Assembly: GCF_017306545.1 (NCBI RefSeq)
Contig: NZ_JAFKID010000025.1
Coordinates: forward strand, 1-64,000
Direction: 5' to 3'
Source: Mesorhizobium sp.
Lineage (GTDB): Bacteria > Pseudomonadota > Alphaproteobacteria > Rhizobiales > Rhizobiaceae
Length of the DNA: 64,000 bases
The notes below the pieces were generated by a model. That model did no database searches. It was not told the DNA's origin and saw only the letters and a program-made list of their open reading frames with translations. A program made the translations under genes and the position numbers. This document shows positions 1 to 64,000 of this stretch, one piece after another; positions within the stretch are counted from its first letter, which is position 1; each line of letters opens with the position of its first letter.

Positions 1-2082
1 TTTTCGCCCATCACCACGCTCGCCGGCGTCGGCGCGAAGGTGGCCGCCCTGATCGAACGGGTGCTGCCGCTGGACCTGGGCGGCCGCGGAGCGCGGGCAG
101 CGGACCTGCTGTTCGTGCTGCCGAATTCTGTCATCGACCGCCGCAGCCGTCCCGGCATCGCCAACGCCATCGACGGCCAGATCGTTACGCTCGACCTCAC
201 CGTCGACCGCCATCAGCCGCCGCCGCGCGGCAACCGCTCTGTCCCCTACCGCGTCTACGCCCATGACGACACCGACGATATCGCCCTGACCTTCTTCCAT
301 GCCCATGCCGCCTATCTGGAAAAGCAGTTGCCTGAAGGCGAGCAGGTCATCGTCTCGGGCCGCATGGAGCGGTTCAACGGGCGGCCGTCCATGGTGCATC
401 CCGACCATGTCGCGCTGGCCAGCGAAGCGGAAAACCTGCCGCTGGTCGAGCCGGTCTATCCGCTGACGGCGGGGCTTTCGGCCAAGGTGCTGCGCCGCGC
501 CATCGGCCAGGCGGTCGAGCGCGTGCCGGTCCTGTCGGAATGGCTCGACGCCGCTTTCATGCGCAAGCACAGTTTTGCGTCCTTCAATGCCGCGCTCGCC
601 CGCCTGCACAATCCTGAAAACCCGCTCGACGCGTCGCCGGAAAATCCGGCCTGGCGCCGGCTCGCCTACGATGAATTTCTGGCCGGGCAGGTCTCGCTGG
701 CGCTGGTCAGGGCGCGGGTGCGGCGACTGTCGGGCCGCCCATTGACCGGCGGCGGCGCCATCATCGAAAAGCTGCGCGCGGCGCTCCCCTATTCTCTGAC
801 CGGCTCGCAGGAGGTGGCGCTTGCCGAAATCCTCGCCGACCTCGCCGAGCCTGAGCGCATGCTGCGGCTGCTGCAAGGCGACGTCGGCTCGGGCAAGACG
901 GTGGTGGCGCTGCTTGCCATGGCGCGCGCGGTTGAGGCCGGCGGCCAGGCGGCCCTGATGGCGCCGACGGAAATCCTCGCCCGCCAGCATCTCGCCACCG
1001 TCGCGCCGCTGGCGGCGCAAGCCGGTTTGCGCACCGCCATCCTCACCGGCCGGGAAAAGGGCCGCGAGCGGGCCGAGACGCTGGCCGGGCTGGCGGATGG
1101 CACGATAGACATCGTCGTCGGCACCCACGCGCTGTTCCAGGAGGCGGTGACGTTCAGGAACCTTGTCTTCGCCGTGGTGGACGAGCAGCACCGCTTCGGC
1201 GTCCACCAGCGGCTCGCCATCACCGCTAAGGGCGATGCGCCCGACATGCTGGTGATGACGGCCACCCCCATCCCGCGCACGCTGGTGCTGACCGCCTTCG
1301 GCGACATGGACACCTCCAAGCTCACCGAAAAGCCCGCGGGCCGGCAGCCGATCCGCACCGTCACGCTGCCGATGGAGCGGCTTTCCGAACTCGTCGGCCG
1401 CATTCGCGACGCGGTGGCCGAAGGCCAGAAGATCTACTGGATCTGTCCGCTGGTCGAGGAATCCGAGGAGGTGAAGCTGATGTCGGCGGAAGAGCGCTTC
1501 GCCGCGCTCCAGCCCGTTTTCGGCGACCAACTCGGCCTTGTCCACGGTCGCATGAAAGGTGCCGAGAAGGACGAGGCGATGCGCGCCTTCAAGGACGGCG
1601 AGACGCGCGTCCTGGTCGCCACCACCGTCATCGAGGTCGGCGTCGACGTGCCCGACGCCACCATCATGGTGATCGAGCACGCCGAGCGGTTCGGGCTAGC
1701 GCAACTGCACCAGTTGCGCGGTCGCGTCGGGCGCGGCTCGAAGCCGAGTTCCTGCGTGCTGCTCTACAAGGAGCCGCTGGGCGAGACGGCGAAGCGCCGG
1801 CTTTCGGCGATGCGCGAGACGGAGGACGGCTTTGTCATCGCGGAGGAAGACCTGAAACTGCGCGGCGAAGGCGAGCTTCTAGGCACCCGCCAATCCGGCA
1901 CGCCGGGTTTCCAGGTCGCGCGCATCGAATCCCACGCCGACCTTCTGGAAGCCGCCCGCGACGACGCAAGGCTCATCCTCTCGCGCGACCCGGACCTCCA
2001 ATCCGAGCGCGGCGAAGCGATCCGTCTGCTGCTCTACCTGTTCGGCCGCGACGAGGCGGTGCGCCTGTTGCGGGCCGGCTGA
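1..2082 (+). CDS. recG: ATP-dependent DNA helicase RecG (5' partial)
   Basis: RecG is a superfamily 2 helicase that remodels stalled replication forks and Holliday junctions. The reading frame is open from base 1, where residues FSPITTLAGVGAK correspond to the RecG wedge-domain N-terminus. Only a few codons are missing, and the GTG at 40 is not the real start. The OB-fold wedge occupies roughly the first 200 residues. Walker A (GDVGSGKT) follows near 890, the DEQH box near 1180, and the helicase C-terminal motifs (TTVIEVGVDVPDA and QLRGRVGRG) around 1620-1735. The stop at 2080-2082 overlaps the 3' end of the convergent DUF502 gene by 49 bp. Confidence 0.97.
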   Translation, partial: FSPITTLAGVGAKVAALIERVLPLDLGGRGARAADLLFVLPNSVIDRRSRPGIANAIDGQIVTLDLTVDRHQPPPRGNRSVPYRVYAHDDTDDIALTFFHAHAAYLEKQLPEGEQVIVSGRMERFNGRPSMVHPDHVALASEAENLPLVEPVYPLTAGLSAKVLRRAIGQAVERVPVLSEWLDAAFMRKHSFASFNAALARLHNPENPLDASPENPAWRRLAYDEFLAGQVSLALVRARVRRLSGRPLTGGGAIIEKLRAALPYSLTGSQEVALAEILADLAEPERMLRLLQGDVGSGKTVVALLAMARAVEAGGQAALMAPTEILARQHLATVAPLAAQAGLRTAILTGREKGRERAETLAGLADGTIDIVVGTHALFQEAVTFRNLVFAVVDEQHRFGVHQRLAITAKGDAPDMLVMTATPIPRTLVLTAFGDMDTSKLTEKPAGRQPIRTVTLPMERLSELVGRIRDAVAEGQKIYWICPLVEESEEVKLMSAEERFAALQPVFGDQLGLVHGRMKGAEKDEAMRAFKDGETRVLVATTVIEVGVDVPDATIMVIEHAERFGLAQLHQLRGRVGRGSKPSSCVLLYKEPLGETAKRRLSAMRETEDGFVIAEEDLKLRGEGELLGTRQSGTPGFQVARIESHADLLEAARDDARLILSRDPDLQSERGEAIRLLLYLFGRDEAVRLLRAG

Positions 2083-2786
2083 GGCAAGGTGCCTTGCTCC
2101 GGATTGGCGATCTCGATCGGCAGGCCGTCCGGGCCGATCACCTTCTTCTTGACCGGCGGCGCCACCAGCCCGGCCGAGACGATCAGCTTGGCGCCGTCTT
2201 CTATGCTCATGTCGAGCATGACGATCTCGGACTTGCGCACATACATCAGGAATCCGGTTGTCGGGTTCGGCGTGCAGGGCATGAAGACGGCGATCAGTGG
2301 ATCGCCGGGCTTATCCAGTTTCTCGCCGATCTCGGTTTCCTTTTCGCCGGCAACGAAGACCAGCGACCAGACGTCCTTGCGCGGATATTCGACCATGGCG
2401 ACCTGGCTGAACATGTTGCCCTTGTCGGAGAACACCGTCTGGAAGATCTGTTTCAGCGAGCCGTAGATGCCGCGCACCAGCGGCATGCGGCCGAGCAGGC
2501 GCTCGCCGAAGCCGACGACGGCGCGACCGACGATGTTGGCGGTCAAAAAGCCGATCAGCGTGATGAGCACCAGCGCCACGATCAGGCCGAAGCCGGGAAT
2601 GCGGAACGACAGGTAGGTATCGGGGCTGTAGCGGGCGGGAATATAGGGCTTCACCCACGAATCGACCCAGCCGATGAACGACCAGGCGATGTAGGCGGTG
2701 ATCGCCAGCGGCGCGCAGACGATGAAGCCGGTGAGGAAATAGTTCCTCAGCCGCGTCATCGCAGAAGGTTTCAAACTGTCCGACAT
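2034..2786 (-). CDS. DUF502 family inner-membrane protein
   Basis: This 250-residue protein belongs to the DUF502 membrane family, whose biochemical role is not established. It has two hydrophobic segments near the N-terminus (about residues 10-32 and 52-75). The conserved family stretches are GRMPLVRGIYGSLKQ and FMPCTPNPTTGFLMYV. The C-terminus is a proline- and arginine-rich tail. I chose the ATG at 2786 (MSDSLKPSAM) because the frame extending to 2867 has no family-like sequence. The gene is convergent with recG and overlaps its 3' end. Confidence 0.88.
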   Translation of the reverse strand: MSDSLKPSAMTRLRNYFLTGFIVCAPLAITAYIAWSFIGWVDSWVKPYIPARYSPDTYLSFRIPGFGLIVALVLITLIGFLTANIVGRAVVGFGERLLGRMPLVRGIYGSLKQIFQTVFSDKGNMFSQVAMVEYPRKDVWSLVFVAGEKETEIGEKLDKPGDPLIAVFMPCTPNPTTGFLMYVRKSEIVMLDMSIEDGAKLIVSAGLVAPPVKKKVIGPDGLPIEIANPEQGTLPQPARNRRTASSRPNR

Positions 2787-2879
2787 GCCCCGCCGTCTCG
2801 TTGCAATGCAACATAGGGGAGCGGGGCGAAATTTGGAACCGGGAAGTTGGTGTGGCGCCTTGCTCATATCCTGCGCGGG

Positions 2880-3097
2880 CTTTGGCTCCGAAACGTCGAG
2901 GCATGGATTCCCGACACTCTCTGGTCGCTTCGCTCCCTCACGAGGTCGGGAATGACGAGCTTCCTTGTCTCTGCGTCAATCTCCGACGCTGGAGATTAGC
3001 CACGGCACCAAACACAATCGTCATTCCCGGCCTCGTGAGCGACCGCAGGGAGCGCAGAGTGTCGGGAATCCATGCCTCGACGTTTCGGGAGCCAAAG
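2880..3097. repeat. Large imperfect palindrome (~80-bp arms), MITE-like intergenic element
   Basis: The left arm (about 2880-2958) and the right arm (about 3018-3097) are near-complete inverted copies. The outer ~40 bases of each arm, including CATGGATTCCCGACACTCT, match with a single one-base gap. The inner part ends in GGGAATGACGA and its complement, with a short segment rearranged between them. The spacer is about 60 bp. This fills most of the 369-bp gap between DUF502 and the GIY-YIG gene. No gene is seen inside. It looks like a palindromic mosaic or MITE-type repeat. Confidence 0.8.
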
Positions 3098-3155
3098 CCT
3101 ACGCAGAACCCGAAACCGCAATTGCGTAAAACCAAAACCGGGATAAGGTTCAAGT

Positions 3156-3446
3156 ATGAGCCGCAGGGGCTACGTCTACATTCTGGCGTCGCAGAAGAAC
3201 GGAACGCTCTACACGGGTGTCACTTCAGATATCTCCGGGCGGCTGCTTCAACACCAGACCGGTACCGGATCGAAATTTGCGGCGCGTTACGGCGTGGCCC
3301 GCCTAGTTTGGTTCGACGAATACGAGCTGATCGTTGATGCCATCGCGCGCGAAAAAGCTATCAAGAAGTGGCCGCGCCAGTGGAAGATAAAACTGATCGA
3401 GGAACGCAATCCTCACTGGCACGATATTTCATGGCATCTGCTTTGA
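3156..3446 (+). CDS. GIY-YIG domain nuclease-like protein
   Basis: This 96-residue single-domain protein belongs to the small GIY-YIG (COG2827/UPF0213-type) family. The signature appears as YVYILAS followed by LYTGVT at residues 6-22. A candidate catalytic Arg lies in the segment SGRLLQHQ and a candidate Glu in AREKAIKKW, both typical of the fold. Such proteins are predicted nucleases, but the cellular role of the stand-alone bacterial family is largely unknown. A large palindrome ends only 58 bp upstream, and glmS ends 13 bp downstream on the opposite strand. Confidence 0.85.
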   Translation: MSRRGYVYILASQKNGTLYTGVTSDISGRLLQHQTGTGSKFAARYGVARLVWFDEYELIVDAIAREKAIKKWPRQWKIKLIEERNPHWHDISWHLL

Positions 3447-3459
3447 TGGCAGCGTCCGC

Positions 3460-5283
3460 CTACTCCACCGTCACGGACTTCGCCAGGTTGCGCGGCTGGT
3501 CGACGTCGGTGCCCATGAAGACGGCGGTGAAGTAGGCCAGCATCTGGATCGGCAGCGCGTAGATGATCGGCGCGATGATCTCCGGCACATCCGGCAAGAC
3601 GATGGTTTCCAGCGTATTCACCGTCGAATGCGCCGCGCCCTTGGCGTCGGTGATGAGGATGATCTTGCCGCCGCGCGCGGCGACCTCCTGCATGTTGGAG
3701 ACGGTCTTGTCGAAGATGCGGTCGTGCGGAGCGATGACGATGACCGGCATGTTCTCGTCGATCAGCGCGATCGGGCCGTGCTTCAGCTCCCCCGCCGCAT
3801 AGCCCTCGGCGTGGATGTAGGAGATTTCCTTGAGCTTCAGCGCGCCTTCCATGGCGAGCGGGAAATTGGTGTCGCGGCCGAGATAGAGAACGTGCTTGTA
3901 GTGGGAAAGCTCGCGCGCCACTTTCTCGATCTGCGCGTCGAGCTTCAGCACCTGGCTGGCAAAGCGCGGCGCCTCGGCGAGCTGGCGCACCATCGCCTTT
4001 TCCTCTTCCGCCGAGACGGCGCCGCGCGCCTTGGCGGCGCGAACCGCAAGGGCAGCCAGCACCGAAAGCTGGCAGGTGAAGGCCTTCGTGGAAGCCACGC
4101 CGATCTCGGGGCCGGCAAGCGTCGGCAGCGTCACGTCGCTTTCGCGGGCGATGGTGGATTCGCGCACGTTGACGACGGCGCCGATCGGCAGGCCTTCGGA
4201 GCGGCAGTAGCGCAGCGAAGCCAGCGTGTCGGCCGTTTCGCCCGACTGCGAGATGAAGAGCGCGGCGGCGTTCTTCGACAGCGGCATCTCGCGGTAGCGG
4301 AACTCCGAGGCGATATCGATATCGACCGGCAGGCGCGCGTAGCGCTCGAACCAGTACTTGCCGATCAGGCCGCTCAGATAGGCGGTGCCGCAGGCCGAAA
4401 TCGCCAGGCGGTCGATTTTGGCGAAGTCGAACGGCAGGTCGAGCGGCTTCGAGGTGCCGTTGGCGAAATCGAGGTAATGCGCCAGCGTGTGCGAGATCAC
4501 CTCCGGCTGCTCGTGGATCTCCTTTTCCATGAAGTGCCGGTGGTTGCCCTTGTCGACCATGTAGCTGGTGCCGAGCGACTGCTGGCGCTTGCGCTCCACC
4601 TTGTTGCCGTCGATGTCGTAAATGGCAACTTCGTTGCGGCGCACCACCGCCCAGTCGCCGTCCTCCAGATAGGTTATGGCGTTGGTGAAAGGCGCGAGCG
4701 CGATGGCGTCGGAGCCCAGGAACATCTCGCCCTCGCCGTGGCCGACGGCCAGCGGCGGGCCATTGCGGGCGCCGACGATGAGGTCCTCGTCGCCCTTGAA
4801 CATGATGGCCAGCGCAAAGGCGCCTTGCAGGCGCTTCAGCGCCCGGTGCGCGGCTTCCGTCGGAGACGCCCCGCGCGCCACTTCGCGCGACACCAGATGG
4901 GCGACCACCTCGGTGTCTGTCTGCGAGGCGAATTCGTAGCCGTCCTTCTGCAACTCGTTGCGCAGTTCGGCGAAATTCTCGATGATGCCGTTATGAACGA
5001 TGGCGACGCCGTTGGAGAAATGCGGATGCGCGTTCGTCTCGTTCGGCACGCCATGGGTGGCCCAGCGGGTGTGGCCGATGCCGATGGTTCCGGCGAGCGG
5101 CTCGTCCTTGAGCCGGCGCTCCAGATTGACCAGCTTGCCCTCGGCGCGGCGGCGACCAAGCTCGCCGCGCTCTATGGTGGCGACGCCGGCCGAATCGTAG
5201 CCGCGGTATTCAAGCCGCTTCAGCGCATCGACGATAAGCGGTGCCACCGGCGTGTGGCCGACAATCGCTACAATTCCGCACAT
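3460..5283 (-). CDS. glmS: Glutamine-fructose-6-phosphate aminotransferase (isomerizing)
   Basis: GlmS makes glucosamine-6-phosphate from fructose-6-phosphate and glutamine, the first committed step to UDP-GlcNAc. The 607-residue length is standard. The N-terminal class II glutaminase domain begins MCGIVAIVGH, with Cys2 as the nucleophile, and includes the GHTRWATHG motif. Two SIS sugar-isomerase domains follow, with SQSGETADT and the ASTKAFT loop. The C-terminus LAKSVTVE carries the expected catalytic tail. The gene lies 140 bp downstream of glmU on the same strand, so the two consecutive pathway enzymes are probably expressed together. Confidence 0.98.
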   Translation of the reverse strand: MCGIVAIVGHTPVAPLIVDALKRLEYRGYDSAGVATIERGELGRRRAEGKLVNLERRLKDEPLAGTIGIGHTRWATHGVPNETNAHPHFSNGVAIVHNGIIENFAELRNELQKDGYEFASQTDTEVVAHLVSREVARGASPTEAAHRALKRLQGAFALAIMFKGDEDLIVGARNGPPLAVGHGEGEMFLGSDAIALAPFTNAITYLEDGDWAVVRRNEVAIYDIDGNKVERKRQQSLGTSYMVDKGNHRHFMEKEIHEQPEVISHTLAHYLDFANGTSKPLDLPFDFAKIDRLAISACGTAYLSGLIGKYWFERYARLPVDIDIASEFRYREMPLSKNAAALFISQSGETADTLASLRYCRSEGLPIGAVVNVRESTIARESDVTLPTLAGPEIGVASTKAFTCQLSVLAALAVRAAKARGAVSAEEEKAMVRQLAEAPRFASQVLKLDAQIEKVARELSHYKHVLYLGRDTNFPLAMEGALKLKEISYIHAEGYAAGELKHGPIALIDENMPVIVIAPHDRIFDKTVSNMQEVAARGGKIILITDAKGAAHSTVNTLETIVLPDVPEIIAPIIYALPIQMLAYFTAVFMGTDVDQPRNLAKSVTVE

Positions 5284-5423
5284 GGATAAACCCCCGATGA
5301 AAGAGACCCGCGGCGCCTATCTAGGCGGGGCGGGAGCGTCGTTGAAATCACATTGCATTTCGCTTCGTATCGGCAAGACGCACAGTCGCGGCGCACCTCG
5401 CAGGTTCAAATCCGGCCGGCGCA

Positions 5424-6773
5424 TTACGCCTTCTTGGCGGAAGCCCGCCTTTCGCGCAGTTGCTTGCCTTTGCCGGGCAGCGTCGTCTGGCGCGACCGGC
5501 CGAAGGCCAGCGCGTCCGGCGGAACGCTTTCGGTGATGACGCTGCCGGTCGCGACATACGCCCCGGTTCCGATCGTAACGGGCGCCACCAGCGAGCTGTT
5601 GGAGCCGATGAAGACGTTCGCCTCGATGTCGGTGAAGAATTTCGAGTAGCCGTCGTAGTTGCAGAAGATCGTTCCCGCGCCGATGTTGGAGCCGGCGCCG
5701 ACGCGCCCGTCGCCCAGATAGGCGAGATGATTGGCCTTGGCGCCGCGCTCGACGACGGTGTTCTTCACCTCGACGAAATTGCCGATATGTGCGTTTTCTT
5801 GCAGCTTCGCGCCGGGCCGCAGGCGCGCATACGGCCCGACCTGGCAGCCGTCGGCAATGTCCGCCTGCTCGAAATGCGAAAAGCCGCGCACCGTCACGTT
5901 CGAGCCGATCCTGACGCCGACGCCGAACACCACATTGGGTTCGACCAGCGTGTCGGGGCCGATTTCGGTATCGTGCGAAAAGAACACGGTTTCGGGCGCG
6001 ATCAGGGTGACGCCGGAGAGCATGATCGCCTCGCGCCGGCGCTTCTGCCAGATCGCCTCCGCCTCGGCGAGCTGAACGCGGTTGTTGATGCCCAGAGCAT
6101 CCTCGAAACCCGCTTCCGCCGCAACGACGGAAAGGCCCTTGCCGCCGGCGATCTCGACGATGTCGGTGAGGTAATATTCGCCCTTGGCGTTGGCGTTGCC
6201 GACCGCCTCCAGCAGCGCCAGCGCATGGGCGCCTGCAATCGCCATCAGCCCGCTGTTGCAGAAGGTGATCCGGCGTTCCTCTTCGGAGCAGTCTTTTTCC
6301 TCGCGGATGGCGAGCAGCCTGCCGTCTTTTTCGATCAGGCGGCCGTAGCCGGTCGGCTCGCCGGTGCGGAAGCCGAGAACGACGACGGCAGCGCCGCCGG
6401 CCAGTTTCTCGCGTGCGGCCGTCAAAGCGCCGGCATCGATCAGCGGCGTGTCGCCGAACATCACCAGAATGTCGTCGTAGCCCGTGGCGATGGCATCGCG
6501 CGCGGCGAGCACGGCATCGGCGGTGCCGAGCCGCTTTTCCTGCACGAACAGCTTCGCCGCCGGCGCGAATTTTCCGGCGGCCTTGCGCATTTCCTCGGCA
6601 CCGTGGCCGATCACCAGCGCAAGATCTCCGGTGCCCGCCGCTTCCGCCGCCTTCACCACATGCGCCACCATCGGCAGGCCGGCGACCTTGTGCAGCACCT
6701 TGGGCGTCGCGCTTTTCATGCGAGTGCCCTCGCCGGCGGCGAGGACGATGGAGAGGCAGGAGCGACTATTCAT
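5424..6773 (-). CDS. glmU: Bifunctional GlcNAc-1-P uridyltransferase / GlcN-1-P acetyltransferase
   Basis: GlmU acetylates glucosamine-1-phosphate and then transfers UMP to give UDP-GlcNAc, the precursor of peptidoglycan and lipid A. The 449-residue protein has the N-terminal nucleotidyltransferase signature [11 protein letters not shown] with the KVLHKVAG continuation. Its C-terminal half consists of left-handed beta-helix hexapeptide repeats, including the active-site region NFVEVKNT and the segment [14 protein letters not shown]. The end is basic. glmS follows on the same strand. A good -35-like TTGAC lies upstream at about 6870 on the minus strand, but no convincing -10 pairs with it. Confidence 0.98.
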
Positions 6774-6902
6774 GGAGATACCAGTCCGGCGAAATCAGGA
6801 ATTGCAGATATTCACTAGCATTGGCGCTGTCATCCACCAATGCGGTTAAATTTCGATGAGATATGAAGGCAGGTCGTCAAGTCGATCCACCGGGGCCGGC
6901 AG

Positions 6903-7649
6903 TCATCCGAGCTGGCCGAGTTTCGGAAACGTTTCCAGCAGCCAGTAGGAGACGCTCTGCACGCCGCCGGTCAGGAAGAACACGCCGGCGACGACCAGAA
7001 GCGCCCCGATCGCCTTCTCGACACGGCCGAGATGGACGCGGAATTTTTGCAGGAAGCGCATGAAGGCGCCGGAAAACAGCGCTGCGACCAGGAAGGGAAT
7101 GCCGAGGCCGAGCGAATAGGCGGCCAGAAGGGCCGCCCCCTCGCCCACCGTCTCGCGCCCGCCGGCGAGCGTCAGGATCGGCCCCAGCACCGGCCCGATG
7201 CAAGGCGTCCAGCCGAAGGCGAAGGCGAGGCCCATGACGTAGGCGGCGACCGCGCTCGCCGGCTTGCCTTGGCTCTGGAAGCGGGCTTCGCGCGACAGGA
7301 GTGGGATTTTCAGGATGCCGAGGAAATTCAGGCCCATGAGAATGATGAGGACGCCGGCGGCCATCGCCAGCGGCTCCTGCCAGACCCGCAGCAGGCGGCC
7401 GATGGTCGAGGCGCCGGCGCCGAGCGCCACGAAGACGGTGGAAAAGCCGAGCACGAAGGCGACCGAGGCCGACAGCAGCGCGCCGCGCGTGCCGGCCCTT
7501 GCCGTCATACCCGCGCCGCCGCGGAAATCGTCGACGGAGACGCCGGCCATATAGCACAGGTACGGCGGCACCAGCGGCAGCACGCAGGGCGACAGGAACG
7601 ACAGCGCTCCCGCCCCGACCGCGCTCAAATATCCGACATCCAATGCCAT
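6903..7649 (-). CDS. CcdA/DsbD-type transmembrane thiol-disulfide carrier
   Basis: This 248-residue polytopic membrane protein of the CcdA/DsbD transmembrane family moves reducing equivalents from cytoplasmic thioredoxin to the periplasm. It usually serves cytochrome c maturation. The two conserved cysteine motifs are present: SFLSPCVLPLVPPY near residue 20 and GWTPCIGPVLGP near residue 150. About six hydrophobic segments can be seen. The ATG at 7649 (MALDVGYLSAV) is preferred over the upstream 7703 start, because the family begins just before the first membrane helix. The gene is divergent from the secreted COG4315 gene. Confidence 0.88.
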   Translation of the reverse strand: MALDVGYLSAVGAGALSFLSPCVLPLVPPYLCYMAGVSVDDFRGGAGMTARAGTRGALLSASVAFVLGFSTVFVALGAGASTIGRLLRVWQEPLAMAAGVLIILMGLNFLGILKIPLLSREARFQSQGKPASAVAAYVMGLAFAFGWTPCIGPVLGPILTLAGGRETVGEGAALLAAYSLGLGIPFLVAALFSGAFMRFLQKFRVHLGRVEKAIGALLVVAGVFFLTGGVQSVSYWLLETFPKLGQLG

Positions 7650-7773
7650 GTGCCGCTCCTGCAATCGCCGGCCCGTATAAACAGGTGGCAGGCGCTTCTC
7701 CAATCACCAAATCGTGGCCGAAGCCGAATCGTGGCGCGATGACGCAACCGATGGATGGGATCGGCGTTTTCCG

Positions 7774-7799
7774 GGAAGAGGCCGCACATCCACGACGTT
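7774..7799 (+). promoter_or_regulatory. Candidate ECF-type promoter, GGAAG-N17-CGTT
   Basis: The sequence has GGAAG at 7774-7778, CGTT at 7796-7799 and a 17-base spacer. This resembles alphaproteobacterial ECF sigma promoters (GGAAC-N16/17-CGTT) with one mismatch. It has the same spacing as the GGAAT-N17-CGTT site ahead of the ECF sigma gene at 55.3 kb. The COG4315 ATG is 52 bases downstream of the -10 element. Confidence 0.4.
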
Positions 7800-7851
7800 C
7801 ACTTGACGATGGCCCGCCGGCGCGGGCGATCCAACCCAGGGAGAGAGTTCC

Positions 7852-8229
7852 ATGAAACGTGCAATCTTGGCCTGCGCGGCGCTGCTTGCCGCAACGAGCC
7901 TGTCGTTCGCCGCAGAAGCGTGGAAGGAAGCCGAGGTCAACGGCGCCAAGATTTACACCGACGCCAACGGCATGACGCTCTACACTTACGACAAGGACAA
8001 GGCCGGCGAGTCCAACTGCACCGGCAAATGCGCGACCAACTGGCCGCCGCTGAAAGCCGAAGCCGGCGCCAAGAGCGAAGGCGAATGGACGGTAGTCAAG
8101 CGCAAGGACGGCACCCGCATGTGGTCCTATGACGGCCACCCGCTCTATACGTTCGCCAAAGACAAGAAGGCGGGCGACACCAGCGGCGACGGCGTCGGCG
8201 GCGTGTGGCACATCGCCAAGGCGGACTGA
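7852..8229 (+). CDS. Secreted COG4315 / PF03640 repeat protein
   Basis: This 125-residue exported protein starts with a typical Sec signal peptide (about residues 1-20, cleavage likely after SFAAEA). It has no lipobox cysteine. The mature part contains the COG4315 hallmark Y-x-[FWY]-x-x-D twice, as YTYDKD and YTFAKD. Between them lies the conserved CTGKCATNWPPL segment with two cysteines. The molecular function of the family is unknown. A good RBS (AGGGAGAGAG) precedes the ATG. An ECF-like promoter lies upstream. The gene is divergent from the ccdA-like gene. Confidence 0.85.
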   Translation: MKRAILACAALLAATSLSFAAEAWKEAEVNGAKIYTDANGMTLYTYDKDKAGESNCTGKCATNWPPLKAEAGAKSEGEWTVVKRKDGTRMWSYDGHPLYTFAKDKKAGDTSGDGVGGVWHIAKAD

Positions 8230-8360
8230 TCCCGCTTCCTTGCCGATCCATGACCTGAGCCGGTGCGCGTGAAACCGCGCCGGCGTGGTTGCGTCCACCC
8301 GCAGGCCTGCTTTTCAAGGGAGTTCCGGCGCTGCCGAAACCAAAACGGCAGGCACGCCCG

Positions 8361-8564
8361 TCAGGCCACGTCGCGGCGGCCGCTTTGCTGGACACGCGCC
8401 GGCCGCTCGCCGCGAATGATGTCGGACACTTCCAGATAGGCCATCTCGACCAGGTAGGCGAGCATGTCGCATCGTTCGGCCTCGGCCATGGTGCGCAACT
8501 GGCCGAGCATGGACTGCATGTAATCGAGTGTTTCGGTCCGCCTTCTGGTGTAAGCTTGCCGCAT
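8361..8564 (-). CDS. Small conserved hypothetical protein (67 aa)
   Basis: This short, mostly helical ORF begins MRQAYTRRRT and contains the stretch EAERCDMLAYLVEMAYLEV. I recognise that stretch as typical of small Rhizobiales-restricted hypothetical proteins. No membrane segment, signal or known catalytic motif is seen. The frame extends to 8630, but the upstream part is low-complexity and the ATG at 8564 fits better. It stands alone between the COG4315 gene and topA, on the opposite strand to both. The function is unknown. Confidence 0.6.
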   Translation of the reverse strand: MRQAYTRRRTETLDYMQSMLGQLRTMAEAERCDMLAYLVEMAYLEVSDIIRGERPARVQQSGRRDVA

Positions 8565-8644
8565 TATAAGCCATCCTCGCCTGCAACCGCCGCTGCCGGC
8601 CTTGGCCGGACCCGTGGGTCCGAGGGTCATCCAGGCCAGTTTAT

Positions 8645-8705
8645 GACCAATATCTAAAATTGCAATAATTTATATTTTTCAATTAAAAGTTGTATATCTA
8701 TCGAC
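8645..8705. promoter_or_regulatory. AT-rich promoter region upstream of topA
   Basis: A run of about 60 bases is strikingly AT-rich in an otherwise GC-rich window. It contains TATATC at 8693-8698, with TTATAT 17 bases further upstream at 8670-8675 as a weak -35. It probably holds the topA promoter, giving a leader of roughly 120 nt. The exact start is not certain, and several overlapping AT-rich hexamers could serve. Confidence 0.4.
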
Positions 8706-8823
8706 CCCATTTCAAGCTGCCTCTTGACCAGATCGAAAAGCGCGGCCATTTGACGGGCGATCCGTTTGACAATCTGCCGCGCGGCTCGATCCTTACGCCG
8801 CAGCGCCTGCATCAAGAGAATCC

Positions 8824-11412
8824 ATGGACGTCGTCGTCGTCGAATCGCCGGCCAAGGCGAAGACAATCAACAAATACCTCGGCCGCAACTACAAGGTTCT
8901 GGCCTCCTTCGGCCATGTCCGCGACCTGCCGGCCAAGGACGGCTCGGTCAAGCCCGACGAGGATTTTTCCATGTCCTGGTCGGTGGACACGGCCTCGGGC
9001 AAGCGGCTGGCCGACATCGCCAAGGCGGTGAAGGACGCCGACGGGCTGATCCTCGCCACCGACCCGGACCGCGAGGGCGAGGCGATTTCCTGGCATGTGC
9101 TGGAGGTGCTGAAGCAGAAGCGCGCGCTGAAGGACAAGAAGGTCAGCCGCGTCGTCTTCAACGCCATCACCAAGAATTCCGTGCTCGACGCCATGGCCAA
9201 CCCGCGCGAGATCGACGCGCCGCTGGTCGACGCCTATCTGGCGCGGCGTGCGCTCGACTATCTGGTCGGCTTCACGCTGTCGCCGGTTCTGTGGCGCAAG
9301 CTGCCGGGCGCGAGGTCCGCCGGCCGCGTGCAGTCGGTGGCGCTGCGCCTCGTCTGCGACCGCGAGTCGGAGATCGAGCGCTTCGTCCGCGAGGAATACT
9401 GGAACATCGCCGCCATACTCGGCACGCCGCGCAAGGACACGTTCGAGGCGCGGCTGACGGCCTATGAGGGCAAGAAGCTCCAGAAGCTCGACATCAAGAA
9501 CAAGGACCAGGCCGACGGCATCAAGGCGATGCTGGAGGGCGCTTCCTTCCGCGCGCTGTCGGTCGAGGCAAAGCCGACCAGGCGCAACCCGGCGCCGCCC
9601 TTCACCACCTCCACTTTGCAGCAAGCCGCCTCCTCGCGGCTCGGCTTCTCGGCCAACCGCACCATGCAGGTGGCGCAGCGGCTCTACGAAGGCATGGACA
9701 TCGGCGGCGAGACGGCCGGCCTCATCACCTACATGCGTACCGACGGCGTGCAGATGGCGCCGGAGGCGATCGAGGCGGCCCGTGCCGCGATCGGCAAGGA
9801 ATTCGGCGACAAGTACCTGCCGGAGAAACCGCGCCACTACACCGCCAAGGCCAAGAACGCGCAGGAAGCGCACGAGGCGATCCGCCCGACCGACTTCTTC
9901 CGCACACCGGCTTCGGTCCGCCAATATCTCGACGCCGACCAGGCGCGGCTCTACGAGCTGGTCTGGAAACGCGCCATCGCCAGCCAGATGAACGCCGCCG
10001 AGATCGAGCGCACGACGGTCGAAATCGAGGCGACGAACGGTGCCCGCACCGCCGGCCTGCGCGCTGTCGGCTCGGTCGTCCGCTTCGACGGCTTCATCGC
10101 CGCCTATACCGATCAGAAAGACGAGGATTCGGAAGACGAGGAAAACCGCCGCCTGCCGGAAATCCGCCAGGGCGAGGCACTCGACCGAGAGGCCATCAAC
10201 GCCACGCAGCACACGACCGAACCGCCGCCGCGCTATTCCGAAGCCTCGCTGATCAAGAAGCTAGAGGAACTCGGCATCGGTCGCCCCTCCACCTATGCGG
10301 CGACGCTGAAGACGCTGGAAGACCGCGAATATGTGGTGATCGACAAGCGCCGGCTGATCCCCGAAGCCAAGGGCAGGCTGGTCACAGCCTTCCTCGAGAA
10401 CTTCTTCGACAAATATGTCGAGTACGACTTCACCGCCTCGCTGGAAGAGAAGCTGGACGAGATTTCCGACGGCAAGCTCGCCTGGAAGGACGTGCTGCGC
10501 GACTTCTGGAAGGACTTTTCGGCGCATGTCGACGAGACCAAGGAACTGCGCGTCACCGACGTGCTCGACGCGCTGAACGAGGAACTGGCGCCGCTGGTGT
10601 TCCCCGCGCGGGAAGACGGTTCCGATCCGCGCATCTGCCCGAAATGCGGCACCGGCAACCTGTCCCTCAAGCTCGGCAAGTACGGCGCCTTCGTCGGCTG
10701 CTCGAACTATCCCGAATGCGGCTACACCCGCCAACTCGGCGGCGAGGCGGGCGGCAACGGCGAGAACGGCGGCGCGGTCGACGGCGCCAAGGCGCTGGGC
10801 AAGGACCCCTACACGGCCGAGGAGATCACGCTGCGCTCCGGCCGCTTCGGCCCCTATGTGCAGCGCGGCGAGGGCAAGGAAGCCAAGCGTTCCAGCCTGC
10901 CGAAAGGCTGGACGGCCGATTCCATCGACCACGAGAAGGCGCTGGCGCTGCTGTCGCTGCCGCGCGACGTCGGCAAGCATCCAGAAACCGGCAAGATGAT
11001 CTCGGCCGGGCTCGGCCGCTACGGGCCGTTCGTGCTGCACGACGGCACCTACGCGAATGTCGAATCGATCGAGGACGTCTTCTCCATCGGCTTGAACCGC
11101 GCCGTCTCGGTGATCGCCGAGAAGCAGGCCAAGGGCAAGGGCGGCCGCAACGGCGGCACGCCGGCGGCGCTGAAGGAGCTCGGCGAGCATCCCGACGGCG
11201 GCAAGATCACCGTGCGCGACGGCAAATACGGCCCTTACGTCAACTGGGAAAAGGTCAACGCGACGCTGCCCAAGGGCAAGGACCCGCAGTCGGTGACGGT
11301 CGAGGAAGCGCTTGCGCTGATCGCCGAGAGGGCGGCCAAGAGCGGATCGGCCAAGAAGCCGGCGCGCAAGGCGGCGGCGAAGAAGCCCGCCGCAAAAAAG
11401 AAGAAAGGGTAG
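8824..11412 (+). CDS. topA: DNA topoisomerase I (type IA)
   Basis: Topoisomerase I relaxes negatively supercoiled DNA. The 862-residue protein starts with the TOPRIM domain (VVVESPAKAKTI, then ATDPDREGE). The catalytic Tyr is in the motif LITYMRTD, at about residue 303. A C-terminal zinc-finger repeat (CPKCG...GCSNYPECGY) lies at about residues 604-635. Three further topoisomerase C-terminal repeats (GRFGPYVQ, GRYGPFVL, GKYGPYVN) follow. The tail is lysine/alanine-rich, as is common in Rhizobiales and suited to nonspecific DNA binding. rnr begins 4 bp downstream, so the two are probably cotranscribed. Confidence 0.98.
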   Translation: MDVVVVESPAKAKTINKYLGRNYKVLASFGHVRDLPAKDGSVKPDEDFSMSWSVDTASGKRLADIAKAVKDADGLILATDPDREGEAISWHVLEVLKQKRALKDKKVSRVVFNAITKNSVLDAMANPREIDAPLVDAYLARRALDYLVGFTLSPVLWRKLPGARSAGRVQSVALRLVCDRESEIERFVREEYWNIAAILGTPRKDTFEARLTAYEGKKLQKLDIKNKDQADGIKAMLEGASFRALSVEAKPTRRNPAPPFTTSTLQQAASSRLGFSANRTMQVAQRLYEGMDIGGETAGLITYMRTDGVQMAPEAIEAARAAIGKEFGDKYLPEKPRHYTAKAKNAQEAHEAIRPTDFFRTPASVRQYLDADQARLYELVWKRAIASQMNAAEIERTTVEIEATNGARTAGLRAVGSVVRFDGFIAAYTDQKDEDSEDEENRRLPEIRQGEALDREAINATQHTTEPPPRYSEASLIKKLEELGIGRPSTYAATLKTLEDREYVVIDKRRLIPEAKGRLVTAFLENFFDKYVEYDFTASLEEKLDEISDGKLAWKDVLRDFWKDFSAHVDETKELRVTDVLDALNEELAPLVFPAREDGSDPRICPKCGTGNLSLKLGKYGAFVGCSNYPECGYTRQLGGEAGGNGENGGAVDGAKALGKDPYTAEEITLRSGRFGPYVQRGEGKEAKRSSLPKGWTADSIDHEKALALLSLPRDVGKHPETGKMISAGLGRYGPFVLHDGTYANVESIEDVFSIGLNRAVSVIAEKQAKGKGGRNGGTPAALKELGEHPDGGKITVRDGKYGPYVNWEKVNATLPKGKDPQSVTVEEALALIAERAAKSGSAKKPARKAAAKKPAAKKKKG

Positions 11413-11416
11413 CGGC

Positions 11417-13711
11417 TTGGCACGCAGGATCTCCGGACGGCACCACGGCGATCCGCGCGCTACCGATACCCGTCGTGGCAAGGACGCCTACCGCCCCTCG
11501 CGCGACGAGATCCTGCGCTACATCGCGGAAAACCCTGACCGCTCCGGCAAGCGCGAGATCGCCAAGGCGTTTTCGCTGCGCGGCGACGACCGCATCTGGC
11601 TGAAGGACATGCTGCGCGACCTCGCCGACGAGGGGCTGCTTGAAAAAAGCCGGAAGCGCCACATCCGCCCCGGTGCGCTGCCGCATGTCACCGTGCTCGA
11701 AATCTTCGGCCGCGACAGCGAAGGCGGCCTGCTGGCGCGGCCAACGGAGTACGAGGGCAACGATCCGCCCACCGTCGCCATTCGTATGTCGCGCGGCAAT
11801 GGCGGCCCGGCTCCCGGCATCGGCGACCGCGTGCTGGCGAAAACCTTCCCGACCGACGAGCCATCCGGCCCTGCCTATACGGGCCGGGTGATGAAGCTGT
11901 TCGAGAAGCGCTCGGAAGCCGTGCTCGGCATATTCCGCGTGCTCAAGGACGGCACGTTCCGCATCGAGCCGGTGGAACGGCGCCAGCCCGAACTGATCGT
12001 CGACAAGGAATTCCAGAACGGCGCCAGGAACGGCGATCTTGTCGAGGTCGAGCCGTCGAAGGCCGGCCGCTACGGCCTGCCGAAAGCCAAGGTGCTTTCG
12101 GTGCTGGGGTCGCTGACCAGCGAGAAGGCGGTCTCGATGATCGCCATCCACGCCCACGACATCCCGCATATCTTCCCGGCGGACGTGCTGGCGGAAGCCG
12201 AGGCGCTGAAGCCGGTCACGCTGGAGAAGCGCGAAGACTGGCGCGACCTGCCGCTGGTCACCATCGACCCCGCCGACGCCAAGGACCATGACGACGCCGT
12301 GTTCGCCGAACCAGACACGGACGAGAACAACGTCGGCGGTGTGGTGGTGACGGTCGCCATCGCCGACGTCGCCGCCTATGTGCGGCCGGGCACCCCGCTC
12401 GACCGCGAGGCGCTGAAGCGCGGCAATTCGGTCTATTTCCCCGACCGCGTCGTGCCGATGCTGCCCGAGCGCATCTCCAACAACCTGTGCTCGCTGCGCG
12501 AAGGCGAGGACAAGCCGGCCATGGCCGTGCGCATGACGTTTTCGGCCGAAGGGCGGAAAATCAGGCACTCTTTCCACCGCGTCATGATGAAGTCGGCGGC
12601 CAAGCTCGCCTACACCCAGGCTCAGGCGGCCATCGACGGCGTGCCGGACGACAAGACCGGGCCGATCCTCGACACGGTGCTGAAGCCGCTGTGGGCCGCC
12701 TACGCCGTGCTGAAGCGCGGCCGCGACGCGCGCCAGCCGCTGGAACTCGACCTGCCGGAGCGGAAAATCCTGCTCAAAGAGGACGGCACAGTGGACAAGG
12801 TCGTCGTGCCGGAGCGGCTCGACGCCCACAAGCTGATCGAAGAATTCATGATCCAGGCCAATGTCTCGGCTGCCGAGACGCTGGAGGGCAAAAAGCAGCC
12901 GCTGGTCTACCGCGTCCACGACGCGCCGTCGCTCGCCAAACAGGAATCGCTGCGCGAATTCCTGCACACGCTGAACCTTTCCCTGGCGCGCGGTGCACAG
13001 ATGCGGCCGGCGCAGTTCAACGGCATTTTGGAGCGCGTGCGCGGCGCCGACAACGAAGCGCTGGTCAACGAGGTCGTGCTGCGCTCGCAAAGCCAGGCGG
13101 AATACTCGCCGGCCAATATCGGCCATTTCGGCCTGAACCTGCGCCGCTACGCGCATTTCACCTCACCCATCCGCCGCTATGCCGACCTGATCGTGCATCG
13201 CGCGCTGATCGCCTCGCTCGGCCTCGGCGCGGGCGGGCTGACGCGCGAGGAAGAAGCGCGGCTGGAGGAAACGGCGGTGCTGATTTCGGCGACGGAACGG
13301 CGGGCCATGGCGGCGGAGCGCGAGACCGTGGACCGGCTGACCGCCGCGTATCTCTCCGAACGCGTCGACGAGCGCTTCGACGCCCGTATTTCCGGCGTCA
13401 CCAAGGCCGGGCTGTTTGTCACATTGCCGCAGTACGGCGCGGATGGCTTTATTCCGGTGTCATCCTTGGGCAGCGACTACTATATCTACGATGAAACGGC
13501 GCGATCGCTGTTCGGCGAACGCAGCGGGAAAGGCTACCAGCTTGCGGACCGTGTCGAGGTCCGTCTCGTGGACGTGGCGCCGATGGCCGGCGCGATGCGC
13601 TTCGAGATGCTGAGCGAACCCAAGCCCCTGCCCGGCTCGCGGCGGTCGTTCCACAAGGCAAAGGGCCGCGCCCGCGCTTCGCAAGGGCGTCCGCGCGGCA
13701 GGAGACGATGA
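11417..13711 (+). CDS. rnr: Ribonuclease R (3'-5' exoribonuclease)
   Basis: RNase R is a processive hydrolytic exoribonuclease that degrades structured RNA. The 764-residue product starts at a TTG four bases after topA. A helix-turn-helix-like N-terminal region and cold-shock domains come first. The RNB catalytic domain carries TIDPADAKDHDDAVF (metal-binding aspartates) and HFTSPIRRYADLIVHR. A C-terminal S1 domain (DARISGVTKAGLFVTLP) and a strongly basic tail complete it. The TGA overlaps the ATG of the DUF983 gene (ATGA), indicating translational coupling in a topA-rnr-DUF983 operon. Confidence 0.97.
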   Translation: MARRISGRHHGDPRATDTRRGKDAYRPSRDEILRYIAENPDRSGKREIAKAFSLRGDDRIWLKDMLRDLADEGLLEKSRKRHIRPGALPHVTVLEIFGRDSEGGLLARPTEYEGNDPPTVAIRMSRGNGGPAPGIGDRVLAKTFPTDEPSGPAYTGRVMKLFEKRSEAVLGIFRVLKDGTFRIEPVERRQPELIVDKEFQNGARNGDLVEVEPSKAGRYGLPKAKVLSVLGSLTSEKAVSMIAIHAHDIPHIFPADVLAEAEALKPVTLEKREDWRDLPLVTIDPADAKDHDDAVFAEPDTDENNVGGVVVTVAIADVAAYVRPGTPLDREALKRGNSVYFPDRVVPMLPERISNNLCSLREGEDKPAMAVRMTFSAEGRKIRHSFHRVMMKSAAKLAYTQAQAAIDGVPDDKTGPILDTVLKPLWAAYAVLKRGRDARQPLELDLPERKILLKEDGTVDKVVVPERLDAHKLIEEFMIQANVSAAETLEGKKQPLVYRVHDAPSLAKQESLREFLHTLNLSLARGAQMRPAQFNGILERVRGADNEALVNEVVLRSQSQAEYSPANIGHFGLNLRRYAHFTSPIRRYADLIVHRALIASLGLGAGGLTREEEARLEETAVLISATERRAMAAERETVDRLTAAYLSERVDERFDARISGVTKAGLFVTLPQYGADGFIPVSSLGSDYYIYDETARSLFGERSGKGYQLADRVEVRLVDVAPMAGAMRFEMLSEPKPLPGSRRSFHKAKGRARASQGRPRGRRR

Positions 13712-14160
13712 CGATGAACGCAGGCATGGAAGCGCAGGTTTTCGGCGGCGAGAACCATTCCGGGCGGCCGGCGCGGCCGATTTGGGAATCGATGAAGCGC
13801 GGCTTCTTCGGCCGTTGCCCGCATTGCGGCGAGGGCAAGCTGTTCCGCGCCTTCGTCAAGACGGTCGACAAGTGCGCCGTGTGCGGTGAGGACATCTCCC
13901 ATCACCGCGCCGACGACCTGCCGGCCTATCTGGTCATCGTCATTGTCGGCCATATCGTGCTGGGCGGCTTCATGGCCGTCGAAATGACGTCCAACTGGGC
14001 GATGTGGCAGCACCTCGCCGTCTGGGCACCGCTGACGGTGCTGCTGTCGCTGGCGCTGCTGCAACCGGTCAAGGGCGCGGTCGTGGGCCTGCAATGGGCC
14101 TGCTACATGCACGGCTTCGGCGGCGAGCCGGACCAGTTGGAAACGCACCCGGAATTGTAG
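13708..14160 (+). CDS. DUF983 membrane protein with zinc-ribbon motif
   Basis: This 150-residue protein has an N-terminal region with two CxxC pairs (CPHCGEGKLF and CAVCGEDISHHRADD), consistent with a small metal-binding ribbon. Two transmembrane helices follow (about residues 68-88 and 95-118). The match is to DUF983, whose function is unknown but which is commonly found beside rnr in alphaproteobacteria. Its start overlaps the rnr stop by four bases. Confidence 0.85.
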   Translation: MTMNAGMEAQVFGGENHSGRPARPIWESMKRGFFGRCPHCGEGKLFRAFVKTVDKCAVCGEDISHHRADDLPAYLVIVIVGHIVLGGFMAVEMTSNWAMWQHLAVWAPLTVLLSLALLQPVKGAVVGLQWACYMHGFGGEPDQLETHPEL

Positions 14161-14232
14161 GCCGCGACTGGTGCAACCGGCAGCGGCACAACGCCTCTTT
14201 CGCATGCGCGAACTTTCCGCTAGGTCGGTCGC

Positions 14233-14970
14233 ATGGACGGAATGAGCAAGGCCGAAGTCGATGCCGTCGAGCGCGCCGCGCTGGGTGCCGGACCCAAGCG
14301 TCCGCGCGACGCGGCGACCCTGATCCTGCTTGACCGGCAAGACGGCGCGCCGCGCGTGCTGATGGGACGGCGCCATATGCGCCACGCCTTCATGCCGGGA
14401 AAGTTCGTCTTCCCCGGTGGCCGCACCGACCCGGCCGACAGCCGAATCCCGGCTGCGACCCCGCTGCATCCCGAGGAAGAAGCCAGACTGACCGCGCACG
14501 CGGGAAAGGTCGGGCCGGCCAGGGCACGCGCCATCGCGCTTTCCGCCATCCGCGAAACCTACGAGGAAGCCGGCCTGCTCATCGGCCGGCAAACATCGTT
14601 TTCCACGGCCAAGCGCGACTGGCAGGGTTTTGCCGAACATGGCGTTGCGCCTTCGCTGGAAGCGATGCGCTTCATCGCCCGCGCCATCACCCCGCCCGGC
14701 CGGGTGCGCCGCTACGACACGCGTTTCCTCGCGGCGTGGCGCAGCGACGTGGCGCTGGAATTGCCCGAAGGCGGACCGACGAACGAGTTGGAGGAACTCG
14801 TCTGGCTGCCGCTGGCGGAGGCCCGACAGGCCGACATTGCGGCCATCACCCGCACGGTCCTGGTCGAACTGGAGCAGCGCCTTGCCCATGACCCCTTGCT
14901 CAGACCCGGCGGCGGCGAGGTGCCGTTCTATCGGATGATCGGCAAGACCTTCGTCCGCGAAACCCTCTAG
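14233..14970 (+). CDS. NUDIX hydrolase
   Basis: This 245-residue protein has an N-terminal part typical of the long NUDIX subfamily. The substrate-binding strand reads MPGKFVFPGGRTDPAD. After an insertion of about 35 residues, the NUDIX helix appears as AIRETYEEAGLLIG, which provides the metal-binding REXXEE core. The split between GG and the RE helix matches the NUDT19/CoA-diphosphatase-like long forms. Substrate is unknown; nucleoside diphosphate derivatives or CoA esters are reasonable guesses. It follows DUF983 by 72 bp in the same direction. Confidence 0.85.
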   Translation: MDGMSKAEVDAVERAALGAGPKRPRDAATLILLDRQDGAPRVLMGRRHMRHAFMPGKFVFPGGRTDPADSRIPAATPLHPEEEARLTAHAGKVGPARARAIALSAIRETYEEAGLLIGRQTSFSTAKRDWQGFAEHGVAPSLEAMRFIARAITPPGRVRRYDTRFLAAWRSDVALELPEGGPTNELEELVWLPLAEARQADIAAITRTVLVELEQRLAHDPLLRPGGGEVPFYRMIGKTFVRETL

Positions 14971-15117
14971 ATTTTCTTCCAATACCGGAACTTCAGCCTT
15001 GGTGCTCCAAGACACGCCAGTCCGGCCCGTCGGCCATCTTCCCTTCGAGGAAAGGGCCGCAGCGCATGGGGGCGCACCCGTTCATTCCGGCCCGCCGCTC
15101 AACGGGAGCGACAGCCG

Positions 15118-16302
15118 ATGACTGCGGAGGTTTCGGCGCAGGACGTGGAGCGCGTGCACTGGCTGTCGATCATCGCGGCCGTGTCCTCCATCAGCGTGGT
15201 TGGCATCGCCATCGGGCTCGGCATGCCGCTTCTGTCCGTCATCCTGGAATCGCGCGGCCATTCGGCCTCGATGATCGGCCTCAACACAGCCGTGGCCGGC
15301 ATCGCCTCCATCGTCGGCGCGCCGCTGGCCACGCCGCTGGCCTCGCGGATAGGCGTGGCAAGGGCCATGCTGCTGATGATCGCGGCCGGTGCGCTGGCCT
15401 TCATCGGGTTTCATTTCGCGCCGGCGTTCTGGATGTGGTTCCCGCTGCGCGTGGTGCTCCATATCTCGCTGACGATCCTGTTCATCCTGTCGGAATTCTG
15501 GATCAGCACCTCGGCGCCGGCATCGCGACGCGGACTGGTGCTCGGCGTCTACGCCACGGTGCTGTCGCTCGGCTTCGCCGCCGGCCCGTGGCTGTTCTCG
15601 CGGCTTGGCAGCACCGGCTTTCTGCCTTTCGGCGTGACGGTGGCGCTGGTCGCGGTGGCCGCGATCCCGGTGCTCGCGGCGCGCCGGGAAAGCCCGCCGA
15701 TCCGCGCCGAAGGCGAGGAAACCAGCGGTTTCCTGCACTATATCTGGCTGGTGCCCACAGCGACGGCGGCGGTGCTCGTCTTCGGCGCGGTCGAGACGGG
15801 CGGTTTTGCGCTGTTTCCCGTCTATGGCAGCCGCATCGGCTATTCGGAGGCCGACGCGGCGCTGCTCTTGACCATGATCGGCCTCGGCAACGTTCTTCTC
15901 CAGATCCCCATCGGCATGATTTCCGACCGGGTCGGCGACCGCCGCTATCTGCTGCTCGTGTGCGCCATCGTCGGTCTGCTCGGCACCGCCTTCATGCCGC
16001 TGTTCGCGCAAAACTGGCACCTGATGGCGTCGCTGCTGTTCGTCTGGGGCGGCGTCGTGGCGGCCATGTATACGGTGGGGCTGGCGCATCTCGGCTCGCA
16101 GCTTTCCGGCCGCGAACTGGCTTCGGCCAACGCCGCCTTCGTGCTGTGCTACGGGGTCGGCATGGTGCTGGGGCCGCAAGCCATCGGCATCGGCATGGAT
16201 GCCTTCGGGCCTTCCGGCTTCGGCTGGGCGCTGGCGCTGTTCTTCGGCGCCTATATGGTGCTGGCGGTCGGGCGGCTTGCCTTCAGGCGCCGCGCCGCCT
16301 GA
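15118..16302 (+). CDS. MFS transporter, 12 TM
   Basis: This 394-residue protein is almost wholly hydrophobic, with about twelve predicted membrane helices. The cytoplasmic loop motifs PLASRIGVARAM (after TM2) and ISDRVGDRRYLL (between TM8 and TM9) match the major-facilitator A-motif pattern. It resembles the YcaD-like drug/sugar exporter branch, but the substrate cannot be inferred. The ATG at 15118 follows a GGGAGCGACAG segment. It is the last gene before the ribosomal-protein promoter. Confidence 0.85.
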   Translation: MTAEVSAQDVERVHWLSIIAAVSSISVVGIAIGLGMPLLSVILESRGHSASMIGLNTAVAGIASIVGAPLATPLASRIGVARAMLLMIAAGALAFIGFHFAPAFWMWFPLRVVLHISLTILFILSEFWISTSAPASRRGLVLGVYATVLSLGFAAGPWLFSRLGSTGFLPFGVTVALVAVAAIPVLAARRESPPIRAEGEETSGFLHYIWLVPTATAAVLVFGAVETGGFALFPVYGSRIGYSEADAALLLTMIGLGNVLLQIPIGMISDRVGDRRYLLLVCAIVGLLGTAFMPLFAQNWHLMASLLFVWGGVVAAMYTVGLAHLGSQLSGRELASANAAFVLCYGVGMVLGPQAIGIGMDAFGPSGFGWALALFFGAYMVLAVGRLAFRRRAA

Positions 16303-16312
16303 ACCTGCGGCC

Positions 16313-16340
16313 TTGCATTCGTCCGGTTTTGCTGTATACG
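16313..16340 (+). promoter_or_regulatory. Sigma70-type promoter of rpsF-rpsR
   Basis: TTGCAT at 16313-16318 and TATACG at 16335-16340 are separated by 16 bases. A 5' leader of about 215 nt would result before rpsF. That leader contains a GGGCCG-AAGG-CCGTTTTCCC hairpin-like stretch and could hold an S6:S18 autoregulatory site. This is inferred only from gene identity and leader length. Confidence 0.55.
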
Positions 16341-16564
16341 CACCCGCAATCTGCCGGTCCCGACTGGGGGCTGAACGGAGGGCCGAAGGCCGTTTTCCCT
16401 GAAAACAAAGCTTTCGTTGCGACGCCACAAGGCGCCCGCCTCCCGTGTCTCCGCTCTCGACCGTCTCGTCATGCTCCTTTCTTCTCCGCATTCGCGGATC
16501 AGAGAAGTTGCAGAGGCTTTAGCCGCCGGGAACCGGGAGAGAAACGAAGAAAGGCAAAAGAACT

Positions 16565-17044
16565 ATGGCTCTTTACGAACATGTGTTCCTTGCCCGGCAG
16601 GATCTGTCGCAGCAGCAGGTCGATGAGCTCGTTGAACGTTTCAAGGGCATCGTCACCGCTGGCGGCGGCTCGGTCGGCCGGGTCGAGAACTGGGGACTGA
16701 AGTCCCTCACCTACCGGATCAAGAAGAATCGGAAGGCTTACTACACGCTGATGGACCTGACCTGCCCGCCGGCCGCGCTTGCCGAGATGGAGCGCCAGCA
16801 GGGCATCTCCGAGGACGTGCTGCGCTTCATGAGCATCAAGGTCGAGAAGCACGAGGACGGCGTCTCGGCGATGATGCAGAAGCGCGAAGAGCGCTCGGAC
16901 CGCGGCGACCGCGGTTTCGGCGACCGTGACCGTGGCCCGCGCTCGTTCGGCGACCGCGACAGGGGCGACCGTGGCGGCGACCGTGGGGATCGTGGCGACC
17001 GTGGCCCGCGCCCGCAGCGCAGCTTTGAAGGGAGCGCAGAATAA
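16565..17044 (+). CDS. rpsF: 30S ribosomal protein S6, extended C-terminus
   Basis: S6 binds 16S rRNA together with S18 in the central domain of the small subunit. The N-terminal ~95 residues are standard S6: [15 protein letters not shown] and [22 protein letters not shown]. The remaining ~60 residues are a charged, low-complexity tail rich in Arg-Gly-Asp. It is built from repeats of the type [13 protein letters not shown], encoded by imperfect tandem repeats at about 16895-17020. Its TAA overlaps rpsR's ATG by one base (TAATG). The preceding leader is about 220 nt. Confidence 0.97.
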
Positions 17045-17292
17045 TGGTCGACATCAACCAGATCCCGACCCGGCGCCCGTTCCATCGCCGCCGCAAGACC
17101 TGCCCGTTCTCCGGCGCCAACGCGCCGCGGATCGACTACAAGGACGTGCGTCTGTTGCAGCGCTACATTTCCGAGCGCGGCAAGATCGTGCCCTCGCGCA
17201 TCACCGCCGTCAGCCAGAAGAAGCAGCGCGAACTCGCCCAGGCGATCAAGCGCGCCCGCTTCCTCGGCCTGCTGCCCTACGTGGTTCGCTAA
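17044..17292 (+). CDS. rpsR: 30S ribosomal protein S18
   Basis: This 82-residue S18 carries the family signature [20 protein letters not shown] and the basic C-terminus [13 protein letters not shown]. It partners S6 on 16S rRNA. The ATG overlaps the rpsF stop codon, as is usual in this operon. A strong hairpin follows 8 bp after the stop codon. Confidence 0.98.
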
Positions 17293-17300
17293 ATAACGAC

Positions 17301-17320
17301 GCGGGCGGTTCGCCGCCCGC
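17301..17320 (+). terminator. GC-rich hairpin after rpsR (attenuator or weak terminator)
   Basis: A perfect 8-bp stem GCGGGCGG/CCGCCCGC with a TTCG tetraloop is followed by TCTCCTTTCC, a pyrimidine tract without a clean T-run. It lies between rpsR and rplI, so it probably allows partial read-through or protects the S6-S18 mRNA 3' end. A second structured stretch follows near 17370-17395. Confidence 0.55.
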
Positions 17321-17488
17321 TCTCCTTTCCGGGTTCGGCCCGGTCGGGCACATGAAAATCCGAGTTGGGACGCCTCGCCGTCCCTAACTGCCCGGACGGG
17401 CAGGACAGCGAAACCGGCGCCGACGCGCCCTTTGCCTTCCTGCTTCGTCCTTTGATTCAAGGCCTTCGGGCCAGATAAGGACAAGACC

Positions 17489-18070
17489 ATGGAAGTCATT
17501 CTTCTCGAACGCATTTCCCGCCTCGGCCAGATGGGCGAGACCGTCAAGGTCAAGGACGGCTTCGCCCGCAACTTCCTGTTGCCGAAGGGCAAGGCGCTGC
17601 GCGCCAACGAAGCCAACAAGAAGAAGTTCGAGGGCCAGCGCGCGCAGCTCGAAGCCCGTAACCTCGAGCGCAGGAGCGAAGCCCAGACGGTCGCCGACCA
17701 GCTCGACGGCAAGAGCTTCATCATCGTGCGCTCGGCCGGCGAGACCGGCCAGCTCTACGGTTCGGTTTCGACCCGCGACATCGCCGACATCCTCACCGCC
17801 GACGGTTTCAGCGTCGCCCGCAACCAGGTCGAGCTGAACCACCCGATCAAGACCATCGGCCTGACCAACGTGGCGATCGCGCTGCATCCGGAAGTCGAGG
17901 TGACGGTGACGCTCAACATCGCCCGCTCGACGGACGAGGCCGAGCGCCAGGCGCATGGCGAGACGCTGACGACGGCGGAAGCCATCTATGGCGACGACAT
18001 CAACGACGCCGCCCGGCCGGAGAATTTCTTCGACCCGAACGCGGAGTTCGAGGGCGGCGAAGAGGAATAA
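17489..18070 (+). CDS. rplI: 50S ribosomal protein L9
   Basis: This 193-residue L9 has the N-terminal rRNA-binding domain [19 protein letters not shown] followed by the conserved [12 protein letters not shown]. The long connecting helix is [15 protein letters not shown], and the C-terminal domain follows. An acidic extension (about 30 residues, EGGEEE at the end) is common in Rhizobiales L9. The gene lies 196 bp after rpsR in the same direction. A structured repeat and an intrinsic terminator follow it. Confidence 0.97.
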
Positions 18071-18075
18071 GGCCG

Positions 18076-18150
18076 TAGGGGATTAAGGGAATAGGGCGAT
18101 AAGGGAATATGTATTCCCTATTCCCATACTCCCCTATTCCCCCATTCCCT
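18076..18150. repeat. GGGAATA-type inverted/tandem repeat
   Basis: Repeats of AGGGAATA/GGGGATTA on the left are mirrored by TATTCCCT/CCCCTATTCCC on the right, centred on AGGGAATA-TG-TATTCCCT. This gives a purine-rich then pyrimidine-rich palindrome just after rplI. It looks like an intergenic repeat family rather than a gene. Confidence 0.6.
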
Positions 18151-18152
18151 TC

Positions 18153-18168
18153 TGTTCACATGTGAACA
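18153..18168. promoter_or_regulatory. Perfect 16-bp palindrome TGTTCACATGTGAACA
   Basis: A perfectly symmetric site lies between rplI and its terminator, about 130 bp upstream of cfa. It has the shape of a dimeric regulator operator, but no regulator can be assigned. It could equally be the base of an RNA hairpin. Confidence 0.4.
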
Positions 18169-18181
18169 TCTGGACCAAAAA

Positions 18182-18207
18182 ACCGGGCCTTCGTGCCCGG
18201 TTTTTTT
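18182..18207 (+). terminator. Intrinsic terminator after rplI
   Basis: The stem ACCGGGC / GCCCGGT with loop CTTCGT is followed by seven T residues and preceded by an A-run. This is a textbook Rho-independent terminator (potentially bidirectional) ending the S6-S18-L9 transcript. Confidence 0.9.
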
Positions 18208-18296
18208 GTGTGCATGGAACTTTTCAAGCCGTCAGGTTTTGAGGCAGGATTGTGGCAGCGGGGCTGTCACATCGCCTTTTCTCCCGAGGCTCGATC

Positions 18297-19634
18297 ATGA
18301 ATATCTTTCTGCAACGTATCGTCGAACGCACCGTGCGCGTGGGGAACCTCTCGATCACGGGGCCCAGCGGCACCACACGCCACTTCGGTGACGGCGAAGG
18401 CGAGAAGGTGCATCTGGTCATCCACTCGCACAGAGCCGAGCGGGCGATCATGCTGCATCCCTCGCTCGCCCTTCCCGAAATGTACATGGACCAGCAGATC
18501 GACTTCGCCGAAGGCGACGTGCTGTCCTTCCTGCACCTGATCTACCGCAACATCGGCATTTCCTGGACCGAATCGAGCTGGGGGCGCCTGCTGAACGCGG
18601 CACGCCTGAAGGCGCGGCCCTTGCAGCAATGGAACACGGAGCGGCGCTCCAAGCGCAACGTCGAGCGCCACTACGACCTGTCGGGCGAGCTCTACCGGCT
18701 CTTCCTCGACGACGACATGCAATATTCCTGCGCCTACTACGAGCGCCCGGACATGACGCTGGAGGAAGCGCAACTCGCCAAGAAGCGCCACATCGCCGCC
18801 AAGCTGAAGATCAAGCCCGGCCAGACGGTGCTCGACATCGGCTGCGGGTGGGGCGGGCTCGGCCTCTACATCGCCCGCACGTTCGAGGCCGACGTGCTGG
18901 GCGTGACGCTGTCGACCGAGCAGCACCAGGTCGCGACCGAGCGCGCCCACGCCGAAGGCCTTGAAAGCCATGTGCATTTCGAGCTGCGGGACTATCGCGA
19001 CCTTTCCGAGCGCTTCGACCGCATCGTCTCGGTGGGCATGTTCGAGCATGTCGGCGTCAACCACTACAAGACCTATTTCGACAAGTGCGCCCAGTTGCTC
19101 AAGCCGGACGGCGTGATGCTCGTGCACACGATCGGCCGCGTCGGCCCGCCGACCACAACCAACGCCTTCATCCGCAAGCACATCTTCCCCGGCGGCTATA
19201 TCCCGGCGCTGTCGGAGGTGATGCCGCATATCGAGCGGTCAGGGCTGATGGTGACGGACGTCGAAATCCTGCGCTTGCACTATGCCGAGACGCTGAAAGC
19301 CTGGCGTGAGCGTTTCCTCGCCAAGCGCGAGCAGGTGAAGGCCATCTACGACGAGCGCTTCTGCCGCATGTGGGACTTCTATCTCGCAGGCTCGGAAGCC
19401 TCGTTCCGCTGGCAGGACCTTGTCAATTTCCAGATCCAGCTCACCCGCCGCAACGACGTGCTGCCGATGACGCGCGACTATATCGGCAAGTGCGAAAAGG
19501 CGATCGCCATGCACGAGATGGGCCACAGCACGACCGAGCCGACGGCGACGCCGCCCGAGAAAACGGCGCGGCAGACGAGCGCCCAGCCTGCCGCGAAGCC
19601 GGTCCGCCGCCGGAAGGTGTCGGGCAAGGATTGA
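18297..19634 (+). CDS. cfa: Cyclopropane-fatty-acyl-phospholipid synthase
   Basis: This SAM-dependent enzyme methylenates cis-unsaturated acyl chains of membrane phospholipids, a stationary-phase and stress adaptation. The 445-residue protein shows the family motif HYDLSGELYRLFLDDDMQYSCAYY. The SAM-binding loop VLDIGCGWGGLGLYIA and the conserved IVSVGMFEHVG follow. A ~40-residue Pro/Ala/Lys-rich C-terminal tail is extra compared with E. coli Cfa. I chose the ATG at 18297 over the in-frame 18252, because the family begins there and the spacer upstream is non-conserved. A GGAAC at 18216-18220 upstream is only suggestive of EcfG control. Confidence 0.93.
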   Translation: MNIFLQRIVERTVRVGNLSITGPSGTTRHFGDGEGEKVHLVIHSHRAERAIMLHPSLALPEMYMDQQIDFAEGDVLSFLHLIYRNIGISWTESSWGRLLNAARLKARPLQQWNTERRSKRNVERHYDLSGELYRLFLDDDMQYSCAYYERPDMTLEEAQLAKKRHIAAKLKIKPGQTVLDIGCGWGGLGLYIARTFEADVLGVTLSTEQHQVATERAHAEGLESHVHFELRDYRDLSERFDRIVSVGMFEHVGVNHYKTYFDKCAQLLKPDGVMLVHTIGRVGPPTTTNAFIRKHIFPGGYIPALSEVMPHIERSGLMVTDVEILRLHYAETLKAWRERFLAKREQVKAIYDERFCRMWDFYLAGSEASFRWQDLVNFQIQLTRRNDVLPMTRDYIGKCEKAIAMHEMGHSTTEPTATPPEKTARQTSAQPAAKPVRRRKVSGKD

Positions 19635-19745
19635 TCCGCAAGGGCGGCCGCCACGACGGCCGCTCCCTCGCGGGGCTGCGGCAAGGGTTCTTGCCTTTGC
19701 CTGCCGGGAGACGAATAAGGGGATCGTTCTTCCGGCAGGGTTTCG

Positions 19746-20069
19746 ATGGCCTATCTTTTCTACATCGCGGCGGCACTGGCCGAAATCGCCGGCTGCTTCG
19801 CGTTCTGGGCGTGGTGGCGGCTCGGCAAATCGGCGTTCTGGCTGCTGCCGGGAACGTTGTCCCTGCTCACCTTCGCCTGGCTGCTCGCGCTGACGCCAGC
19901 GGACGCGGCCGGCCGCTCCTTCGCCACGTATGGCGGCATCTACATCGCCGCCTCGCTCGCCTGGCTGTGGCTGGCCGAGGGCGTGCGCCCTGACCGCTGG
20001 GACCTGGCAGGCGCCGCCGTCTGCCTTTTCGGCGCCTCGATCATCCTGTTCGCCCCGCGCGGGGCCTGA
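19746..20069 (+). CDS. YnfA/UPF0060 family small membrane protein
   Basis: This 107-residue protein has four transmembrane helices and the UPF0060 hallmarks: [25 protein letters not shown] near the N-terminus and [17 protein letters not shown]. Family members resemble small multidrug-resistance exporters, but transport in this organism is inference. The next gene starts 3 bp downstream. Confidence 0.88.
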
Positions 20070-20072
20070 CCG

Positions 20073-21035
20073 GTGGAACTGCCGGCGCAACTCAGGCAGG
20101 GCGTGGACGCACTTTTGGAAGGCACTCCACTCGCCGCCCTGAAGGACGCGGGCAAGGCACTTTCGGGCCGCTACCGCGCCGAAGTGCGCGACGGGCGCTT
20201 GCACATGGCGGACGACCTGGCGGTCAAGGCCTATCTGGCGCAGCGGCTGCCGGCGACTTTCGCGGCGGTGCGCGCCGCAATGGGCGCGCTGGAGGAAGCG
20301 CGGCCCGGTTTTTCGCCGGCAACCCTGCTCGACATCGGTGCCGGCCCCGGCACCGCCCTGTGGGCCGCATCCGACACATGGCCGTCGCTCGGCCGCGCCA
20401 CGCTCCTTGAGGCAAGCGCCCCGGTCCGCGCGGCCGGGCAGGCGCTCGCCAGGGAGATGCCGGTGCGTTGCGACTGGCTTTCCGGCGACGCGACGCTTGC
20501 CCTGCCCGCTATCGAGGCAGCCGATCTGGTGACGCTGGCCTATGTCCTCGACGAATTGCCGCCGGCATCGCTGCCGAAACTGGTGGACCGGCTGTGGGCG
20601 CTGACGGCCGGCACGCTGCTCGTCGTGGAACCCGGAACGCCCGCCGGCTGGCGGCGCATTCTCGATGTTCGCGCGCAACTCATAGCCGCCGGCGGCCATG
20701 TCACGGCCCCCTGCCCGCACCACGCCGCCTGCCCGCTTGCCGCGCCGGACTGGTGCCATTTTTCCCGCCGCGTCGCGCGCTCGCGCCTGCATCGGCTCGC
20801 CAAGGACGCCGACGTGCCGTGGGAGGACGAGAAATTCATCTATCTCGCCGTGTCACGCGAGCCGGCAACGGCGCCGAACGCAGCGCGCGTGCTTGCGCCG
20901 CCGAGAGCCGGTTCCGGCAAGGTGGCGCTGAAACTGTGCCGGCCTGACGGCACCGCCGTGGAACGCCTGTTCACCAAGCGCGACGGCGAGGCCTACAAGG
21001 CCGCCCGCCGGGCGGACTGGGGCGATGCGCTCTGA
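20073..21035 (+). CDS. Rsm22/METTL17-like small-subunit methyltransferase family protein
   Basis: This 320-residue protein starts with GTG three bases after ynfA. Residues LLDIGAGPGTALWAA form a SAM-binding loop, and YVLDELPP resembles the post-I motif. Downstream, C214, C220 and C228 (in CPHHAACPL and DWCHFSRR) plus C289 match the four-cysteine arrangement of Rsm22/METTL17, which binds an iron-sulfur cluster in mitochondria. Members associate with the small ribosomal subunit, and a role in ribosome assembly is likely here. Methyltransferase activity has not been shown for all members. Confidence 0.8.
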   Translation: MELPAQLRQGVDALLEGTPLAALKDAGKALSGRYRAEVRDGRLHMADDLAVKAYLAQRLPATFAAVRAAMGALEEARPGFSPATLLDIGAGPGTALWAASDTWPSLGRATLLEASAPVRAAGQALAREMPVRCDWLSGDATLALPAIEAADLVTLAYVLDELPPASLPKLVDRLWALTAGTLLVVEPGTPAGWRRILDVRAQLIAAGGHVTAPCPHHAACPLAAPDWCHFSRRVARSRLHRLAKDADVPWEDEKFIYLAVSREPATAPNAARVLAPPRAGSGKVALKLCRPDGTAVERLFTKRDGEAYKAARRADWGDAL

Positions 21036-21145
21036 TGGAGACGGCAGCTATTTCGCCGGCCCGCCTATCCGCATCGCCGATCTCCCAAAACACTCCATCG
21101 CTTGCAGCATCGCATACCGGCATGGATCGGAGAAGGGGCGGCGGC

Positions 21146-21174
21146 TTGCCGATGTTCCACCTTTGTTCTATACA
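21146..21174 (+). promoter_or_regulatory. Sigma70-type promoter of dnaB-radA-cvpA
   Basis: TTGCCG at 21146-21151 and TATACA at 21169-21174 are separated by exactly 17 bases, an excellent housekeeping promoter. The spacer is largely occupied by a LexA-type box (21154-21168). The start would lie near 21181. Confidence 0.65.
21154..21168 (+). promoter_or_regulatory. LexA (SOS) box GTTC-N7-GTTC
   Basis: GTTC at 21154-21157, seven bases (CACCTTT), and GTTC at 21165-21168 form a perfect alphaproteobacterial LexA direct-repeat operator. It sits between the -35 and -10 elements, where bound LexA would block RNA polymerase. By chance such a match might occur about twice in 64 kb, but its placement argues for function. 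Confidence 0.6.
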
Positions 21175-21344
21175 AAGAACCGATGGCGCCGCCGTTGTCA
21201 ATCGGGATTCTTTCCACGGAAAAATCCCGCCTGTGAATCCCGGTAAGGACGGCGCATAGACGCGCCGGTGATGCAGATAGATCAGCCCGAATCACCGCCG
21301 GTCTGCTATCGACGGATCGGGACCGGACGGGACGCGAGAAAACG

Positions 21345-22838
21345 ATGGCGGAAGCAGCACGCAAATTCGGCACGGTGGCGGAAACGCCGCTCTATCGCGA
21401 GGCTCCGAACAACATCGAGGCCGAGCAGGCGCTGCTGGGAGCGCTCCTGGTCAACAACGACGCCTTCTACCGCGTCTCGGATTTCCTCAAGGGCAGCCAT
21501 TTCTACGAGCCGCTGCACCGCCGGATCTTCGAGGTCGCGACCGATTTCGTGCGCATGGGCAAGGTCGCCAACCCGGTGACGCTGAAGAACTTCCTGCCGG
21601 CCGACGAGAAGGTCGGCGACATGACGGTGTCGCAGTATCTGGCCCGTCTCGCCGCCGAGGCCGTCACCGTCATCAACGCCGCCGACTACGGCCGCGCCAT
21701 CTACGACCTCGCCACGCGCCGGGCGCTGATCACGGTCGGCGAGGACATGGTCAACATCGCCTACGACGCGCCGGTCGACATGGCGCCGGCCGAGCAGATC
21801 GAGGACGCCGAGCGGCGGCTGTTCGAGCTTGCCGAAACCGGCCGCTACGACGGCGGCTTCCAGAGCTTTTCCGACGCCATCAAGATCGCCATCGACATGG
21901 CGAGCGCCGCCTACATGCGCGACGGCCATCTTTCGGGCATCGCCACCGGCCTGCGCGACCTCGACAGCCGCATGGGCGGCCTGCAACCGTCCGACCTTGT
22001 CGTGCTCGCCGGCCGTCCCGGCATGGGCAAGACGTCGCTCGCCACCAACATCGCCTTCAATATCGCCCATGCCTACGAACCGGCGCAGCAGGCCGACGGC
22101 AGCTTCAAGGCGGCCAATGGCGGCGTGGTCGGCTTCTTCTCGCTGGAAATGTCGGCGGAGCAGCTCGCCACCCGCATCATCTCGGAGCAGGCGGAGGTGG
22201 CATCCTCCAAGATCCGGCGCGGCGACCTGACGGAAGCGGACTTCGAAAAGCTGGTGGGCTGCACGCAGATGCTGCAAAAAATCCCGCTGTTCATCGATTC
22301 GACCGGCGGCATCTCCATCGCCCAGCTGGCGGCGCGAGCGCGCCGGCTGAAGCGGCAGCGCGGCCTCGACCTGATCGTCATCGACTATATCCAGCTCATG
22401 ACCGGCTCGTCGAAGCGCGCCAACGAGAACCGCGTCCAGGAAATCACCGAGATCACCACGGGCTTGAAGGCACTGGCCAAGGAACTCGGCGTGCCGATCG
22501 TCGCGCTGTCGCAATTGTCGCGTCAGGTCGAAAGCCGCGACGACAAGCGTCCGCAACTTTCGGACCTGCGCGAATCGGGCTCGATCGAGCAGGATGCCGA
22601 CGTGGTGCTGTTCGTCTACCGCGACGAATATTACCTCAAGAACAAGGAACCCGAACGCGGCACGCCCGAACACGTTCAATGGGAAGACAAGTTCCGCGAG
22701 GTGCAGGGCAAGGCCGAAGTCATCATCGGCAAGCAGCGCCACGGCCCGACCGGCACCGTGCCGCTCGGCTTCCAGGGCGAGTTCACCCGCTTCTTCGACC
22801 TGGCCGAAGACAGCCACCTGCCGGAACGGTTCGAATAG
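21345..22838 (+). CDS. dnaB: Replicative DNA helicase DnaB
   Basis: DnaB is the hexameric helicase that unwinds DNA at the fork. The 497-residue product has the N-terminal domain NIEAEQALLGALLVNNDAF. The RecA-like domain carries Walker A GRPGMGKTSLA, Walker B region LDLIVIDYIQLM and the arginine-finger region GPTGTV. A loop of about 15 residues (EPAQQADGSFKAANGG) in the C-terminal domain is typical of Rhizobiales DnaB. The radA start lies 4 bases after the stop, so the two genes are very probably cotranscribed. Confidence 0.97.
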   Translation: MAEAARKFGTVAETPLYREAPNNIEAEQALLGALLVNNDAFYRVSDFLKGSHFYEPLHRRIFEVATDFVRMGKVANPVTLKNFLPADEKVGDMTVSQYLARLAAEAVTVINAADYGRAIYDLATRRALITVGEDMVNIAYDAPVDMAPAEQIEDAERRLFELAETGRYDGGFQSFSDAIKIAIDMASAAYMRDGHLSGIATGLRDLDSRMGGLQPSDLVVLAGRPGMGKTSLATNIAFNIAHAYEPAQQADGSFKAANGGVVGFFSLEMSAEQLATRIISEQAEVASSKIRRGDLTEADFEKLVGCTQMLQKIPLFIDSTGGISIAQLAARARRLKRQRGLDLIVIDYIQLMTGSSKRANENRVQEITEITTGLKALAKELGVPIVALSQLSRQVESRDDKRPQLSDLRESGSIEQDADVVLFVYRDEYYLKNKEPERGTPEHVQWEDKFREVQGKAEVIIGKQRHGPTGTVPLGFQGEFTRFFDLAEDSHLPERFE

Positions 22839-22842
22839 TCTG

Positions 22843-24258
22843 TTGGCCAAATCCCGCACCCAGTTCATCTGCCAGGCCTGCGGCAACGTCTCTTCGCGCT
22901 GGGCCGGCAAGTGCGAGGCCTGCGGCGAGTGGAACACGCTGGTCGAGGAAGACACGGCCGGCGGCATCGGCTCCGGGCCGGGCGCGCTGAAAAGTTCGCG
23001 CAAGGGCCGCGCCGTGGCGCTCACCTCGCTCGACGGCGACATCGAGGACGCGCCGCGCATCGCCAGCGGGATAGGCGAGCTTGACCGCGCCACCGGCGGC
23101 GGTTTCGTCCGGGGCTCGGCCCTTTTGGTCGGCGGCGACCCCGGCATCGGCAAATCGACGCTGCTGACGCAGGCCGCTGCGGCTCTCGCCCGGCAAGGCC
23201 ACCGCATCGTCTATGTCTCGGGCGAAGAGGCTGTCGCGCAGATCAGGCTCAGGGCGCAGAGACTTGGTGCTGCCGCATCTCCAGTCGAACTGGCGGCCGA
23301 AACCAATGTCGAAGACATCCTCGCCACCATCGGGGAAGGCCGGCGCCCGGACCTCGTGATCCTCGATTCGATCCAGACGCTGTGGACCGATCTTGCTGAT
23401 TCGGCGCCCGGCACCGTCACCCAGGTGCGTGCGTCCGCCCAAGCGATGATCCGCTATGCCAAATCGACGGGCGCGGCCGTCGTTCTGGTCGGCCATGTCA
23501 CGAAGGAGGGCCAGATCGCCGGCCCGCGCGTGGTCGAGCACATGGTCGACGGCGTGCTCTATTTCGAGGGCGAAGGCGGCCATCACTACCGCATCCTGCG
23601 CACGGTGAAGAACCGATTCGGCCCGACCGACGAGATCGGCGTGTTCGAAATGTCGGACAAGGGCCTGCGCGAAGTGGCTAACCCCTCGGAACTGTTCCTC
23701 GGCGAGCGCCACGCCAAGGCGCCCGGTGCGGCCGTCTTCGCCGGCATGGAAGGCACGCGCCCGGTGCTGGTCGAAATACAGGCGCTCGTCGCCCCCTCCC
23801 CGCTCGGCACGCCGCGCCGCGCCGTGGTCGGCTGGGACAGTGCGCGGCTCGCCATGATCCTCGCCGTGCTGGAAGCGCATTGCGGGGTGCGCTTCTCGCA
23901 ACACGACGTCTATCTGAACGTCGCCGGCGGCTACCGCATCTCCGAGCCGGCGGCGGACCTGGCCGTAGCGGCCGCGCTGGTGTCGTCGCTGACCGGACTT
24001 GCCCTGCCCGCCGATTGCGTCTATTTCGGCGAAATCAGCCTTTCGGGCGCCGTGAGGCCGGTTGCGCATGCGCAGCAGAGGCTCAAGGAGGCCGAGAAGC
24101 TGGGTTTTGGAAGCGCGGTCCTGCCCGTGGGCAACCCCAAGGGCGGCGAGGAAATAGCCGGCGGAATCGGAGCCGGCGCTTTCCGACCCACCGAGCTTGC
24201 CGATCTGGTGGCGCGCATTGCCGGCTCCCGCCGCAGCCGCGACGCCGGGGACGACTGA
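22843..24258 (+). CDS. radA: DNA repair protein RadA/Sms
   Basis: RadA is a DnaB-type helicase that promotes branch migration and processing of recombination intermediates. The start is a TTG at 22843, giving 471 residues. The long in-frame extension into dnaB is artefactual. Features in order are a zinc finger CQACG...CEACG (residues 10-30), Walker A GGDPGIGKSTLL, the RadA-specific KNRFGPTDE motif, and a Lon-like C-terminal domain. It immediately follows dnaB, so both share the LexA-box promoter. Confidence 0.96.
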   Translation: MAKSRTQFICQACGNVSSRWAGKCEACGEWNTLVEEDTAGGIGSGPGALKSSRKGRAVALTSLDGDIEDAPRIASGIGELDRATGGGFVRGSALLVGGDPGIGKSTLLTQAAAALARQGHRIVYVSGEEAVAQIRLRAQRLGAAASPVELAAETNVEDILATIGEGRRPDLVILDSIQTLWTDLADSAPGTVTQVRASAQAMIRYAKSTGAAVVLVGHVTKEGQIAGPRVVEHMVDGVLYFEGEGGHHYRILRTVKNRFGPTDEIGVFEMSDKGLREVANPSELFLGERHAKAPGAAVFAGMEGTRPVLVEIQALVAPSPLGTPRRAVVGWDSARLAMILAVLEAHCGVRFSQHDVYLNVAGGYRISEPAADLAVAAALVSSLTGLALPADCVYFGEISLSGAVRPVAHAQQRLKEAEKLGFGSAVLPVGNPKGGEEIAGGIGAGAFRPTELADLVARIAGSRRSRDAGDD

Positions 24259-24280
24259 CGGCTCATGGAGTTGGGAACAC

Positions 24281-24934
24281 ATGCCGATTACGCTGCTTGA
24301 CGGAATCCTCGTCGGCTTCACCCTGGTTTCGGCCATGCTCGCCATGGTGCGCGGATTTTCGCGCGAAGTCCTGTCCGTCGCCTCATGGGCGGCAGCGGCG
24401 GCGGCGGCCTTCTTCTTCTACAAGCCCGTCATTCCCTACGTGCAGCCCTATATCGACAACGAGAAGATCCAGATGGCGGCAGCGGCCGGCATCGTCTTCG
24501 TCATCGCGCTGATCGTCGTCACCGTCATCACCATGAAGATCGCCGACTGGATCATCGATTCCAGGGTCGGCGCGCTCGACCGCACGCTCGGCTTCCTCTA
24601 TGGCGCCGCGCGCGGCATCCTGGTCGTCGCCGTCGCGCTGATGTTCTTCAACTGGCTGGCGGGCGATCATGCGCCGGGCTGGATCGCCAACGCCAAGTCG
24701 AAGCCGCTGCTGGAATCGATCGGCAACTGGATCGAAAGCAAACTGCCGGAAGATCCTGAAAACGCCATCCTGAAGAAACTTCATCCGGACGAGCCTGCGG
24801 CCTCCGGCGCCGACACCGCCAGCCCACCTGCGGCAGCACCTGCCGACCAGGGCAGTGCCCCGACGGACGGCGATGCCCCGGCCGACGCGCCCGACGACAG
24901 CGCCCCCGCCGACGCGCCGCCGGCAAACAACTGA
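24281..24934 (+). CDS. CvpA family membrane protein
   Basis: This 217-residue protein has four predicted membrane helices in the first ~150 residues. The CvpA pattern is seen in LLDGILVGFTLVSAMLAMVRGFSREVLS and LDRTLGFLYGAARGILVV. A long Ala/Pro/Asp-rich C-terminal tail follows. E. coli CvpA is linked to colicin V production and envelope stress, and the biochemical role is unclear. The ATG at 24281 is preferred over 24197, which would overlap radA. Lying directly upstream of purF is a widely conserved arrangement, though purF here has its own promoter. Confidence 0.88.
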   Translation: MPITLLDGILVGFTLVSAMLAMVRGFSREVLSVASWAAAAAAAFFFYKPVIPYVQPYIDNEKIQMAAAAGIVFVIALIVVTVITMKIADWIIDSRVGALDRTLGFLYGAARGILVVAVALMFFNWLAGDHAPGWIANAKSKPLLESIGNWIESKLPEDPENAILKKLHPDEPAASGADTASPPAAAPADQGSAPTDGDAPADAPDDSAPADAPPANN

Positions 24935-24961
24935 CGGCGAGAGGATGGCGACGCTGTCGCG

Positions 24962-24990
24962 TTGCTTTCCTGCCGTCATGCGCCTATATC
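24962..24990 (+). promoter_or_regulatory. Sigma70-type promoter of purF
   Basis: TTGCTT at 24962-24967 and TATATC at 24985-24990 are spaced by 17 bases. It lies between cvpA and purF, with transcription expected to begin near 24997. This supports the ATG at 25023 as the purF start rather than the upstream in-frame codons. Confidence 0.6.
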
Positions 24991-25022
24991 GCGGCTTTAG
25001 CGGATCGAGAGGCTTTCGGCCC

Positions 25023-26507
25023 ATGGCAGACGCAGGCGACGTGCCTTCCGGTGAAGGACTTTCGGCCGAAGCGGACGATCATTTCCACGACGAATGCGGC
25101 GTGTTCGGCATCTTCGGGCGGCAGGACGCCGCCGCCATCGTCACGCTGGGCCTGCATGCGCTGCAACATCGCGGTCAGGAAGCCGCCGGCATCGTCTCCT
25201 ACGACGGCGCGCAATTCCACGTCGAGCGGCATGTCGGCCTGATCGGCGACACCTTCACCAAGCAGGCGGTGCTCGACCGGTTGCCCGGCAGCCGGGCCAT
25301 CGGCCACACGCGCTATGCCACCACCGGCGGCGCCGGCCTGCGCAACATCCAGCCCTTCTTCGCCGAACTGGCTGACGGCGGCTTCGCCGTCGCCCACAAC
25401 GGCAACCTGACCAACGCCATGACGGTGCAGCGCACGCTGCAAAAGCAGGGCGCGATCTTTTCCTCCACCTCCGACACCGAGACGCTGCTGCATCTCGTCG
25501 CCATGTCGAAGGAGCGCGACCTCAACGCCCGCTTCATCGACGCGGTGCGGCAGGTCGAGGGCGCCTTCTCGCTGGTGGCGATGTCGTCGAAGAAGATGAT
25601 CGGCTGCCGCGACCCGCTGGGCATCCGCCCGCTGGTGCTGGGCGACCTCGACGGCGCCTGGATTCTCGCTTCCGAAACCTGCGCGCTCGACATCATCGGC
25701 GCCCGCTTCGTGCGCGACATCAAGCCGGGCGAGATGGTCGTCGTCACCGCGAAGGGCGTCGAAAGCCTGTTCCCGTTCGAGCCGCAGAAGACCCGTTTCT
25801 GCATTTTCGAATACGTTTATTTCGCGCGGCCGGATTCCACCATCGAGGGCCGCAACGTCTACGACGTGAGAAAGCGCATCGGCGCCGAACTGGCGCGCGA
25901 AAATCCCGTCGAGGCCGACATCGTCGTGCCCGTGCCGGATTCCGGCACGCCGGCGGCCATCGGCTTTTCGCAGGAAGCCCACATTCCCTTCGAGCTCGGC
26001 ATCATCCGCAACCACTATGTCGGGCGCACCTTCATCTCGCCGGGCGATGCCATCCGCCACATGGGCGTGAAACTGAAGCACAACGCCAACCGCAAGATGA
26101 TCGAGGGCAAGCGCGTGGTGCTGGTCGACGATTCCATCGTGCGCGGCACAACCAGCCAGAAGATCGTGCAGATGGTGCGCGATGCGGGTGCGAAGGAAGT
26201 GCACATGCGCATCGCCTCGCCGCCGACCAGGGCTTCCTGCTTCTACGGCGTCGATACGCCGGAGAAGTCCAAGCTGCTCGCCTCGCGCATGTCGGTGGAG
26301 GAAATGGCGGAGTTCATCCGCGTCGATTCGCTGGGCTTCCTCACCATCGACGGGCTCTACCGTGCCGTCGGCGAGGCCGCCCGCAACGAGGAATTCCCGC
26401 AGTTCTGCGACGCTTGCTTTACCGGCCAGTATCCCACCCGGCTCGCCGATTTCGAGCATTCCGACAATGTGCGCACGCTCTCGCTGCTGGCGGTGGGAGG
26501 GTCGTAA
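25023..26507 (+). CDS. purF: Amidophosphoribosyltransferase
   Basis: PurF converts PRPP and glutamine to phosphoribosylamine, the first step of purine synthesis. From the ATG at 25023 the 494-residue precursor has a 24-residue propeptide. Cys25 (ECGVFGIFG) becomes the N-terminal glutaminase nucleophile after cleavage. The glutaminase domain contains HRGQEAAGI and GHTRYATTG. The phosphoribosyltransferase domain has the PRPP loop VVLVDDSIVRGTTS. Four late cysteines in FCDACF and ASCFYG regions may be part of the Fe-S cluster set. Confidence 0.96.
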   Translation: MADAGDVPSGEGLSAEADDHFHDECGVFGIFGRQDAAAIVTLGLHALQHRGQEAAGIVSYDGAQFHVERHVGLIGDTFTKQAVLDRLPGSRAIGHTRYATTGGAGLRNIQPFFAELADGGFAVAHNGNLTNAMTVQRTLQKQGAIFSSTSDTETLLHLVAMSKERDLNARFIDAVRQVEGAFSLVAMSSKKMIGCRDPLGIRPLVLGDLDGAWILASETCALDIIGARFVRDIKPGEMVVVTAKGVESLFPFEPQKTRFCIFEYVYFARPDSTIEGRNVYDVRKRIGAELARENPVEADIVVPVPDSGTPAAIGFSQEAHIPFELGIIRNHYVGRTFISPGDAIRHMGVKLKHNANRKMIEGKRVVLVDDSIVRGTTSQKIVQMVRDAGAKEVHMRIASPPTRASCFYGVDTPEKSKLLASRMSVEEMAEFIRVDSLGFLTIDGLYRAVGEAARNEEFPQFCDACFTGQYPTRLADFEHSDNVRTLSLLAVGGS

Positions 26508-26510
26508 ACT

Positions 26511-26951
26511 GTGGGCTTCGCTTCCAAATTAGAAGATGAGACGGAACGTCGAGGCGGCGAACAACCTCGTTACGATTTCGCGCGCATTTCCAGATTTTTC
26601 ACAAGCATCGGATCCGACGGAAATTTCCCTGAACATAAGCTGGGGATAGTGCTCAACACCTATGAAGCACTAGAATTTGATGAACTACTGGTAGATATTG
26701 AGAAATATCGCAAGAGATGCGAAGATATTCTTATGCAGAAGAACAGCGATAAAAAATGGCCAAATAGATATTTAAAGACTCACTGTGCATATGAAAAACT
26801 CGTTCAAAATTTAATCGAGCTCTTAGCTCCAAAGATATTAAGGATGCCTTCGGGAGATAACAAACGAAATTGGCAACGACGTCTTAATCACATTAGAAAA
26901 GCGAAAGTAATATTTTCCAATGTGGTTATCTCTGTAGCTGGTAGGACTTAA
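26511..26951 (+). CDS. Low-GC hypothetical protein (146 aa), probably acquired
   Basis: I do not recognise a family. The ORF starts with GTG at 26511, with GGGAGGG ten bases upstream inside the end of purF. It encodes a charged, mostly helical, soluble protein without signal peptide or membrane segment, rich in Lys, Asn and Ile. Two 60-base lines counted by eye (26641-26760) are 37-40% GC, against well over 60% for neighbours, and rare codons such as ATA and TTA are frequent. This suggests recent transfer into the purF-SDR junction. Confidence 0.65.
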   Translation: MGFASKLEDETERRGGEQPRYDFARISRFFTSIGSDGNFPEHKLGIVLNTYEALEFDELLVDIEKYRKRCEDILMQKNSDKKWPNRYLKTHCAYEKLVQNLIELLAPKILRMPSGDNKRNWQRRLNHIRKAKVIFSNVVISVAGRT

Positions 26952-26961
26952 AGATTTTTTC

Positions 26962-27726
26962 ATGCCTCGTCCCCTCCCCGACCTCACCGGCCGTCTTGCC
27001 GTCGTCACCGGCGCCTCGCGCGGCATCGGCTATTTCATCGCCAGGCACATGGCGGCTGCCGGCGCGCACGTGATCGCGGTGGCGCGCACCGTTGGCGGGC
27101 TCGAAGACCTGGATGACGAGATCAAGGCCGAGCATGCCCGCACCGGCAAGGGCGAGGCGACGCTAGTGCCGCTCGACCTCGCCGACATGGAGGGCATCGA
27201 CCGGTTGGGCGGCGCCATCCACGAGCGCTGGGGCAAGCTCGACATCCTGGTGGCGAATGCCGGCGTGCTCGGCACCATCTCGCCGCTCGGCCATGTCGAA
27301 GCAAAGACCTTCGAGAAGGTGATGACGATCAACGTCACCTCGACATGGCGGCTGATCCGCTCGATCGATCCGCTGCTGCGCCTGTCCGACGCCGGGCGCG
27401 CCATCATCCTGTCGTCCAACGCCGCGCATTCGGCGCGCGCCTTCTGGGGTCCCTACGCGGCCTCCAAGGCGGCGGTGGAGACGATGATGCGCTCCTGGGC
27501 GGACGAGACGAAGAACTACCCGCTGCGCGTCAACGCCGCCGATCCGGGCGCGACCCGCACCGCCATGCGCGCGCAAGCGATGCCCGGCGAAAATCCGGAA
27601 ACACTGCCGCATCCTTCCGAAATCGCCGCCCGTATCCTGCCAATGGCGAGCCCCGACCTGACACGGACCGGGCAGATCTACCAGGCGAAGGGCGACCGCT
27701 GGGTGTCCTACCAGCAGCCGGCCTGA
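26962..27726 (+). CDS. Short-chain dehydrogenase/reductase (SDR)
   Basis: This 254-residue classical SDR has the NAD(P)-binding motif TGASRGIG and the NAG motif (LVANAGV). The active-site Ser lies in ILSSNAAHS and the YxxxK pair in PYAASKAAV. A Ser/Arg after the Rossmann beta-strand suggests possible NADPH preference, but the substrate is unknown. It follows the low-GC orphan by 10 bp. In related genomes an SDR commonly follows purF directly, so the orphan looks inserted between the two. Confidence 0.88.
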   Translation: MPRPLPDLTGRLAVVTGASRGIGYFIARHMAAAGAHVIAVARTVGGLEDLDDEIKAEHARTGKGEATLVPLDLADMEGIDRLGGAIHERWGKLDILVANAGVLGTISPLGHVEAKTFEKVMTINVTSTWRLIRSIDPLLRLSDAGRAIILSSNAAHSARAFWGPYAASKAAVETMMRSWADETKNYPLRVNAADPGATRTAMRAQAMPGENPETLPHPSEIAARILPMASPDLTRTGQIYQAKGDRWVSYQQPA

Positions 27727-27880
27727 GCGCATCCGGCAAAGCAGCCGCCTCGGCCCCGGCTTTTGGCCATATCGGCTTGCAGCAAAATGTGAGGGCGCGG
27801 CGGCGGGACCCGCTTCCGCCGGAGAGCGGGAGTTGCTAGGGTCTTCACCGACTCTCCCTTTTCCGAAACGAGGATATGTT

Positions 27881-28111
27881 ATGTCATCCACCATCGCGCT
27901 GGTTTGGTATCTGGTCGTGGCCGGCCCGCAAGGCGGCATGGTCGTGCTGCCCAGCACCTTCGACACCCGCGACCAGTGCTCGTCCGCCATCACCGAATAC
28001 CAGAAGCAGCCGGCGCCGGCCGGCTGGTCGGTGTCCTGCATCCCGAGCGCGTCGCCTTATGCCGACGACATGAGCGAAGACGGCGGCGCGCAGCCACAGC
28101 CGCAGCAGTAG
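27881..28111 (+). CDS. Small hypothetical protein with hydrophobic N-terminus (76 aa)
   Basis: The ATG at 27881 (MSSTIALVWYLVVAG) follows an AACGAGGA ribosome-binding site. The N-terminal ~18 residues form an uncleaved-anchor or signal-like hydrophobic segment. The rest contains two cysteines (DQCSSA, VSCIPS) that could pair outside the membrane, and a Pro/Gln tail. I recognise it only as a Rhizobiales-type small hypothetical. It is convergent with the frameshifted OsmC gene. Confidence 0.65.
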   Translation: MSSTIALVWYLVVAGPQGGMVVLPSTFDTRDQCSSAITEYQKQPAPAGWSVSCIPSASPYADDMSEDGGAQPQPQQ

Positions 28112-28134
28112 AGCGGTGTTGCCTGCGCCGGGCT

Positions 28135-28642
28135 TTACCGTCGCGCGGCGACGGAAAGCTCCGGCCTGGAGGCGAGCGTCTGGAACACGACGCAATAGCG
28201 CTCTGTCAGCTTGAGGAGCGTGTCGATGCGCTCCTGCGTTTCGTCCGTGTCGAGGCGGAAGGCCAGGCGGATGGAACGGAAGCCGACAGGCGCATCCTTC
28301 GCCACGCCCAGTGTGCCGCGAAAGTCGAGATCGCCTTCGGCCTCCACCTCGGCTGAGCCGAGACGGAATTCCAGCGCCGTCGCCACGGCCTTTCAGCGTC
28401 ACGCCGGCACAGGCCACCAGCGCCTCCAGCAGCATGTCGCCGGAGCACAATTCCAGGCCCGTGCCGCCGGTCGCCGGATGCAATCCGGCGACGGCGAGCG
28501 CCCTGCCCGTTTCCACTTTGCAGGCAATAGACTTATCGTCGATCGATCCTTTCGCCCGCAGCGTGACCAGCGCGCGGGAAGCGTCGTCGCGATAGACGTC
28601 TTTCAAAGGCGCCTGCATCGCTTTCAAGCCAGCGGCATCCAT
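28135..28642 (-). pseudogene. OsmC family protein, single-base frameshift
   Basis: OsmC/Ohr-type proteins are cysteine peroxidases. The gene starts at the ATG at 28642 (MDAAGLKAMQAPLKDVY) and reads intact to LLEALVACAGVTLK. It then continues in another frame as AVATALEFRLGSAEVEAEG to the TAA at 28135. Restoring one frame needs removal of one G in the GGCC at 28387-28390, giving about 168 residues, a normal family length. Both halves keep good coding character, so this is either a very recent mutation or a sequencing error. Conserved cysteines CSGD and YCVV are present. Confidence 0.8.
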
Positions 28643-28945
28643 GTTTGCGGCTCCCCTTTCGGCCGCTTCATTGTACTCCCCCGCGACGACAGGCGGCAAC
28701 GGGGTGGCATCGCGCATTTTTTTGAAAGCGGTCCGGCCGTTCTTGCCACTGGGTTGACAGGAGCGGTCGGCTATAGTCGCGAAAGGATGGAGGCGGCGGT
28801 GGCGGACGACATGAATGCGGGGGCCGGACGCGCGCTTGGCATCGTGCTGGTCAGCGCCTCGGCTGCCGTCTTCGCCCATTCCGGCCACGATTGGCGCACC
28901 GCTCGGCAGGCTTTGGCGCACTGACGGATTTTTTTGCGGAGGCAC

Positions 28946-28970
28946 GGAACCATCGCCGCGCCCACGCATT
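28946..28970 (+). promoter_or_regulatory. Candidate EcfG (general stress) promoter, GGAAC-N16-CATT
   Basis: GGAAC at 28946-28950 is followed after 16 bases by CATT at 28967-28970. This matches the alphaproteobacterial general-stress sigma consensus GGAAC-N16/17-CGTT with one mismatch, and the looser GGAAC-N18/19-TT form. A transcript would start near 28976, exactly where a structured RNA begins. Confidence 0.5.
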
Positions 28971-28975
28971 GTTGA

Positions 28976-29060
28976 GGCGACGGGTCATCCCCAAGTCCCC
29001 CCAAACCCCCTCGACCCGTCTCACTCAACAAGCCGGTCCGGCAAGGGCCGGCTTTTTCTT
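28976..29060 (+). ncRNA. Candidate general-stress small RNA with C-rich loop (GsrN-like)
   Basis: About 85 nt could form two domains. A 5' hairpin pairs GACGGGTC (28979-28986) with GACCCGTC (29013-29020), with outer GTTGAG/CTCAAC pairing if transcription starts slightly earlier. Its ~26-base loop is very C-rich, containing runs of four, six and five C. A strong intrinsic terminator follows at 29030-29060. An EcfG-like promoter ends at 28970. This architecture recalls Caulobacter GsrN, a sigmaT-dependent sRNA acting through a C-rich loop. Homology is inferred from layout, not from sequence comparison. Confidence 0.5.
29030..29060 (+). terminator. Intrinsic terminator of the candidate sRNA
   Basis: AAGCCGGTCC (29030-29039) pairs with GGGCCGGCTT (29045-29054) around a GGCAA loop and is followed by TTTCTTT. 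Orientation shows it serves rightward transcription, though no rightward protein gene is present upstream, which supports an RNA gene. Confidence 0.8.
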
Positions 29061-29087
29061 TGGCTGGCTTCCGCTTTGGTGGGCGGA

Positions 29088-29699
29088 CTACATCTTGTCG
29101 ATGACGGAGGCTTCGCCTTCGGTCGGCGCCCCGTCGGCGCCGGCGGCGGCCATGATCGCGGCGACCACCGCCTGCGGGTCCGTGACGACCAGCGGCTTCA
29201 CCTTGTGCGCGGTGTGGATGAACCCCTCCGCCGCCATATGATCGATCAGCGCCAGCATCGGGTTCCAGAACCCGTTGACGTTGACGAAGACGGTCGGCTT
29301 GCGATGATGGCCGAGTTGCGCCCAGGTCATGATCTCGACGATCTCCTCGACCGTGCCGATGCCGCCGGGCAGCGCCACAAAGGCGTCGGATTCCTCGAAC
29401 ATCCTGTGCTTGCGCTCGTGCATGTTGTCGGTGATCACGAGTTCATTGAGGCGCTCCAGCGCCTTCTCCGTCGCTTCCTTGGTGAGAAGAAAGCGCGGGA
29501 TGATGCCCATGACCGTGCCGCCGGCCCTGAGCGTGCCCTCGGCGACGGCGCCCATAATGCCCTTGGTGCCGCCGCCGTAGACGAGGCGAAGACCCGCCTT
29601 GGCGATGGAGCGTCCAAGCAGATGCCCGGCTTCAAGGTAGGTTTGATCGCGGCCCGGCGACGAGCCGCAATAAACGCAGACGGACCGAATCGTGTTCAT
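29088..29699 (-). CDS. LOG family protein (TIGR00730), cytokinin-riboside-phosphate hydrolase-like
   Basis: LOG-type enzymes hydrolyse nucleotide 5'-monophosphates at the N-glycosidic bond and activate cytokinins. Many bacterial ones act as AMP/purine nucleosidases and were long misnamed lysine decarboxylases. The 203-residue Rossmann protein has the family signatures YCGSSPG near the N-terminus, LVYGGGTKGIMG, and the catalytic PGGIGTVEE motif. HERKHRMFE is also conserved. It is transcribed leftward from 29699, toward the candidate sRNA, and is divergent from the LysM gene. Confidence 0.9.
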   Translation of the reverse strand: MNTIRSVCVYCGSSPGRDQTYLEAGHLLGRSIAKAGLRLVYGGGTKGIMGAVAEGTLRAGGTVMGIIPRFLLTKEATEKALERLNELVITDNMHERKHRMFEESDAFVALPGGIGTVEEIVEIMTWAQLGHHRKPTVFVNVNGFWNPMLALIDHMAAEGFIHTAHKVKPLVVTDPQAVVAAIMAAAGADGAPTEGEASVIDKM

Positions 29700-29812
29700 G
29701 CCGATGATTGGTGATGGGAGCGCGGAGCGCGGTCAAGACCGGGCCGGGCTTTTTCTTGTCGATGCGGGAAAAACGGGCTAGTGATGAACGGGCTAGGGGA
29801 CACAAGAAAAAC

Positions 29813-31366
29813 ATGGCAATCAATCCTTTGAAGGCTTTCCTGTTCGCTGGCGGCGGTGTCGTCGCCGTCGCGGGAACAGCCTATGTCGCGGGCGCCTTCG
29901 ACCCGCTGCTGGCGCCGCAGCCTCCGGCGCAGGTCGCAGCGCTACCGGCCGCGCAACAACCCGCCGATACGGTGACGACGCCGGCGACGGGCAGCAGGCT
30001 TCCCGCCGCCTCCGCCACGACCCAGAACGCGGCCGAGCCACCCGCTGCCGCAGTTTCCCCCGCCCCGGCAGAAAAGACTCCGCCTCCGGCCGCCCCGGCG
30101 GCAACGCAGGCCGTGCTGCCGACCTTCGACGTGGTGCGCGTCGAAGGCGACGGATCGGTGGTCATCGCCGGCAATGCCGCGGCGAAGGCCAAGGTGGAGG
30201 CGCTCAACGGCGCGACGGTGCTGGGCGCGGCCGATGCCGGACCGGACGGCGCCTTCGCCATTGTTCCCGACACGCCGCTGAAGCCCGGCGACTATCAGAT
30301 CACGCTGCGCGCCACCGCTCCCGACGGCACCGTAGCCGCCTCGACGCAGACCGCGGTCGTCTCCGTTCCTGAAAAGCCGGACGGACAGGTGCTGGCGATG
30401 GTCGAGGAGCCGGGCAAGCCGGCCGAACTGATGGCCGTGCCGAAGCCGGACGACAAGCCGGCATCCGCCGCAGCCCAGCCGTCCGGCGCAGCACCGGCCG
30501 AAACCAAGCCTGCCGAAACCAAGCCGGCTGAAACCGCTTCCGCGCCGGCATCCGCGGGCCAAACCGAAACGGCGGCCGCGCCGGTCCAATCTGCCGAATC
30601 TTCTGCACAGGCCGATGCCAAGCCCGCCGCGGCGGAGCCCGGAGCGGTCGCCGCGCCCGCCGCCAAGGTCGTCGTCGAGGCGGTCGAGATCGACGGGGCC
30701 AAGGTTTTCGTCGCGGGCATCGCCGATGCGGGGCGCAAGGTGCGGGCCTATGCCAACGAAATCCTGCTCGGCGACGCCATGACCTCGCCCGACGGCCATT
30801 TCCTTGTCGAAGCCAAGCGCGACCTGCCGGTCGGCACCTATACCGTGCGCGTCGACGCCCTCGATGCGGACGGGGCAAAGGTGGTGGCGCGCGCCACGGT
30901 GCCGTTCGAGCGCGAGCCCGGCCAGGCGATCGCCGCCGTCGCGCCGGCGCCGGCCAAGCCGGAAACCCAGTCTGCCGCGCAGCCTTCTACCGAGGCTTCC
31001 TCGACCGAGCCGGCGAAACAGCCGGCGGGAACCCCGCCTGCGGCATCCGAAAAACCGGCCGAGGTCGCCGCGGCGACGCCGCCGGCCGATGGCGTGCCGG
31101 AGACAGTCTCGCCCAAGCTCGAACACGCCGACAGCGCCGTCATCATCCGCCGCAAGGACACGCTTTGGCGGATTTCGCGGCGCGTCTACGGCCACGGCAC
31201 CCGCTATTCCACCATCTATCTCGCCAACCAGGACCAGATCAGCGATCCGGACAAGATTTGGCCGGGCCAGGTCTTCAAGCTGCCGGAGAAGTCGCGGGAG
31301 GGCGAGGCCGCCGACATGACCGTGCTGGGCGACCAGATGACGACGGCGCCGGCGAAAACGGAATAG
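29813..31366 (+). CDS. Membrane-anchored LysM protein with two Ig-like repeats
   Basis: From the ATG at 29813 the 517-residue protein has an N-terminal hydrophobic segment (KAFLFAGGGVVAVAGTAYVAGAF) that anchors or exports it. Two similar Ig-like domains lie at about residues 103-188 and 283-373, each with the ...GxVxVAGxA...PDGxFxV...PxGxYxxxxxA pattern. They are separated by Ala/Pro/Glu-rich linkers containing AETKP repeats. A LysM peptidoglycan-binding domain (DTLWRISRRVYG to IWPGQVFKLP) is near residues 437-485. A cell-wall role is likely. In-frame codons before 29813 lack family sequence. Confidence 0.85.
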   Translation: MAINPLKAFLFAGGGVVAVAGTAYVAGAFDPLLAPQPPAQVAALPAAQQPADTVTTPATGSRLPAASATTQNAAEPPAAAVSPAPAEKTPPPAAPAATQAVLPTFDVVRVEGDGSVVIAGNAAAKAKVEALNGATVLGAADAGPDGAFAIVPDTPLKPGDYQITLRATAPDGTVAASTQTAVVSVPEKPDGQVLAMVEEPGKPAELMAVPKPDDKPASAAAQPSGAAPAETKPAETKPAETASAPASAGQTETAAAPVQSAESSAQADAKPAAAEPGAVAAPAAKVVVEAVEIDGAKVFVAGIADAGRKVRAYANEILLGDAMTSPDGHFLVEAKRDLPVGTYTVRVDALDADGAKVVARATVPFEREPGQAIAAVAPAPAKPETQSAAQPSTEASSTEPAKQPAGTPPAASEKPAEVAAATPPADGVPETVSPKLEHADSAVIIRRKDTLWRISRRVYGHGTRYSTIYLANQDQISDPDKIWPGQVFKLPEKSREGEAADMTVLGDQMTTAPAKTE

Positions 31367-31386
31367 GATTTTTCCTGCCTGCCATC

Positions 31387-31415
31387 TTGCGGAAAATCCT
31401 TTCATCGTTTATCGG
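31387..31415 (+). promoter_or_regulatory. Weak promoter of arsR-atm1
   Basis: TTGCGG at 31387-31392 and TATCGG at 31410-31415 are separated by 17 bases. If used, transcription starts at or just before the ATG at 31425, giving a leaderless or almost leaderless mRNA. No ribosome-binding site precedes that ATG. A downstream start cannot be excluded. Confidence 0.4.
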
Positions 31416-31429
31416 CGATATACGATGAA
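31401..31429. promoter_or_regulatory. Near-perfect 29-bp palindromic operator overlapping the arsR start codon
   Basis: TTCATCGTTTATCG (31401-31414) and CGATATACGATGAA (31416-31429) are inverted repeats with one mismatch around a central G. The site covers the likely -10 region and the ATG at 31425. It has the size and AT-rich arms of an ArsR/SmtB-family operator, so autoregulation of the downstream gene pair is expected. Confidence 0.7.
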
Positions 31430-31751
31430 TACCATTCTCAAAGACATCGCCTGCGTGGCGATCGATCCCGAGCGGCTGGCCGCCGGGCTGGCGGCGCTGG
31501 CGCATCCCACCCGCATCGAGATCGTGCGGCATCTGGCCGGCCAGCCGGCCTGCTGCTGCCGCGACGTGGTGGACCGGCTCGACCTTGCGCAATCGACCGT
31601 TTCGCAGCACCTGAAGGTGCTGGTGGACGCCGGGCTGGTGCGCTTTTCCCCCGACCGCCAGCGCTCGCGCTACGAACTCGACCGGGCGGCCCTGAAAGAC
31701 CTTTCGTCTTCGCTCGCCCGGCTTACCGAAGATTGCTGCACCGGCTGCTGA
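31425..31751 (+). CDS. ArsR/SmtB-family metal-responsive repressor
   Basis: This 108-residue winged-helix protein has the ArsR pattern LAALAHPTRIEIVRHLAG, followed by the recognition helix LAQSTVSQHLKVLVDAGLV. Three consecutive cysteines (C43-C45) sit at the position of the alpha3 CxC metal site (family form CVCDL). Three more at the C-terminus (C104, C105, C108) could complete a thiolate site, so soft metals or As/Sb are plausible inducers. It overlaps a palindromic operator and lies 31 bp upstream of the Atm1-type exporter it probably controls. Confidence 0.88.
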   Translation: MNTILKDIACVAIDPERLAAGLAALAHPTRIEIVRHLAGQPACCCRDVVDRLDLAQSTVSQHLKVLVDAGLVRFSPDRQRSRYELDRAALKDLSSSLARLTEDCCTGC

Positions 31752-31782
31752 CCGGCGCGAACGAACCACAAGGCAGACCCCA

Positions 31783-33666
31783 GTGGCAGACAAGACCGTT
31801 TCCGCCGAATCCGGCACGCTGAAGACGCTGCGCAACCTTTGGCCCTACATGTATCCGTCCGACCGGCCGGACCTGCGCTGGCGCGTCACCTGGGCGACGC
31901 TGCTTTTGATCGTCGCCAAGCTGGTGCTGGTCGCCGGCCCCTATTTCTTCAAATGGGCGACCGACGCGCTGGCCGGCACCGGCAAGTACACCCCGCCGCT
32001 GCCCGCTTTCCTCACCGGCGCCATCGCGCTGGTCATCGCCTACAATTTCATGCGGCTGACCCAGGTCGGCTTCAACCAGCTTCGTGACGCGCTGTTCGCG
32101 CGCGTCGGCCAGCATGCGGTGCGTCAACTGGCCCGCCGCACCTTTATACACATGCATCAGCTTTCGCTGCGCTTCCATCTCGAGCGCCGCACCGGCGGCC
32201 TGTCGCGCATCATCGAGCGCGGCACCAAGGGCATCGAGACGATCGTGCGCTTCATCATGCTCAGCACTGCGCCGACGGTGCTGGAGTTCGCCCTGACAGC
32301 CGCCATCTTCGCCTTCACCTACGGCTGGAAATACGTGGCCGTCGTCGCCGTCACGGTCGTCGTCTATGTCTGGTTCACCGTCAAGGCGAGCGACTGGCGC
32401 ATCGGCATCCGCCGCGACATGAACGAGAGCGACACCGACGCCAACACCAAGGCGATCGATTCGCTGCTCAATTTCGAGACGGTGAAATATTTCGGCAACG
32501 AGGCGATGGAAGCCGAGCGCTTCGACCGCTCCATGGCGCGCTACGAGATCGCCGCCACCCGCATCTGGACCTCGCTCGGCTGGCTGAACTTCGGACAGGG
32601 GCTGATCTTCGGCGTCGGCACCGCCACCGTCATGTGCATGTCGGCGTGGGAGGTGATGCACGGCAGCCAGACCGTCGGCGACTTCGTCTTCGTCAACGCC
32701 ATGCTGATCCAGCTTTCCGTGCCGTTGAACTTCATCGGCTCCATCTACCGCGAAATCCGCCAGGGCCTGACCGACATCGAGCAGTTGTTCGATCTGCTCG
32801 ACGCGCGCCAGGAAGTGACCGACAGGCCGGATGCGAAGCCCCTTGCGGTCGGCGTCGGCAGCGTCGCGTTCCGCGACGTGCATTTTGCCTACGACCCGAA
32901 CCGGCCGATCCTGAAGGGCATTTCCTTCGACGTGCCGGCGGGCAAGACGGTCGCCATCGTCGGCCCGTCGGGCGCCGGAAAATCCACCATCTCGCGGCTG
33001 CTGTTCCGCTTCTACGATGTCCAATCGGGCGCCGTTCTGGTCGACGGGCAGGACGTGCGCGACGTGACGCAGGAAAGCCTGCGCGCGGTGATCGGCATGG
33101 TGCCGCAGGACACGGTGCTGTTCAATGACACGATTGCCTACAACATTCGCTACGGTCGGCCGGGCGCCAGCGAGGAAGAGGTGAAGCGGGCGGCCGAACT
33201 GGCGCAGATCGGCCCCTTCATCGAGCATCTGCCGGACGGCTATCGCGCCATGGTGGGCGAGCGCGGGCTGAAACTGTCAGGCGGCGAGAAGCAGCGCGTG
33301 GCGATCGCCCGCACCATTCTGAAGGCGCCGCCGATCCTGATCCTCGACGAGGCGACGTCGGCGCTGGACACGCACACCGAGCAGGAAATCCAGGCAGCCC
33401 TCGACCTCGTCAGCCGCGGCCGCACCACCATCGTCATCGCGCACCGGCTCTCCACCGTCATTTCCGCCGACGAGATCATCGTACTCAAGGACGGCCTGAT
33501 CGCCGAGCGCGGCACCCATGCGGCGCTGTTGAAAGAGCACGGCCTCTATGCCTCCATGTGGGACCGCCAGCGCGAAGCGACCGAAGCCGAAGAGCGCCTG
33601 CGCATCGCGCGCGAAAGCGACAAGGAAGGCATTATCGTGCGCCGGCGGACAGCGGAAGTGTCCTGA
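31783..33666 (+). CDS. Atm1/HMT1-type ABC exporter
   Basis: This 627-residue half-transporter starts at GTG 31783. Six membrane helices fill the first ~320 residues, and the ATM1-family stretch NFETVKYFGNEAMEAERFD is intact. The ATPase has Walker A GPSGAGKST, Q-loop PQDTVLF, signature LSGGEKQRVAIAR, Walker B ILILDEATSALD and the His switch IAHRLST. Bacterial Atm1 proteins export glutathione conjugates, including metal-glutathione complexes. Mitochondrial homologues export a sulfur compound. Pairing with an ArsR repressor favours metal detoxification here. Confidence 0.92.
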   Translation: MADKTVSAESGTLKTLRNLWPYMYPSDRPDLRWRVTWATLLLIVAKLVLVAGPYFFKWATDALAGTGKYTPPLPAFLTGAIALVIAYNFMRLTQVGFNQLRDALFARVGQHAVRQLARRTFIHMHQLSLRFHLERRTGGLSRIIERGTKGIETIVRFIMLSTAPTVLEFALTAAIFAFTYGWKYVAVVAVTVVVYVWFTVKASDWRIGIRRDMNESDTDANTKAIDSLLNFETVKYFGNEAMEAERFDRSMARYEIAATRIWTSLGWLNFGQGLIFGVGTATVMCMSAWEVMHGSQTVGDFVFVNAMLIQLSVPLNFIGSIYREIRQGLTDIEQLFDLLDARQEVTDRPDAKPLAVGVGSVAFRDVHFAYDPNRPILKGISFDVPAGKTVAIVGPSGAGKSTISRLLFRFYDVQSGAVLVDGQDVRDVTQESLRAVIGMVPQDTVLFNDTIAYNIRYGRPGASEEEVKRAAELAQIGPFIEHLPDGYRAMVGERGLKLSGGEKQRVAIARTILKAPPILILDEATSALDTHTEQEIQAALDLVSRGRTTIVIAHRLSTVISADEIIVLKDGLIAERGTHAALLKEHGLYASMWDRQREATEAEERLRIARESDKEGIIVRRRTAEVS

Positions 33667-33753
33667 TCTGTCAGGAGGGCCGGCCGCGCCTCTGGCGCAG
33701 CGCTCTTCTCTTCGGAATAGTGGCACCCCGGAGCCAATGGAGGAACACCGGCT

Positions 33754-34125
33754 ATGTTCTACGCCATTCTCGCCTACCACGCCGAAGGCGTCGTCGAATC
33801 ATGGACCCCGCAAGAGGACGCCGCCTTGATGAGCGACCTGCTTGAGGTGCATCACCGGCTGATCGCGCAGGGCAGCATGGGACCGGCAGCGAGGCTGGGA
33901 CCGACGTCCGAGGCCCGCACGCTACGCGGTCCCGACGCGGGAACCGTACTCGACGGCCCTTTCGCGGAAACCAAGGAACAGCTTCTCGGCCTCTACGTGG
34001 TGGATTGCGCCGATGACGAAGCAGCGGCTGAAATGGCGCGCCAGTTGCGCGGCGTCAACCCCACCGCCGTCTACGAGATCCGGCCGATCGCGCTCTACGT
34101 ACCCGGCGCGCCGCTTTCGCCGTGA
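33754..34125 (+). CDS. YCII/DGPF-domain protein
   Basis: This 123-residue protein of the COG3795/YCII-related family has the characteristic DGPFAETKEQLLGLYVV segment in the middle. The N-terminus MFYAILAYHAEGVVESW is also typical. These dimeric ferredoxin-like proteins have no settled function. Some sit beside ECF41-type sigma factors, though none is adjacent here. A GGAGGAAC ribosome-binding site precedes the ATG. It stands between the exporter and psd. Confidence 0.85.
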   Translation: MFYAILAYHAEGVVESWTPQEDAALMSDLLEVHHRLIAQGSMGPAARLGPTSEARTLRGPDAGTVLDGPFAETKEQLLGLYVVDCADDEAAAEMARQLRGVNPTAVYEIRPIALYVPGAPLSP

Positions 34126-34209
34126 CACCCCTGCCCGATTGCCGCGTTGCGGCGCGCGTGCGTTTCCGATAGACAGGCCGGACGCTGAAACGGAGCCGCC
34201 CCCAGCCCG

Positions 34210-34908
34210 ATGTCGCTTGTCGATACGATCAAGAACACGCTCGTTCCGATCCACCGCGAGGGCTATCCCTTCATCGCCGGCTTCGCCGTGGTGACGCTGG
34301 TCCTCGGCTATTTTTCCTCCATCCTGTTCTGGATCGGCCTCATCCTCACCGCCTGGTGCATCTATTTCTTCCGCGATCCCGAGCGGGTGACGCCGGTGGA
34401 CGACCGGCTGGTGGTCAGCCCCGCCGACGGCATCGTCTCGGCGGTGGGGCCGGCCGTGCCGCCGCGCGAACTCGGCCTCGGCAGTGCCGAGATGACGCGC
34501 ATCTCGGTGTTCATGAACGTGTTCTCCTGCCATGTGAACCGCGCGCCGGCGCGCGGCCGCGTCAGCCGCATCGAGCATAGGCCCGGCGCCTTCCTCAACG
34601 CCGAACTCGACAAGGCCAGCAGCGAGAACGAACGCAACGGCCTTGTCATCGAGAGCCCCAACGGGACGATCGCGGCCGTGCAGATCGCCGGCCTGGTGGC
34701 GCGCCGCATCGTCTGCTGGGCGGAGGCCGGCGGCGCGCTGGCCATCGGCGAGCGCTTCGGCCTGATCCGCTTCGGCTCGCGCGTCGACGTCTATCTGCCG
34801 GCGGGCGCGGTGCCGCGCGTCGCCATCGGCCAGACGGCCGTCGGCGGCGAAACCGTCATTGCCGAGTTTGGCGGCGCCGAGGCCGCGCCGCTGGTGCGCA
34901 TCTCCTGA
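34210..34908 (+). CDS. psd: Phosphatidylserine decarboxylase proenzyme (PSD-A type)
   Basis: Psd makes phosphatidylethanolamine from phosphatidylserine. The 232-residue protein is the short alphaproteobacterial type. Two membrane helices lie at about residues 22-55. The conserved core contains [20 protein letters not shown] and [10 protein letters not shown]. Self-cleavage at the GS of RFGSRVD, near residue 193, would generate the pyruvoyl alpha subunit. pssA begins 8 bp downstream, so the two consecutive pathway enzymes form an operon. Confidence 0.96.
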
Positions 34909-34916
34909 GCCGACCG

Positions 34917-35750
34917 ATGGACAAGCCGTTCAAACGATTCGAGCCGCATGGACAGGGCGGGCCGCGCATCCGCGAAATCCCGCTCAGGATGATGTTTCCC
35001 AACCTTGTGACGGTGCTGGCGATCTGCGCCGGCCTGTCCGGCATCCGCTTCGGCTTCGAGGGCCGCTTCGAGACGGCGACGGTGATGGTGCTGCTCGCCG
35101 CCTTCCTCGACGGCATCGACGGACGGCTGGCGCGGCTGCTCAAGGCCACCTCCAAGTTCGGCGCGCAGATGGATTCGCTGGCCGACATCGTCAATTTCGG
35201 CGTCGCGCCGGCGCTCGTGCTCTACGCCTATCTGCTCGACCGCGCCGGCTCCCCCGGCTGGATCGCGGCGCTTCTGTTTGCCATCGCCTGCGGCATGCGG
35301 CTTGCCCGCTTCAACGTGCTGGACGAGCAGAAGGACCGGCCGGCCTGGCAGAACGAATATTTCGTCGGCGTGCCGGCGCCCGCCGGCGCCATGCTGGTGA
35401 TGCTGCCGCTTTATCTGTCCTTCCTCGGCATGCAGCCGACGCGGTCGATCGCTTTCGCCGCCACCGCCTTTACCGTTCTGGTCGCCTTCCTGCTGGTCAG
35501 CCGGCTGCCGGTCTATTCGGGCAAGAGCGTGAAGATACCGGGGGACCGCGTGCTCCTCGTCATCCTGGCGGTCGCCCTCTTCATCCTGCTGCTGATCAGC
35601 TATCCGTGGTACACGCTCACCGTCTCGGTGCTCGTCTATCTCGTCTTCCTGCCGTTCAGCGTCGCCGCCTATTCCCGCCGCGCCAAGAAGGAGGGCGAAG
35701 CCCTGCTGCCGCCCGACGTGGACGAAGGGTCTCCCCAGCCGCGCGAATAG
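34917..35750 (+). CDS. pssA: CDP-diacylglycerol-serine O-phosphatidyltransferase
   Basis: PssA makes phosphatidylserine from CDP-diacylglycerol and serine, the step before Psd. The 277-residue polytopic protein has the CDP-alcohol phosphatidyltransferase signature DG-x2-GR-x9-G-x3-D-x3-D in the stretch DGIDGRLARLL to FGAQMDSLADIVNFG. Seven or eight hydrophobic segments are visible. It is convergent with the Aas-like gene, whose stop codon lies 10 bp downstream. Confidence 0.95.
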   Translation: MDKPFKRFEPHGQGGPRIREIPLRMMFPNLVTVLAICAGLSGIRFGFEGRFETATVMVLLAAFLDGIDGRLARLLKATSKFGAQMDSLADIVNFGVAPALVLYAYLLDRAGSPGWIAALLFAIACGMRLARFNVLDEQKDRPAWQNEYFVGVPAPAGAMLVMLPLYLSFLGMQPTRSIAFAATAFTVLVAFLLVSRLPVYSGKSVKIPGDRVLLVILAVALFILLLISYPWYTLTVSVLVYLVFLPFSVAAYSRRAKKEGEALLPPDVDEGSPQPRE

Positions 35751-35760
35751 GCTTTTTTGT

Positions 35761-37989
35761 TCAAGCGGCTTTGCCGAGACCGAGCTTGTCCAGCGCCAGG
35801 CCGCGCGCGGCGACGTAGTCGACCTTGCCGGAGCCGAGAACCGGAATCTCCGCAACCTTGACGATGTCGCCCGGCACCATCAGTTCTGCCGCGCCATGCG
35901 CCTTGCCGTATTTGCGCAACTGCTCGGGGTCGGCGCTGCCGGCGGTTGTCACCAGCACGATGCGCTCGCCGCGCTTTTTGTCCGGCACGGAGACGACGGC
36001 ATGCCGCTCCTCCGGCCACAGCGCCTGCGCCAGCATCTCGACGGCGCCGAGCGACACCATCTCGCCGGCGATCTTGGCGAAGCGCTTGGCGCGGCCGCGA
36101 ATGGTGACGAAGCCGTCGCGGTCGACCGAGACGATGTCGCCGGTGTCGTGCCAACCATCCGCGAGCGGCTGGATCTCGCCCGGCCGGTCGCTGCTCATAT
36201 AGCCCATCATCATGTTGGGGCCGGTGAGCCACAGCCGCCCGCCTTCGGCGATGCCTTCCACCGGCTCCAGCCGCATACGCATGCCGGGCAGCAGGCGGCC
36301 CACCGTGCTGTCGCGGCCATGAATGGCGGTGTTGACGGCGACGACGGGCGCGGCTTCGGTCAGGCCGAAACCTTCGACGATCTCGGCTCCGAAGCGCTCG
36401 CGCCAAATCTTTCGCGTCTCGGACTTCACGGCTTCGGCGCCCGCCACCACGAAACGCAGGCTGGAGAAATCGCCGTCCTTGGCGGTGCGGGCATAGTTGG
36501 CGAGGAAGGTGTCGGTGCCGAACATAATGGTCGGCTTCGCCTTGCGCGCCACGTCCGGGATCAGCTTGTAGTGCAACGGCGAGGGATACAGGAACAGTTT
36601 TACGCCCGTCACCAGCGGCAGGATCGTGCCGCCGGTCAGGCCGAAGGAATGGAAGGCCGGCAGCACGTTGAGCAAGATATCGGCCGGCGAGATGGAAATG
36701 CGGGCCTCCGCCTGCATGGCGTTGGCGAGCAGGCTGCGCTGCGACAGCACCACCGCCTTGGGCGTTCCTTCCGAGCCGGAGGTGAACAGGATGACCGCTG
36801 GCTTTTCCGCATCCTGCCGCTGCAAGGGCCGGCGCCACAGAAGCGTGGCGGACAGTTTTTCCAGCGTCGTGACGCCAGCGCGCAGGTCCTCCAGCCACAG
36901 GAATTGCGCGCCGCCGGCCTCGACTGCCTTCACGATATCGCCGAGACCGGCCTTTTCGACAAAGGCGCGGGACGACACGACCTTGCGGATGACGGCGGTA
37001 TGCACGGCGGCCGTGACGCTGGCGGAGCCGGCCGTGTAGTTGACCATCGCCGCCACGCGCCCGGCAGACCACAGGCCGAGCAGGGACAAGACAAGGCCGT
37101 TGGCGTTGGGCAGGAGCACGCCGACCGCCTCTCCGGGCGCCGTCGCCTTCTCGAAGCGCGCCCCCAGCACGCGCGCGCCGGTGAACAGCCGGCGATAGCT
37201 CAGCGCGCCGGAAACGACGTCTTCCACGATCGGATGCGACGGCCCTACCCGATCGGCGGCGTCGCGCATTGCCAGGAACAGGCCGCGGTCGAGATCGCTG
37301 GCGGCAAGGCGCGTCTCGGCAATGCGGTCGAAGACGGCGTTGGTGGTGCTGGCCGAGCCGCTGCCGTTCAGTGCCACCAGGTCCTGCACCGTCAGCGGTT
37401 CCAGCACGCTGATGGAAAGGCGCGGGAACCAGCGCCGGCGCAATCCGGCGGTCCGCGCCAAGGCGAAGGGCAAGGCGTTCGCCCCGCCGATGAAAATCGG
37501 CACGACGCGCGCGTCCGCCTGCATGGCGATGCGGGTGACGGCGCGGTAGAGCCGGAACGATTTCACGTCCGGCTCGACGGATTCGGGGAAATAGACGGCA
37601 AGCCGGCCCCTGCCCTTCAGCACGCGGACCAGCCGGCGGCTGACGAAGACATGCTTGGCGTTGAAGGCGATGGTGCGGGCGAGTTCCCGCCACGGTTCCA
37701 GCCAGGGCGAGCGGGCCGAGCGCTCGTCGAGGATGTGCAAGGTGTCGTTCGGCAGCAGCGACAGCATCAGCGCCGGATCGACGCGCGAACGGTGGACAAC
37801 GGCGTAGATCACCGGGGCGGCCGTATTGCGGGCGACGGCAATGCGCCGGTCCGAAATGCGCCAAGCGAGCTTGAAAGGCACATAAAGCAGAGCCTGCGGC
37901 AGCGCGATGCCGAGGCGGACTTTCTCGACCAACCCGATCAGCAGCCAGGCGAACGCCAGGCCGGCGAGCAGCGATGCCGTCAGGATCAT
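35761..37989 (-). CDS. Acyltransferase / acyl-[ACP] synthetase fusion (Aas-like)
   Basis: This 742-residue two-domain protein resembles E. coli Aas, which re-acylates lysophosphatidylethanolamine. An N-terminal membrane helix is followed by a PlsC-like acyltransferase domain, with HRSRVD fitting HX4D and PESV further on. The C-terminal half is an AMP-forming ligase: P-loop-like LFTSGSEGTPKAV, GFGLTEAAPVVAVN and the hinge DGWHDTGDIVSVDRDGFV. It lacks the separate LplT-type transporter seen beside aas in enterics. It sits next to psd-pssA, consistent with phospholipid turnover. Confidence 0.85.
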   Translation of the reverse strand: MILTASLLAGLAFAWLLIGLVEKVRLGIALPQALLYVPFKLAWRISDRRIAVARNTAAPVIYAVVHRSRVDPALMLSLLPNDTLHILDERSARSPWLEPWRELARTIAFNAKHVFVSRRLVRVLKGRGRLAVYFPESVEPDVKSFRLYRAVTRIAMQADARVVPIFIGGANALPFALARTAGLRRRWFPRLSISVLEPLTVQDLVALNGSGSASTTNAVFDRIAETRLAASDLDRGLFLAMRDAADRVGPSHPIVEDVVSGALSYRRLFTGARVLGARFEKATAPGEAVGVLLPNANGLVLSLLGLWSAGRVAAMVNYTAGSASVTAAVHTAVIRKVVSSRAFVEKAGLGDIVKAVEAGGAQFLWLEDLRAGVTTLEKLSATLLWRRPLQRQDAEKPAVILFTSGSEGTPKAVVLSQRSLLANAMQAEARISISPADILLNVLPAFHSFGLTGGTILPLVTGVKLFLYPSPLHYKLIPDVARKAKPTIMFGTDTFLANYARTAKDGDFSSLRFVVAGAEAVKSETRKIWRERFGAEIVEGFGLTEAAPVVAVNTAIHGRDSTVGRLLPGMRMRLEPVEGIAEGGRLWLTGPNMMMGYMSSDRPGEIQPLADGWHDTGDIVSVDRDGFVTIRGRAKRFAKIAGEMVSLGAVEMLAQALWPEERHAVVSVPDKKRGERIVLVTTAGSADPEQLRKYGKAHGAAELMVPGDIVKVAEIPVLGSGKVDYVAARGLALDKLGLGKAA

Positions 37990-38095
37990 GCCGCGTCACT
38001 CCCAACCGTCGTTGCACGCGGCTCTTCGCGGCCGCCTCGAAAACGGGAGCCTAGACGATGTGGAGGCAAGGTCAATGCGTCGCGCGCAGCATCGA

Positions 38096-39010
38096 TCAGC
38101 GTGGCGTGCCCATCAGCGCGCGCAGCATCGGCCAGGAATAGATGACGAGCGCCGCCCAGATGAGGGCGAAGGCGATAGCCTGGACCGTGCCGAACGGCTC
38201 CCGGAAGAGCAGCACGGCGATCAGGAACACCATGGTCGGCGCGATATACTGCATGATGCCGATGGTGGAGAGCCTGAGCAGCTTGGCGCCGAAGGCGAAC
38301 ATCAGCAGCGGCACCGCCGTGACCGGGCCGCAGCACAGCAGAAGCGCGGTGTCCTGCCAGGTGCCCGAAGCGAAATGGCTCTGCCCCGTCGCGGCGAGAT
38401 AGAAGACGTAGGCGAGTGCCGGAATGGACAGAATCAGCACTTCGAGCAGGAACCCCTGGCTCGGACCGATCGGCAGGGTCTTGCGGAAGAAGCCGTAGGC
38501 CGCGAAGGAGAACGCCAGCGCCAGCGACACCCAGGGCAGCTTGCCGCCGTCCACCGTCAGCACCACCACCGCCACCACGGCAAGTCCGACAGCGACCATC
38601 TGCAACCGGCTCAGCCGCTCGCCGAGGAAGATGGCGCCGACCATGACGCTGACCAGCGGATTGATGTAATAACCGAGCGCCGTCTCGACCGTGCGGTCCA
38701 CCGCGATCGCCCAGACGTAAATGCTCCAGTTGATGGTGATGAGCGCCGCCGTCAGCGCCGCCATTCCCAGCATGCGCGGCGAACCGAGCGCCGCCTTGAA
38801 ATCGGCGGTGCGGCCGAGCCACACCAGAACGGCCGCGGCGATCGGCACGGACCAGATGATGCGGTGGGCGACCACTTCCGCCAGCGGCAGGTGCGCCACC
38901 GCCTTCATGAAGAAGGGCAGCAGCCCCCACAGGAAATAGGCCGCCAGCGCCAGCGCGAAGCCGCGGCGGGCGCCGTTGTCGGTGTCTGCGGAAATTGCTT
39001 GCGCGGTCAT
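38096..39010 (-). CDS. rarD: RarD-type EamA/DMT permease
   Basis: This 304-residue protein has ten predicted membrane helices. The RarD N-terminal pattern AYFLWGLLPFFMK and the HRIIWSVP motif after TM1-2 mark this subgroup, and TALGYYINPLVSVMVGAIFLGERL is also typical. RarD proteins were named for chloramphenicol resistance in Pseudomonas and are usually annotated as permeases of unknown substrate. The gene stands alone, facing away from the long gap at 39.0-39.7 kb. Confidence 0.9.
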   Translation of the reverse strand: MTAQAISADTDNGARRGFALALAAYFLWGLLPFFMKAVAHLPLAEVVAHRIIWSVPIAAAVLVWLGRTADFKAALGSPRMLGMAALTAALITINWSIYVWAIAVDRTVETALGYYINPLVSVMVGAIFLGERLSRLQMVAVGLAVVAVVVLTVDGGKLPWVSLALAFSFAAYGFFRKTLPIGPSQGFLLEVLILSIPALAYVFYLAATGQSHFASGTWQDTALLLCCGPVTAVPLLMFAFGAKLLRLSTIGIMQYIAPTMVFLIAVLLFREPFGTVQAIAFALIWAALVIYSWPMLRALMGTPR

Positions 39011-39541
39011 GGCCCAACGCTATGGCCCAGAGCCGGCACCGATACCATCGCAAATTTCTGATGGTTCAGTGGATTTCCGATGATGGGTGGCTTGAACCCC
39101 GCTTCCTCGAAAAATTCTTTCCCAAAATTTATCCCCCGTCTCCCGAACCCGCTTCATACTGGGTGCAGTTCCTTCCATGGGAACACCGGTCGCGACGGTG
39201 ATTGCGTGGGAAGGGACCGGCGCCTCCGCTGGTCGTCAAACGTAGGCGATCAGCCGGGGAGGTTCCGTCCAAGGGTTCCCCTGGGGGTAATACGGCCCCC
39301 GCGCGCTGGACGAGCGCTGCAAGCCATCGGCCGGTGGCGGCGCAAACGCCGCCATCGTGAGCTGCGGTGAAGCGGAACGGACGGGAACGGAAATCGCCGG
39401 ACGGCGGTCTTCGGATCGCAGTTTTATAGAATTCGGCAGCGTTCCGACGACCGCCGTCTTCCCGACCCCACCAACCGGGGTCAGCTCTTTGACAATAGCC
39501 AGGGCCGAAAGGCAGCGTGGCGAGGAAGAAGTGCGCCGGCA
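39011..39541. other. 530-bp gene-poor, structure-rich interval
   Basis: I see no convincing gene. The stretch 39160-39360 is dense in short hairpins: GACCGGCG/CGCTGGTC, CACCG/CGGTG, CCATCG/CGGTGG and GGCGGCG-CAAA-CGCCGCC. A GGAAC...CGTT pair on the minus strand (39239-39266) has a 19-base spacer, two too long for EcfG. It does not match 6S, tmRNA, SRP, RNase P or riboswitch cores that I know. An untranslated leader of rarD or an unclassified RNA remain possible. Confidence 0.35.
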
Positions 39542-39693
39542 TTCCCCTCCCCCTTGAGGGGAGGGTGCCGCCCGAAGGGCGGTGGGAGGGGTCGCTGGTC
39601 GTAGAACGAGGGCTTCATAGCGTCGGAGCGTTGGAAGTGACCCCTCCCGTCAGGCCTGCGGCCTGCCACCCTCCCCTCAAGGGGGAGGGGAAA
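39542..39693. repeat. Palindromic intergenic repeat (CCCTCCCCCTTGAGGGG type)
   Basis: TTCCCCTCCCCCTTGAGGGG at the left end is mirrored by CCCCTCAAGGGGGAGGGGAA at the right end. Inner arms GGGAGGGGTC/GACCCCTCCC also pair, and small hairpins (GCCGCCCGAAGGGCGGT and GGCCTGCGGCC) sit inside. The ~150-bp element lies 28 bp after the end of cimA. It is probably a rhizobial mosaic repeat and may end the cimA transcript. Confidence 0.75.
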
Positions 39694-39720
39694 GTCGGCG
39701 CTATTACCGATACCATGGCC

Positions 39721-41334
39721 CTACTCCGCCGCCACCAGCCCGGCCATTTCGCGGTTCTTCATCAATTTGTAGACGATGGAATCCATCAGCGCCTGGAAAG
39801 AGGCGTCGATGATGTTGTCGGAGACGCCCACCGTCCACCAGCGCGCGCCGGTGCCGTCATGCGATTCGATCAGCACGCGGGTAATCGCCCCGGTGCCGCC
39901 GTTGAGGATACGCACCTTGTAGTCGGCAAGTTCGAGATCGGCGATCTCGGCCTGGTAGCGGCCGAGGTCCTTGCGCAAGGCGATGTCGAGCGCATTGACC
40001 GGGCCGTGGCCTTCCGCCACCGACATCTTTTCCTCGCCGTCGACCAGCAGCTTCACGATGGCTTCCGAGACGGTTTTCACATGGCCGTTGGCGTCGAACC
40101 GTCGCTCGACCATGCAGCGGAAGGAGGTGACGGTGAAGAATTCGGGAATGCCGGACAGCATACGCCGCGCCAGCAATTCGAAGGAAGCGTCGGCGCCCTC
40201 GTAGGCGTAGCCTTCGGCCTCGCGCTCCTTGACGACGCTGATGAGCGCATCCAGCCGATGATCGTCCTTCGGCACGTCGATGCCCCGCCGTTTCAGTTCG
40301 GCGAGGAAATTGGCCTTGCCGCCTTGATCCGAAACCATGACCCGGCGGCGGTTGCCGACCGTCTCGGGCGGCACATGCTCGTAGGTCGCCGGGTCTTTCG
40401 CCAGCGCCGAGGCATGAATGCCGGCCTTGGTGGCGAAGGCGGAAACGCCGACGTACGGCGCCTGCGGTTCGGGCGCGCGGTTCAAGAGTTCGTCGAAGGC
40501 GCGGGAGAGACGAGAAATGCCGGCAAGCTGCTCGGCCGAAATGCCGAGTTCGAAGCGCTCGGCATAAGCGCCTTTCAACATCAGCGTCGGGATCAGGGTG
40601 ATGAGGTTGGCGTTGCCGCAGCGTTCGCCGATGCCGTTCAGCGTGCCCTGAATCTGGCGCACGCCGGCCTCGACCGCGGCCAGCGAATTGGCGACCGCCT
40701 GGCCGGTGTCGTCATGAGCGTGGATGCCAAGATTCTCGCCGGGAATGCCGGCGGCGATCACGCGGCCGACGATTTCGCGCACTTCCGAAGGCTGGGTGCC
40801 CCCGTTGGTGTCGCACAACACCACCCAGCGCGCGCCGGCCTCAAAGGCCACTTTGGCGCAGGCCAGCGCATAGGCCGGATTGGCCTTGAAGCCGTCGAAG
40901 AAGTGCTCGCAATCGACCATCGGCTCCTTGCTCGCCGCGCGGGCCGCCTCGACGGAAGCGCGAATGGCGTCGAGGTTCTCCGCCTCCGTACAGCCCAGCG
41001 CCACGCGCACATGGTAGTCCCAGCTCTTGGCGACGTAGCAGACGGCATCCGACTTCGCCTGCATCAAGGCGGCGATGCCCGGATCGTTGGAGGCCGAGAC
41101 GCCGACGCGCTTGGTCATGCCGAAGGCGACGAATTTTGCCCTGCGCGTACGCTTTTCGGAGAAAAACGCAGTGTCGGTGGGGTTGGCGCCCGGATAGCCG
41201 CCCTCGACATAGTCCATGCCGAAGTCGTCCAGCAGCCGGGCGATCGCCGTCTTGTCCTCGACGGAAAAGTCGATGCCCGGCGTCTGCTGGCCGTCGCGCA
41301 AGGTGGTGTCGAACAGGTAGAGGCGTTCTTTCAT
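39721..41334 (-). CDS. cimA: (R)-citramalate synthase
   Basis: CimA condenses pyruvate and acetyl-CoA into citramalate, opening a threonine-independent route to 2-oxobutyrate and isoleucine. The 537-residue protein starts with the HMGL-like signature DTTLRDGQQTPG and has HAHDDTGQAVANSL metal ligands and NGIGERCGNANL. The C-terminal ~150 residues fit the LeuA allosteric dimerisation domain. The CimA-type length and the DFGMDYVEGGYPGANPTD segment separate it from LeuA and homocitrate synthase. It is the last gene of the leftward run that starts with cysS. Confidence 0.92.
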   Translation of the reverse strand: MKERLYLFDTTLRDGQQTPGIDFSVEDKTAIARLLDDFGMDYVEGGYPGANPTDTAFFSEKRTRRAKFVAFGMTKRVGVSASNDPGIAALMQAKSDAVCYVAKSWDYHVRVALGCTEAENLDAIRASVEAARAASKEPMVDCEHFFDGFKANPAYALACAKVAFEAGARWVVLCDTNGGTQPSEVREIVGRVIAAGIPGENLGIHAHDDTGQAVANSLAAVEAGVRQIQGTLNGIGERCGNANLITLIPTLMLKGAYAERFELGISAEQLAGISRLSRAFDELLNRAPEPQAPYVGVSAFATKAGIHASALAKDPATYEHVPPETVGNRRRVMVSDQGGKANFLAELKRRGIDVPKDDHRLDALISVVKEREAEGYAYEGADASFELLARRMLSGIPEFFTVTSFRCMVERRFDANGHVKTVSEAIVKLLVDGEEKMSVAEGHGPVNALDIALRKDLGRYQAEIADLELADYKVRILNGGTGAITRVLIESHDGTGARWWTVGVSDNIIDASFQALMDSIVYKLMKNREMAGLVAAE

Positions 41335-41362
41335 GGTCGTTGCGCCAGGCTGAAAGCCAAAG

Positions 41363-42810
<1,448 letters not shown>

Positions 42811-42816
42811 CGCATC

Positions 42817-43200
42817 TCACTCCGGATTATGACAGACGGCCTCGATGTTGTTGCCGTCGGGGTCGAAGACGAAGGCGCCGTAGTAGTTGGGATGGTAGTG
42901 CGCGCGGACGCCGGGCTTGCCGTTGTCGCGGCCGCCGGCTGCCATCGCCGCTTCGTAGAAGGCGTCGACCTCGGCTCGGGTGTCGGCGGTGAAGGCGTAG
43001 TGCCGGCCGGGACCGGCCTCGCCGGACTCGTGCAGCCAGAACTGCGGCCGGTCGTAGCCGTAGCCGCCGACCTTGACGCCGCCGGTGTATTCCTCCGGCA
43101 CCATCATCACCAGCGAGGCACCGAGGGGGCCAAGCGCCGCATCGTAGAACTTTTTCGCGGCATCGAAATCCTTCACCGCAATGCCCGTATGGTCGATCAT
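42817..43200 (-). CDS. VOC (glyoxalase/bleomycin-resistance) superfamily protein
   Basis: This 127-residue single VOC protein starts at ATG 43200 ([19 protein letters not shown]). Metal-ligand candidates of the fold are His at residue 4, the His in [10 protein letters not shown] and the Glu in [11 protein letters not shown]. Substrate is unknown. The start overlaps the cysS stop codon by four bases (ATGA), and GFA follows after 6 bp. Confidence 0.87.
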
Positions 43201-44630
43201 CGCTTTACCTCCCATGTGGTGATGCGTTCACCCGTTGCCGGGTCCTTGCCGTCCTTCAACTGGACGCCTTGAGCCAGCAGTTCGTCGCGGATGCGGTCGG
43301 CTTCGGCCCAATCCTTCGCCGCGATCACCGCCAGACGGCGGGCGATGGCGTCGGCGACGGCGTTCGCGTCGACCTCGGCCACACTGGTTTCAAAGCCGAG
43401 GAAAGCGAGCGCCGCCTTGACCGCCGCAGCGGCCGCCCCGTCTTCCCCGGCCTCGTTGGTGAGTTGCGTCAGCGCCTGGAAGGCGGTGTAGGTGGCGAGG
43501 TCGTCGGACAGGGCTTCGAGGACGGCAGCGGGAACGGCGGCCTCGCGACCGTCAGCGTGATCGGCGGCGCGCTTCCACTTGCGCAGCGTGTTTTCCGCCT
43601 CCTCAAGCTTGCGCACGGAAAAGTCGATCGGCTCGCGATAGTGCGTCATCAGCATGGCGAGCCTCAGCACCTCGCCCGGCCATTTGCGGCCGCCGAACGT
43701 GTCTTTCTCCAGAAGTTCGTGGATGGAATAGAAGTTGCCCAGGCTCTTGGACATTTTCTGGCCCTCCACCTGGAGAAACCCGTTGTGCATCCAGACATTC
43801 GCCATCGCGTGCGTGCCGTGGGCGCAGCGCGACTGGGCGATCTCGTTCTCATGGTGCGGAAAGATCAGGTCGAGCCCGCCGCCGTGGATGTCGAACACCT
43901 CGCCGAGATAGGCCGACGACATGGCCGAGCATTCGATGTGCCAGCCGGGACGCCCCCTGCCCCATGGGCTTTCCCAACCCGGCTCCTCCGGTGAGGAGAG
44001 CTTCCACAGGACGAAATCCTGCGGGTTCTTCTTGTGCGCGTCCACGGCGATGCGCGCGCCGGCCTGCTGCTCGTCCAACGGCCGCTTCGACAGTTGGCCG
44101 TAATCCGGCATCGAGGCCGTGTCGAACAGCACTTCGCCATTCGATTCATAGGCATGGCCGCGCTTGATGAGAGATTGAATCAAGCCGATCATGTCGGTCT
44201 TGCCGTCGGTACGCGGCTGCACGAACTCGGTGGCGCGCGGCTCGACGGTGGGCGGCAGGCAACCCAGCGCCGCAACGTCCTTGTGGAACTGGTCGGCGGT
44301 CTTCTCGGTAACGCGGCGGATCGCCTCGTTCAGCGAAAGAGCGCCGGCGCCGATCTCGCCACCGAAATCGCGCAGCGCGCGCGCGTTGATCTTGTCGTCC
44401 ACGTCGGTGATGTTGCGCACATAGGTGACGTGGTCAGCGCCGTAGAGGTGGCGCAGCAGGCGGTAAAGCACGTCGAAGACGATGACGGGCCGCGCATTGC
44501 CGATATGGGCGAAGTCGTAGACCGTCGGCCCGCAGACATACATGCGCACGTTTTCGGTATCGATGGGGACGAAGTCCTCCTTCGCGCGGGTCAGCGTATT
44601 GTAAAGGCGGAGTCCCTTGAAACCGGACAT
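43197..44630 (-). CDS. cysS: Cysteinyl-tRNA synthetase
   Basis: CysS charges tRNA-Cys. The 477-residue enzyme (ATG at 44630, [12 protein letters not shown]) has the N-terminal [18 protein letters not shown] with the HIGH-type motif and the first zinc ligand. GWHIECSAM carries another zinc-ligand cysteine and HHENEIAQS the histidine ligand, and the KMSKS loop appears as [10 protein letters not shown]. The frame runs upstream to 44672, but the family starts at 44630. It heads a leftward run of five tightly packed genes. Confidence 0.96.
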
Positions 44631-44982
44631 AAAGCTCCCTCGGCCTGCTGGCCGGGGCGTTTGTCCTGTCAATCAAGATGAGGCGAAAACGTCCGGACCA
44701 GCGCGTGCGCTAGCCAATAATCGAAATGCCGCAAATGGCGAAAGACGTTTCCATGCGCGCGCTTTATCGCCTTGGCTTGGATTTCCGTCAAGTCGCAACT
44801 TCTGCCGAAACGACCGCCTGTCGCGCGGATGCCGGCCGCAGAAACAAAATGTTAAGCATGGCGCCACGGTGAGGAAACATTTCCCGGCTATCAGGGAAAA
44901 CGTCACGATTTGGTCGGAATCGGCCAGCAATTGCGGCCCCAGAGGGGGACTGGTTTCCCCAGGGACATCAAGGGACAGAAAA
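44631..44982. other. 352-bp divergent intergenic region
   Basis: It separates cysS (leftward) from a 50-residue basic protein (rightward). No convincing -35/-10 pair stands out, and no gene is seen. Short inverted repeats, such as GAGGAAACATTTCCC (44871-44885) and TTTCCCCAGGGACAT, suggest RNA structure in the leader of the small gene. Confidence 0.35.
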
Positions 44983-45135
44983 ATGCCTCGCAGCAACAAG
45001 GAAAAAAGCGCCAAGCAACCGGCGCTCGCCAGCCAGTACCGAGCCATCGGCCCGGCCGCGGTCGTCGCGGCACTTCTTCATACGGCCAAGAAGAAGAAGC
45101 CGGTGCAGAAGTTCATCGCCCCGCGCGCAGCCTGA
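44983..45135 (+). CDS. Small basic conserved hypothetical protein (50 aa)
   Basis: The ORF begins at an ATG preceded by AGGGACAG at a good distance (MPRSNKEKSAKQPALASQ). It is lysine-rich at both ends (KEK, KKKKP), with a short hydrophobic, alanine-rich middle. I recall similar small proteins in Rhizobiales, but no function. An RNA- or DNA-binding role would suit the charge and is only a guess. It reaches within 45 bp of the convergent SRAP gene. Confidence 0.6.
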   Translation: MPRSNKEKSAKQPALASQYRAIGPAAVVAALLHTAKKKKPVQKFIAPRAA

Positions 45136-45179
45136 GATCTTCGGGCTCCGTTGCGCACTCCGCCACGGCGGAGGCGGGT

Positions 45180-45953
45180 TCAAAACAGCGTCATCTGACC
45201 ATCCGAGGCGCCAGGGTTCCGGCGCTTCGCTTTTTCAGGCTCAGCCGAAGCCGCAGGCGCGACATGGCGCTCCTGGATCGATGGTTCGCCGTTGGCGACC
45301 TTGTTGACGGCTTCGGAAACCGGGATCGCCTCGAAGAAATCCGGGTCGGCAGGCCGCATCAGGTCCGCCACGTCCCGCGGTTCCTGTGTACGGCAATCCA
45401 GCCAGCGCGAAAAATCCTGCGGTTCGATCACCACCGGCATGCGCTCGTGGATTCCGGCGAGATCGGCATTGGCGTTCGTCGTCAGGATGGCGCCGGTGTC
45501 CATTTCCGAGCCGCCGGGCTCGGCATAAGTTTCGACCAGCGCGGCGAAGGCGACCAGCCCGCCCCGCCTCGGCCGCACCCAATAGGGCTGGCCCTTGCGG
45601 CCGTTCGGCTGCTTTTTCCATTCGTAGAAGCCGGACGCCGGCACCAGCGCGCGGCGATGGCGCATGGCGGCCTTGAAGGACGCCTTGCCGGCCGCCTCCT
45701 CGGAACGGGCGTTGAACAGCAGCGGAAAATCGCGCGTGTCCTTCACCCAGGCGGGAATCAGGCCCCAGCGCACCAGCATGGCCAAGCGGTCCGGCTGGTT
45801 GGAGCCCGGCTCGCGCGGGCCGGCCGACAGGACGGCGAGGATCGGCTGCGTCGGCGCGATGTTGTAGCGCGCCGGAAAATCCTCGATCTCGCCGAGGCCG
45901 AGAAATGTCGCCGTCTGGTCCGGCGTCGCCGTCAGCGCGAAACGTCCGCACAT
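45180..45953 (-). CDS. SRAP-domain protein (YedK/HMCES family)
   Basis: SRAP proteins form stable thiazolidine crosslinks with abasic sites in single-stranded DNA through Cys2 and so protect them. The 257-residue protein starts MCGRFALTA at ATG 45953, leaving Cys2 as the N-terminal residue after Met removal. It keeps the family motifs FPARYNIAPTQ, RWGLIPAW, NARSEEAAGKASF and FYEWKK. ILTTNANADLAGIHERMP is also typical. The frame runs on to 46013, but Cys2 defines the start. Confidence 0.93.
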   Translation of the reverse strand: MCGRFALTATPDQTATFLGLGEIEDFPARYNIAPTQPILAVLSAGPREPGSNQPDRLAMLVRWGLIPAWVKDTRDFPLLFNARSEEAAGKASFKAAMRHRRALVPASGFYEWKKQPNGRKGQPYWVRPRRGGLVAFAALVETYAEPGGSEMDTGAILTTNANADLAGIHERMPVVIEPQDFSRWLDCRTQEPRDVADLMRPADPDFFEAIPVSEAVNKVANGEPSIQERHVAPAASAEPEKAKRRNPGASDGQMTLF

Positions 45954-46060
45954 GATTTTCGCCTTCAAATTCGCCGTCACAGACAAGGTGGCGATGGAAG
46001 TGCGGCGGCGCAACCGTTAAAGCTCGAGGCGTGAAGCCGATCCACAGGCCGCCGCAGGAC

Positions 46061-46489
46061 ATGACCGACCCACGCAAGGAAGTTCCGGCCGTTTCGGTCG
46101 CCGTGGTGCGTGGCGCCACGGTGCTGCTCGTCAAGCGCGCCTTGCCGCCGTCGCAGGGGCTCTTTGCCTTTCCGGGCGGCAAGGTCGAGGCCGGCGAAAG
46201 GCTGGAGCAGGCGGCGCGGCGCGAGCTTTTCGAGGAAACCGGCCTGTCGGCGCAAAACTTCCGGCCGCTGGAGACGATTTTCATCGCCGGCGCTGCGGAA
46301 GGGCATCCGGTAGATTACCGGCTCACCGTTTTCGGCGCCGACCACGCCGGCGGCGAAGCGCAGGCCGCCGACGACGCCGAGACGGCCGCCTTCTACACGC
46401 TGGCCGAGATGGCGGCGCTGCCGCTGGCGGATTCGGTCTTTACCATCGCAACCGAATTGCTGGCGCCCCGCGAAAATGCCGTTGATTGA
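46061..46489 (+). CDS. NUDIX hydrolase (MutT-like)
   Basis: This compact 142-residue NUDIX protein has the complete box GGKVEAGERLEQAARRELFEETGL (GX5EX7REUXEEXGU) in its middle, and no other domain. Substrate is unknown; a nucleotide-pool house-cleaning role is the usual guess. I prefer the ATG at 46061 (MTDPRKEV), which has AGGAC just upstream, to the GTG at 46031, but this is not certain. It runs divergently from the SRAP gene. Confidence 0.86.
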   Translation: MTDPRKEVPAVSVAVVRGATVLLVKRALPPSQGLFAFPGGKVEAGERLEQAARRELFEETGLSAQNFRPLETIFIAGAAEGHPVDYRLTVFGADHAGGEAQAADDAETAAFYTLAEMAALPLADSVFTIATELLAPRENAVD

Positions 46490-46537
46490 TGCCGTGCCCT
46501 GCCTTGCAGCCGACAAATTGTTTCGCCACAAAGACTT

Positions 46538-46915
46538 ATGATGCGCGCTTCGCTTCCGCTCTGCGCCTGCCTTGCCGTCGCCCTCGGCGTGTCGACGGTG
46601 CACGCGCAGGCTGTCGAGGCGCCCTTCGAGCCCGGCCTGATGCGGCTCGCCGAAATCCTCGGCTCGCTGCATTTCCTGCGCAACCTGTGCGGCGAGAAGG
46701 GCGACCAGTGGCGCGTCGAGATGCAAAAGCTGCTGGAGACGGAAAATCCCGATCCGGACCGCCGCGCCCGCTTCGTCGCCTCCTTCAATCGCGGCTACCG
46801 GTCCTTCGGCTCCAGCTACAGCCGGTGTACCGCATCCGCCACGGAGGCGATCAATCGCTACATGAAAGAAGGCGAAGCCCTGTCGCGCGACATCGCTTCG
46901 CGCTATGGAAATTAA
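46538..46915 (+). CDS. TIGR02301 family exported protein
   Basis: This 125-residue protein has a Sec signal peptide (about residues 1-23, cleavage after VHAQA). The mature part includes the conserved LAEILGSLHFLRNLCG, and a second cysteine in YSRCTASATEA could form a disulfide with it. This is the TIGR02301 family, restricted to Rhizobiales and relatives, with unknown function. It follows the NUDIX gene in the same direction. Confidence 0.85.
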   Translation: MMRASLPLCACLAVALGVSTVHAQAVEAPFEPGLMRLAEILGSLHFLRNLCGEKGDQWRVEMQKLLETENPDPDRRARFVASFNRGYRSFGSSYSRCTASATEAINRYMKEGEALSRDIASRYGN

Positions 46916-47068
46916 TGGTTATGGCAATTAAGGGGCCGTTAACTTTTCCGGCAAACGCGACGTGCAGTCGCGCCAGCCTGTGCTAGAGTCTTAACGGGAC
47001 ATTAAAGGGACGCCTCAAGTTTGATCCGCATTTGAAGGATCGTTGCTTGAAACGGGTGGTAGTTGCGT

Positions 47069-47326
47069 ATGGAACACAGTGTCAGCGACATCGACGCCCT
47101 GGTCAGGGAAGAAAAGCGCCTGACCGCGGTGGAAAGCCACAACGAGGCCTGGGCCGAAGGGCTTTCGGCCGGGATCGAGCCGGAAATCATCGCCGAGGCG
47201 GCGCTGGAGACGGCGTTCGGCGAGATGTTGCGTGCCAATGGCGAAACGGCAGCCCTTGCCCTGCTCGACCGGATGCGTGAAAAGGTGATTGCCGGCGCGT
47301 TCGGCCCCGCGCAACTGCGGCACTGA
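47069..47326 (+). CDS. Small conserved hypothetical protein (85 aa)
   Basis: The ATG at 47069 begins MEHSVSDIDALVREEKRL. The product is soluble, acidic and helical, without signal or membrane segment, ending AGAFGPAQLRH. I recognise the general look of a Rhizobiales-restricted hypothetical but no function. It is 153 bp downstream of the TIGR02301 gene and 70 bp upstream of the next. Confidence 0.6.
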   Translation: MEHSVSDIDALVREEKRLTAVESHNEAWAEGLSAGIEPEIIAEAALETAFGEMLRANGETAALALLDRMREKVIAGAFGPAQLRH

Positions 47327-47396
47327 GCGGCGCAGGCTCGCGGCGGCGTCGCGACATGCAACGTTCGGGCCTTGCCCGGCACATGGAGATGCGGCC

Positions 47397-48206
47397 GTGC
47401 GATCGCCCCTATCCAGCAAACACCGCCTTGCCCTGCCCGCCCAGGTTGCCGGGCTCGCGCTCGGCATTCAGCTGGCGCTGGCATTGTCGGCAGGCCCGGC
47501 CTCGGCGCTGAGCGAGATCAAAAACGAAGAGCCGCCGGCCCAGACGCTGCCGGCGCCGACGGACAGAGACGGCACCCAGCCTGGCGCCGCGGTGCCGGCG
47601 CCCGGGCCCGTCGTCAACCCTTCGCCTTCCGGAAACGCGCCCGCATCGCCGGAAGACGGGCAGGCGCCGGCGCAGACCGAGCCGGCCAGGCCCGGCGACG
47701 GCGGCCTGGTCAATCCGCGCGTCGATCCCGACCAGCCGGCGCCGGAGGTGCTCTACGACCTTGGTAAACTTCCCGAGCCGGTGCGGCGCATGCACGACCT
47801 GATCGTCGAGGCCTGCAAGAGCGGCGATATCGAAAAACTCAGGCCCCTGATCGGAACCGGCAACTCGATGACGCAGCTTTCGCTGACCGAGGTCGACGGT
47901 GACGCCATCGCCTTCCTCAAGGGGCTGTCCGGCGACAGTGAGGGCCAGGAGATCCTCGCCATCATGGAGGAGGTGCTGAATGCCGGCTATGTGCATCTCG
48001 ACGCCGGCACGCCGCAGGAACTCTACGTCTGGCCTTATTTCTTCGCTCTGCCGCTCGACAAGCTGGACGCACGGCAGCGGGTGGAACTGTTCAAGCTGGT
48101 GACGGCCGGCGACTACGACGACATGAAGCAGTTCGGCGCTTACATCTTCTATCGGCTGGGAATCACGCCGGACGGCCACTGGGCGTTTTTCGTCGCGGGG
48201 GATTGA
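47397..48206 (+). CDS. Exported hypothetical protein with Pro-rich linker (269 aa)
   Basis: The GTG at 47397 has GGAG seven bases upstream. A signal peptide covers about residues 1-38, ending near PASALSE. A low-complexity Pro/Ala/Gly stretch of ~75 residues follows. The C-terminal ~145-residue domain is globular and begins VLYDLGKLPEPVRRMHDLIVEACKSGD. It recalls conserved exported proteins of Rhizobiales, but I cannot name a function. A repeat element lies directly downstream. Confidence 0.72.
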   Translation: MRSPLSSKHRLALPAQVAGLALGIQLALALSAGPASALSEIKNEEPPAQTLPAPTDRDGTQPGAAVPAPGPVVNPSPSGNAPASPEDGQAPAQTEPARPGDGGLVNPRVDPDQPAPEVLYDLGKLPEPVRRMHDLIVEACKSGDIEKLRPLIGTGNSMTQLSLTEVDGDAIAFLKGLSGDSEGQEILAIMEEVLNAGYVHLDAGTPQELYVWPYFFALPLDKLDARQRVELFKLVTAGDYDDMKQFGAYIFYRLGITPDGHWAFFVAGD

Positions 48207-48215
48207 GGAAAGCTA

Positions 48216-48417
48216 GCCCTTCTCCCTGTTTACGGGGAGAAGGTGGCCCGAAGGGTCGGATGAGGGGCGGCGCGGACAAGCCGCACAACCTGGCGCCGCC
48301 CCTCACCTGCCTGCCGGCATCTGCCCTACCGGGCGTTCATCATTCGAAAAGCCAAGCAATTGGCTTTTCGTGGCCTTCGGCCACCATTCTTCACCCCCGT
48401 GAACGGGGAGAGGAAAG
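48216..48417. repeat. RIME-like palindromic element, mosaic copy with nested hairpin
   Basis: A hairpin CTCCCTGTTTACGGGGAG opens the element, followed by AAGGTGGCCCGAAGGGTCGGATGAGGGGCGG. The return arm is CCGCCCCTCACCTGCCTGCCGGCAT, and a CCCCGTGAACGGGGAG hairpin closes it. Between the return arm and the closing hairpin lies ~75 bp absent from the copy at 59.1 kb, including the perfect hairpin CGAAAAGCCAA-GCAA-TTGGCTTTTCG (48345-48370). It lies between two convergent genes. Confidence 0.75.
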
Positions 48418-49749
48418 CTATCCGGTGATCGCCTCGGAAAACGCCACTGCCCTGCCCTGCGAGGGCGTGACGATCTCGCCTTCCCACATGACGCGCCGGC
48501 CGCGAATGATGGTGCCGACCGGCCAGCCGGTGACGGCGCGGCCGTCATGCGGCGTCCAGCCAGCCTTGGAGCCCTGTTGCGCATTGGTGATGGTGCCGCG
48601 CCGCTTCAGGTCCACGACAGTGAAGTCGGCGTCATAGCCGGCGGCGATGCGGCCCTTGCGGGCCATGCCGAAGATGCGCTGCGGGCCGTGGCTGGAAAGA
48701 TCGACGAAGCGTTCGATGGTAAGCCGGCCGGCATTCACATGGTCGAGCATCACCGGCACCAGCGTCTGCACGCCCGTCATGCCGGAGGGCGAGGACGGAT
48801 AAGGCTTCTGCTTTTCCTCCAGCGTGTGCGGGGCATGATCGGAGCCCAGCACATCGACGATGCCTTGCGAGATCCCGCGCCATACGCCGTCGCGATGCCG
48901 GGCCGCCCGCACCGGCGGGTTCATCTGCAACAGCGTGCCGAGACGGGCGTAATCGTCGGCCGTGAAGGTCAGGTGATGCGGCGTCGCCTCGCAGGTAGCG
49001 ACGTCCTTGTGCCGTTCGAGGAAGTCGATCTCCTCGGCGGTGGAGATGTGCAGCACATGGATGCGCGCGCGCGTCTGCCGGGCGATGCGCACCAGCCGCT
49101 CGGTGCAGGTGAGCGCCGCGATCTCGTCGCGCCAGACCGGGTGCGAGGCCGGATCGCCGGCGACGCGCTCGCCGAGCCGCTCGCGCAGGCGGAATTCGTC
49201 CTCGGAATGGAAGGCGGCGCGCCGGCGCGTGTTGCGCAGGATCGAGGCGACGCCCTCGTCGTCCTCGACCAGCAGATCGCCGGTGGACGAGCCCATGAAG
49301 ACTTTTATGCCCGCAGCTCCCGGCAGGCGCTCCAGTTCTCCCACGTCCCTGGCGTTCTCGCGCGTGCCGCCGACCCAGAAGGCGAAGTCGCAATGCATGC
49401 GTCCGGTGCCGCGCCGCACCTTGTCGGCGAGCGCCGCCTCGCTGGTGGTCAGCGGGTTGGTGTTGGGCATCTCGAAGACGGCCGTGACGCCGCCCAGAAC
49501 CGCAGCACGAGAACCCGTCTCCAGGTCTTCCTTGTGTTCCAACCCGGGCTCGCGGAAATGAACCTGGCTGTCGACGACGCCCGGCAGCACATGCAGGCCG
49601 GTGCAGGGAATCGTCTCGCCGGCGGACGCCTGGCTAAGATCGCCGATCGCGGCGATGCGGCCATCCTTGACGCCGACGTCGCGCACGCCCTTGCCGTCCT
49701 GGTTGACCACGGTGCCGCCTGTCAGGATGAGATCGAACGTGGTTGCCAT
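48418..49749 (-). CDS. Dihydroorotase-like cyclic amidohydrolase
   Basis: This 443-residue protein of the COG0044 amidohydrolase family (PyrC-type dihydroorotase, EC 3.5.2.3, or a relative) keeps the carboxylated-lysine region GIKVFMGSSTGDLL. It also keeps HISTAEE, CEATPHHLTF and DVLGSDHAPHT. The usual first metal motif D-x-H-x-H reads DSQVHFREPG here, Gln replacing the first His. I recall the Q form in other rhizobial members, so it is probably a subgroup feature, but it makes the exact substrate uncertain. It is divergent from ygfZ. Confidence 0.82.
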   Translation of the reverse strand: MATTFDLILTGGTVVNQDGKGVRDVGVKDGRIAAIGDLSQASAGETIPCTGLHVLPGVVDSQVHFREPGLEHKEDLETGSRAAVLGGVTAVFEMPNTNPLTTSEAALADKVRRGTGRMHCDFAFWVGGTRENARDVGELERLPGAAGIKVFMGSSTGDLLVEDDEGVASILRNTRRRAAFHSEDEFRLRERLGERVAGDPASHPVWRDEIAALTCTERLVRIARQTRARIHVLHISTAEEIDFLERHKDVATCEATPHHLTFTADDYARLGTLLQMNPPVRAARHRDGVWRGISQGIVDVLGSDHAPHTLEEKQKPYPSSPSGMTGVQTLVPVMLDHVNAGRLTIERFVDLSSHGPQRIFGMARKGRIAAGYDADFTVVDLKRRGTITNAQQGSKAGWTPHDGRAVTGWPVGTIIRGRRVMWEGEIVTPSQGRAVAFSEAITG

Positions 49750-49825
49750 GACGGGTCGGCTCTCTTGCGGGGAAGATGCCAGCGGCTTACGTAATGGCCG
49801 ACATTTTTGCAAGTTCGGCCTGCCC

Positions 49826-50683
49826 ATGCCTTCCGTACGCCTCAAGGACCGCACCGTCATCCCCGTCTCGGGGCCGGACGCGGAGCATTTTTTGCAAAAT
49901 ATCCTGACCACCGACCTCGACCGGCTTGCCGCCGGCGAGGCGAAGCCGGGGGCGTTGCTCACCCCGCAAGGCAAGATCCTGTTCGATTTCCTGATCTCAC
50001 GCGCTGGCGACGACGCCTTCCGACTCGACTGCCGCACCGATGTCGCCGACGATTTCGTGCGTCGGCTGATGCTTTACCGGTTGCGCGCCAAGGCCGATAT
50101 TTCAAAGCAGGAACAGGCGCTTGTCTCCGCTGAATGGGATACTGAATCAAGCGCTTCACAATCCGATTCAGGTTCGGTGATCGACGCGCGCTTCGCCAGT
50201 GAGGCCGTCAGGCGGCGCTATGGCGACCCGGCCGGCGGCGACAGGATCGCGGACTGGGACGCGCTGCGCATCGGCGCCGGCATTGCGGAGAGCGGCAGCG
50301 ACTATCAGCTCGGCGACGCCTTCCCGCACGACGTGCTGCTCGACCAGACCGGCGGCGTCGGTTTCCGGAAGGGCTGCTATGTCGGCCAGGAGGTCGTCTC
50401 GCGCATGCAGCATCGCGGTACGGCGCGGCGGCGCGTGCTGCTGGTTTCGGCCGACAGACCGCTTCCCGCTCCCGGCACGGAGTTGACCGTGGACGGCCGT
50501 TCCGTCGGCGCGCTCGGCTCGAACGCGGGCATTCATGGCCTCGCTGTCGCCCGTATCGATCGGGTGAAGGCGGCGCTGGACGAAGGCAAGGCGATCCTTG
50601 CCGGCGAGGTTCCGGTTTCGCTGTCGATCCCGGCATGGGCGAGCTTCACCTTCCCCGAGCAGGCCGGCGCGGAGGAGGCCTGA
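49826..50683 (+). CDS. ygfZ: YgfZ/GcvT-like folate-binding protein
   Basis: YgfZ (IBA57 homologue) assists iron-sulfur cluster assembly or repair with folate as cofactor. The 285-residue product has the hallmark KGCYVGQEVVSRMQHRG, which contains the reactive-cysteine motif. The N-terminus reads VSGPDAEHFLQNILTTDLDRL. Translation starts at the ATG at 49826. The stop overlaps the following YfbR-like gene by one base (TGATG), so the two are coupled. Confidence 0.92.
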   Translation: MPSVRLKDRTVIPVSGPDAEHFLQNILTTDLDRLAAGEAKPGALLTPQGKILFDFLISRAGDDAFRLDCRTDVADDFVRRLMLYRLRAKADISKQEQALVSAEWDTESSASQSDSGSVIDARFASEAVRRRYGDPAGGDRIADWDALRIGAGIAESGSDYQLGDAFPHDVLLDQTGGVGFRKGCYVGQEVVSRMQHRGTARRRVLLVSADRPLPAPGTELTVDGRSVGALGSNAGIHGLAVARIDRVKAALDEGKAILAGEVPVSLSIPAWASFTFPEQAGAEEA

Positions 50684-51297
50684 TGGCGGCCGACCGTGCC
50701 GGCGCGCCGCCGCGCGCCTGGCAGCGCATGCTGTCCGGCCGCCGGCTCGACCTGCTCGACCCCTCGCCGCTGGACATCGAGATATCCGACATCGCCCACG
50801 GCCTGGCGCGCGTGGCGCGCTGGAACGGCCAGACCAGCGGCGAACACGCCTTTTCGGTCGCGCAGCATTCGCTGCTGGTCGAGGCGATCTTTTGCGAGTT
50901 GATGCCCGAGGCGGCGCCCGGCCATAAGCTTGCCGCCCTGCTGCACGATGCGCCCGAATACGTCATCGGCGACATGATCTCGCCGTTCAAGGCGGTGATG
51001 GGCGGCAGTTACAAGGAGTGCGAACATCGCCTGCAACGCGCCATTCACCTGCGCTTCGCGCTGCCGGCCGAAACGCCCGCCCTGTTGAAGAAAGACATCA
51101 AGCGCGCCGACCAGATCGCCGCCTATTTCGAGGCGACCCGGCTCGCCGGCTTCTCGACGGCGGAAGCGACGCAGTTCTTCGGCCGGCCGCGCGGCTTTTC
51201 CGCCGACCGGCTTGACCTTGCCCCGCGCCCGGTGACATGGGCGCAAAAAGCGTTCATCGACCGCTTCACGGCGATCGAAAGCCAGCTCAAGGGCTAG
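50683..51297 (+). CDS. YfbR-like HD-domain 5'-nucleotidase
   Basis: This 204-residue HD phosphohydrolase shows the metal ligands in GEHAFSVAQHS (first His) and LLHDAPEYVIGDM (HD pair), with a later Asp in KRADQIAAYFEA. YfbR-type enzymes dephosphorylate deoxyribonucleoside monophosphates. The alphaproteobacterial members have the characteristic LLDPSPLDIEISDIAHGLARVARWNGQT start. It is coupled to ygfZ and converges on the RimK-type gene, leaving only 2 bp between the stops. Confidence 0.85.
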   Translation: MAADRAGAPPRAWQRMLSGRRLDLLDPSPLDIEISDIAHGLARVARWNGQTSGEHAFSVAQHSLLVEAIFCELMPEAAPGHKLAALLHDAPEYVIGDMISPFKAVMGGSYKECEHRLQRAIHLRFALPAETPALLKKDIKRADQIAAYFEATRLAGFSTAEATQFFGRPRGFSADRLDLAPRPVTWAQKAFIDRFTAIESQLKG

Positions 51298-51299
51298 AT

Positions 51300-52763
51300 C
51301 TACCTGCCCTGCCGTTCCAGTCGGTCTAGGAACCATTGGGTCAGCCTCACCCACACCTCGTCCTTCTCGCCGGTATCTTCGCAGCCATGGTCGAGATTGG
51401 GGTTGTCGTTGACCTCGATGACGAAAATGCCCTCCTTCGTCTCCTTGAGATCGACGCCGTAAAGGCCTTCGCCGATGCAGCGCGCCGCCTTCACGGCCGT
51501 TTCCACCACCTGCGGCGGCGTCTCTTTCAGCGTGAAGGTCTTGAAGCCGCCCTGGTCCGGCTTGCCGCTCGCCTTGTGGTGGACGATCTGCCAGTGCTTC
51601 TTGGCCATCAGGTAGTGGACGGCGAACAGCGGCTGGCCGCCCAGCACGCCGACGCGCCAGTCGAACTCCGTCGGGATGAATTTCTGCGCGATCAGGAGGT
51701 CGGAATCCTCCATCCATTCGGTCGCAAGCTGCCTGAGTTCCTCGACATTGGCGCATTTCTTGACGCCGCGCGAAAAGGACGAATCCGGGATTTTCAGCAC
51801 CAGCGGGAAGCCCAGCGTTTCGGCCGCCAGTTCGAAATCGGCCGGCCCGGCGATCATCACCGTCGGCGGCACCGGCACCTTGTGGGCCGTCATCAACTCG
51901 TTGAGATAGACCTTGTTGGTGCAGCGGATCATCGACAGCGGATCGTCGATCACCGGCATGCCCTCCTGCTGGGCGCGGCGGGCGAAGCGATAGGTGTGGT
52001 TGGATATCGACGTGGTCTCGCGGATGAACAGCGCGTCGTAGTTGGCGAGCCTGGCCAGATCCTTCTTGGTGATCGGCTCCACCTCGACGCCCATCTTCTC
52101 GGCGATGCGCGCCCAGTGGCGCAGGGAGGAGATTTCCGAGGGCGGCAATTCCTCCTGCGGATCGACCAGCGTGGCGAAAGTGTAGCGCGCCGGCGTGCGC
52201 GCTTTCGTGTCGCGCCATTCGCGCCCCGTATAGACGTCCATGCCGGCGAGGAAGCGTTTCTTTTCCTGCTCATCCATGCGGCCGAGCGGGCAAAAACCGA
52301 TCCTGCGGATGGAGGTCCATTCTGGACCGTCGGCGATGGAAACCTCGAGCGCCGGGGCACGGAACCAGTCGAACAGCAGTTTCGCGAAGCGGTCCCAGGC
52401 CTTCGACGGCCCGATGCCGAAGAAGATGTGCACCTTGGTCGGGAACGAGCCGCCGAGATCCTTGCGGCATTTGTTCAATGCCAGTTCCAGTTCCGGCAGC
52501 GCGTGCTCGTAGAGCTTGCGTTCCGACAGGTCGATCATCGTCTCCACCGTCGGGATCACGCGGTGTCCGCGCGAGGAAGCGAGCAGCGAGGCGTAGTAGC
52601 CCCGGCTCTGGTAGGCATAGCTGTTCGACAGGTTGATGACCTTCGGCCGCTGGCCGCGGAACAATGCCGGATGGGCGAGATAGTCGCGGTTGGTGATGAC
52701 CTTGTGCGGCGTCGCCGCCTGATCGAGATGGCTCTGTCTTCCGGTCAGGATGACCCAGGTCAT
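51300..52763 (-). CDS. RimK-type ATP-grasp ligase with RLAN N-terminal domain
   Basis: This 487-residue protein is in the branch of RimK-like ATP-grasp enzymes carrying an RLAN-type N-terminal domain (about residues 1-160). The ATP-grasp core begins near residue 260 with CTNKVYLNELMTAHKVPVPPT. It continues with LKIPDSSFSRGVKKC and ends with the metal-binding EVNDNPNLDHG at about 450-460. Such enzymes form amide bonds by acylphosphate chemistry, typically adding amino acids to proteins or small molecules. The start at 52763 overlaps the GNAT-C39 stop (ATGA). Target unknown. Confidence 0.88.
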   Translation of the reverse strand: MTWVILTGRQSHLDQAATPHKVITNRDYLAHPALFRGQRPKVINLSNSYAYQSRGYYASLLASSRGHRVIPTVETMIDLSERKLYEHALPELELALNKCRKDLGGSFPTKVHIFFGIGPSKAWDRFAKLLFDWFRAPALEVSIADGPEWTSIRRIGFCPLGRMDEQEKKRFLAGMDVYTGREWRDTKARTPARYTFATLVDPQEELPPSEISSLRHWARIAEKMGVEVEPITKKDLARLANYDALFIRETTSISNHTYRFARRAQQEGMPVIDDPLSMIRCTNKVYLNELMTAHKVPVPPTVMIAGPADFELAAETLGFPLVLKIPDSSFSRGVKKCANVEELRQLATEWMEDSDLLIAQKFIPTEFDWRVGVLGGQPLFAVHYLMAKKHWQIVHHKASGKPDQGGFKTFTLKETPPQVVETAVKAARCIGEGLYGVDLKETKEGIFVIEVNDNPNLDHGCEDTGEKDEVWVRLTQWFLDRLERQGR

Positions 52764-53863
52764 GGTTCTCGTTTTCCAAGGATGATGGCGGCGCGCAGGC
52801 CGTCGCGGCCGAATTGCGCCATGGTCATGAAGATGGCGTGGGGAACGGGAATGTTGGCGGCGTCGAGCGTCGTCTCCTGCCGCTCGTCCTCCACCCATGG
52901 ATCGTGGATGAGGATGTGGTCGCCGTCGTCGCCGATGGCCAGCACCCAATGCGGCACCTTCTTGCCGAACATCAGGAAGCCGCTGATGAGGACCAGGACA
53001 AGCTTGCCCGCACCGATCGCCGCGCGAATGTCGTCCAGCGCGAAGGGCCGATAGGTAACGGGGATGCCGTAGGCCTCGGCGCGGCGGCGGAAATCGACCT
53101 GCGCCAGTTCCATCACCCGGCGCTTTTCCTCGCTGCGCACCGATTGCAGGAACAGCGCACCGTAGAAAGAGACGTGGATTTCGGCCGACAGCCCGTTCTC
53201 ATGCGCGGCGACAGCGAGGCCGAACGGTTCGCAGCCACCCGGTCCCGACATCATGAAAACGGTGGTCGCCTCGCGCCACAGACGGATTTCCATGACCGGA
53301 TCGGGCGCGAAGGCGGGGGTAAAATACGCCATCGCCATCATCAGGCAGCAGGGGCCGCAGGTGAAATCGCAGGTCTGCTCGTAAAACGGCACGGCTGTCG
53401 AGGCCGGCACGCCGCCGCGCAACGTCTTTTCGTAGCGCAGCGCGGTGGCGCCATCCTCGTAATAATCGGCCTCGCGGCCGAAGCGGCGATAGCCGGCTTT
53501 CTCGTAGACGGAGATGGCCCGCTGGTTGTCCTCGCGCACTTCCAGCCGCAGCAGCATGCGGTCGTGACGGTAGGCCGTCTCCTCGGCCGCCTCCAGAAGC
53601 AAGCGGCCGATGCCCTGCCCGGCGAATCCGGGCGCGGCGGCGATCGAATAGAGGCGCGCGACGCCCGAACCGGTGCGCAGAAGCACGATCGCGTAGCCGG
53701 CGATTTCACTGTCCGCCTGGGCGACCAGCACCTCGGCCGTCTCGCGTTCGATCAGGGCCCTGAAAGACCGGCGCGAGATGCGGTCGCCGGGAAAAACGGC
53801 CTTCTCGATGGCGGCGAGGGCGTCGACGTCGGATGCGCGGGCCTTGCGGATATCGACAGGCAT
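52760..53863 (-). CDS. GNAT acetyltransferase / C39-like peptidase fusion
   Basis: This 367-residue two-domain protein has an N-terminal GNAT domain (residues ~1-150) with the acetyl-CoA loop GFAGQGIGRLLL. The C-terminal domain resembles the DUF3335 C39-like papain-fold family. Gln163 and Cys169 (TCDFTCGPCCLMM), His305 (VPHWVLAIG) and Asp321 (IHDPW) form a complete Cys-His-Asp arrangement. C39 peptidases usually trim leader peptides. Translational coupling to the ATP-grasp ligase implies a joint peptide- or protein-modifying role. The anti-sigma gene ends 151 bp upstream on the same strand. Confidence 0.87.
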   Translation of the reverse strand: MPVDIRKARASDVDALAAIEKAVFPGDRISRRSFRALIERETAEVLVAQADSEIAGYAIVLLRTGSGVARLYSIAAAPGFAGQGIGRLLLEAAEETAYRHDRMLLRLEVREDNQRAISVYEKAGYRRFGREADYYEDGATALRYEKTLRGGVPASTAVPFYEQTCDFTCGPCCLMMAMAYFTPAFAPDPVMEIRLWREATTVFMMSGPGGCEPFGLAVAAHENGLSAEIHVSFYGALFLQSVRSEEKRRVMELAQVDFRRRAEAYGIPVTYRPFALDDIRAAIGAGKLVLVLISGFLMFGKKVPHWVLAIGDDGDHILIHDPWVEDERQETTLDAANIPVPHAIFMTMAQFGRDGLRAAIILGKREP

Positions 53864-54014
53864 GAAAGCGCGGGAAACCTCGGCTGGAACGACCGAAATG
53901 GGCTTGCCGAAACAACGGCGTACGCGGACCGGACAAGCCGTGGACGATCAGCGCTATCGCGCTTCGAATCGGGCCGAATTGTGGCAGATTCGGGCGGCGG
54001 CAAACGACGCTTCT

Positions 54015-54806
54015 TCAGGACTCCACGCCGGCCAGAAGCTGCTGCCAGGCGCTCCTGGCGACAGCGTTCAGGCGCCCTTCCGGCAGCGTTCCGACGACGG
54101 CGCAGCCATAGCCCTTGCCCAGCCAGTAGACGGCGCGCGGGCCGTCGCCGCCATGGGCATAGACGCCCTTGCCGCTGGCCGCCGGCTCGGCCGTCACGAA
54201 CAGCGAAATGCGGTCGCCCCCGTCGTCCTGGTAGAGCAGCATGGCGGCGCTGCCGTTGCCTGCCGGCAGGAGCCTGCCGCCGACCAGGTCGAAGCCGTCG
54301 CCGGTCAGGTTCGGCGCCACCAGCTTCAGCCCGACGCGCTTCGACAGCCATGCTTCCATATGGTCCCGGTCGCTGGCCGGCACTTCGACGGCGTGGCGCT
54401 TTTCGGCGGCGTAGACAACATGGGCCGCGATCGCTTCTTCGGCCAACTGGTCGTCGGCTGCCTCGGCCGTGCCCGAGCCGGAAAGGCCGGCGACATAGCC
54501 GCCGGCGCCGCCGATCGCCAATAGAAGAACGGCGGCCGCCGCCAGCCACCAGCGGGAGGCGAACCGGCCAGGCCGCGCCGGGGCTTCGCCGAACACCGCG
54601 CGGGTCAGCCTCGCCGGGACCGGCTCGTCCGCCACGCCGGCAAAAGCGGTGCGCAGCGCCTCGACGTCGGCCGCATAGCGGAGGCTTCTCGCCTTCATTT
54701 CAGGATTGGCGTTCAGCCACGCCTCGTAGGCTGCCCGCTCCTCGCCCGGCAGTTCGCCGTCGAGCGCCATGTGAATGTCCCGTTCGGTGAAATCGCGCCC
54801 GCTCAT
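54015..54806 (-). CDS. Anti-sigma factor (single-pass membrane)
   Basis: This 263-residue protein is organised as an anti-sigma factor. The cytoplasmic N-terminal domain is about 80 residues (ERDIHMALDGELPGEERAAYEAWL), with no zinc HCCH motif. One membrane helix follows (about 86-108, WWLAAAAVLLLAIGG). The periplasmic C-terminal domain is globular and ends YGCAVVGTLPEG...WQQLLAG. Its start overlaps the sigma-factor stop by four bases, the usual coupled sigma/anti-sigma arrangement. The signal it senses is unknown. Confidence 0.88.
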   Translation of the reverse strand: MSGRDFTERDIHMALDGELPGEERAAYEAWLNANPEMKARSLRYAADVEALRTAFAGVADEPVPARLTRAVFGEAPARPGRFASRWWLAAAAVLLLAIGGAGGYVAGLSGSGTAEAADDQLAEEAIAAHVVYAAEKRHAVEVPASDRDHMEAWLSKRVGLKLVAPNLTGDGFDLVGGRLLPAGNGSAAMLLYQDDGGDRISLFVTAEPAASGKGVYAHGGDGPRAVYWLGKGYGCAVVGTLPEGRLNAVARSAWQQLLAGVES

Positions 54807-55321
54807 GTCTCGACAACCCTGATGTTGCGGCGGCGCGTGGAATCATCGAGCAGCGCGCGCAGTTCCTCGCGGCCGCGGGCAATGCGCGACATCAGCGTCC
54901 CGGCCGGCACGCCCAGCATGTTGGCGGCCTCCGCGTAGGAAAAGCCTTCGATGGAAACCAGCACCAGCGCGGCCCGGCGGTCCGGGCTGATCGCCTGAAG
55001 CGCATCGACGATCTCGCGCGAGGCGGCGTTACCGAACTGCTCGGCGGGCGCCGCCAGCGCTTCGCCGGAATCGAGCGGCATCATCGCCGCCTCGCCGCGG
55101 CGCCCCGCCTTGCGCATCCGGTCGATGAAGAGATGATGCATGATCGTGAACAGCCATCTGCGGGGGCTTTCCCCCGTCTGCCAGTTGTCGATCCGGGTGA
55201 GCGCGCGTTCGAGGCAATCCTGGACGAGATCGTCGGCCGCGTCGCGCTCGCGCAGAAGGGCGCGCGCATAACGCCTGAGGCGCGGTATTTCGCCGACGAT
55301 TGCTGCCTTCCTGTCGTCCAT
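54803..55321 (-). CDS. ECF-type RNA polymerase sigma factor
   Basis: This 172-residue sigma70-family protein contains regions 2 and 4 only. Region 2 is DAADDLVQDCLERALTRID with WLFTIMHHLFIDRMRK. Region 4 is LVLVSIEGFSYAEAANMLGVPAGTLMSRIARGREEL. An anti-sigma gene overlaps its stop. A GGAAT-N17-CGTT promoter lies ~95 bp upstream and probably supports autoregulation. It is not EcfG itself, because no NepR/PhyR genes are adjacent. Confidence 0.92.
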   Translation of the reverse strand: MDDRKAAIVGEIPRLRRYARALLRERDAADDLVQDCLERALTRIDNWQTGESPRRWLFTIMHHLFIDRMRKAGRRGEAAMMPLDSGEALAAPAEQFGNAASREIVDALQAISPDRRAALVLVSIEGFSYAEAANMLGVPAGTLMSRIARGREELRALLDDSTRRRNIRVVET

Positions 55322-55416
55322 GCTGCCCGTTCTTGCCCGCCCGGCCTGCCGAGCGGCCCTCGGTCGACCCGTCCGCGAAGACGCCCGGCAAAGGCGCCTC
55401 GCGCGGATAAAAGGAA

Positions 55417-55442
55417 AACGAAATCGCCTGCCGGTTTATTCC
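55417..55442 (-). promoter_or_regulatory. Candidate autoregulated ECF promoter, GGAAT-N17-CGTT
   Basis: On the minus strand GGAAT (complement of 55438-55442) and CGTT (complement of 55417-55420) are 17 bases apart. It resembles the alphaproteobacterial ECF consensus and has the same spacing as the site before the COG4315 gene. It begins 4 bases after the DUF2339 stop codon and would give an 85-90 nt leader before the sigma gene. Confidence 0.45.
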
Positions 55443-55446
55443 CGGT

Positions 55447-58236
55447 TCACGGCGCCGCCTCGGCTCCCTTCTTCGCCGGAGTGAGCAGCCGCTGATAGAA
55501 CAGGCCGATGCCGATCAGCACCGCGCCGAGGCCGATGAAGGAAAGCGCGCGCAGAACGCCTTCCAGTTCGGACATGTCGAACAGGAAGACCTTCAGCACG
55601 GCGACGGCGATCAGCGCCGCCGAAGCAATGCGCAGCACCTGCGAGCGCAGCCGCACGCCGACGACGAGCAGGACCACGCCGATAGCCAGCCAGAGCGCCG
55701 AATAGGTGTATGTTTCCACCTGCTCCATTCCACTCCACAGGCCGATGAACTGGCCTTTGAACAGGCGCCGCACCGACAGCGTCGCATAGGCGAAGGCGAG
55801 CAGCGCCGCCGTCAGCGCCAGCATAGCCGAATACCATCTCGGCCGTTTGCCGCGAACGTAAAGCGCCAGAAGCCCGGCCGCGACCGCCGGCAGCAGATAG
55901 GCGAGGAACAGGAGGTTGAAGACGGGAATCGAGCCGGTCGATTCGTCGGTGAACAGCGGATTCAGCCACAGGAAGTGATTACCGATGATCGACAACACCG
56001 ATAGCACGCCGATGGCGAGCGAGCCGTAGCGCAGCACCGAACTCGGCGCGCGCTGATCGATGGAGACGAGGATCGCCGCGAAGCCAAGCGCGATCAGCGT
56101 ATAGATCGCCTGCTCGGCCAACGTCGGCGCGCCGGCGTCGATGACGCCGCCGTGCATGGCGTGACGCACCAGCATGGCCAGCGTCAACAGCGCGAACAGG
56201 GCCGCCGAAGCCTCCATGGCGAGCCGCGGCCGGCCTGCCGTGGTGCGGGCGAGCTGCCAGGCCGAGGCCGCGAAGGCTAGCGCGGGAATGCCGTAGCCCG
56301 GCAGCAGCCAGTTGAAGACCGGGGTGAGCGACAGCGCGTCGGCGCCGACAATGGTCGGGTCGAAGGCGACGCGGGCGAGCACGGCCACCGCCGCACCAAC
56401 CGAAAGCCAGCCGAGCACCGGATAGGAGCGTCGGCGCGTCGCCAGGGCAGGCACCAGCGCCGCGGCACCGGCCAGCACCGTCGTCAGGCCCGAGCCGAAG
56501 GCCATATGCAGGAAGGCGAGGCCGGCGATGCCGGCGCCGGCCAGGGCGAACGAGACGGCGCCGCCGCCCGACAATGGCGGCTGCTCGGCGCTGGCGATCC
56601 ATTCACTGCCGGCGACGAAGACCGCCGCCAGCAGCACGGCAAAGGCGGCATAGCCGTAATCGCGGTCGATGTTGCCGTACGTCACCCACAGCGCCAGCAT
56701 GACGACCAGCGGCACGGCAACGGCCCAGCCGGCCCAGGTCGCGGCCTGCAACGGCGCCGAGGCCACCAGGCGCCGGCCGCTGCGGAAGCCGGCGGCAATG
56801 AAGGCGGCCGCGAGCGCGATGCCCAGCCATCGCATCAGGCCGCCGCCGATCGCGGCCGAGCCGAACACCGGCGGCATGGCCTCGACGGGCGTGAGGAAAT
56901 CGCGGACGCTGTCCGGAGACAGGGCGATGACCTGCACGATGCCGAGGAAGACGAGCACGGAAGTCGCGCCGGCGGCGTGGACGAGCGCCAGCGCGGCGCG
57001 CCGATAGAGCGCCACCGCCAGCATGGCGGCGACCAGCAGCGCGCCGGCAATACGGGCTGGCGTTCCCGACAGATAGGGTGCGTAGAATAGCGCTAGCACC
57101 GACAGGCCGACGAACAGGCCCGACACGGCGGCCGGCAGGTCCACACCGGCGTGCGCGCCCTGCTCCCGGCGGCCGCCGAGCCATGCGAAAGCCAGCACGG
57201 CCAGCGTCACCAGCCCGATGAAGAGCACGATGCGATAGTCCGGGCCCGGCGATTGGCCGATATAGAGCAGCGTCCAGAACCCGATGCCGAAGAAAGCCGC
57301 CGTCATCAGGAAGGCCCACGACCGGATGCGGGCGACGAAGCCGGCCGCCGCCAGCACGATGGCCAGATAGCCGAACAGCGCCCAGTCGTCGCGCGACTGC
57401 GTGGCGACCAGAAGCGGCGTCGCCAATGCGCCGAGCAGGCCGATCCCGGCCAGCGCCTGCCCATGCACCAGCGCAAGGCCGATCGTGCCGAGCGCGATCA
57501 GCCCCAGCAGGGCGAACGCCGTCGCCGGCCCGACAAATCCGTATACGGCGTGGGCGGCATAGACGGTGCCGAACAGGGTGAAAGCGCCGGCCGCCGTCAG
57601 GATCGCCGGTATGTAGGCGCCGGCCGCGCCCTCGACCGGCATCTTGAAGCCGGTGCGGCGGACGAACTCGCCGCCGCCGACCAGCACAAGCCCCAGCACC
57701 GCCGCCATGGCAATGCGCACTTCGGGGCCGAACACGCCCGCCTCGATGGTGTAGCGCACCAGGAACAGGCCGCCCAACGCCAGCGCCAGACCGCCGACCC
57801 AGACCGCCCAGCGCGTGCCCAGCGCCGTCTCGATGTCGCGCGTCTTCGCCTTTGGCGCGGATGTGCCGACCGCAGCCTCGGCCGCCTTGGTTTCGGGTGG
57901 CGAAGTCTCCAGCGCAACAGGCCCCTGCGCGGCGGCCGTCGCCATGGCCGGGGCCGCCGCCTCGACGCCCCAAGGACCGGAAGCCGGCGCGGAATCTGCC
58001 GATGCGGCTGCTTCAATATCCGGGGGAGCGCCGGAGCCAGGGCCTTCCGACACCGCAAGCGGCGGAGAGGCGGCCGCGTCCTTCACCGAAGCCGCGCCGG
58101 CAGCAGGCTCATTGCCGAGCACCAGCCCGCGCAAGGCGGCCAGTTCCCGCTCGACCAAGGCGAGGCGGGCTTGCTGCCGCGACAGAATGACGAACAGCGC
58201 GATGATGGCGGCAAGGCCGATCAGGCTCTCGAACAT
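55447..58236 (-). CDS. Giant DUF2339 polytopic membrane protein (929 aa)
   Basis: Translation from the ATG at 58236 gives a signal/anchor helix and a coiled-coil-like segment (RQQARLALVERELAALRGL). An Ala/Pro-rich linker follows. From IETALGTRWAVWVGGLALALGG onward there are about two dozen membrane helices of the DUF2339 type. The function is unknown; the size and helix count recall large integral proteins of envelope maintenance. The gene lies upstream of the ECF sigma gene on the same strand. It ends only 5 bp from the ECF promoter, so it may or may not be cotranscribed. Confidence 0.88.
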   Translation of the reverse strand: MFESLIGLAAIIALFVILSRQQARLALVERELAALRGLVLGNEPAAGAASVKDAAASPPLAVSEGPGSGAPPDIEAAASADSAPASGPWGVEAAAPAMATAAAQGPVALETSPPETKAAEAAVGTSAPKAKTRDIETALGTRWAVWVGGLALALGGLFLVRYTIEAGVFGPEVRIAMAAVLGLVLVGGGEFVRRTGFKMPVEGAAGAYIPAILTAAGAFTLFGTVYAAHAVYGFVGPATAFALLGLIALGTIGLALVHGQALAGIGLLGALATPLLVATQSRDDWALFGYLAIVLAAAGFVARIRSWAFLMTAAFFGIGFWTLLYIGQSPGPDYRIVLFIGLVTLAVLAFAWLGGRREQGAHAGVDLPAAVSGLFVGLSVLALFYAPYLSGTPARIAGALLVAAMLAVALYRRAALALVHAAGATSVLVFLGIVQVIALSPDSVRDFLTPVEAMPPVFGSAAIGGGLMRWLGIALAAAFIAAGFRSGRRLVASAPLQAATWAGWAVAVPLVVMLALWVTYGNIDRDYGYAAFAVLLAAVFVAGSEWIASAEQPPLSGGGAVSFALAGAGIAGLAFLHMAFGSGLTTVLAGAAALVPALATRRRSYPVLGWLSVGAAVAVLARVAFDPTIVGADALSLTPVFNWLLPGYGIPALAFAASAWQLARTTAGRPRLAMEASAALFALLTLAMLVRHAMHGGVIDAGAPTLAEQAIYTLIALGFAAILVSIDQRAPSSVLRYGSLAIGVLSVLSIIGNHFLWLNPLFTDESTGSIPVFNLLFLAYLLPAVAAGLLALYVRGKRPRWYSAMLALTAALLAFAYATLSVRRLFKGQFIGLWSGMEQVETYTYSALWLAIGVVLLVVGVRLRSQVLRIASAALIAVAVLKVFLFDMSELEGVLRALSFIGLGAVLIGIGLFYQRLLTPAKKGAEAAP

Positions 58237-58290
58237 GGCGGTCCCCTCAAAAAGCATCGTCGGGCAATTGCGTGTGGAAAACCGAGGCGC

Positions 58291-59067
58291 TCAAGCGGCG
58301 CTTTCTCCCGCCGGTGCCCCGCCGTCCAGCCGCTTCGACACGGCATGATGGCGGGCGAGCGCGGCGAGAAAACCGGCGCGCGCGCCGGGCTCCTCCATGC
58401 CGCGCGGCTCATAGACATGGCGGTGCAGGAAGAAACCGGTGAGCCGGAAGGCGTCCGCCACCGAAGCCGGATCGCCGCGCAAACCGGCGCCGCGGCACAG
58501 GAAGGCAGGCAGCGCCAGCATCTTGTCGTGCCAGGGCGCGCCGGCATCGCGCGACACCGCACGGCCGGACTTCGGCGAGACGTAGACGAGGTCCTCGCGC
58601 ACGCCCGTCGCCGCGCAGCATGTCAAGTCGAGGCCGAAGCCCAACTCGTCCAGCACCAGAAGCTCGAAACGCGCCAGCAGTTCGCCCGCCGCGTCGGCGT
58701 CGTCCAGATGAACGAGCATGACACCCAGCGTTTCATACAGAGCGTCGTGCGGATCGCGCTCGGGCAGAAGGCGCAGATGCGCGGCCAGAAGCTGAAGCCC
58801 GTAGACGGCGACCGCACTGTCCATCAGGCGCGCGGCGTTCATCTCCAGCGCCTCGGCCTGGAACAGCCCGAGATGCTCGTCGAGGCGCGCGCGCCAGACG
58901 AGATCGACGCGGTTTCCCGGTTGCAGGACCGGCTGGAGCTTTCGCGAACGGCCACCGCGCACCAACCCCATGTGGCGGCCGTGCGCGCGCGTCATCACCT
59001 CGAGGATGGCGCTGGTTTCGCCATGCCTGCGGGTGCCCAGGATGATTCCCTCGTCACGCCATTCCAT
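58291..59067 (-). CDS. recO: DNA repair protein RecO
   Basis: RecO loads RecA on single-stranded DNA with RecF/RecR. The 258-residue protein (ATG at 59067) begins [39 protein letters not shown], the OB-fold opening typical of Rec[21 protein letters not shown] follows as in alphaproteobacterial homologues. The ORF continues upstream through a repeat to 59247, but that part is not RecO. The repeat sits between era and recO, so recO expression within the operon may differ from its neighbours. Confidence 0.93.
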
Positions 59068-59116
59068 GGCCGGAACTTCGACGGCTTCGGTGACGAAATC
59101 AAGGTGGAGGAATTCC

Positions 59117-59246
59117 TCCTTCGCCCCGTTTACGGGGAGAAGGTGCCGGCAGGCGGATGAGGGGCGGCGCCAAGTCCGGGCAAATTCGCGTTGCCCCTCA
59201 CCTGCCTGCCGGCATCCTCTCCCCGTAAACGGGGCGAGGAAACCCA
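59117..59246. repeat. RIME-like palindromic element between era and recO
   Basis: The opening hairpin GCCCCGTTTACGGGG (from 59125) is followed by AGAAGGTGCCGGCAGGCGGATGAGGGGCGGCG. A short AT-richer loop leads to the reverse arm CCCCTCACCTGCCTGCCGGCA and a closing CCCCGTAAACGGGG hairpin (59221-59234). Total about 130 bp. It matches the copy at 48.2 kb except that the latter carries an extra insert. The form resembles rhizobial RIME elements. Confidence 0.78.
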
Positions 59247-59253
59247 CTCCCGC

Positions 59254-60180
59254 CTAATGCGGAAATTCCAGGCCCATTTCGCGGTAGCGCTCGGGGTCGT
59301 CGCCCCAGTTCTCGCGCACCTTGACGAACAGGAACAGGTGAACCTTCTGTTCCAGGATGTCGCCGATCTCCTTGCGCGAGGCTTCGCCGATGGCGCGGAT
59401 CGTTTCGCCCTTGTGGCCGAGCACGATCTTTTTCTGGCTGTCGCGCTCGACATAGATGACCTGCTCGATGCGCACCGAGCCGTCCTTCTTCTCTTCCCAC
59501 TTTTCCGTCTCGACATGGGAGGAATAGGGAAGCTCCTGATGCAGCCTGAGATAGAGCTTTTCGCGCGTGATCTCGGCGGCGAGCTGGCGCATCGGCAGAT
59601 CGGAAATCTGGTCCTCCGGATAGTACCATGGCCCCGCCGGCAGGGCCTGCTCCAAATAATCCAGCAGGTCCTGGCAACCGGAACCGGTCAGCGCCGAAAC
59701 CATGAAGGTGCGCTCGAAGGCGACGCGTTCGTTGGCCGCCTGCGTCAGCGCCAGCAGCGCCTCGCGTTTCACGCGGTCCACCTTGTTCAGCACCAGGACC
59801 TTGGGCTGGCGCACGTCCGCCAGCCGGTCGAGCAGCGCGTCGGCGTCGCCCTTGATGCCGCGCTCGGCATCGATCAGCACCAGCACCATGTCGGCGTCCT
59901 TGGCGCCGCCCCAGGCGGTCGTCACCATCGCGGTGTCGAGGCGCCGGCGCGGCCTGAAGATGCCGGGCGTGTCGATGAAGACGATCTGCGCCGCCCCATG
60001 GGTGGCGATGCCGCGCACCAGCGCGCGCGTCGTCTGCACCTTGTGGGTGACGATAGAGACTTTGGTGCCGACGAGTTGGTTGACCAGCGTCGACTTGCCG
60101 GCGTTCGGCGCGCCGATGAGCGCCACGAAACCCGAACGGGTTTGCGGCCCCTCGGCGGCGGGTTCCTCGATATCGGTCAT
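59254..60180 (-). CDS. era: GTPase Era
   Basis: Era binds 16S rRNA near its 3' end and helps 30S maturation. The 308-residue protein has the G1 motif GAPNAGKST, G3 DTPG, G4 NKVD, and the C-terminal KH domain with VLGHKGETIRAIGEASRKEI. ATG at 60180 (MTDIEEPAAEG) overlaps the rnc stop (TCAT on the plus strand). It is part of the rnc-era-recO series. Confidence 0.97.
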   Translation of the reverse strand: MTDIEEPAAEGPQTRSGFVALIGAPNAGKSTLVNQLVGTKVSIVTHKVQTTRALVRGIATHGAAQIVFIDTPGIFRPRRRLDTAMVTTAWGGAKDADMVLVLIDAERGIKGDADALLDRLADVRQPKVLVLNKVDRVKREALLALTQAANERVAFERTFMVSALTGSGCQDLLDYLEQALPAGPWYYPEDQISDLPMRQLAAEITREKLYLRLHQELPYSSHVETEKWEEKKDGSVRIEQVIYVERDSQKKIVLGHKGETIRAIGEASRKEIGDILEQKVHLFLFVKVRENWGDDPERYREMGLEFPH

Positions 60181-60893
60181 CGGGCGTTTCCTTCCGCGGC
60201 CCACACGCCTTCGCGCACCAGAAGCGCCGCAGCGGCGGCTTCCTCGGCCGCCCGGCGCGAGCCGCCGATGCCGGTCGAAGGCTCAAGGCCGGCAACGCGG
60301 ACCGAAACGGTGAAGACCGGCTGGTGGTCCGGCCCCTCCCGCCTGTCGATGACGTATTCGGGACGGGCGTCGCTCGTCCTGGCGATCCATTCCTGCAATT
60401 CGGATTTCGGGTTCGGCGGCTTGGCGACGACCGTATCGATGCGCGGCTCCCAGCAGCGCAGCACGAACAGGCGCGCCGCATCCAGCCCGCCGTCGAGGTA
60501 GATGGCCGCGATCAGCGCCTCGACCGCGTCGGCAAGATAATTGCCGCCGGCGCCGCGCGAGCGCGCCTTCAGCGCGGCGTCGGCGCGGATGTCACCTTCC
60601 AGGTCCAGTTCCAGCCCGATTTCGGAGCAGGTGCGCGCGTCCACCAGCGCGTTGAAGCGCGGCGCGATCTCCCCCTCCTGGGCTTCGGGGAACCGGGCGA
60701 ACAGCATGTCGGCGACGAGGAGGCCGAGCACGCGGTCGCCCAGGAATTCGAGACGCTCGTTGTTGGCCTTCGCCCTGGCGGCGCTGGAATGGGTGAGCGC
60801 TGTTTCGAGCAGGCGCACATCCTTGAACGCATAGCCCGTCTTGCCGGCTATCGCTCGCGCCAACGTCTCGCCGGTCGGCCGCTTCAGACCCAT
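60177..60893 (-). CDS. rnc: Ribonuclease III
   Basis: RNase III cleaves double-stranded RNA in rRNA precursors and many mRNAs. The 238-residue protein starts at ATG 60893 (MGLKRPTGETLARAIAG). It carries the catalytic signature NERLEFLGDRVLGLLVADMLF and the second acidic motif LADAVEALIAAIYLDGG. A C-terminal dsRBD (PKSELQEWIARTS..., ASRRAAEEAAA-like end) completes it. Its start overlaps the lepB stop by one base, and era's start overlaps its stop. Confidence 0.97.
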   Translation of the reverse strand: MGLKRPTGETLARAIAGKTGYAFKDVRLLETALTHSSAARAKANNERLEFLGDRVLGLLVADMLFARFPEAQEGEIAPRFNALVDARTCSEIGLELDLEGDIRADAALKARSRGAGGNYLADAVEALIAAIYLDGGLDAARLFVLRCWEPRIDTVVAKPPNPKSELQEWIARTSDARPEYVIDRREGPDHQPVFTVSVRVAGLEPSTGIGGSRRAAEEAAAAALLVREGVWAAEGNAR

Positions 60894-61657
60894 CACCTGA
60901 CGAAATGGAACAGGCGCGAGGCGCGCATGTCGGACGGCCACTTCCAGATTTCCAGCGGGCTCGCGCCGTCGGCGATGGAGAAGAAGATGATGTTGGCGCG
61001 GCCGACAAGGTTCTCGGCCGGCACATAGCCGACGGTGAAGCGGCTGTCGCTGGAATTGTCGCGGTTGTCGCCCATCATGAAATAATGGTCCGGCGGAACG
61101 ACGAATTCGCGCGTGTTGTCGCCGATCGAATTGGGCGTCAGGTCGAGCGTGTCGTAGCTGACGCCGTTGGGCAGCGTCTCGCGGTAAACGTCCACCGGCC
61201 GGTCGACTTCGGTGATGTCGGGATTGTCGATCTGGCCGACCTTCTCGCGCGGCACGCCGACGCCGTTGATGAACAACTGCCCGTCCTTCATCTGGATATG
61301 ATCGCCCGGCAGGCCGACGACGCGCTTGATGTAGTCGATCGAAGGATTGGGCGGGAACTTGAACACCACCACGTCGCCTCGTGTCGGCGCCGAACCCCAG
61401 ATGCGGCCGGAAAACAAATCCAGCCCGAATGGCAGCGAATAGCGCGAATAGCCGTAGGCCCATTTGGTGACGAACAGATAGTCGCCCTCGAGCAGCGTCG
61501 GACGCATAGAGCCGGACGGAATCGAGAAAGGCTGGAAGAACAGCGTGCGGATGACCAGCGCCAGCAGCAGCGCCTGGACGATGACGGAAACCGTCTCGCC
61601 GAGCCCTCCGGATTTCTTCTCGGTCTTGCCAGCCGCGCTCATGTCGTCCTCATTCAT
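60893..61657 (-). CDS. lepB: Signal peptidase I
   Basis: LepB removes signal peptides of exported proteins in the inner membrane. The 254-residue protein has one N-terminal membrane helix (VSVIVQALLLALVIRTLFF). The catalytic Ser is in PSGSMRPTL and the Lys in YIKRVVGLPGDHI, with the GDNRDNSSDSR box. The start is MNEDDMSAAGKTEKK at 61657. It overlaps rnc by one base (TGATG), and sits next to acpS in the usual alphaproteobacterial order. Confidence 0.97.
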   Translation of the reverse strand: MNEDDMSAAGKTEKKSGGLGETVSVIVQALLLALVIRTLFFQPFSIPSGSMRPTLLEGDYLFVTKWAYGYSRYSLPFGLDLFSGRIWGSAPTRGDVVVFKFPPNPSIDYIKRVVGLPGDHIQMKDGQLFINGVGVPREKVGQIDNPDITEVDRPVDVYRETLPNGVSYDTLDLTPNSIGDNTREFVVPPDHYFMMGDNRDNSSDSRFTVGYVPAENLVGRANIIFFSIADGASPLEIWKWPSDMRASRLFHFVR

Positions 61658-61720
61658 GGTCTGGTTCTATAAGGGCTCGGCGTCCGGCCGGCAACGTCCA
61701 TAAAGGCGGCCATGCACCGA

Positions 61721-62134
61721 TCACTGTGGCGCTTGTGCGACCGGCAGCGCCTCGATGATCACAAAGGCTTGAGCGAGCGGATAATCGTCGGTCATGGTGA
61801 GGTGGACGGCCGCCCTGTGGCCGGGGGGCAGCAGGCGGGCAAGCCGCGCCGCCGCGCCACCGGAAAGCTCGAGGACCGGTCGGCCGCCCGCATCGTTGAC
61901 GACCCCCATGTCGCGCCAGAAAACGCCGTCGGCGATGCCGCAGCCCAGCGCCTTGGCGCAGGCCTCCTTGGCGGCGAAGCGCTTGGCGTAGGACGAGGCG
62001 CGGGCCGCGCGGCCCTCGGCGCGCTTCTGCTCCACATCGGTGAAGATGCGCTGCACGAAGCGTTCTCCGTGCCGTTCGAGCGACTTTTCGATGCGGCGAA
62101 TATCGATCAGGTCGGAACCGATGCCGATGATCAT
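61721..62134 (-). CDS. acpS: Holo-[acyl-carrier-protein] synthase
   Basis: AcpS transfers 4'-phosphopantetheine to ACP. The 137-residue enzyme starts [18 protein letters not shown] (metal-binding Asp8) and has the second motif [14 protein letters not shown], with Glu and Lys ligands. It starts at ATG 62134, overlapping the stop of the DUF2062 gene, and is followed by lepB after 63 bp. Confidence 0.96.
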
Positions 62135-62730
62135 TGCGCGGGCGTGCCGATGCCGTGGACCGAGCCGGCGCTTTCCTCTTTCCGCCGCGCCTTCTCGGCG
62201 AGCCGGCGGCGCCTCTGCTCGCGGAACACCGCCATGCCCCAGCGCGTGAGCGCGTAGAACAGCAAGCCGAAGACCAGCCCGAGCAGAACGGCGCCGATGG
62301 TCAGCGGCTTCAGCACCGGGACCCAGAGCTGGGAAAAGCTCAGTTCGTGCATCATGGCGCTGAGATGCGCGGGCGGGCCGTGCGAGCCCAGATGATGATG
62401 CAGGATCAGCTTTCCCGTCTCCCAGGAAGCGCCCCACAGGATCGGCACGGTCAGCGGATTGCCGCCCACGGCGGCCCCGAGCAGAGCCGCCACGAGGTTG
62501 CCGGCGATCAGCCAGCAGATGGCGGCGGCGATGAGGAAATGCAGGCCGAGCGGAAAGAAGGAGGCGAACACGCCGGCGGCGACGCCCGCCGCCACCGCGT
62601 GCGGAGAGCCGTTCAGCCGCAAGATGCGCTTGGAGAAATATTGCAGCGAGCGCGAAAACGAGCGGCGCGGCCAAAGCCAGACGCGCACGCGCTCGCTAAA
62701 AGATTCCGTTTTCCTACGCCTGAACAGCAT
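62131..62730 (-). CDS. DUF2062 membrane protein
   Basis: This 199-residue protein has an Arg-rich N-terminus, then the DUF2062 pattern [54 protein letters not shown] further membrane helix lies near residues 145-165. Family function is unknown. It is conserved between pyrE and acpS in Rhizobiales and is probably translationally coupled to acpS (ATGA overlap). Confidence 0.9.
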
Positions 62731-62754
62731 TCGCCCGACCGCCCTTGCCTTTCC

Positions 62755-63390
62755 TTATATATTGCGGCTACCGGGTTTAACCGCAGGGATGGCCGCAAGT
62801 TCCGGCGGCAGGCTGTCGGCAGGATATGCCGGAACCTCGTATTCGGCGAGCGCAATCAGCGGCACGCCGACATCGGTCTTGCCGGCCGAGCGGTCGATGA
62901 TGCAAGCCGCAGCCAGCACTTCGGCGCCGAGCCCACGCAGGCACTCGATCGTCTCGCGGATCGACAGGCCGGTGGTGACGATATCCTCGACGATGACGAC
63001 GCGCGCGCCCTTTTCCATCTCGAAGCGGCGCAGCCGGAAAACGCCCTGCTCGCGCTCGACCCAGATCGCCGGCGCGCCGAGATGGCGCGAGGTTTCATAG
63101 GCCGGGATCAGGCCGCCGATCGCCGGGCCGACGACGTAGTCGATGCGGCCAGGCACATTTGCCCGGATCTTCGCGGCAAGCGCCCTGCACAGCTTTTCCG
63201 TCTTGTCGGCGTGCATGAAGACACGCGCCTTTTGCAGAAAGACGGGGCTGCGCAGGCCGGAAGTGAGGATGAAATGCCCTTCCAGCACAGCGCCGGCGGA
63301 ACGGAAGACATCGAGTACGTCCTCGGCGCTCATCCCGGCTTCTGCGCGAGCCGTCGCGCCATTCCCCATCGTGCCGTTCCTGTCAGTCAT
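62755..63390 (-). CDS. pyrE: Orotate phosphoribosyltransferase
   Basis: PyrE forms OMP from orotate and PRPP. The product is 211 residues from ATG 63390 ([11 protein letters not shown]), or 193 from the internal ATG ([12 protein letters not shown]). The PRPP-binding loop is [16 protein letters not shown], and [21 protein letters not shown] matches PyrE N-termini. The start overlaps the rsh stop by four bases (ATGA). The region before MSAEDV is non-conserved, so the exact start is open. Confidence 0.94.
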
Positions 63391-64000
63391 CCGTTCACCC
63401 GTTTGGCGTCGCTGACGCTGGCGTTTTCCTTGAGCTGCGACAACAGCCGGTTGAGATGCTTGAGATCCCACACTTCGAGGTCGATCAGCATCTCTGTGAA
63501 ATCCGGCGCCGTGCGGATCATCGACAGCGTATGGATGTTGGCGTCGTTGGACGCAACCACCTGGGCGATATCGGCAAGCGAACCGGGCGCATTGATGGCG
63601 GTGACGGAGATGCGGGCCGGAAAACGCTCCTTGTTGTTTTCGTCGATATCCCAGCGCACGTCGATCCAGCGCTCCGGCTGGTCGTCGAAGGCGGTGAGCG
63701 AAGGCGACTGGATTGGATAGACGGTGATGCCCGAACCCGGCTGCATGATGCCGACGATGCGGTCGCCCGGCACCGCGCCCTCCGGCGCGAAGCGCACCGG
63801 CAGGTCGCCGCGCACGCCGCGGATCGGCACGGCCGAATCTTCCGGCCGCTGCGTCTTGTCGCGACGGGAACGGCCGGGAATCTGGAACAGCATGCCGGCG
63901 GCGTTGCGGATGCGCGACCAGCCTTCCTCGCGCTTGACCGGCGCCACCATCACGCGCTCGTCCTTGTAGTCGGGATAGACGGCCTTCATCACGTCCGAAG
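63387..64000 (-). CDS. rsh: RelA/SpoT homologue (rsh), 3' part only
   Basis: Only the C-terminal 203 residues lie in the window; the frame is open to base 64000 ([22 protein letters not shown]). This matches the end of the Rhizobiales bifunctional (p)ppGpp synthetase/hydrolase. Visible parts are the RIS/zinc-finger-type region ([17 protein letters not shown], with the usual Cys replaced) and the C-terminal ACT domain ([27 protein letters not shown]). The synthetase and hydrolase domains are beyond the window. It is the first gene of the rsh-pyrE-...-recO leftward run. Confidence 0.93.

Follow-up and report, generated by a model that had tools for sequence, protein, structure and literature searches.

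In the window (the whole stretch of 64,000 nucleotides of Mesorhizobium sp. DNA that was analysed), a fusion of a GNAT acetyltransferase with a DUF3335 (C39) domain and an RLAN-RimK ligase lie behind an ECF sigma/anti-sigma pair. Judged by sequence comparison, the fusion and the ligase are an old and widespread unit in Pseudomonadota, with the acetyltransferase and ligase as its constant core and the C39 peptidase as an optional part; the linkage to the sigma/anti-sigma pair is a conserved, lineage-restricted arrangement, and the two pairs are separable. The unit itself is of a known, uncharacterised kind, and its ECF26-linked arrangement is a new variation. A constant acetyltransferase and ligase, single-chain forms and an optional peptidase narrow the chemistry to be tested, and the ECF26 promoter offers a handle on the product through manipulation of the sigma or the anti-sigma factor.

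Results

The four genes are open reading frames on the minus strand, exactly where the earlier note had placed them, and the 4-bp overlaps of sigma with anti-sigma and of GNAT-C39 with RimK, as well as the 151-bp gap, were also correctly described. None of the four proteins had a PADLOC match at E 0.01, and an anti-phage system was rejected on this ground. The last gene, at 51300..52763 (minus strand), encodes the ATP-grasp ligase (P0002, 487 aa), identified by Pfam, NCBIfam and a structure model: PF14401 (RLAN, 130.3 bits, 6e-38) and PF08443 (RimK, 43.9 bits, 2.6e-11) both score above their cut-offs, and the best NCBIfam matches, LysX_arch (9.7e-26) and rimK_fam (5.5e-25), both fall under theirs. 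The ligase reached 90.5 bits against LysX TIGR02144 (cut-off 275.6), 88.3 bits against TIGR00768, the RimK alpha-L-glutamate ligase subfamily (cut-off 143.4), and 29.8 bits against the RimK model (cut-off 331). LysX/ArgX and RimK are the best fold matches of the predicted model, and the RLAN part is considered extra because the solved RimK/LysX relatives align only from about profile position 238 onward. The ATP-grasp metal motif is kept, as had been claimed, with E450, N452, D453, N454 and P455 invariant in alignments of 13 and of 27 rows, the latter drawing on 26 of the 80 named loci.

The preceding gene (52760..53863, minus strand) encodes P0001, in which a GNAT domain (PF00583, approximately residues 1-150) is fused to a papain-fold, C39-like domain that matches PF11814 (DUF3335) over residues 158-362 with 266 bits (E 2.4e-79; cut-off 25 bits). 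DUF3335 members are often fused to GNATs, which are maybe peptide ligases or acetylases, according to an excerpt of PMC10318531 that cites Iyer et al. (2009). Gln163, Cys169, His305 and Asp321, which the earlier note had listed, are present and invariant in 27 aligned rows including the window (26 of the 80 named loci were drawn), with Asp321 replaced by Glu in 2 of 14 rows of a more diverse alignment. In the fold search of the P0001 model the GNAT half took the lists and the C39 half had no listed match. By profile and fold, the GNAT half is nearest to RimI and Ard1, i.e., to N-alpha acetyltransferases, with 81.3 bits against RimI TIGR01575 (cut-off 86.4). Modification of ribosomal proteins by a stress-tuned pair of RimI and RimK paralogues would suit a RimK-type ligase and a GNAT that is the second best match to the RimI model in its own genome (84 bits), but the best copy there passes the RimI cut-off with 87.1 bits and the ligase lies below both the RimK-family and the RimK cut-offs, which makes this explanation very unlikely. 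Against the NAGGN synthase model (TIGR03103; cut-off 569), P0001 scored 20.4 bits and a GNAT-RimK fusion from another locus (L294) 18 bits, each over the GNAT part only, and P0002 was not among the listed matches.

The suggestion that the pair recurs in other proteobacteria was borne out by a survey of 80 named loci, 79 of which have a GNAT near RimK. We place the core in the acetyltransferase and the ligase, not in the ligase and the peptidase, because C39 was not found in 28 of these 79 loci and because GNAT is fused directly to RLAN-RimK in one chain in L294 and also, by our own gene calls, in L198; the stepwise building and trimming first suggested therefore fails as a common core, since the peptidase is not required. 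The gene caller missed C39 in L177, L187, L193 and L200. The survey also bears on protein tagging, in which the ligase would add amino acids to the C-terminus of a protein, as RimK does with RpsF, the GNAT would acetylate its N-terminus and C39 would remove the tag. The RimK fold and the RimI-like GNAT, which by analogy with RimI could act on proteins, agree with such a scheme, and excerpted text on P. fluorescens offers a working example, RimK and the protease RimB that counteracts it (PMC12239564); however, the RLAN part is extra to the solved RimK/LysX relatives and the supposed untagging domain is the one not found in those 28 loci, so that we regard tagging as somewhat unlikely.

How C39 came to be patchy is answered differently by two quick trees. 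On the RimK tree its presence and absence need 17 changes, at least 8 of them forced by starred branches, and on the GNAT tree a single change (SH-aLRT 88), with the C39-less GNATs on longer branches; a single loss was set aside. Repeated loss with faster evolution and swapping of the GNAT gene would both fit the sequences. Both trees omitted L163, L294, L317-L330 (14 named loci) and L391, which lacks a GNAT, together with eight more named loci that were near-copies or already present. A gain of the ECF pair tied to C39 loss was unsupported, there being 4 independent pairs on supported branches (L294 omitted). One comparison took in the window, five loci of the genus and all family stretches except L125, in which RimK was not found. 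Neighbouring HD, YgfZ and DUF2339 genes are equally conserved at the same place, so that little about function can be concluded from synteny by itself, and among the literature matches listed no paper gives a function for the GNAT/RLAN-RimK unit. An MFS-like gene in 23 loci, mostly on the opposite strand, reads as local synteny. Maturation of a RiPP or graspetide-like product, with the precursor peptide encoded nearby or elsewhere, would be in keeping with an ATP-grasp ligase alongside a C39-type domain, but C39 is optional and the shortest neighbour families (medians 128-148 aa) look RlpA-, LysM- or S4-like by eye. These families comprised ORFs of 60 aa or more, common to 4 or more loci and no more than five genes away from a C39 gene that had been called; no recurring precursor peptide gene was seen by eye near the pair among ORFs of that size, and we hold this explanation to be extremely improbable.

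The anti-sigma gene (P0003, 263 aa; 54015..54806, minus strand) was recognized by orthologues adjoining sigma in relatives and by two NCBIfam anti-sigma matches far under cut-off (39.2 bits where 225 are required and 28.6 bits where 100 are), with no Pfam match. An ECF26 anti-sigma factor is encoded downstream of its sigma factor and consists of an N-terminal, a TM and a periplasmic C-terminal domain; here the gene order agrees, the N-terminal profile match is weak, and the hydrophobic, putatively membrane-spanning stretch at about residues 86-108 was called by eye. Anti-sigma orthologues, counted from 45% identity upward, occur in 27 genomes of the family; in 23 of these, among them the window's own, they are found on the same strand as the unit and no more than 1.6 kb upstream of it, and 19 genera of this sample retain the linkage. 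The co-occurrence in related genomes that the earlier note had asked for was thus found, and the link is a conserved arrangement, not an accident of a single genome. Most GNAT/RimK units elsewhere lack the sigma/anti-sigma pair. The separability of the two pairs follows from G075, which has the sigma pair and in which RimK was not found, and from G190 and G100, where the pair lies elsewhere in the assembly. The gap between anti-sigma and GNAT measures 1.1-1.6 kb in L235, L143, L163, L280 and L292; L235 and L015 are the same genome. In three Azospirillum loci (L383, L385, L387) and in L166, RimK is followed by an ECF gene that is less closely related, at 34-37% identity.

The sigma gene (P0004; 54803..55321, minus strand), recognized by Pfam sigma-70 r2 and r4 matches, probably belongs to group ECF26, as judged by its promoter type. 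Its promoter, GGGAATAA-N15-CGTT, lies at 55417..55443 (minus strand). This matches the ECF26 consensus (-35 GGAATA, -10 GT) and the mapped S. meliloti promoters of that type, those of the rpoE1 operon and rpoE4, as reported in an excerpt of PMC6180224. A looser pattern was found in 42 of 48 sigma upstreams (25/25 in the genus and 17/23 outside it) and in 0 of 46 GNAT upstreams. Of 31 genomes of the genus, 24 have the exact pattern, at 39 sites altogether, with 1 match for the control, and by distance to GNAT it precedes the sigma gene in 22 genomes, G005 being uncertain; the G005 site lies 2.1 kb ahead of GNAT. Another recurring site of this pattern precedes cytochrome-like genes in L419, L422 and L426, where it may serve a paralogous ECF26 sigma factor. 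A wider regulon is not shown by the window's own genome, which at looser spacing gave 5 promoter matches against 2 control matches.

No terminator-like site was found in the 151-nt gap or leader (53864..54014, minus strand), which folds slightly better than shuffled sequences (z -1.76; 11 of 200 shuffles as good). It contains a conserved 36-nt block (53951..53986, minus strand), about 120 nt ahead of the GNAT start, a candidate promoter, operator or leader-RNA element that is single-copy in its own genome, allowing up to 3 mismatches, and also stands ahead of GNAT in some loci without a sigma gene. Control of the block by ChvI was rejected: the motifs published for S. meliloti (direct repeats of GCC) and for Caulobacter (TTGC-N3-GCAA; excerpt of PMC9731502) are unlike it, and the excerpt of PMC10659215 gives no motif. 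With RNAalifold, 66 leaders of mixed genera had no common structure, and 23 leaders of the genus (a set omitting L301, L314 and identical leaders) had a hairpin of nine pairs, in which both strands of the stem vary and some pairs are broken. Because this hairpin is not visible in the window's own leader, an RNA element is no more than a lead; no Rfam family reached its gathering score in 53500-55700, and a known RNA family was rejected.

Taken with the promoter counts, this block divides the claim that the pair stands behind an ECF sigma factor: its position is conserved, but control is not implied. Since the ECF26 site precedes sigma only and the unit has its own block, sigma control of the pair would have to be by read-through, which is unproven, and since the block also occurs in loci without sigma, sigma may be irrelevant to the pair. 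The ECF pair could then be a bystander controlling itself and a few envelope genes, with GNAT/RimK running from its own element, to which the separable pairs of three genomes and the five long gaps also point, although linkage across 19 genera and a gap with nothing terminator-like argue otherwise; we give this possibility slightly less than an even chance.

Discussion

Tentatively, and with confidence somewhat short of even, we infer that the GNAT and the LysX/RimK-like ligase make an N-acetylated short peptide or amide, with C39 as an optional hydrolase and ECF26 stress read-through. The ligase would join an amino acid or small amine to a carboxyl through an amide bond, the RimI/Ard1-like GNAT would N-acetylate this product or its precursor, and in proteins that retain C39, this fused domain would hydrolyse the N-acetylated product or recycle it. 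The ECF26-type sigma factor, with its putative membrane anti-sigma, would autoregulate from its own promoter, and envelope stress could raise GNAT/RimK transcription by read-through, adding to the pair's own promoter or leader. A bolder version, which we consider unlikely, has the envelope-stress sigma switch on this synthesis past the conserved leader, so that the Mesorhizobium lineage would possess a dedicated pathway for a stress metabolite, with a cis-regulatory RNA or operator of its own.

Iyer et al. reportedly predicted, in 2009, amidoligase neighbourhoods with a GNAT-DUF3335 fusion and an RLAN-RimK ligase. The same domains are found here, but the window adds an upstream ECF26-type sigma/anti-sigma pair and C39 is dispensable. 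The NAGGN osmolyte synthase (TIGR03103) combines a GNAT with an ATP-grasp ligase and has a peptidase partner. The logic is the same here, down to the one-chain forms of L294 and L198, but the ligase carries an extra RLAN domain and is not listed as a match, and no amidotransferase partner was seen by eye among the recurring neighbours; our best guess, by analogy, is that the unit works like NAGGN synthase yet is not a member. The LysX/ArgX amino-group-carrier ligases are closest to the ATP-grasp part in fold and profile, but differ by lacking RLAN, and the score is far under the LysX cut-off. The ribosome-modification operon RimABK of Pseudomonas and RloABC likewise pair a RimK-type ligase with a counteracting (Rim) or linked (Rlo) peptidase, but theirs is retropepsin-like and here it is papain-fold, and the excerpt of PMC12239564 mentions no GNAT among the genes of those loci. 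Finally, the S. meliloti ECF26 factors RpoE1, RpoE3, RpoE4 and RpoE6 share with the window a sigma gene followed by an anti-sigma gene, whose product is a membrane protein there and putatively so here, and a GGAATA/GT promoter (excerpt of PMC6180224), whereas the neighbours of the present module are an acetyltransferase-ligase pair.

Results

The four open reading frames of the window lie on the minus strand at exactly the coordinates proposed in an earlier note, and encode an ECF sigma factor (54803-55321), an anti-sigma factor (54015-54806), a GNAT acyltransferase fused to a C39-like peptidase (52760-53863) and an RLAN-RimK ATP-grasp ligase (51300-52763), with overlaps of 4 bp in each gene pair and 151 bp between the pairs. 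Pfam recognizes regions 2 and 4 in the sigma factor, GNAT plus DUF3335 (PF11814, the C39 domain) in the third gene and RLAN plus RimK ATP-grasp in the fourth; its search assigned no family to the anti-sigma factor, for which the NCBIfam anti-sigma matches are weak. The C39 residues described earlier as kept, Gln163, Cys169, His305 and Asp321, and E450, N452, D453, N454 and P455 of the ligase ATP-grasp motif are each invariant in 27/27 aligned rows, Asp321 being replaced by Glu in 2 of the 14 rows of a wider alignment set. The genome holding the window has 4.8 Mb, and the closest named relative of the ligase is that of Mesorhizobium composti (92% identity), which suggests Mesorhizobium or a near ally as the source of the window.

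As the earlier note stated, the GNAT-C39/RimK pair recurs beyond its own genome: PF11814 is present in 47/151 family-sample, 35/385 class-sample and 58/398 phylum-sample genomes, and in 1/14 controls. Gene calls in 120 relatives' stretches and the window found C39 in 117 and RLAN-RimK in 106, and where both were called RimK lay directly 3' of C39 on the same strand at 82 of the 104 loci, and divergently at 15. Five class loci (L191, L192, L194, L195 and L196) have DUF3335 genes for which neither a GNAT part nor a RimK neighbour was called. The remaining recurrent neighbours, judged by eye, are mostly housekeeping or local-synteny genes. An MFS-transporter-like gene, 5' of the pair on the opposite strand at L134:9918-11156 and 22 more family loci, also reads as local synteny. 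Two exceptions come from phylum-sample genomes that do not belong to the class: a DUF2817 family occurs near the pair at seven loci (L209, L215, L217, L222, L223, L224 and L238; Pfam confirms L222 and L224) and a DUF155 family at nine, one of them Pfam-confirmed.

The GNAT and the ligase are the constant partners and the C39 peptidase is optional. With the ligase as query, 65/151 family genomes were positive, and in 17 of these, none of them among the family's PF11814 genomes, the ligase follows a C39-less GNAT that stops at about 150-175 residues, immediately past the GNAT fold. A separate scan of 80 named loci placed a GNAT near RimK in 79, C39 in 51 and the anti-sigma gene in 18; at L392 the GNAT is encoded on the strand opposite RimK, at a distance of about 1.3 kb, and at the 28 C39-less loci the GNAT-RimK distance is at most 0.41 kb. 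One chain at L294:6483-8462 joins GNAT to RLAN-RimK, and gene calls give a second such fusion at L198:5282-7285, beside a separate GNAT-C39 gene. The domains are separated at L163:5785-8309 (GNAT, RimK and, on the opposite strand, a C39 gene that stands alone and has diverged), with sigma and anti-sigma genes still 5'. C39-less loci, L163 and L294 among them, make up 19 of the 68 rows of the ligase tree. Quick GNAT and ligase trees conflict over C39 history, with one change in C39 presence on the former versus 17 on the latter, at least eight of them forced.

The ECF sigma linkage is real, conserved, lineage-bound and separable. The full-length GNAT-C39 gene is found in 35/37 genus genomes, and a survey of the kind suggested in the earlier note found sigma and anti-sigma genes directly 5' in 27/29 genus loci (the window's own not counted); of the other two, L011 runs off its contig and L015/L235 carries an insert of about 1.3 kb. 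Among the 27 family-sample genomes with the anti-sigma factor at ≥45% identity, 23, from 19 genera, carry it 5' of GNAT and RimK in the same orientation; in five of them (G111, G122, G095, G195 and G115) 0.8-1.6 kb intervenes. The G148 locus stops at a contig edge past the GNAT, the pair is elsewhere in the assembly in G190 and G100, and RimK was not found in the G075 genome. In the ligase tree, a single supported set, 32 rows in size, holds 26 of the 27 sigma-linked rows, all but L292, and some family members have the pair between the same neighbours with the sigma gene absent. Three Azospirillum loci (L383, L385 and L387) and L166 have a distant ECF sigma gene (34-37% identity) 3' of RimK on the same strand.

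Upstream of the sigma gene, immediately past the DUF2339 stop, lies an ECF26-type site, GGGAATAA-N15-CGTT (55417-55443, minus strand). A looser pattern precedes 42/48 sigma genes (genus 25/25, outside 17/23) versus 0/46 GNAT genes; shuffling the sigma upstreams 20 times gave a mean of 0.35. Across 31 genus genomes the exact pattern has 39 occurrences, versus one in controls, and stands before the sigma gene in 22 genus genomes, as judged by distance to GNAT. The site agrees with the consensus for ECF26 and with two promoters mapped in S. meliloti, those of the rpoE1 operon and of rpoE4; in that species, few targets are described for RpoE1 and RpoE3 (PMC6180224). A second recurrent ECF26-type site, GGGAATAAT-N14-CGTT, was seen in three genus genomes (L419, L422 and L426), before genes read from sequence as cytochrome c'-like and cytochrome c-like.

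Motif comparison revealed a conserved 36-nt block 5' of GNAT (53951-53986, minus strand), unlike the sigma-gene site and present once in its own genome. The motif, built from sigma-linked loci with 33 fixed positions, scores at least 23, the level counted, in 17/20 sigma-linked family loci (below in L282, L283 and L292); the top score among 212 upstreams shuffled once each was 19. Not every locus has the block: of the 42 family loci lacking the sigma gene, 31 fall short of this level. The other 11 score 23 to 28; the pair thus has its own candidate control element, not tied to the sigma gene. No terminator-like site was found in the window's anti-sigma-GNAT gap. Any sigma control of the pair would thus come by read-through from the sigma promoter. 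In genus relatives (L297-L347) the GNAT leader forms a hairpin of nine pairs, in which changes occur on either side (CG to UA, for example) and a few pairs are broken; this hairpin is not visibly shared by the window's leader (53864-54014), and an Rfam search of 53500-55700 gave no family at gathering score. The GNAT leader could be a cis-regulatory RNA.

Discussion

The GNAT-DUF3335/RLAN-RimK neighbourhood was reportedly, and probably, described by Iyer et al. in 2009. DUF3335-GNAT fusions are already in print (PMC10318531). Among the matches listed in RimK and ECF/anti-sigma searches, no title or abstract start named the unit or its ECF link, and no title or abstract reported Mesorhizobium, RimK, ECF and anti-sigma together.

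By profile and fold, the ligase part is closest to LysX/ArgX and RimK, with scores under those families' cut-offs (model pLDDT 85.9, pTM 0.59), and the GNAT part to RimI and Ard1, which are N-alpha acetyltransferases (pLDDT 89.3, pTM 0.84). NAGGN synthase likewise works by combining a GNAT with an ATP-grasp ligase. Taken together, these likenesses make a short peptide or amide carrying an N-acetyl group the preferred prediction for the product, ahead of the main rival, in which the ligase/GNAT unit would tag proteins. Although the unit falls outside the NAGGN synthase family by profile score, it resembles that enzyme in pairing the two activities, at some loci within a single chain.
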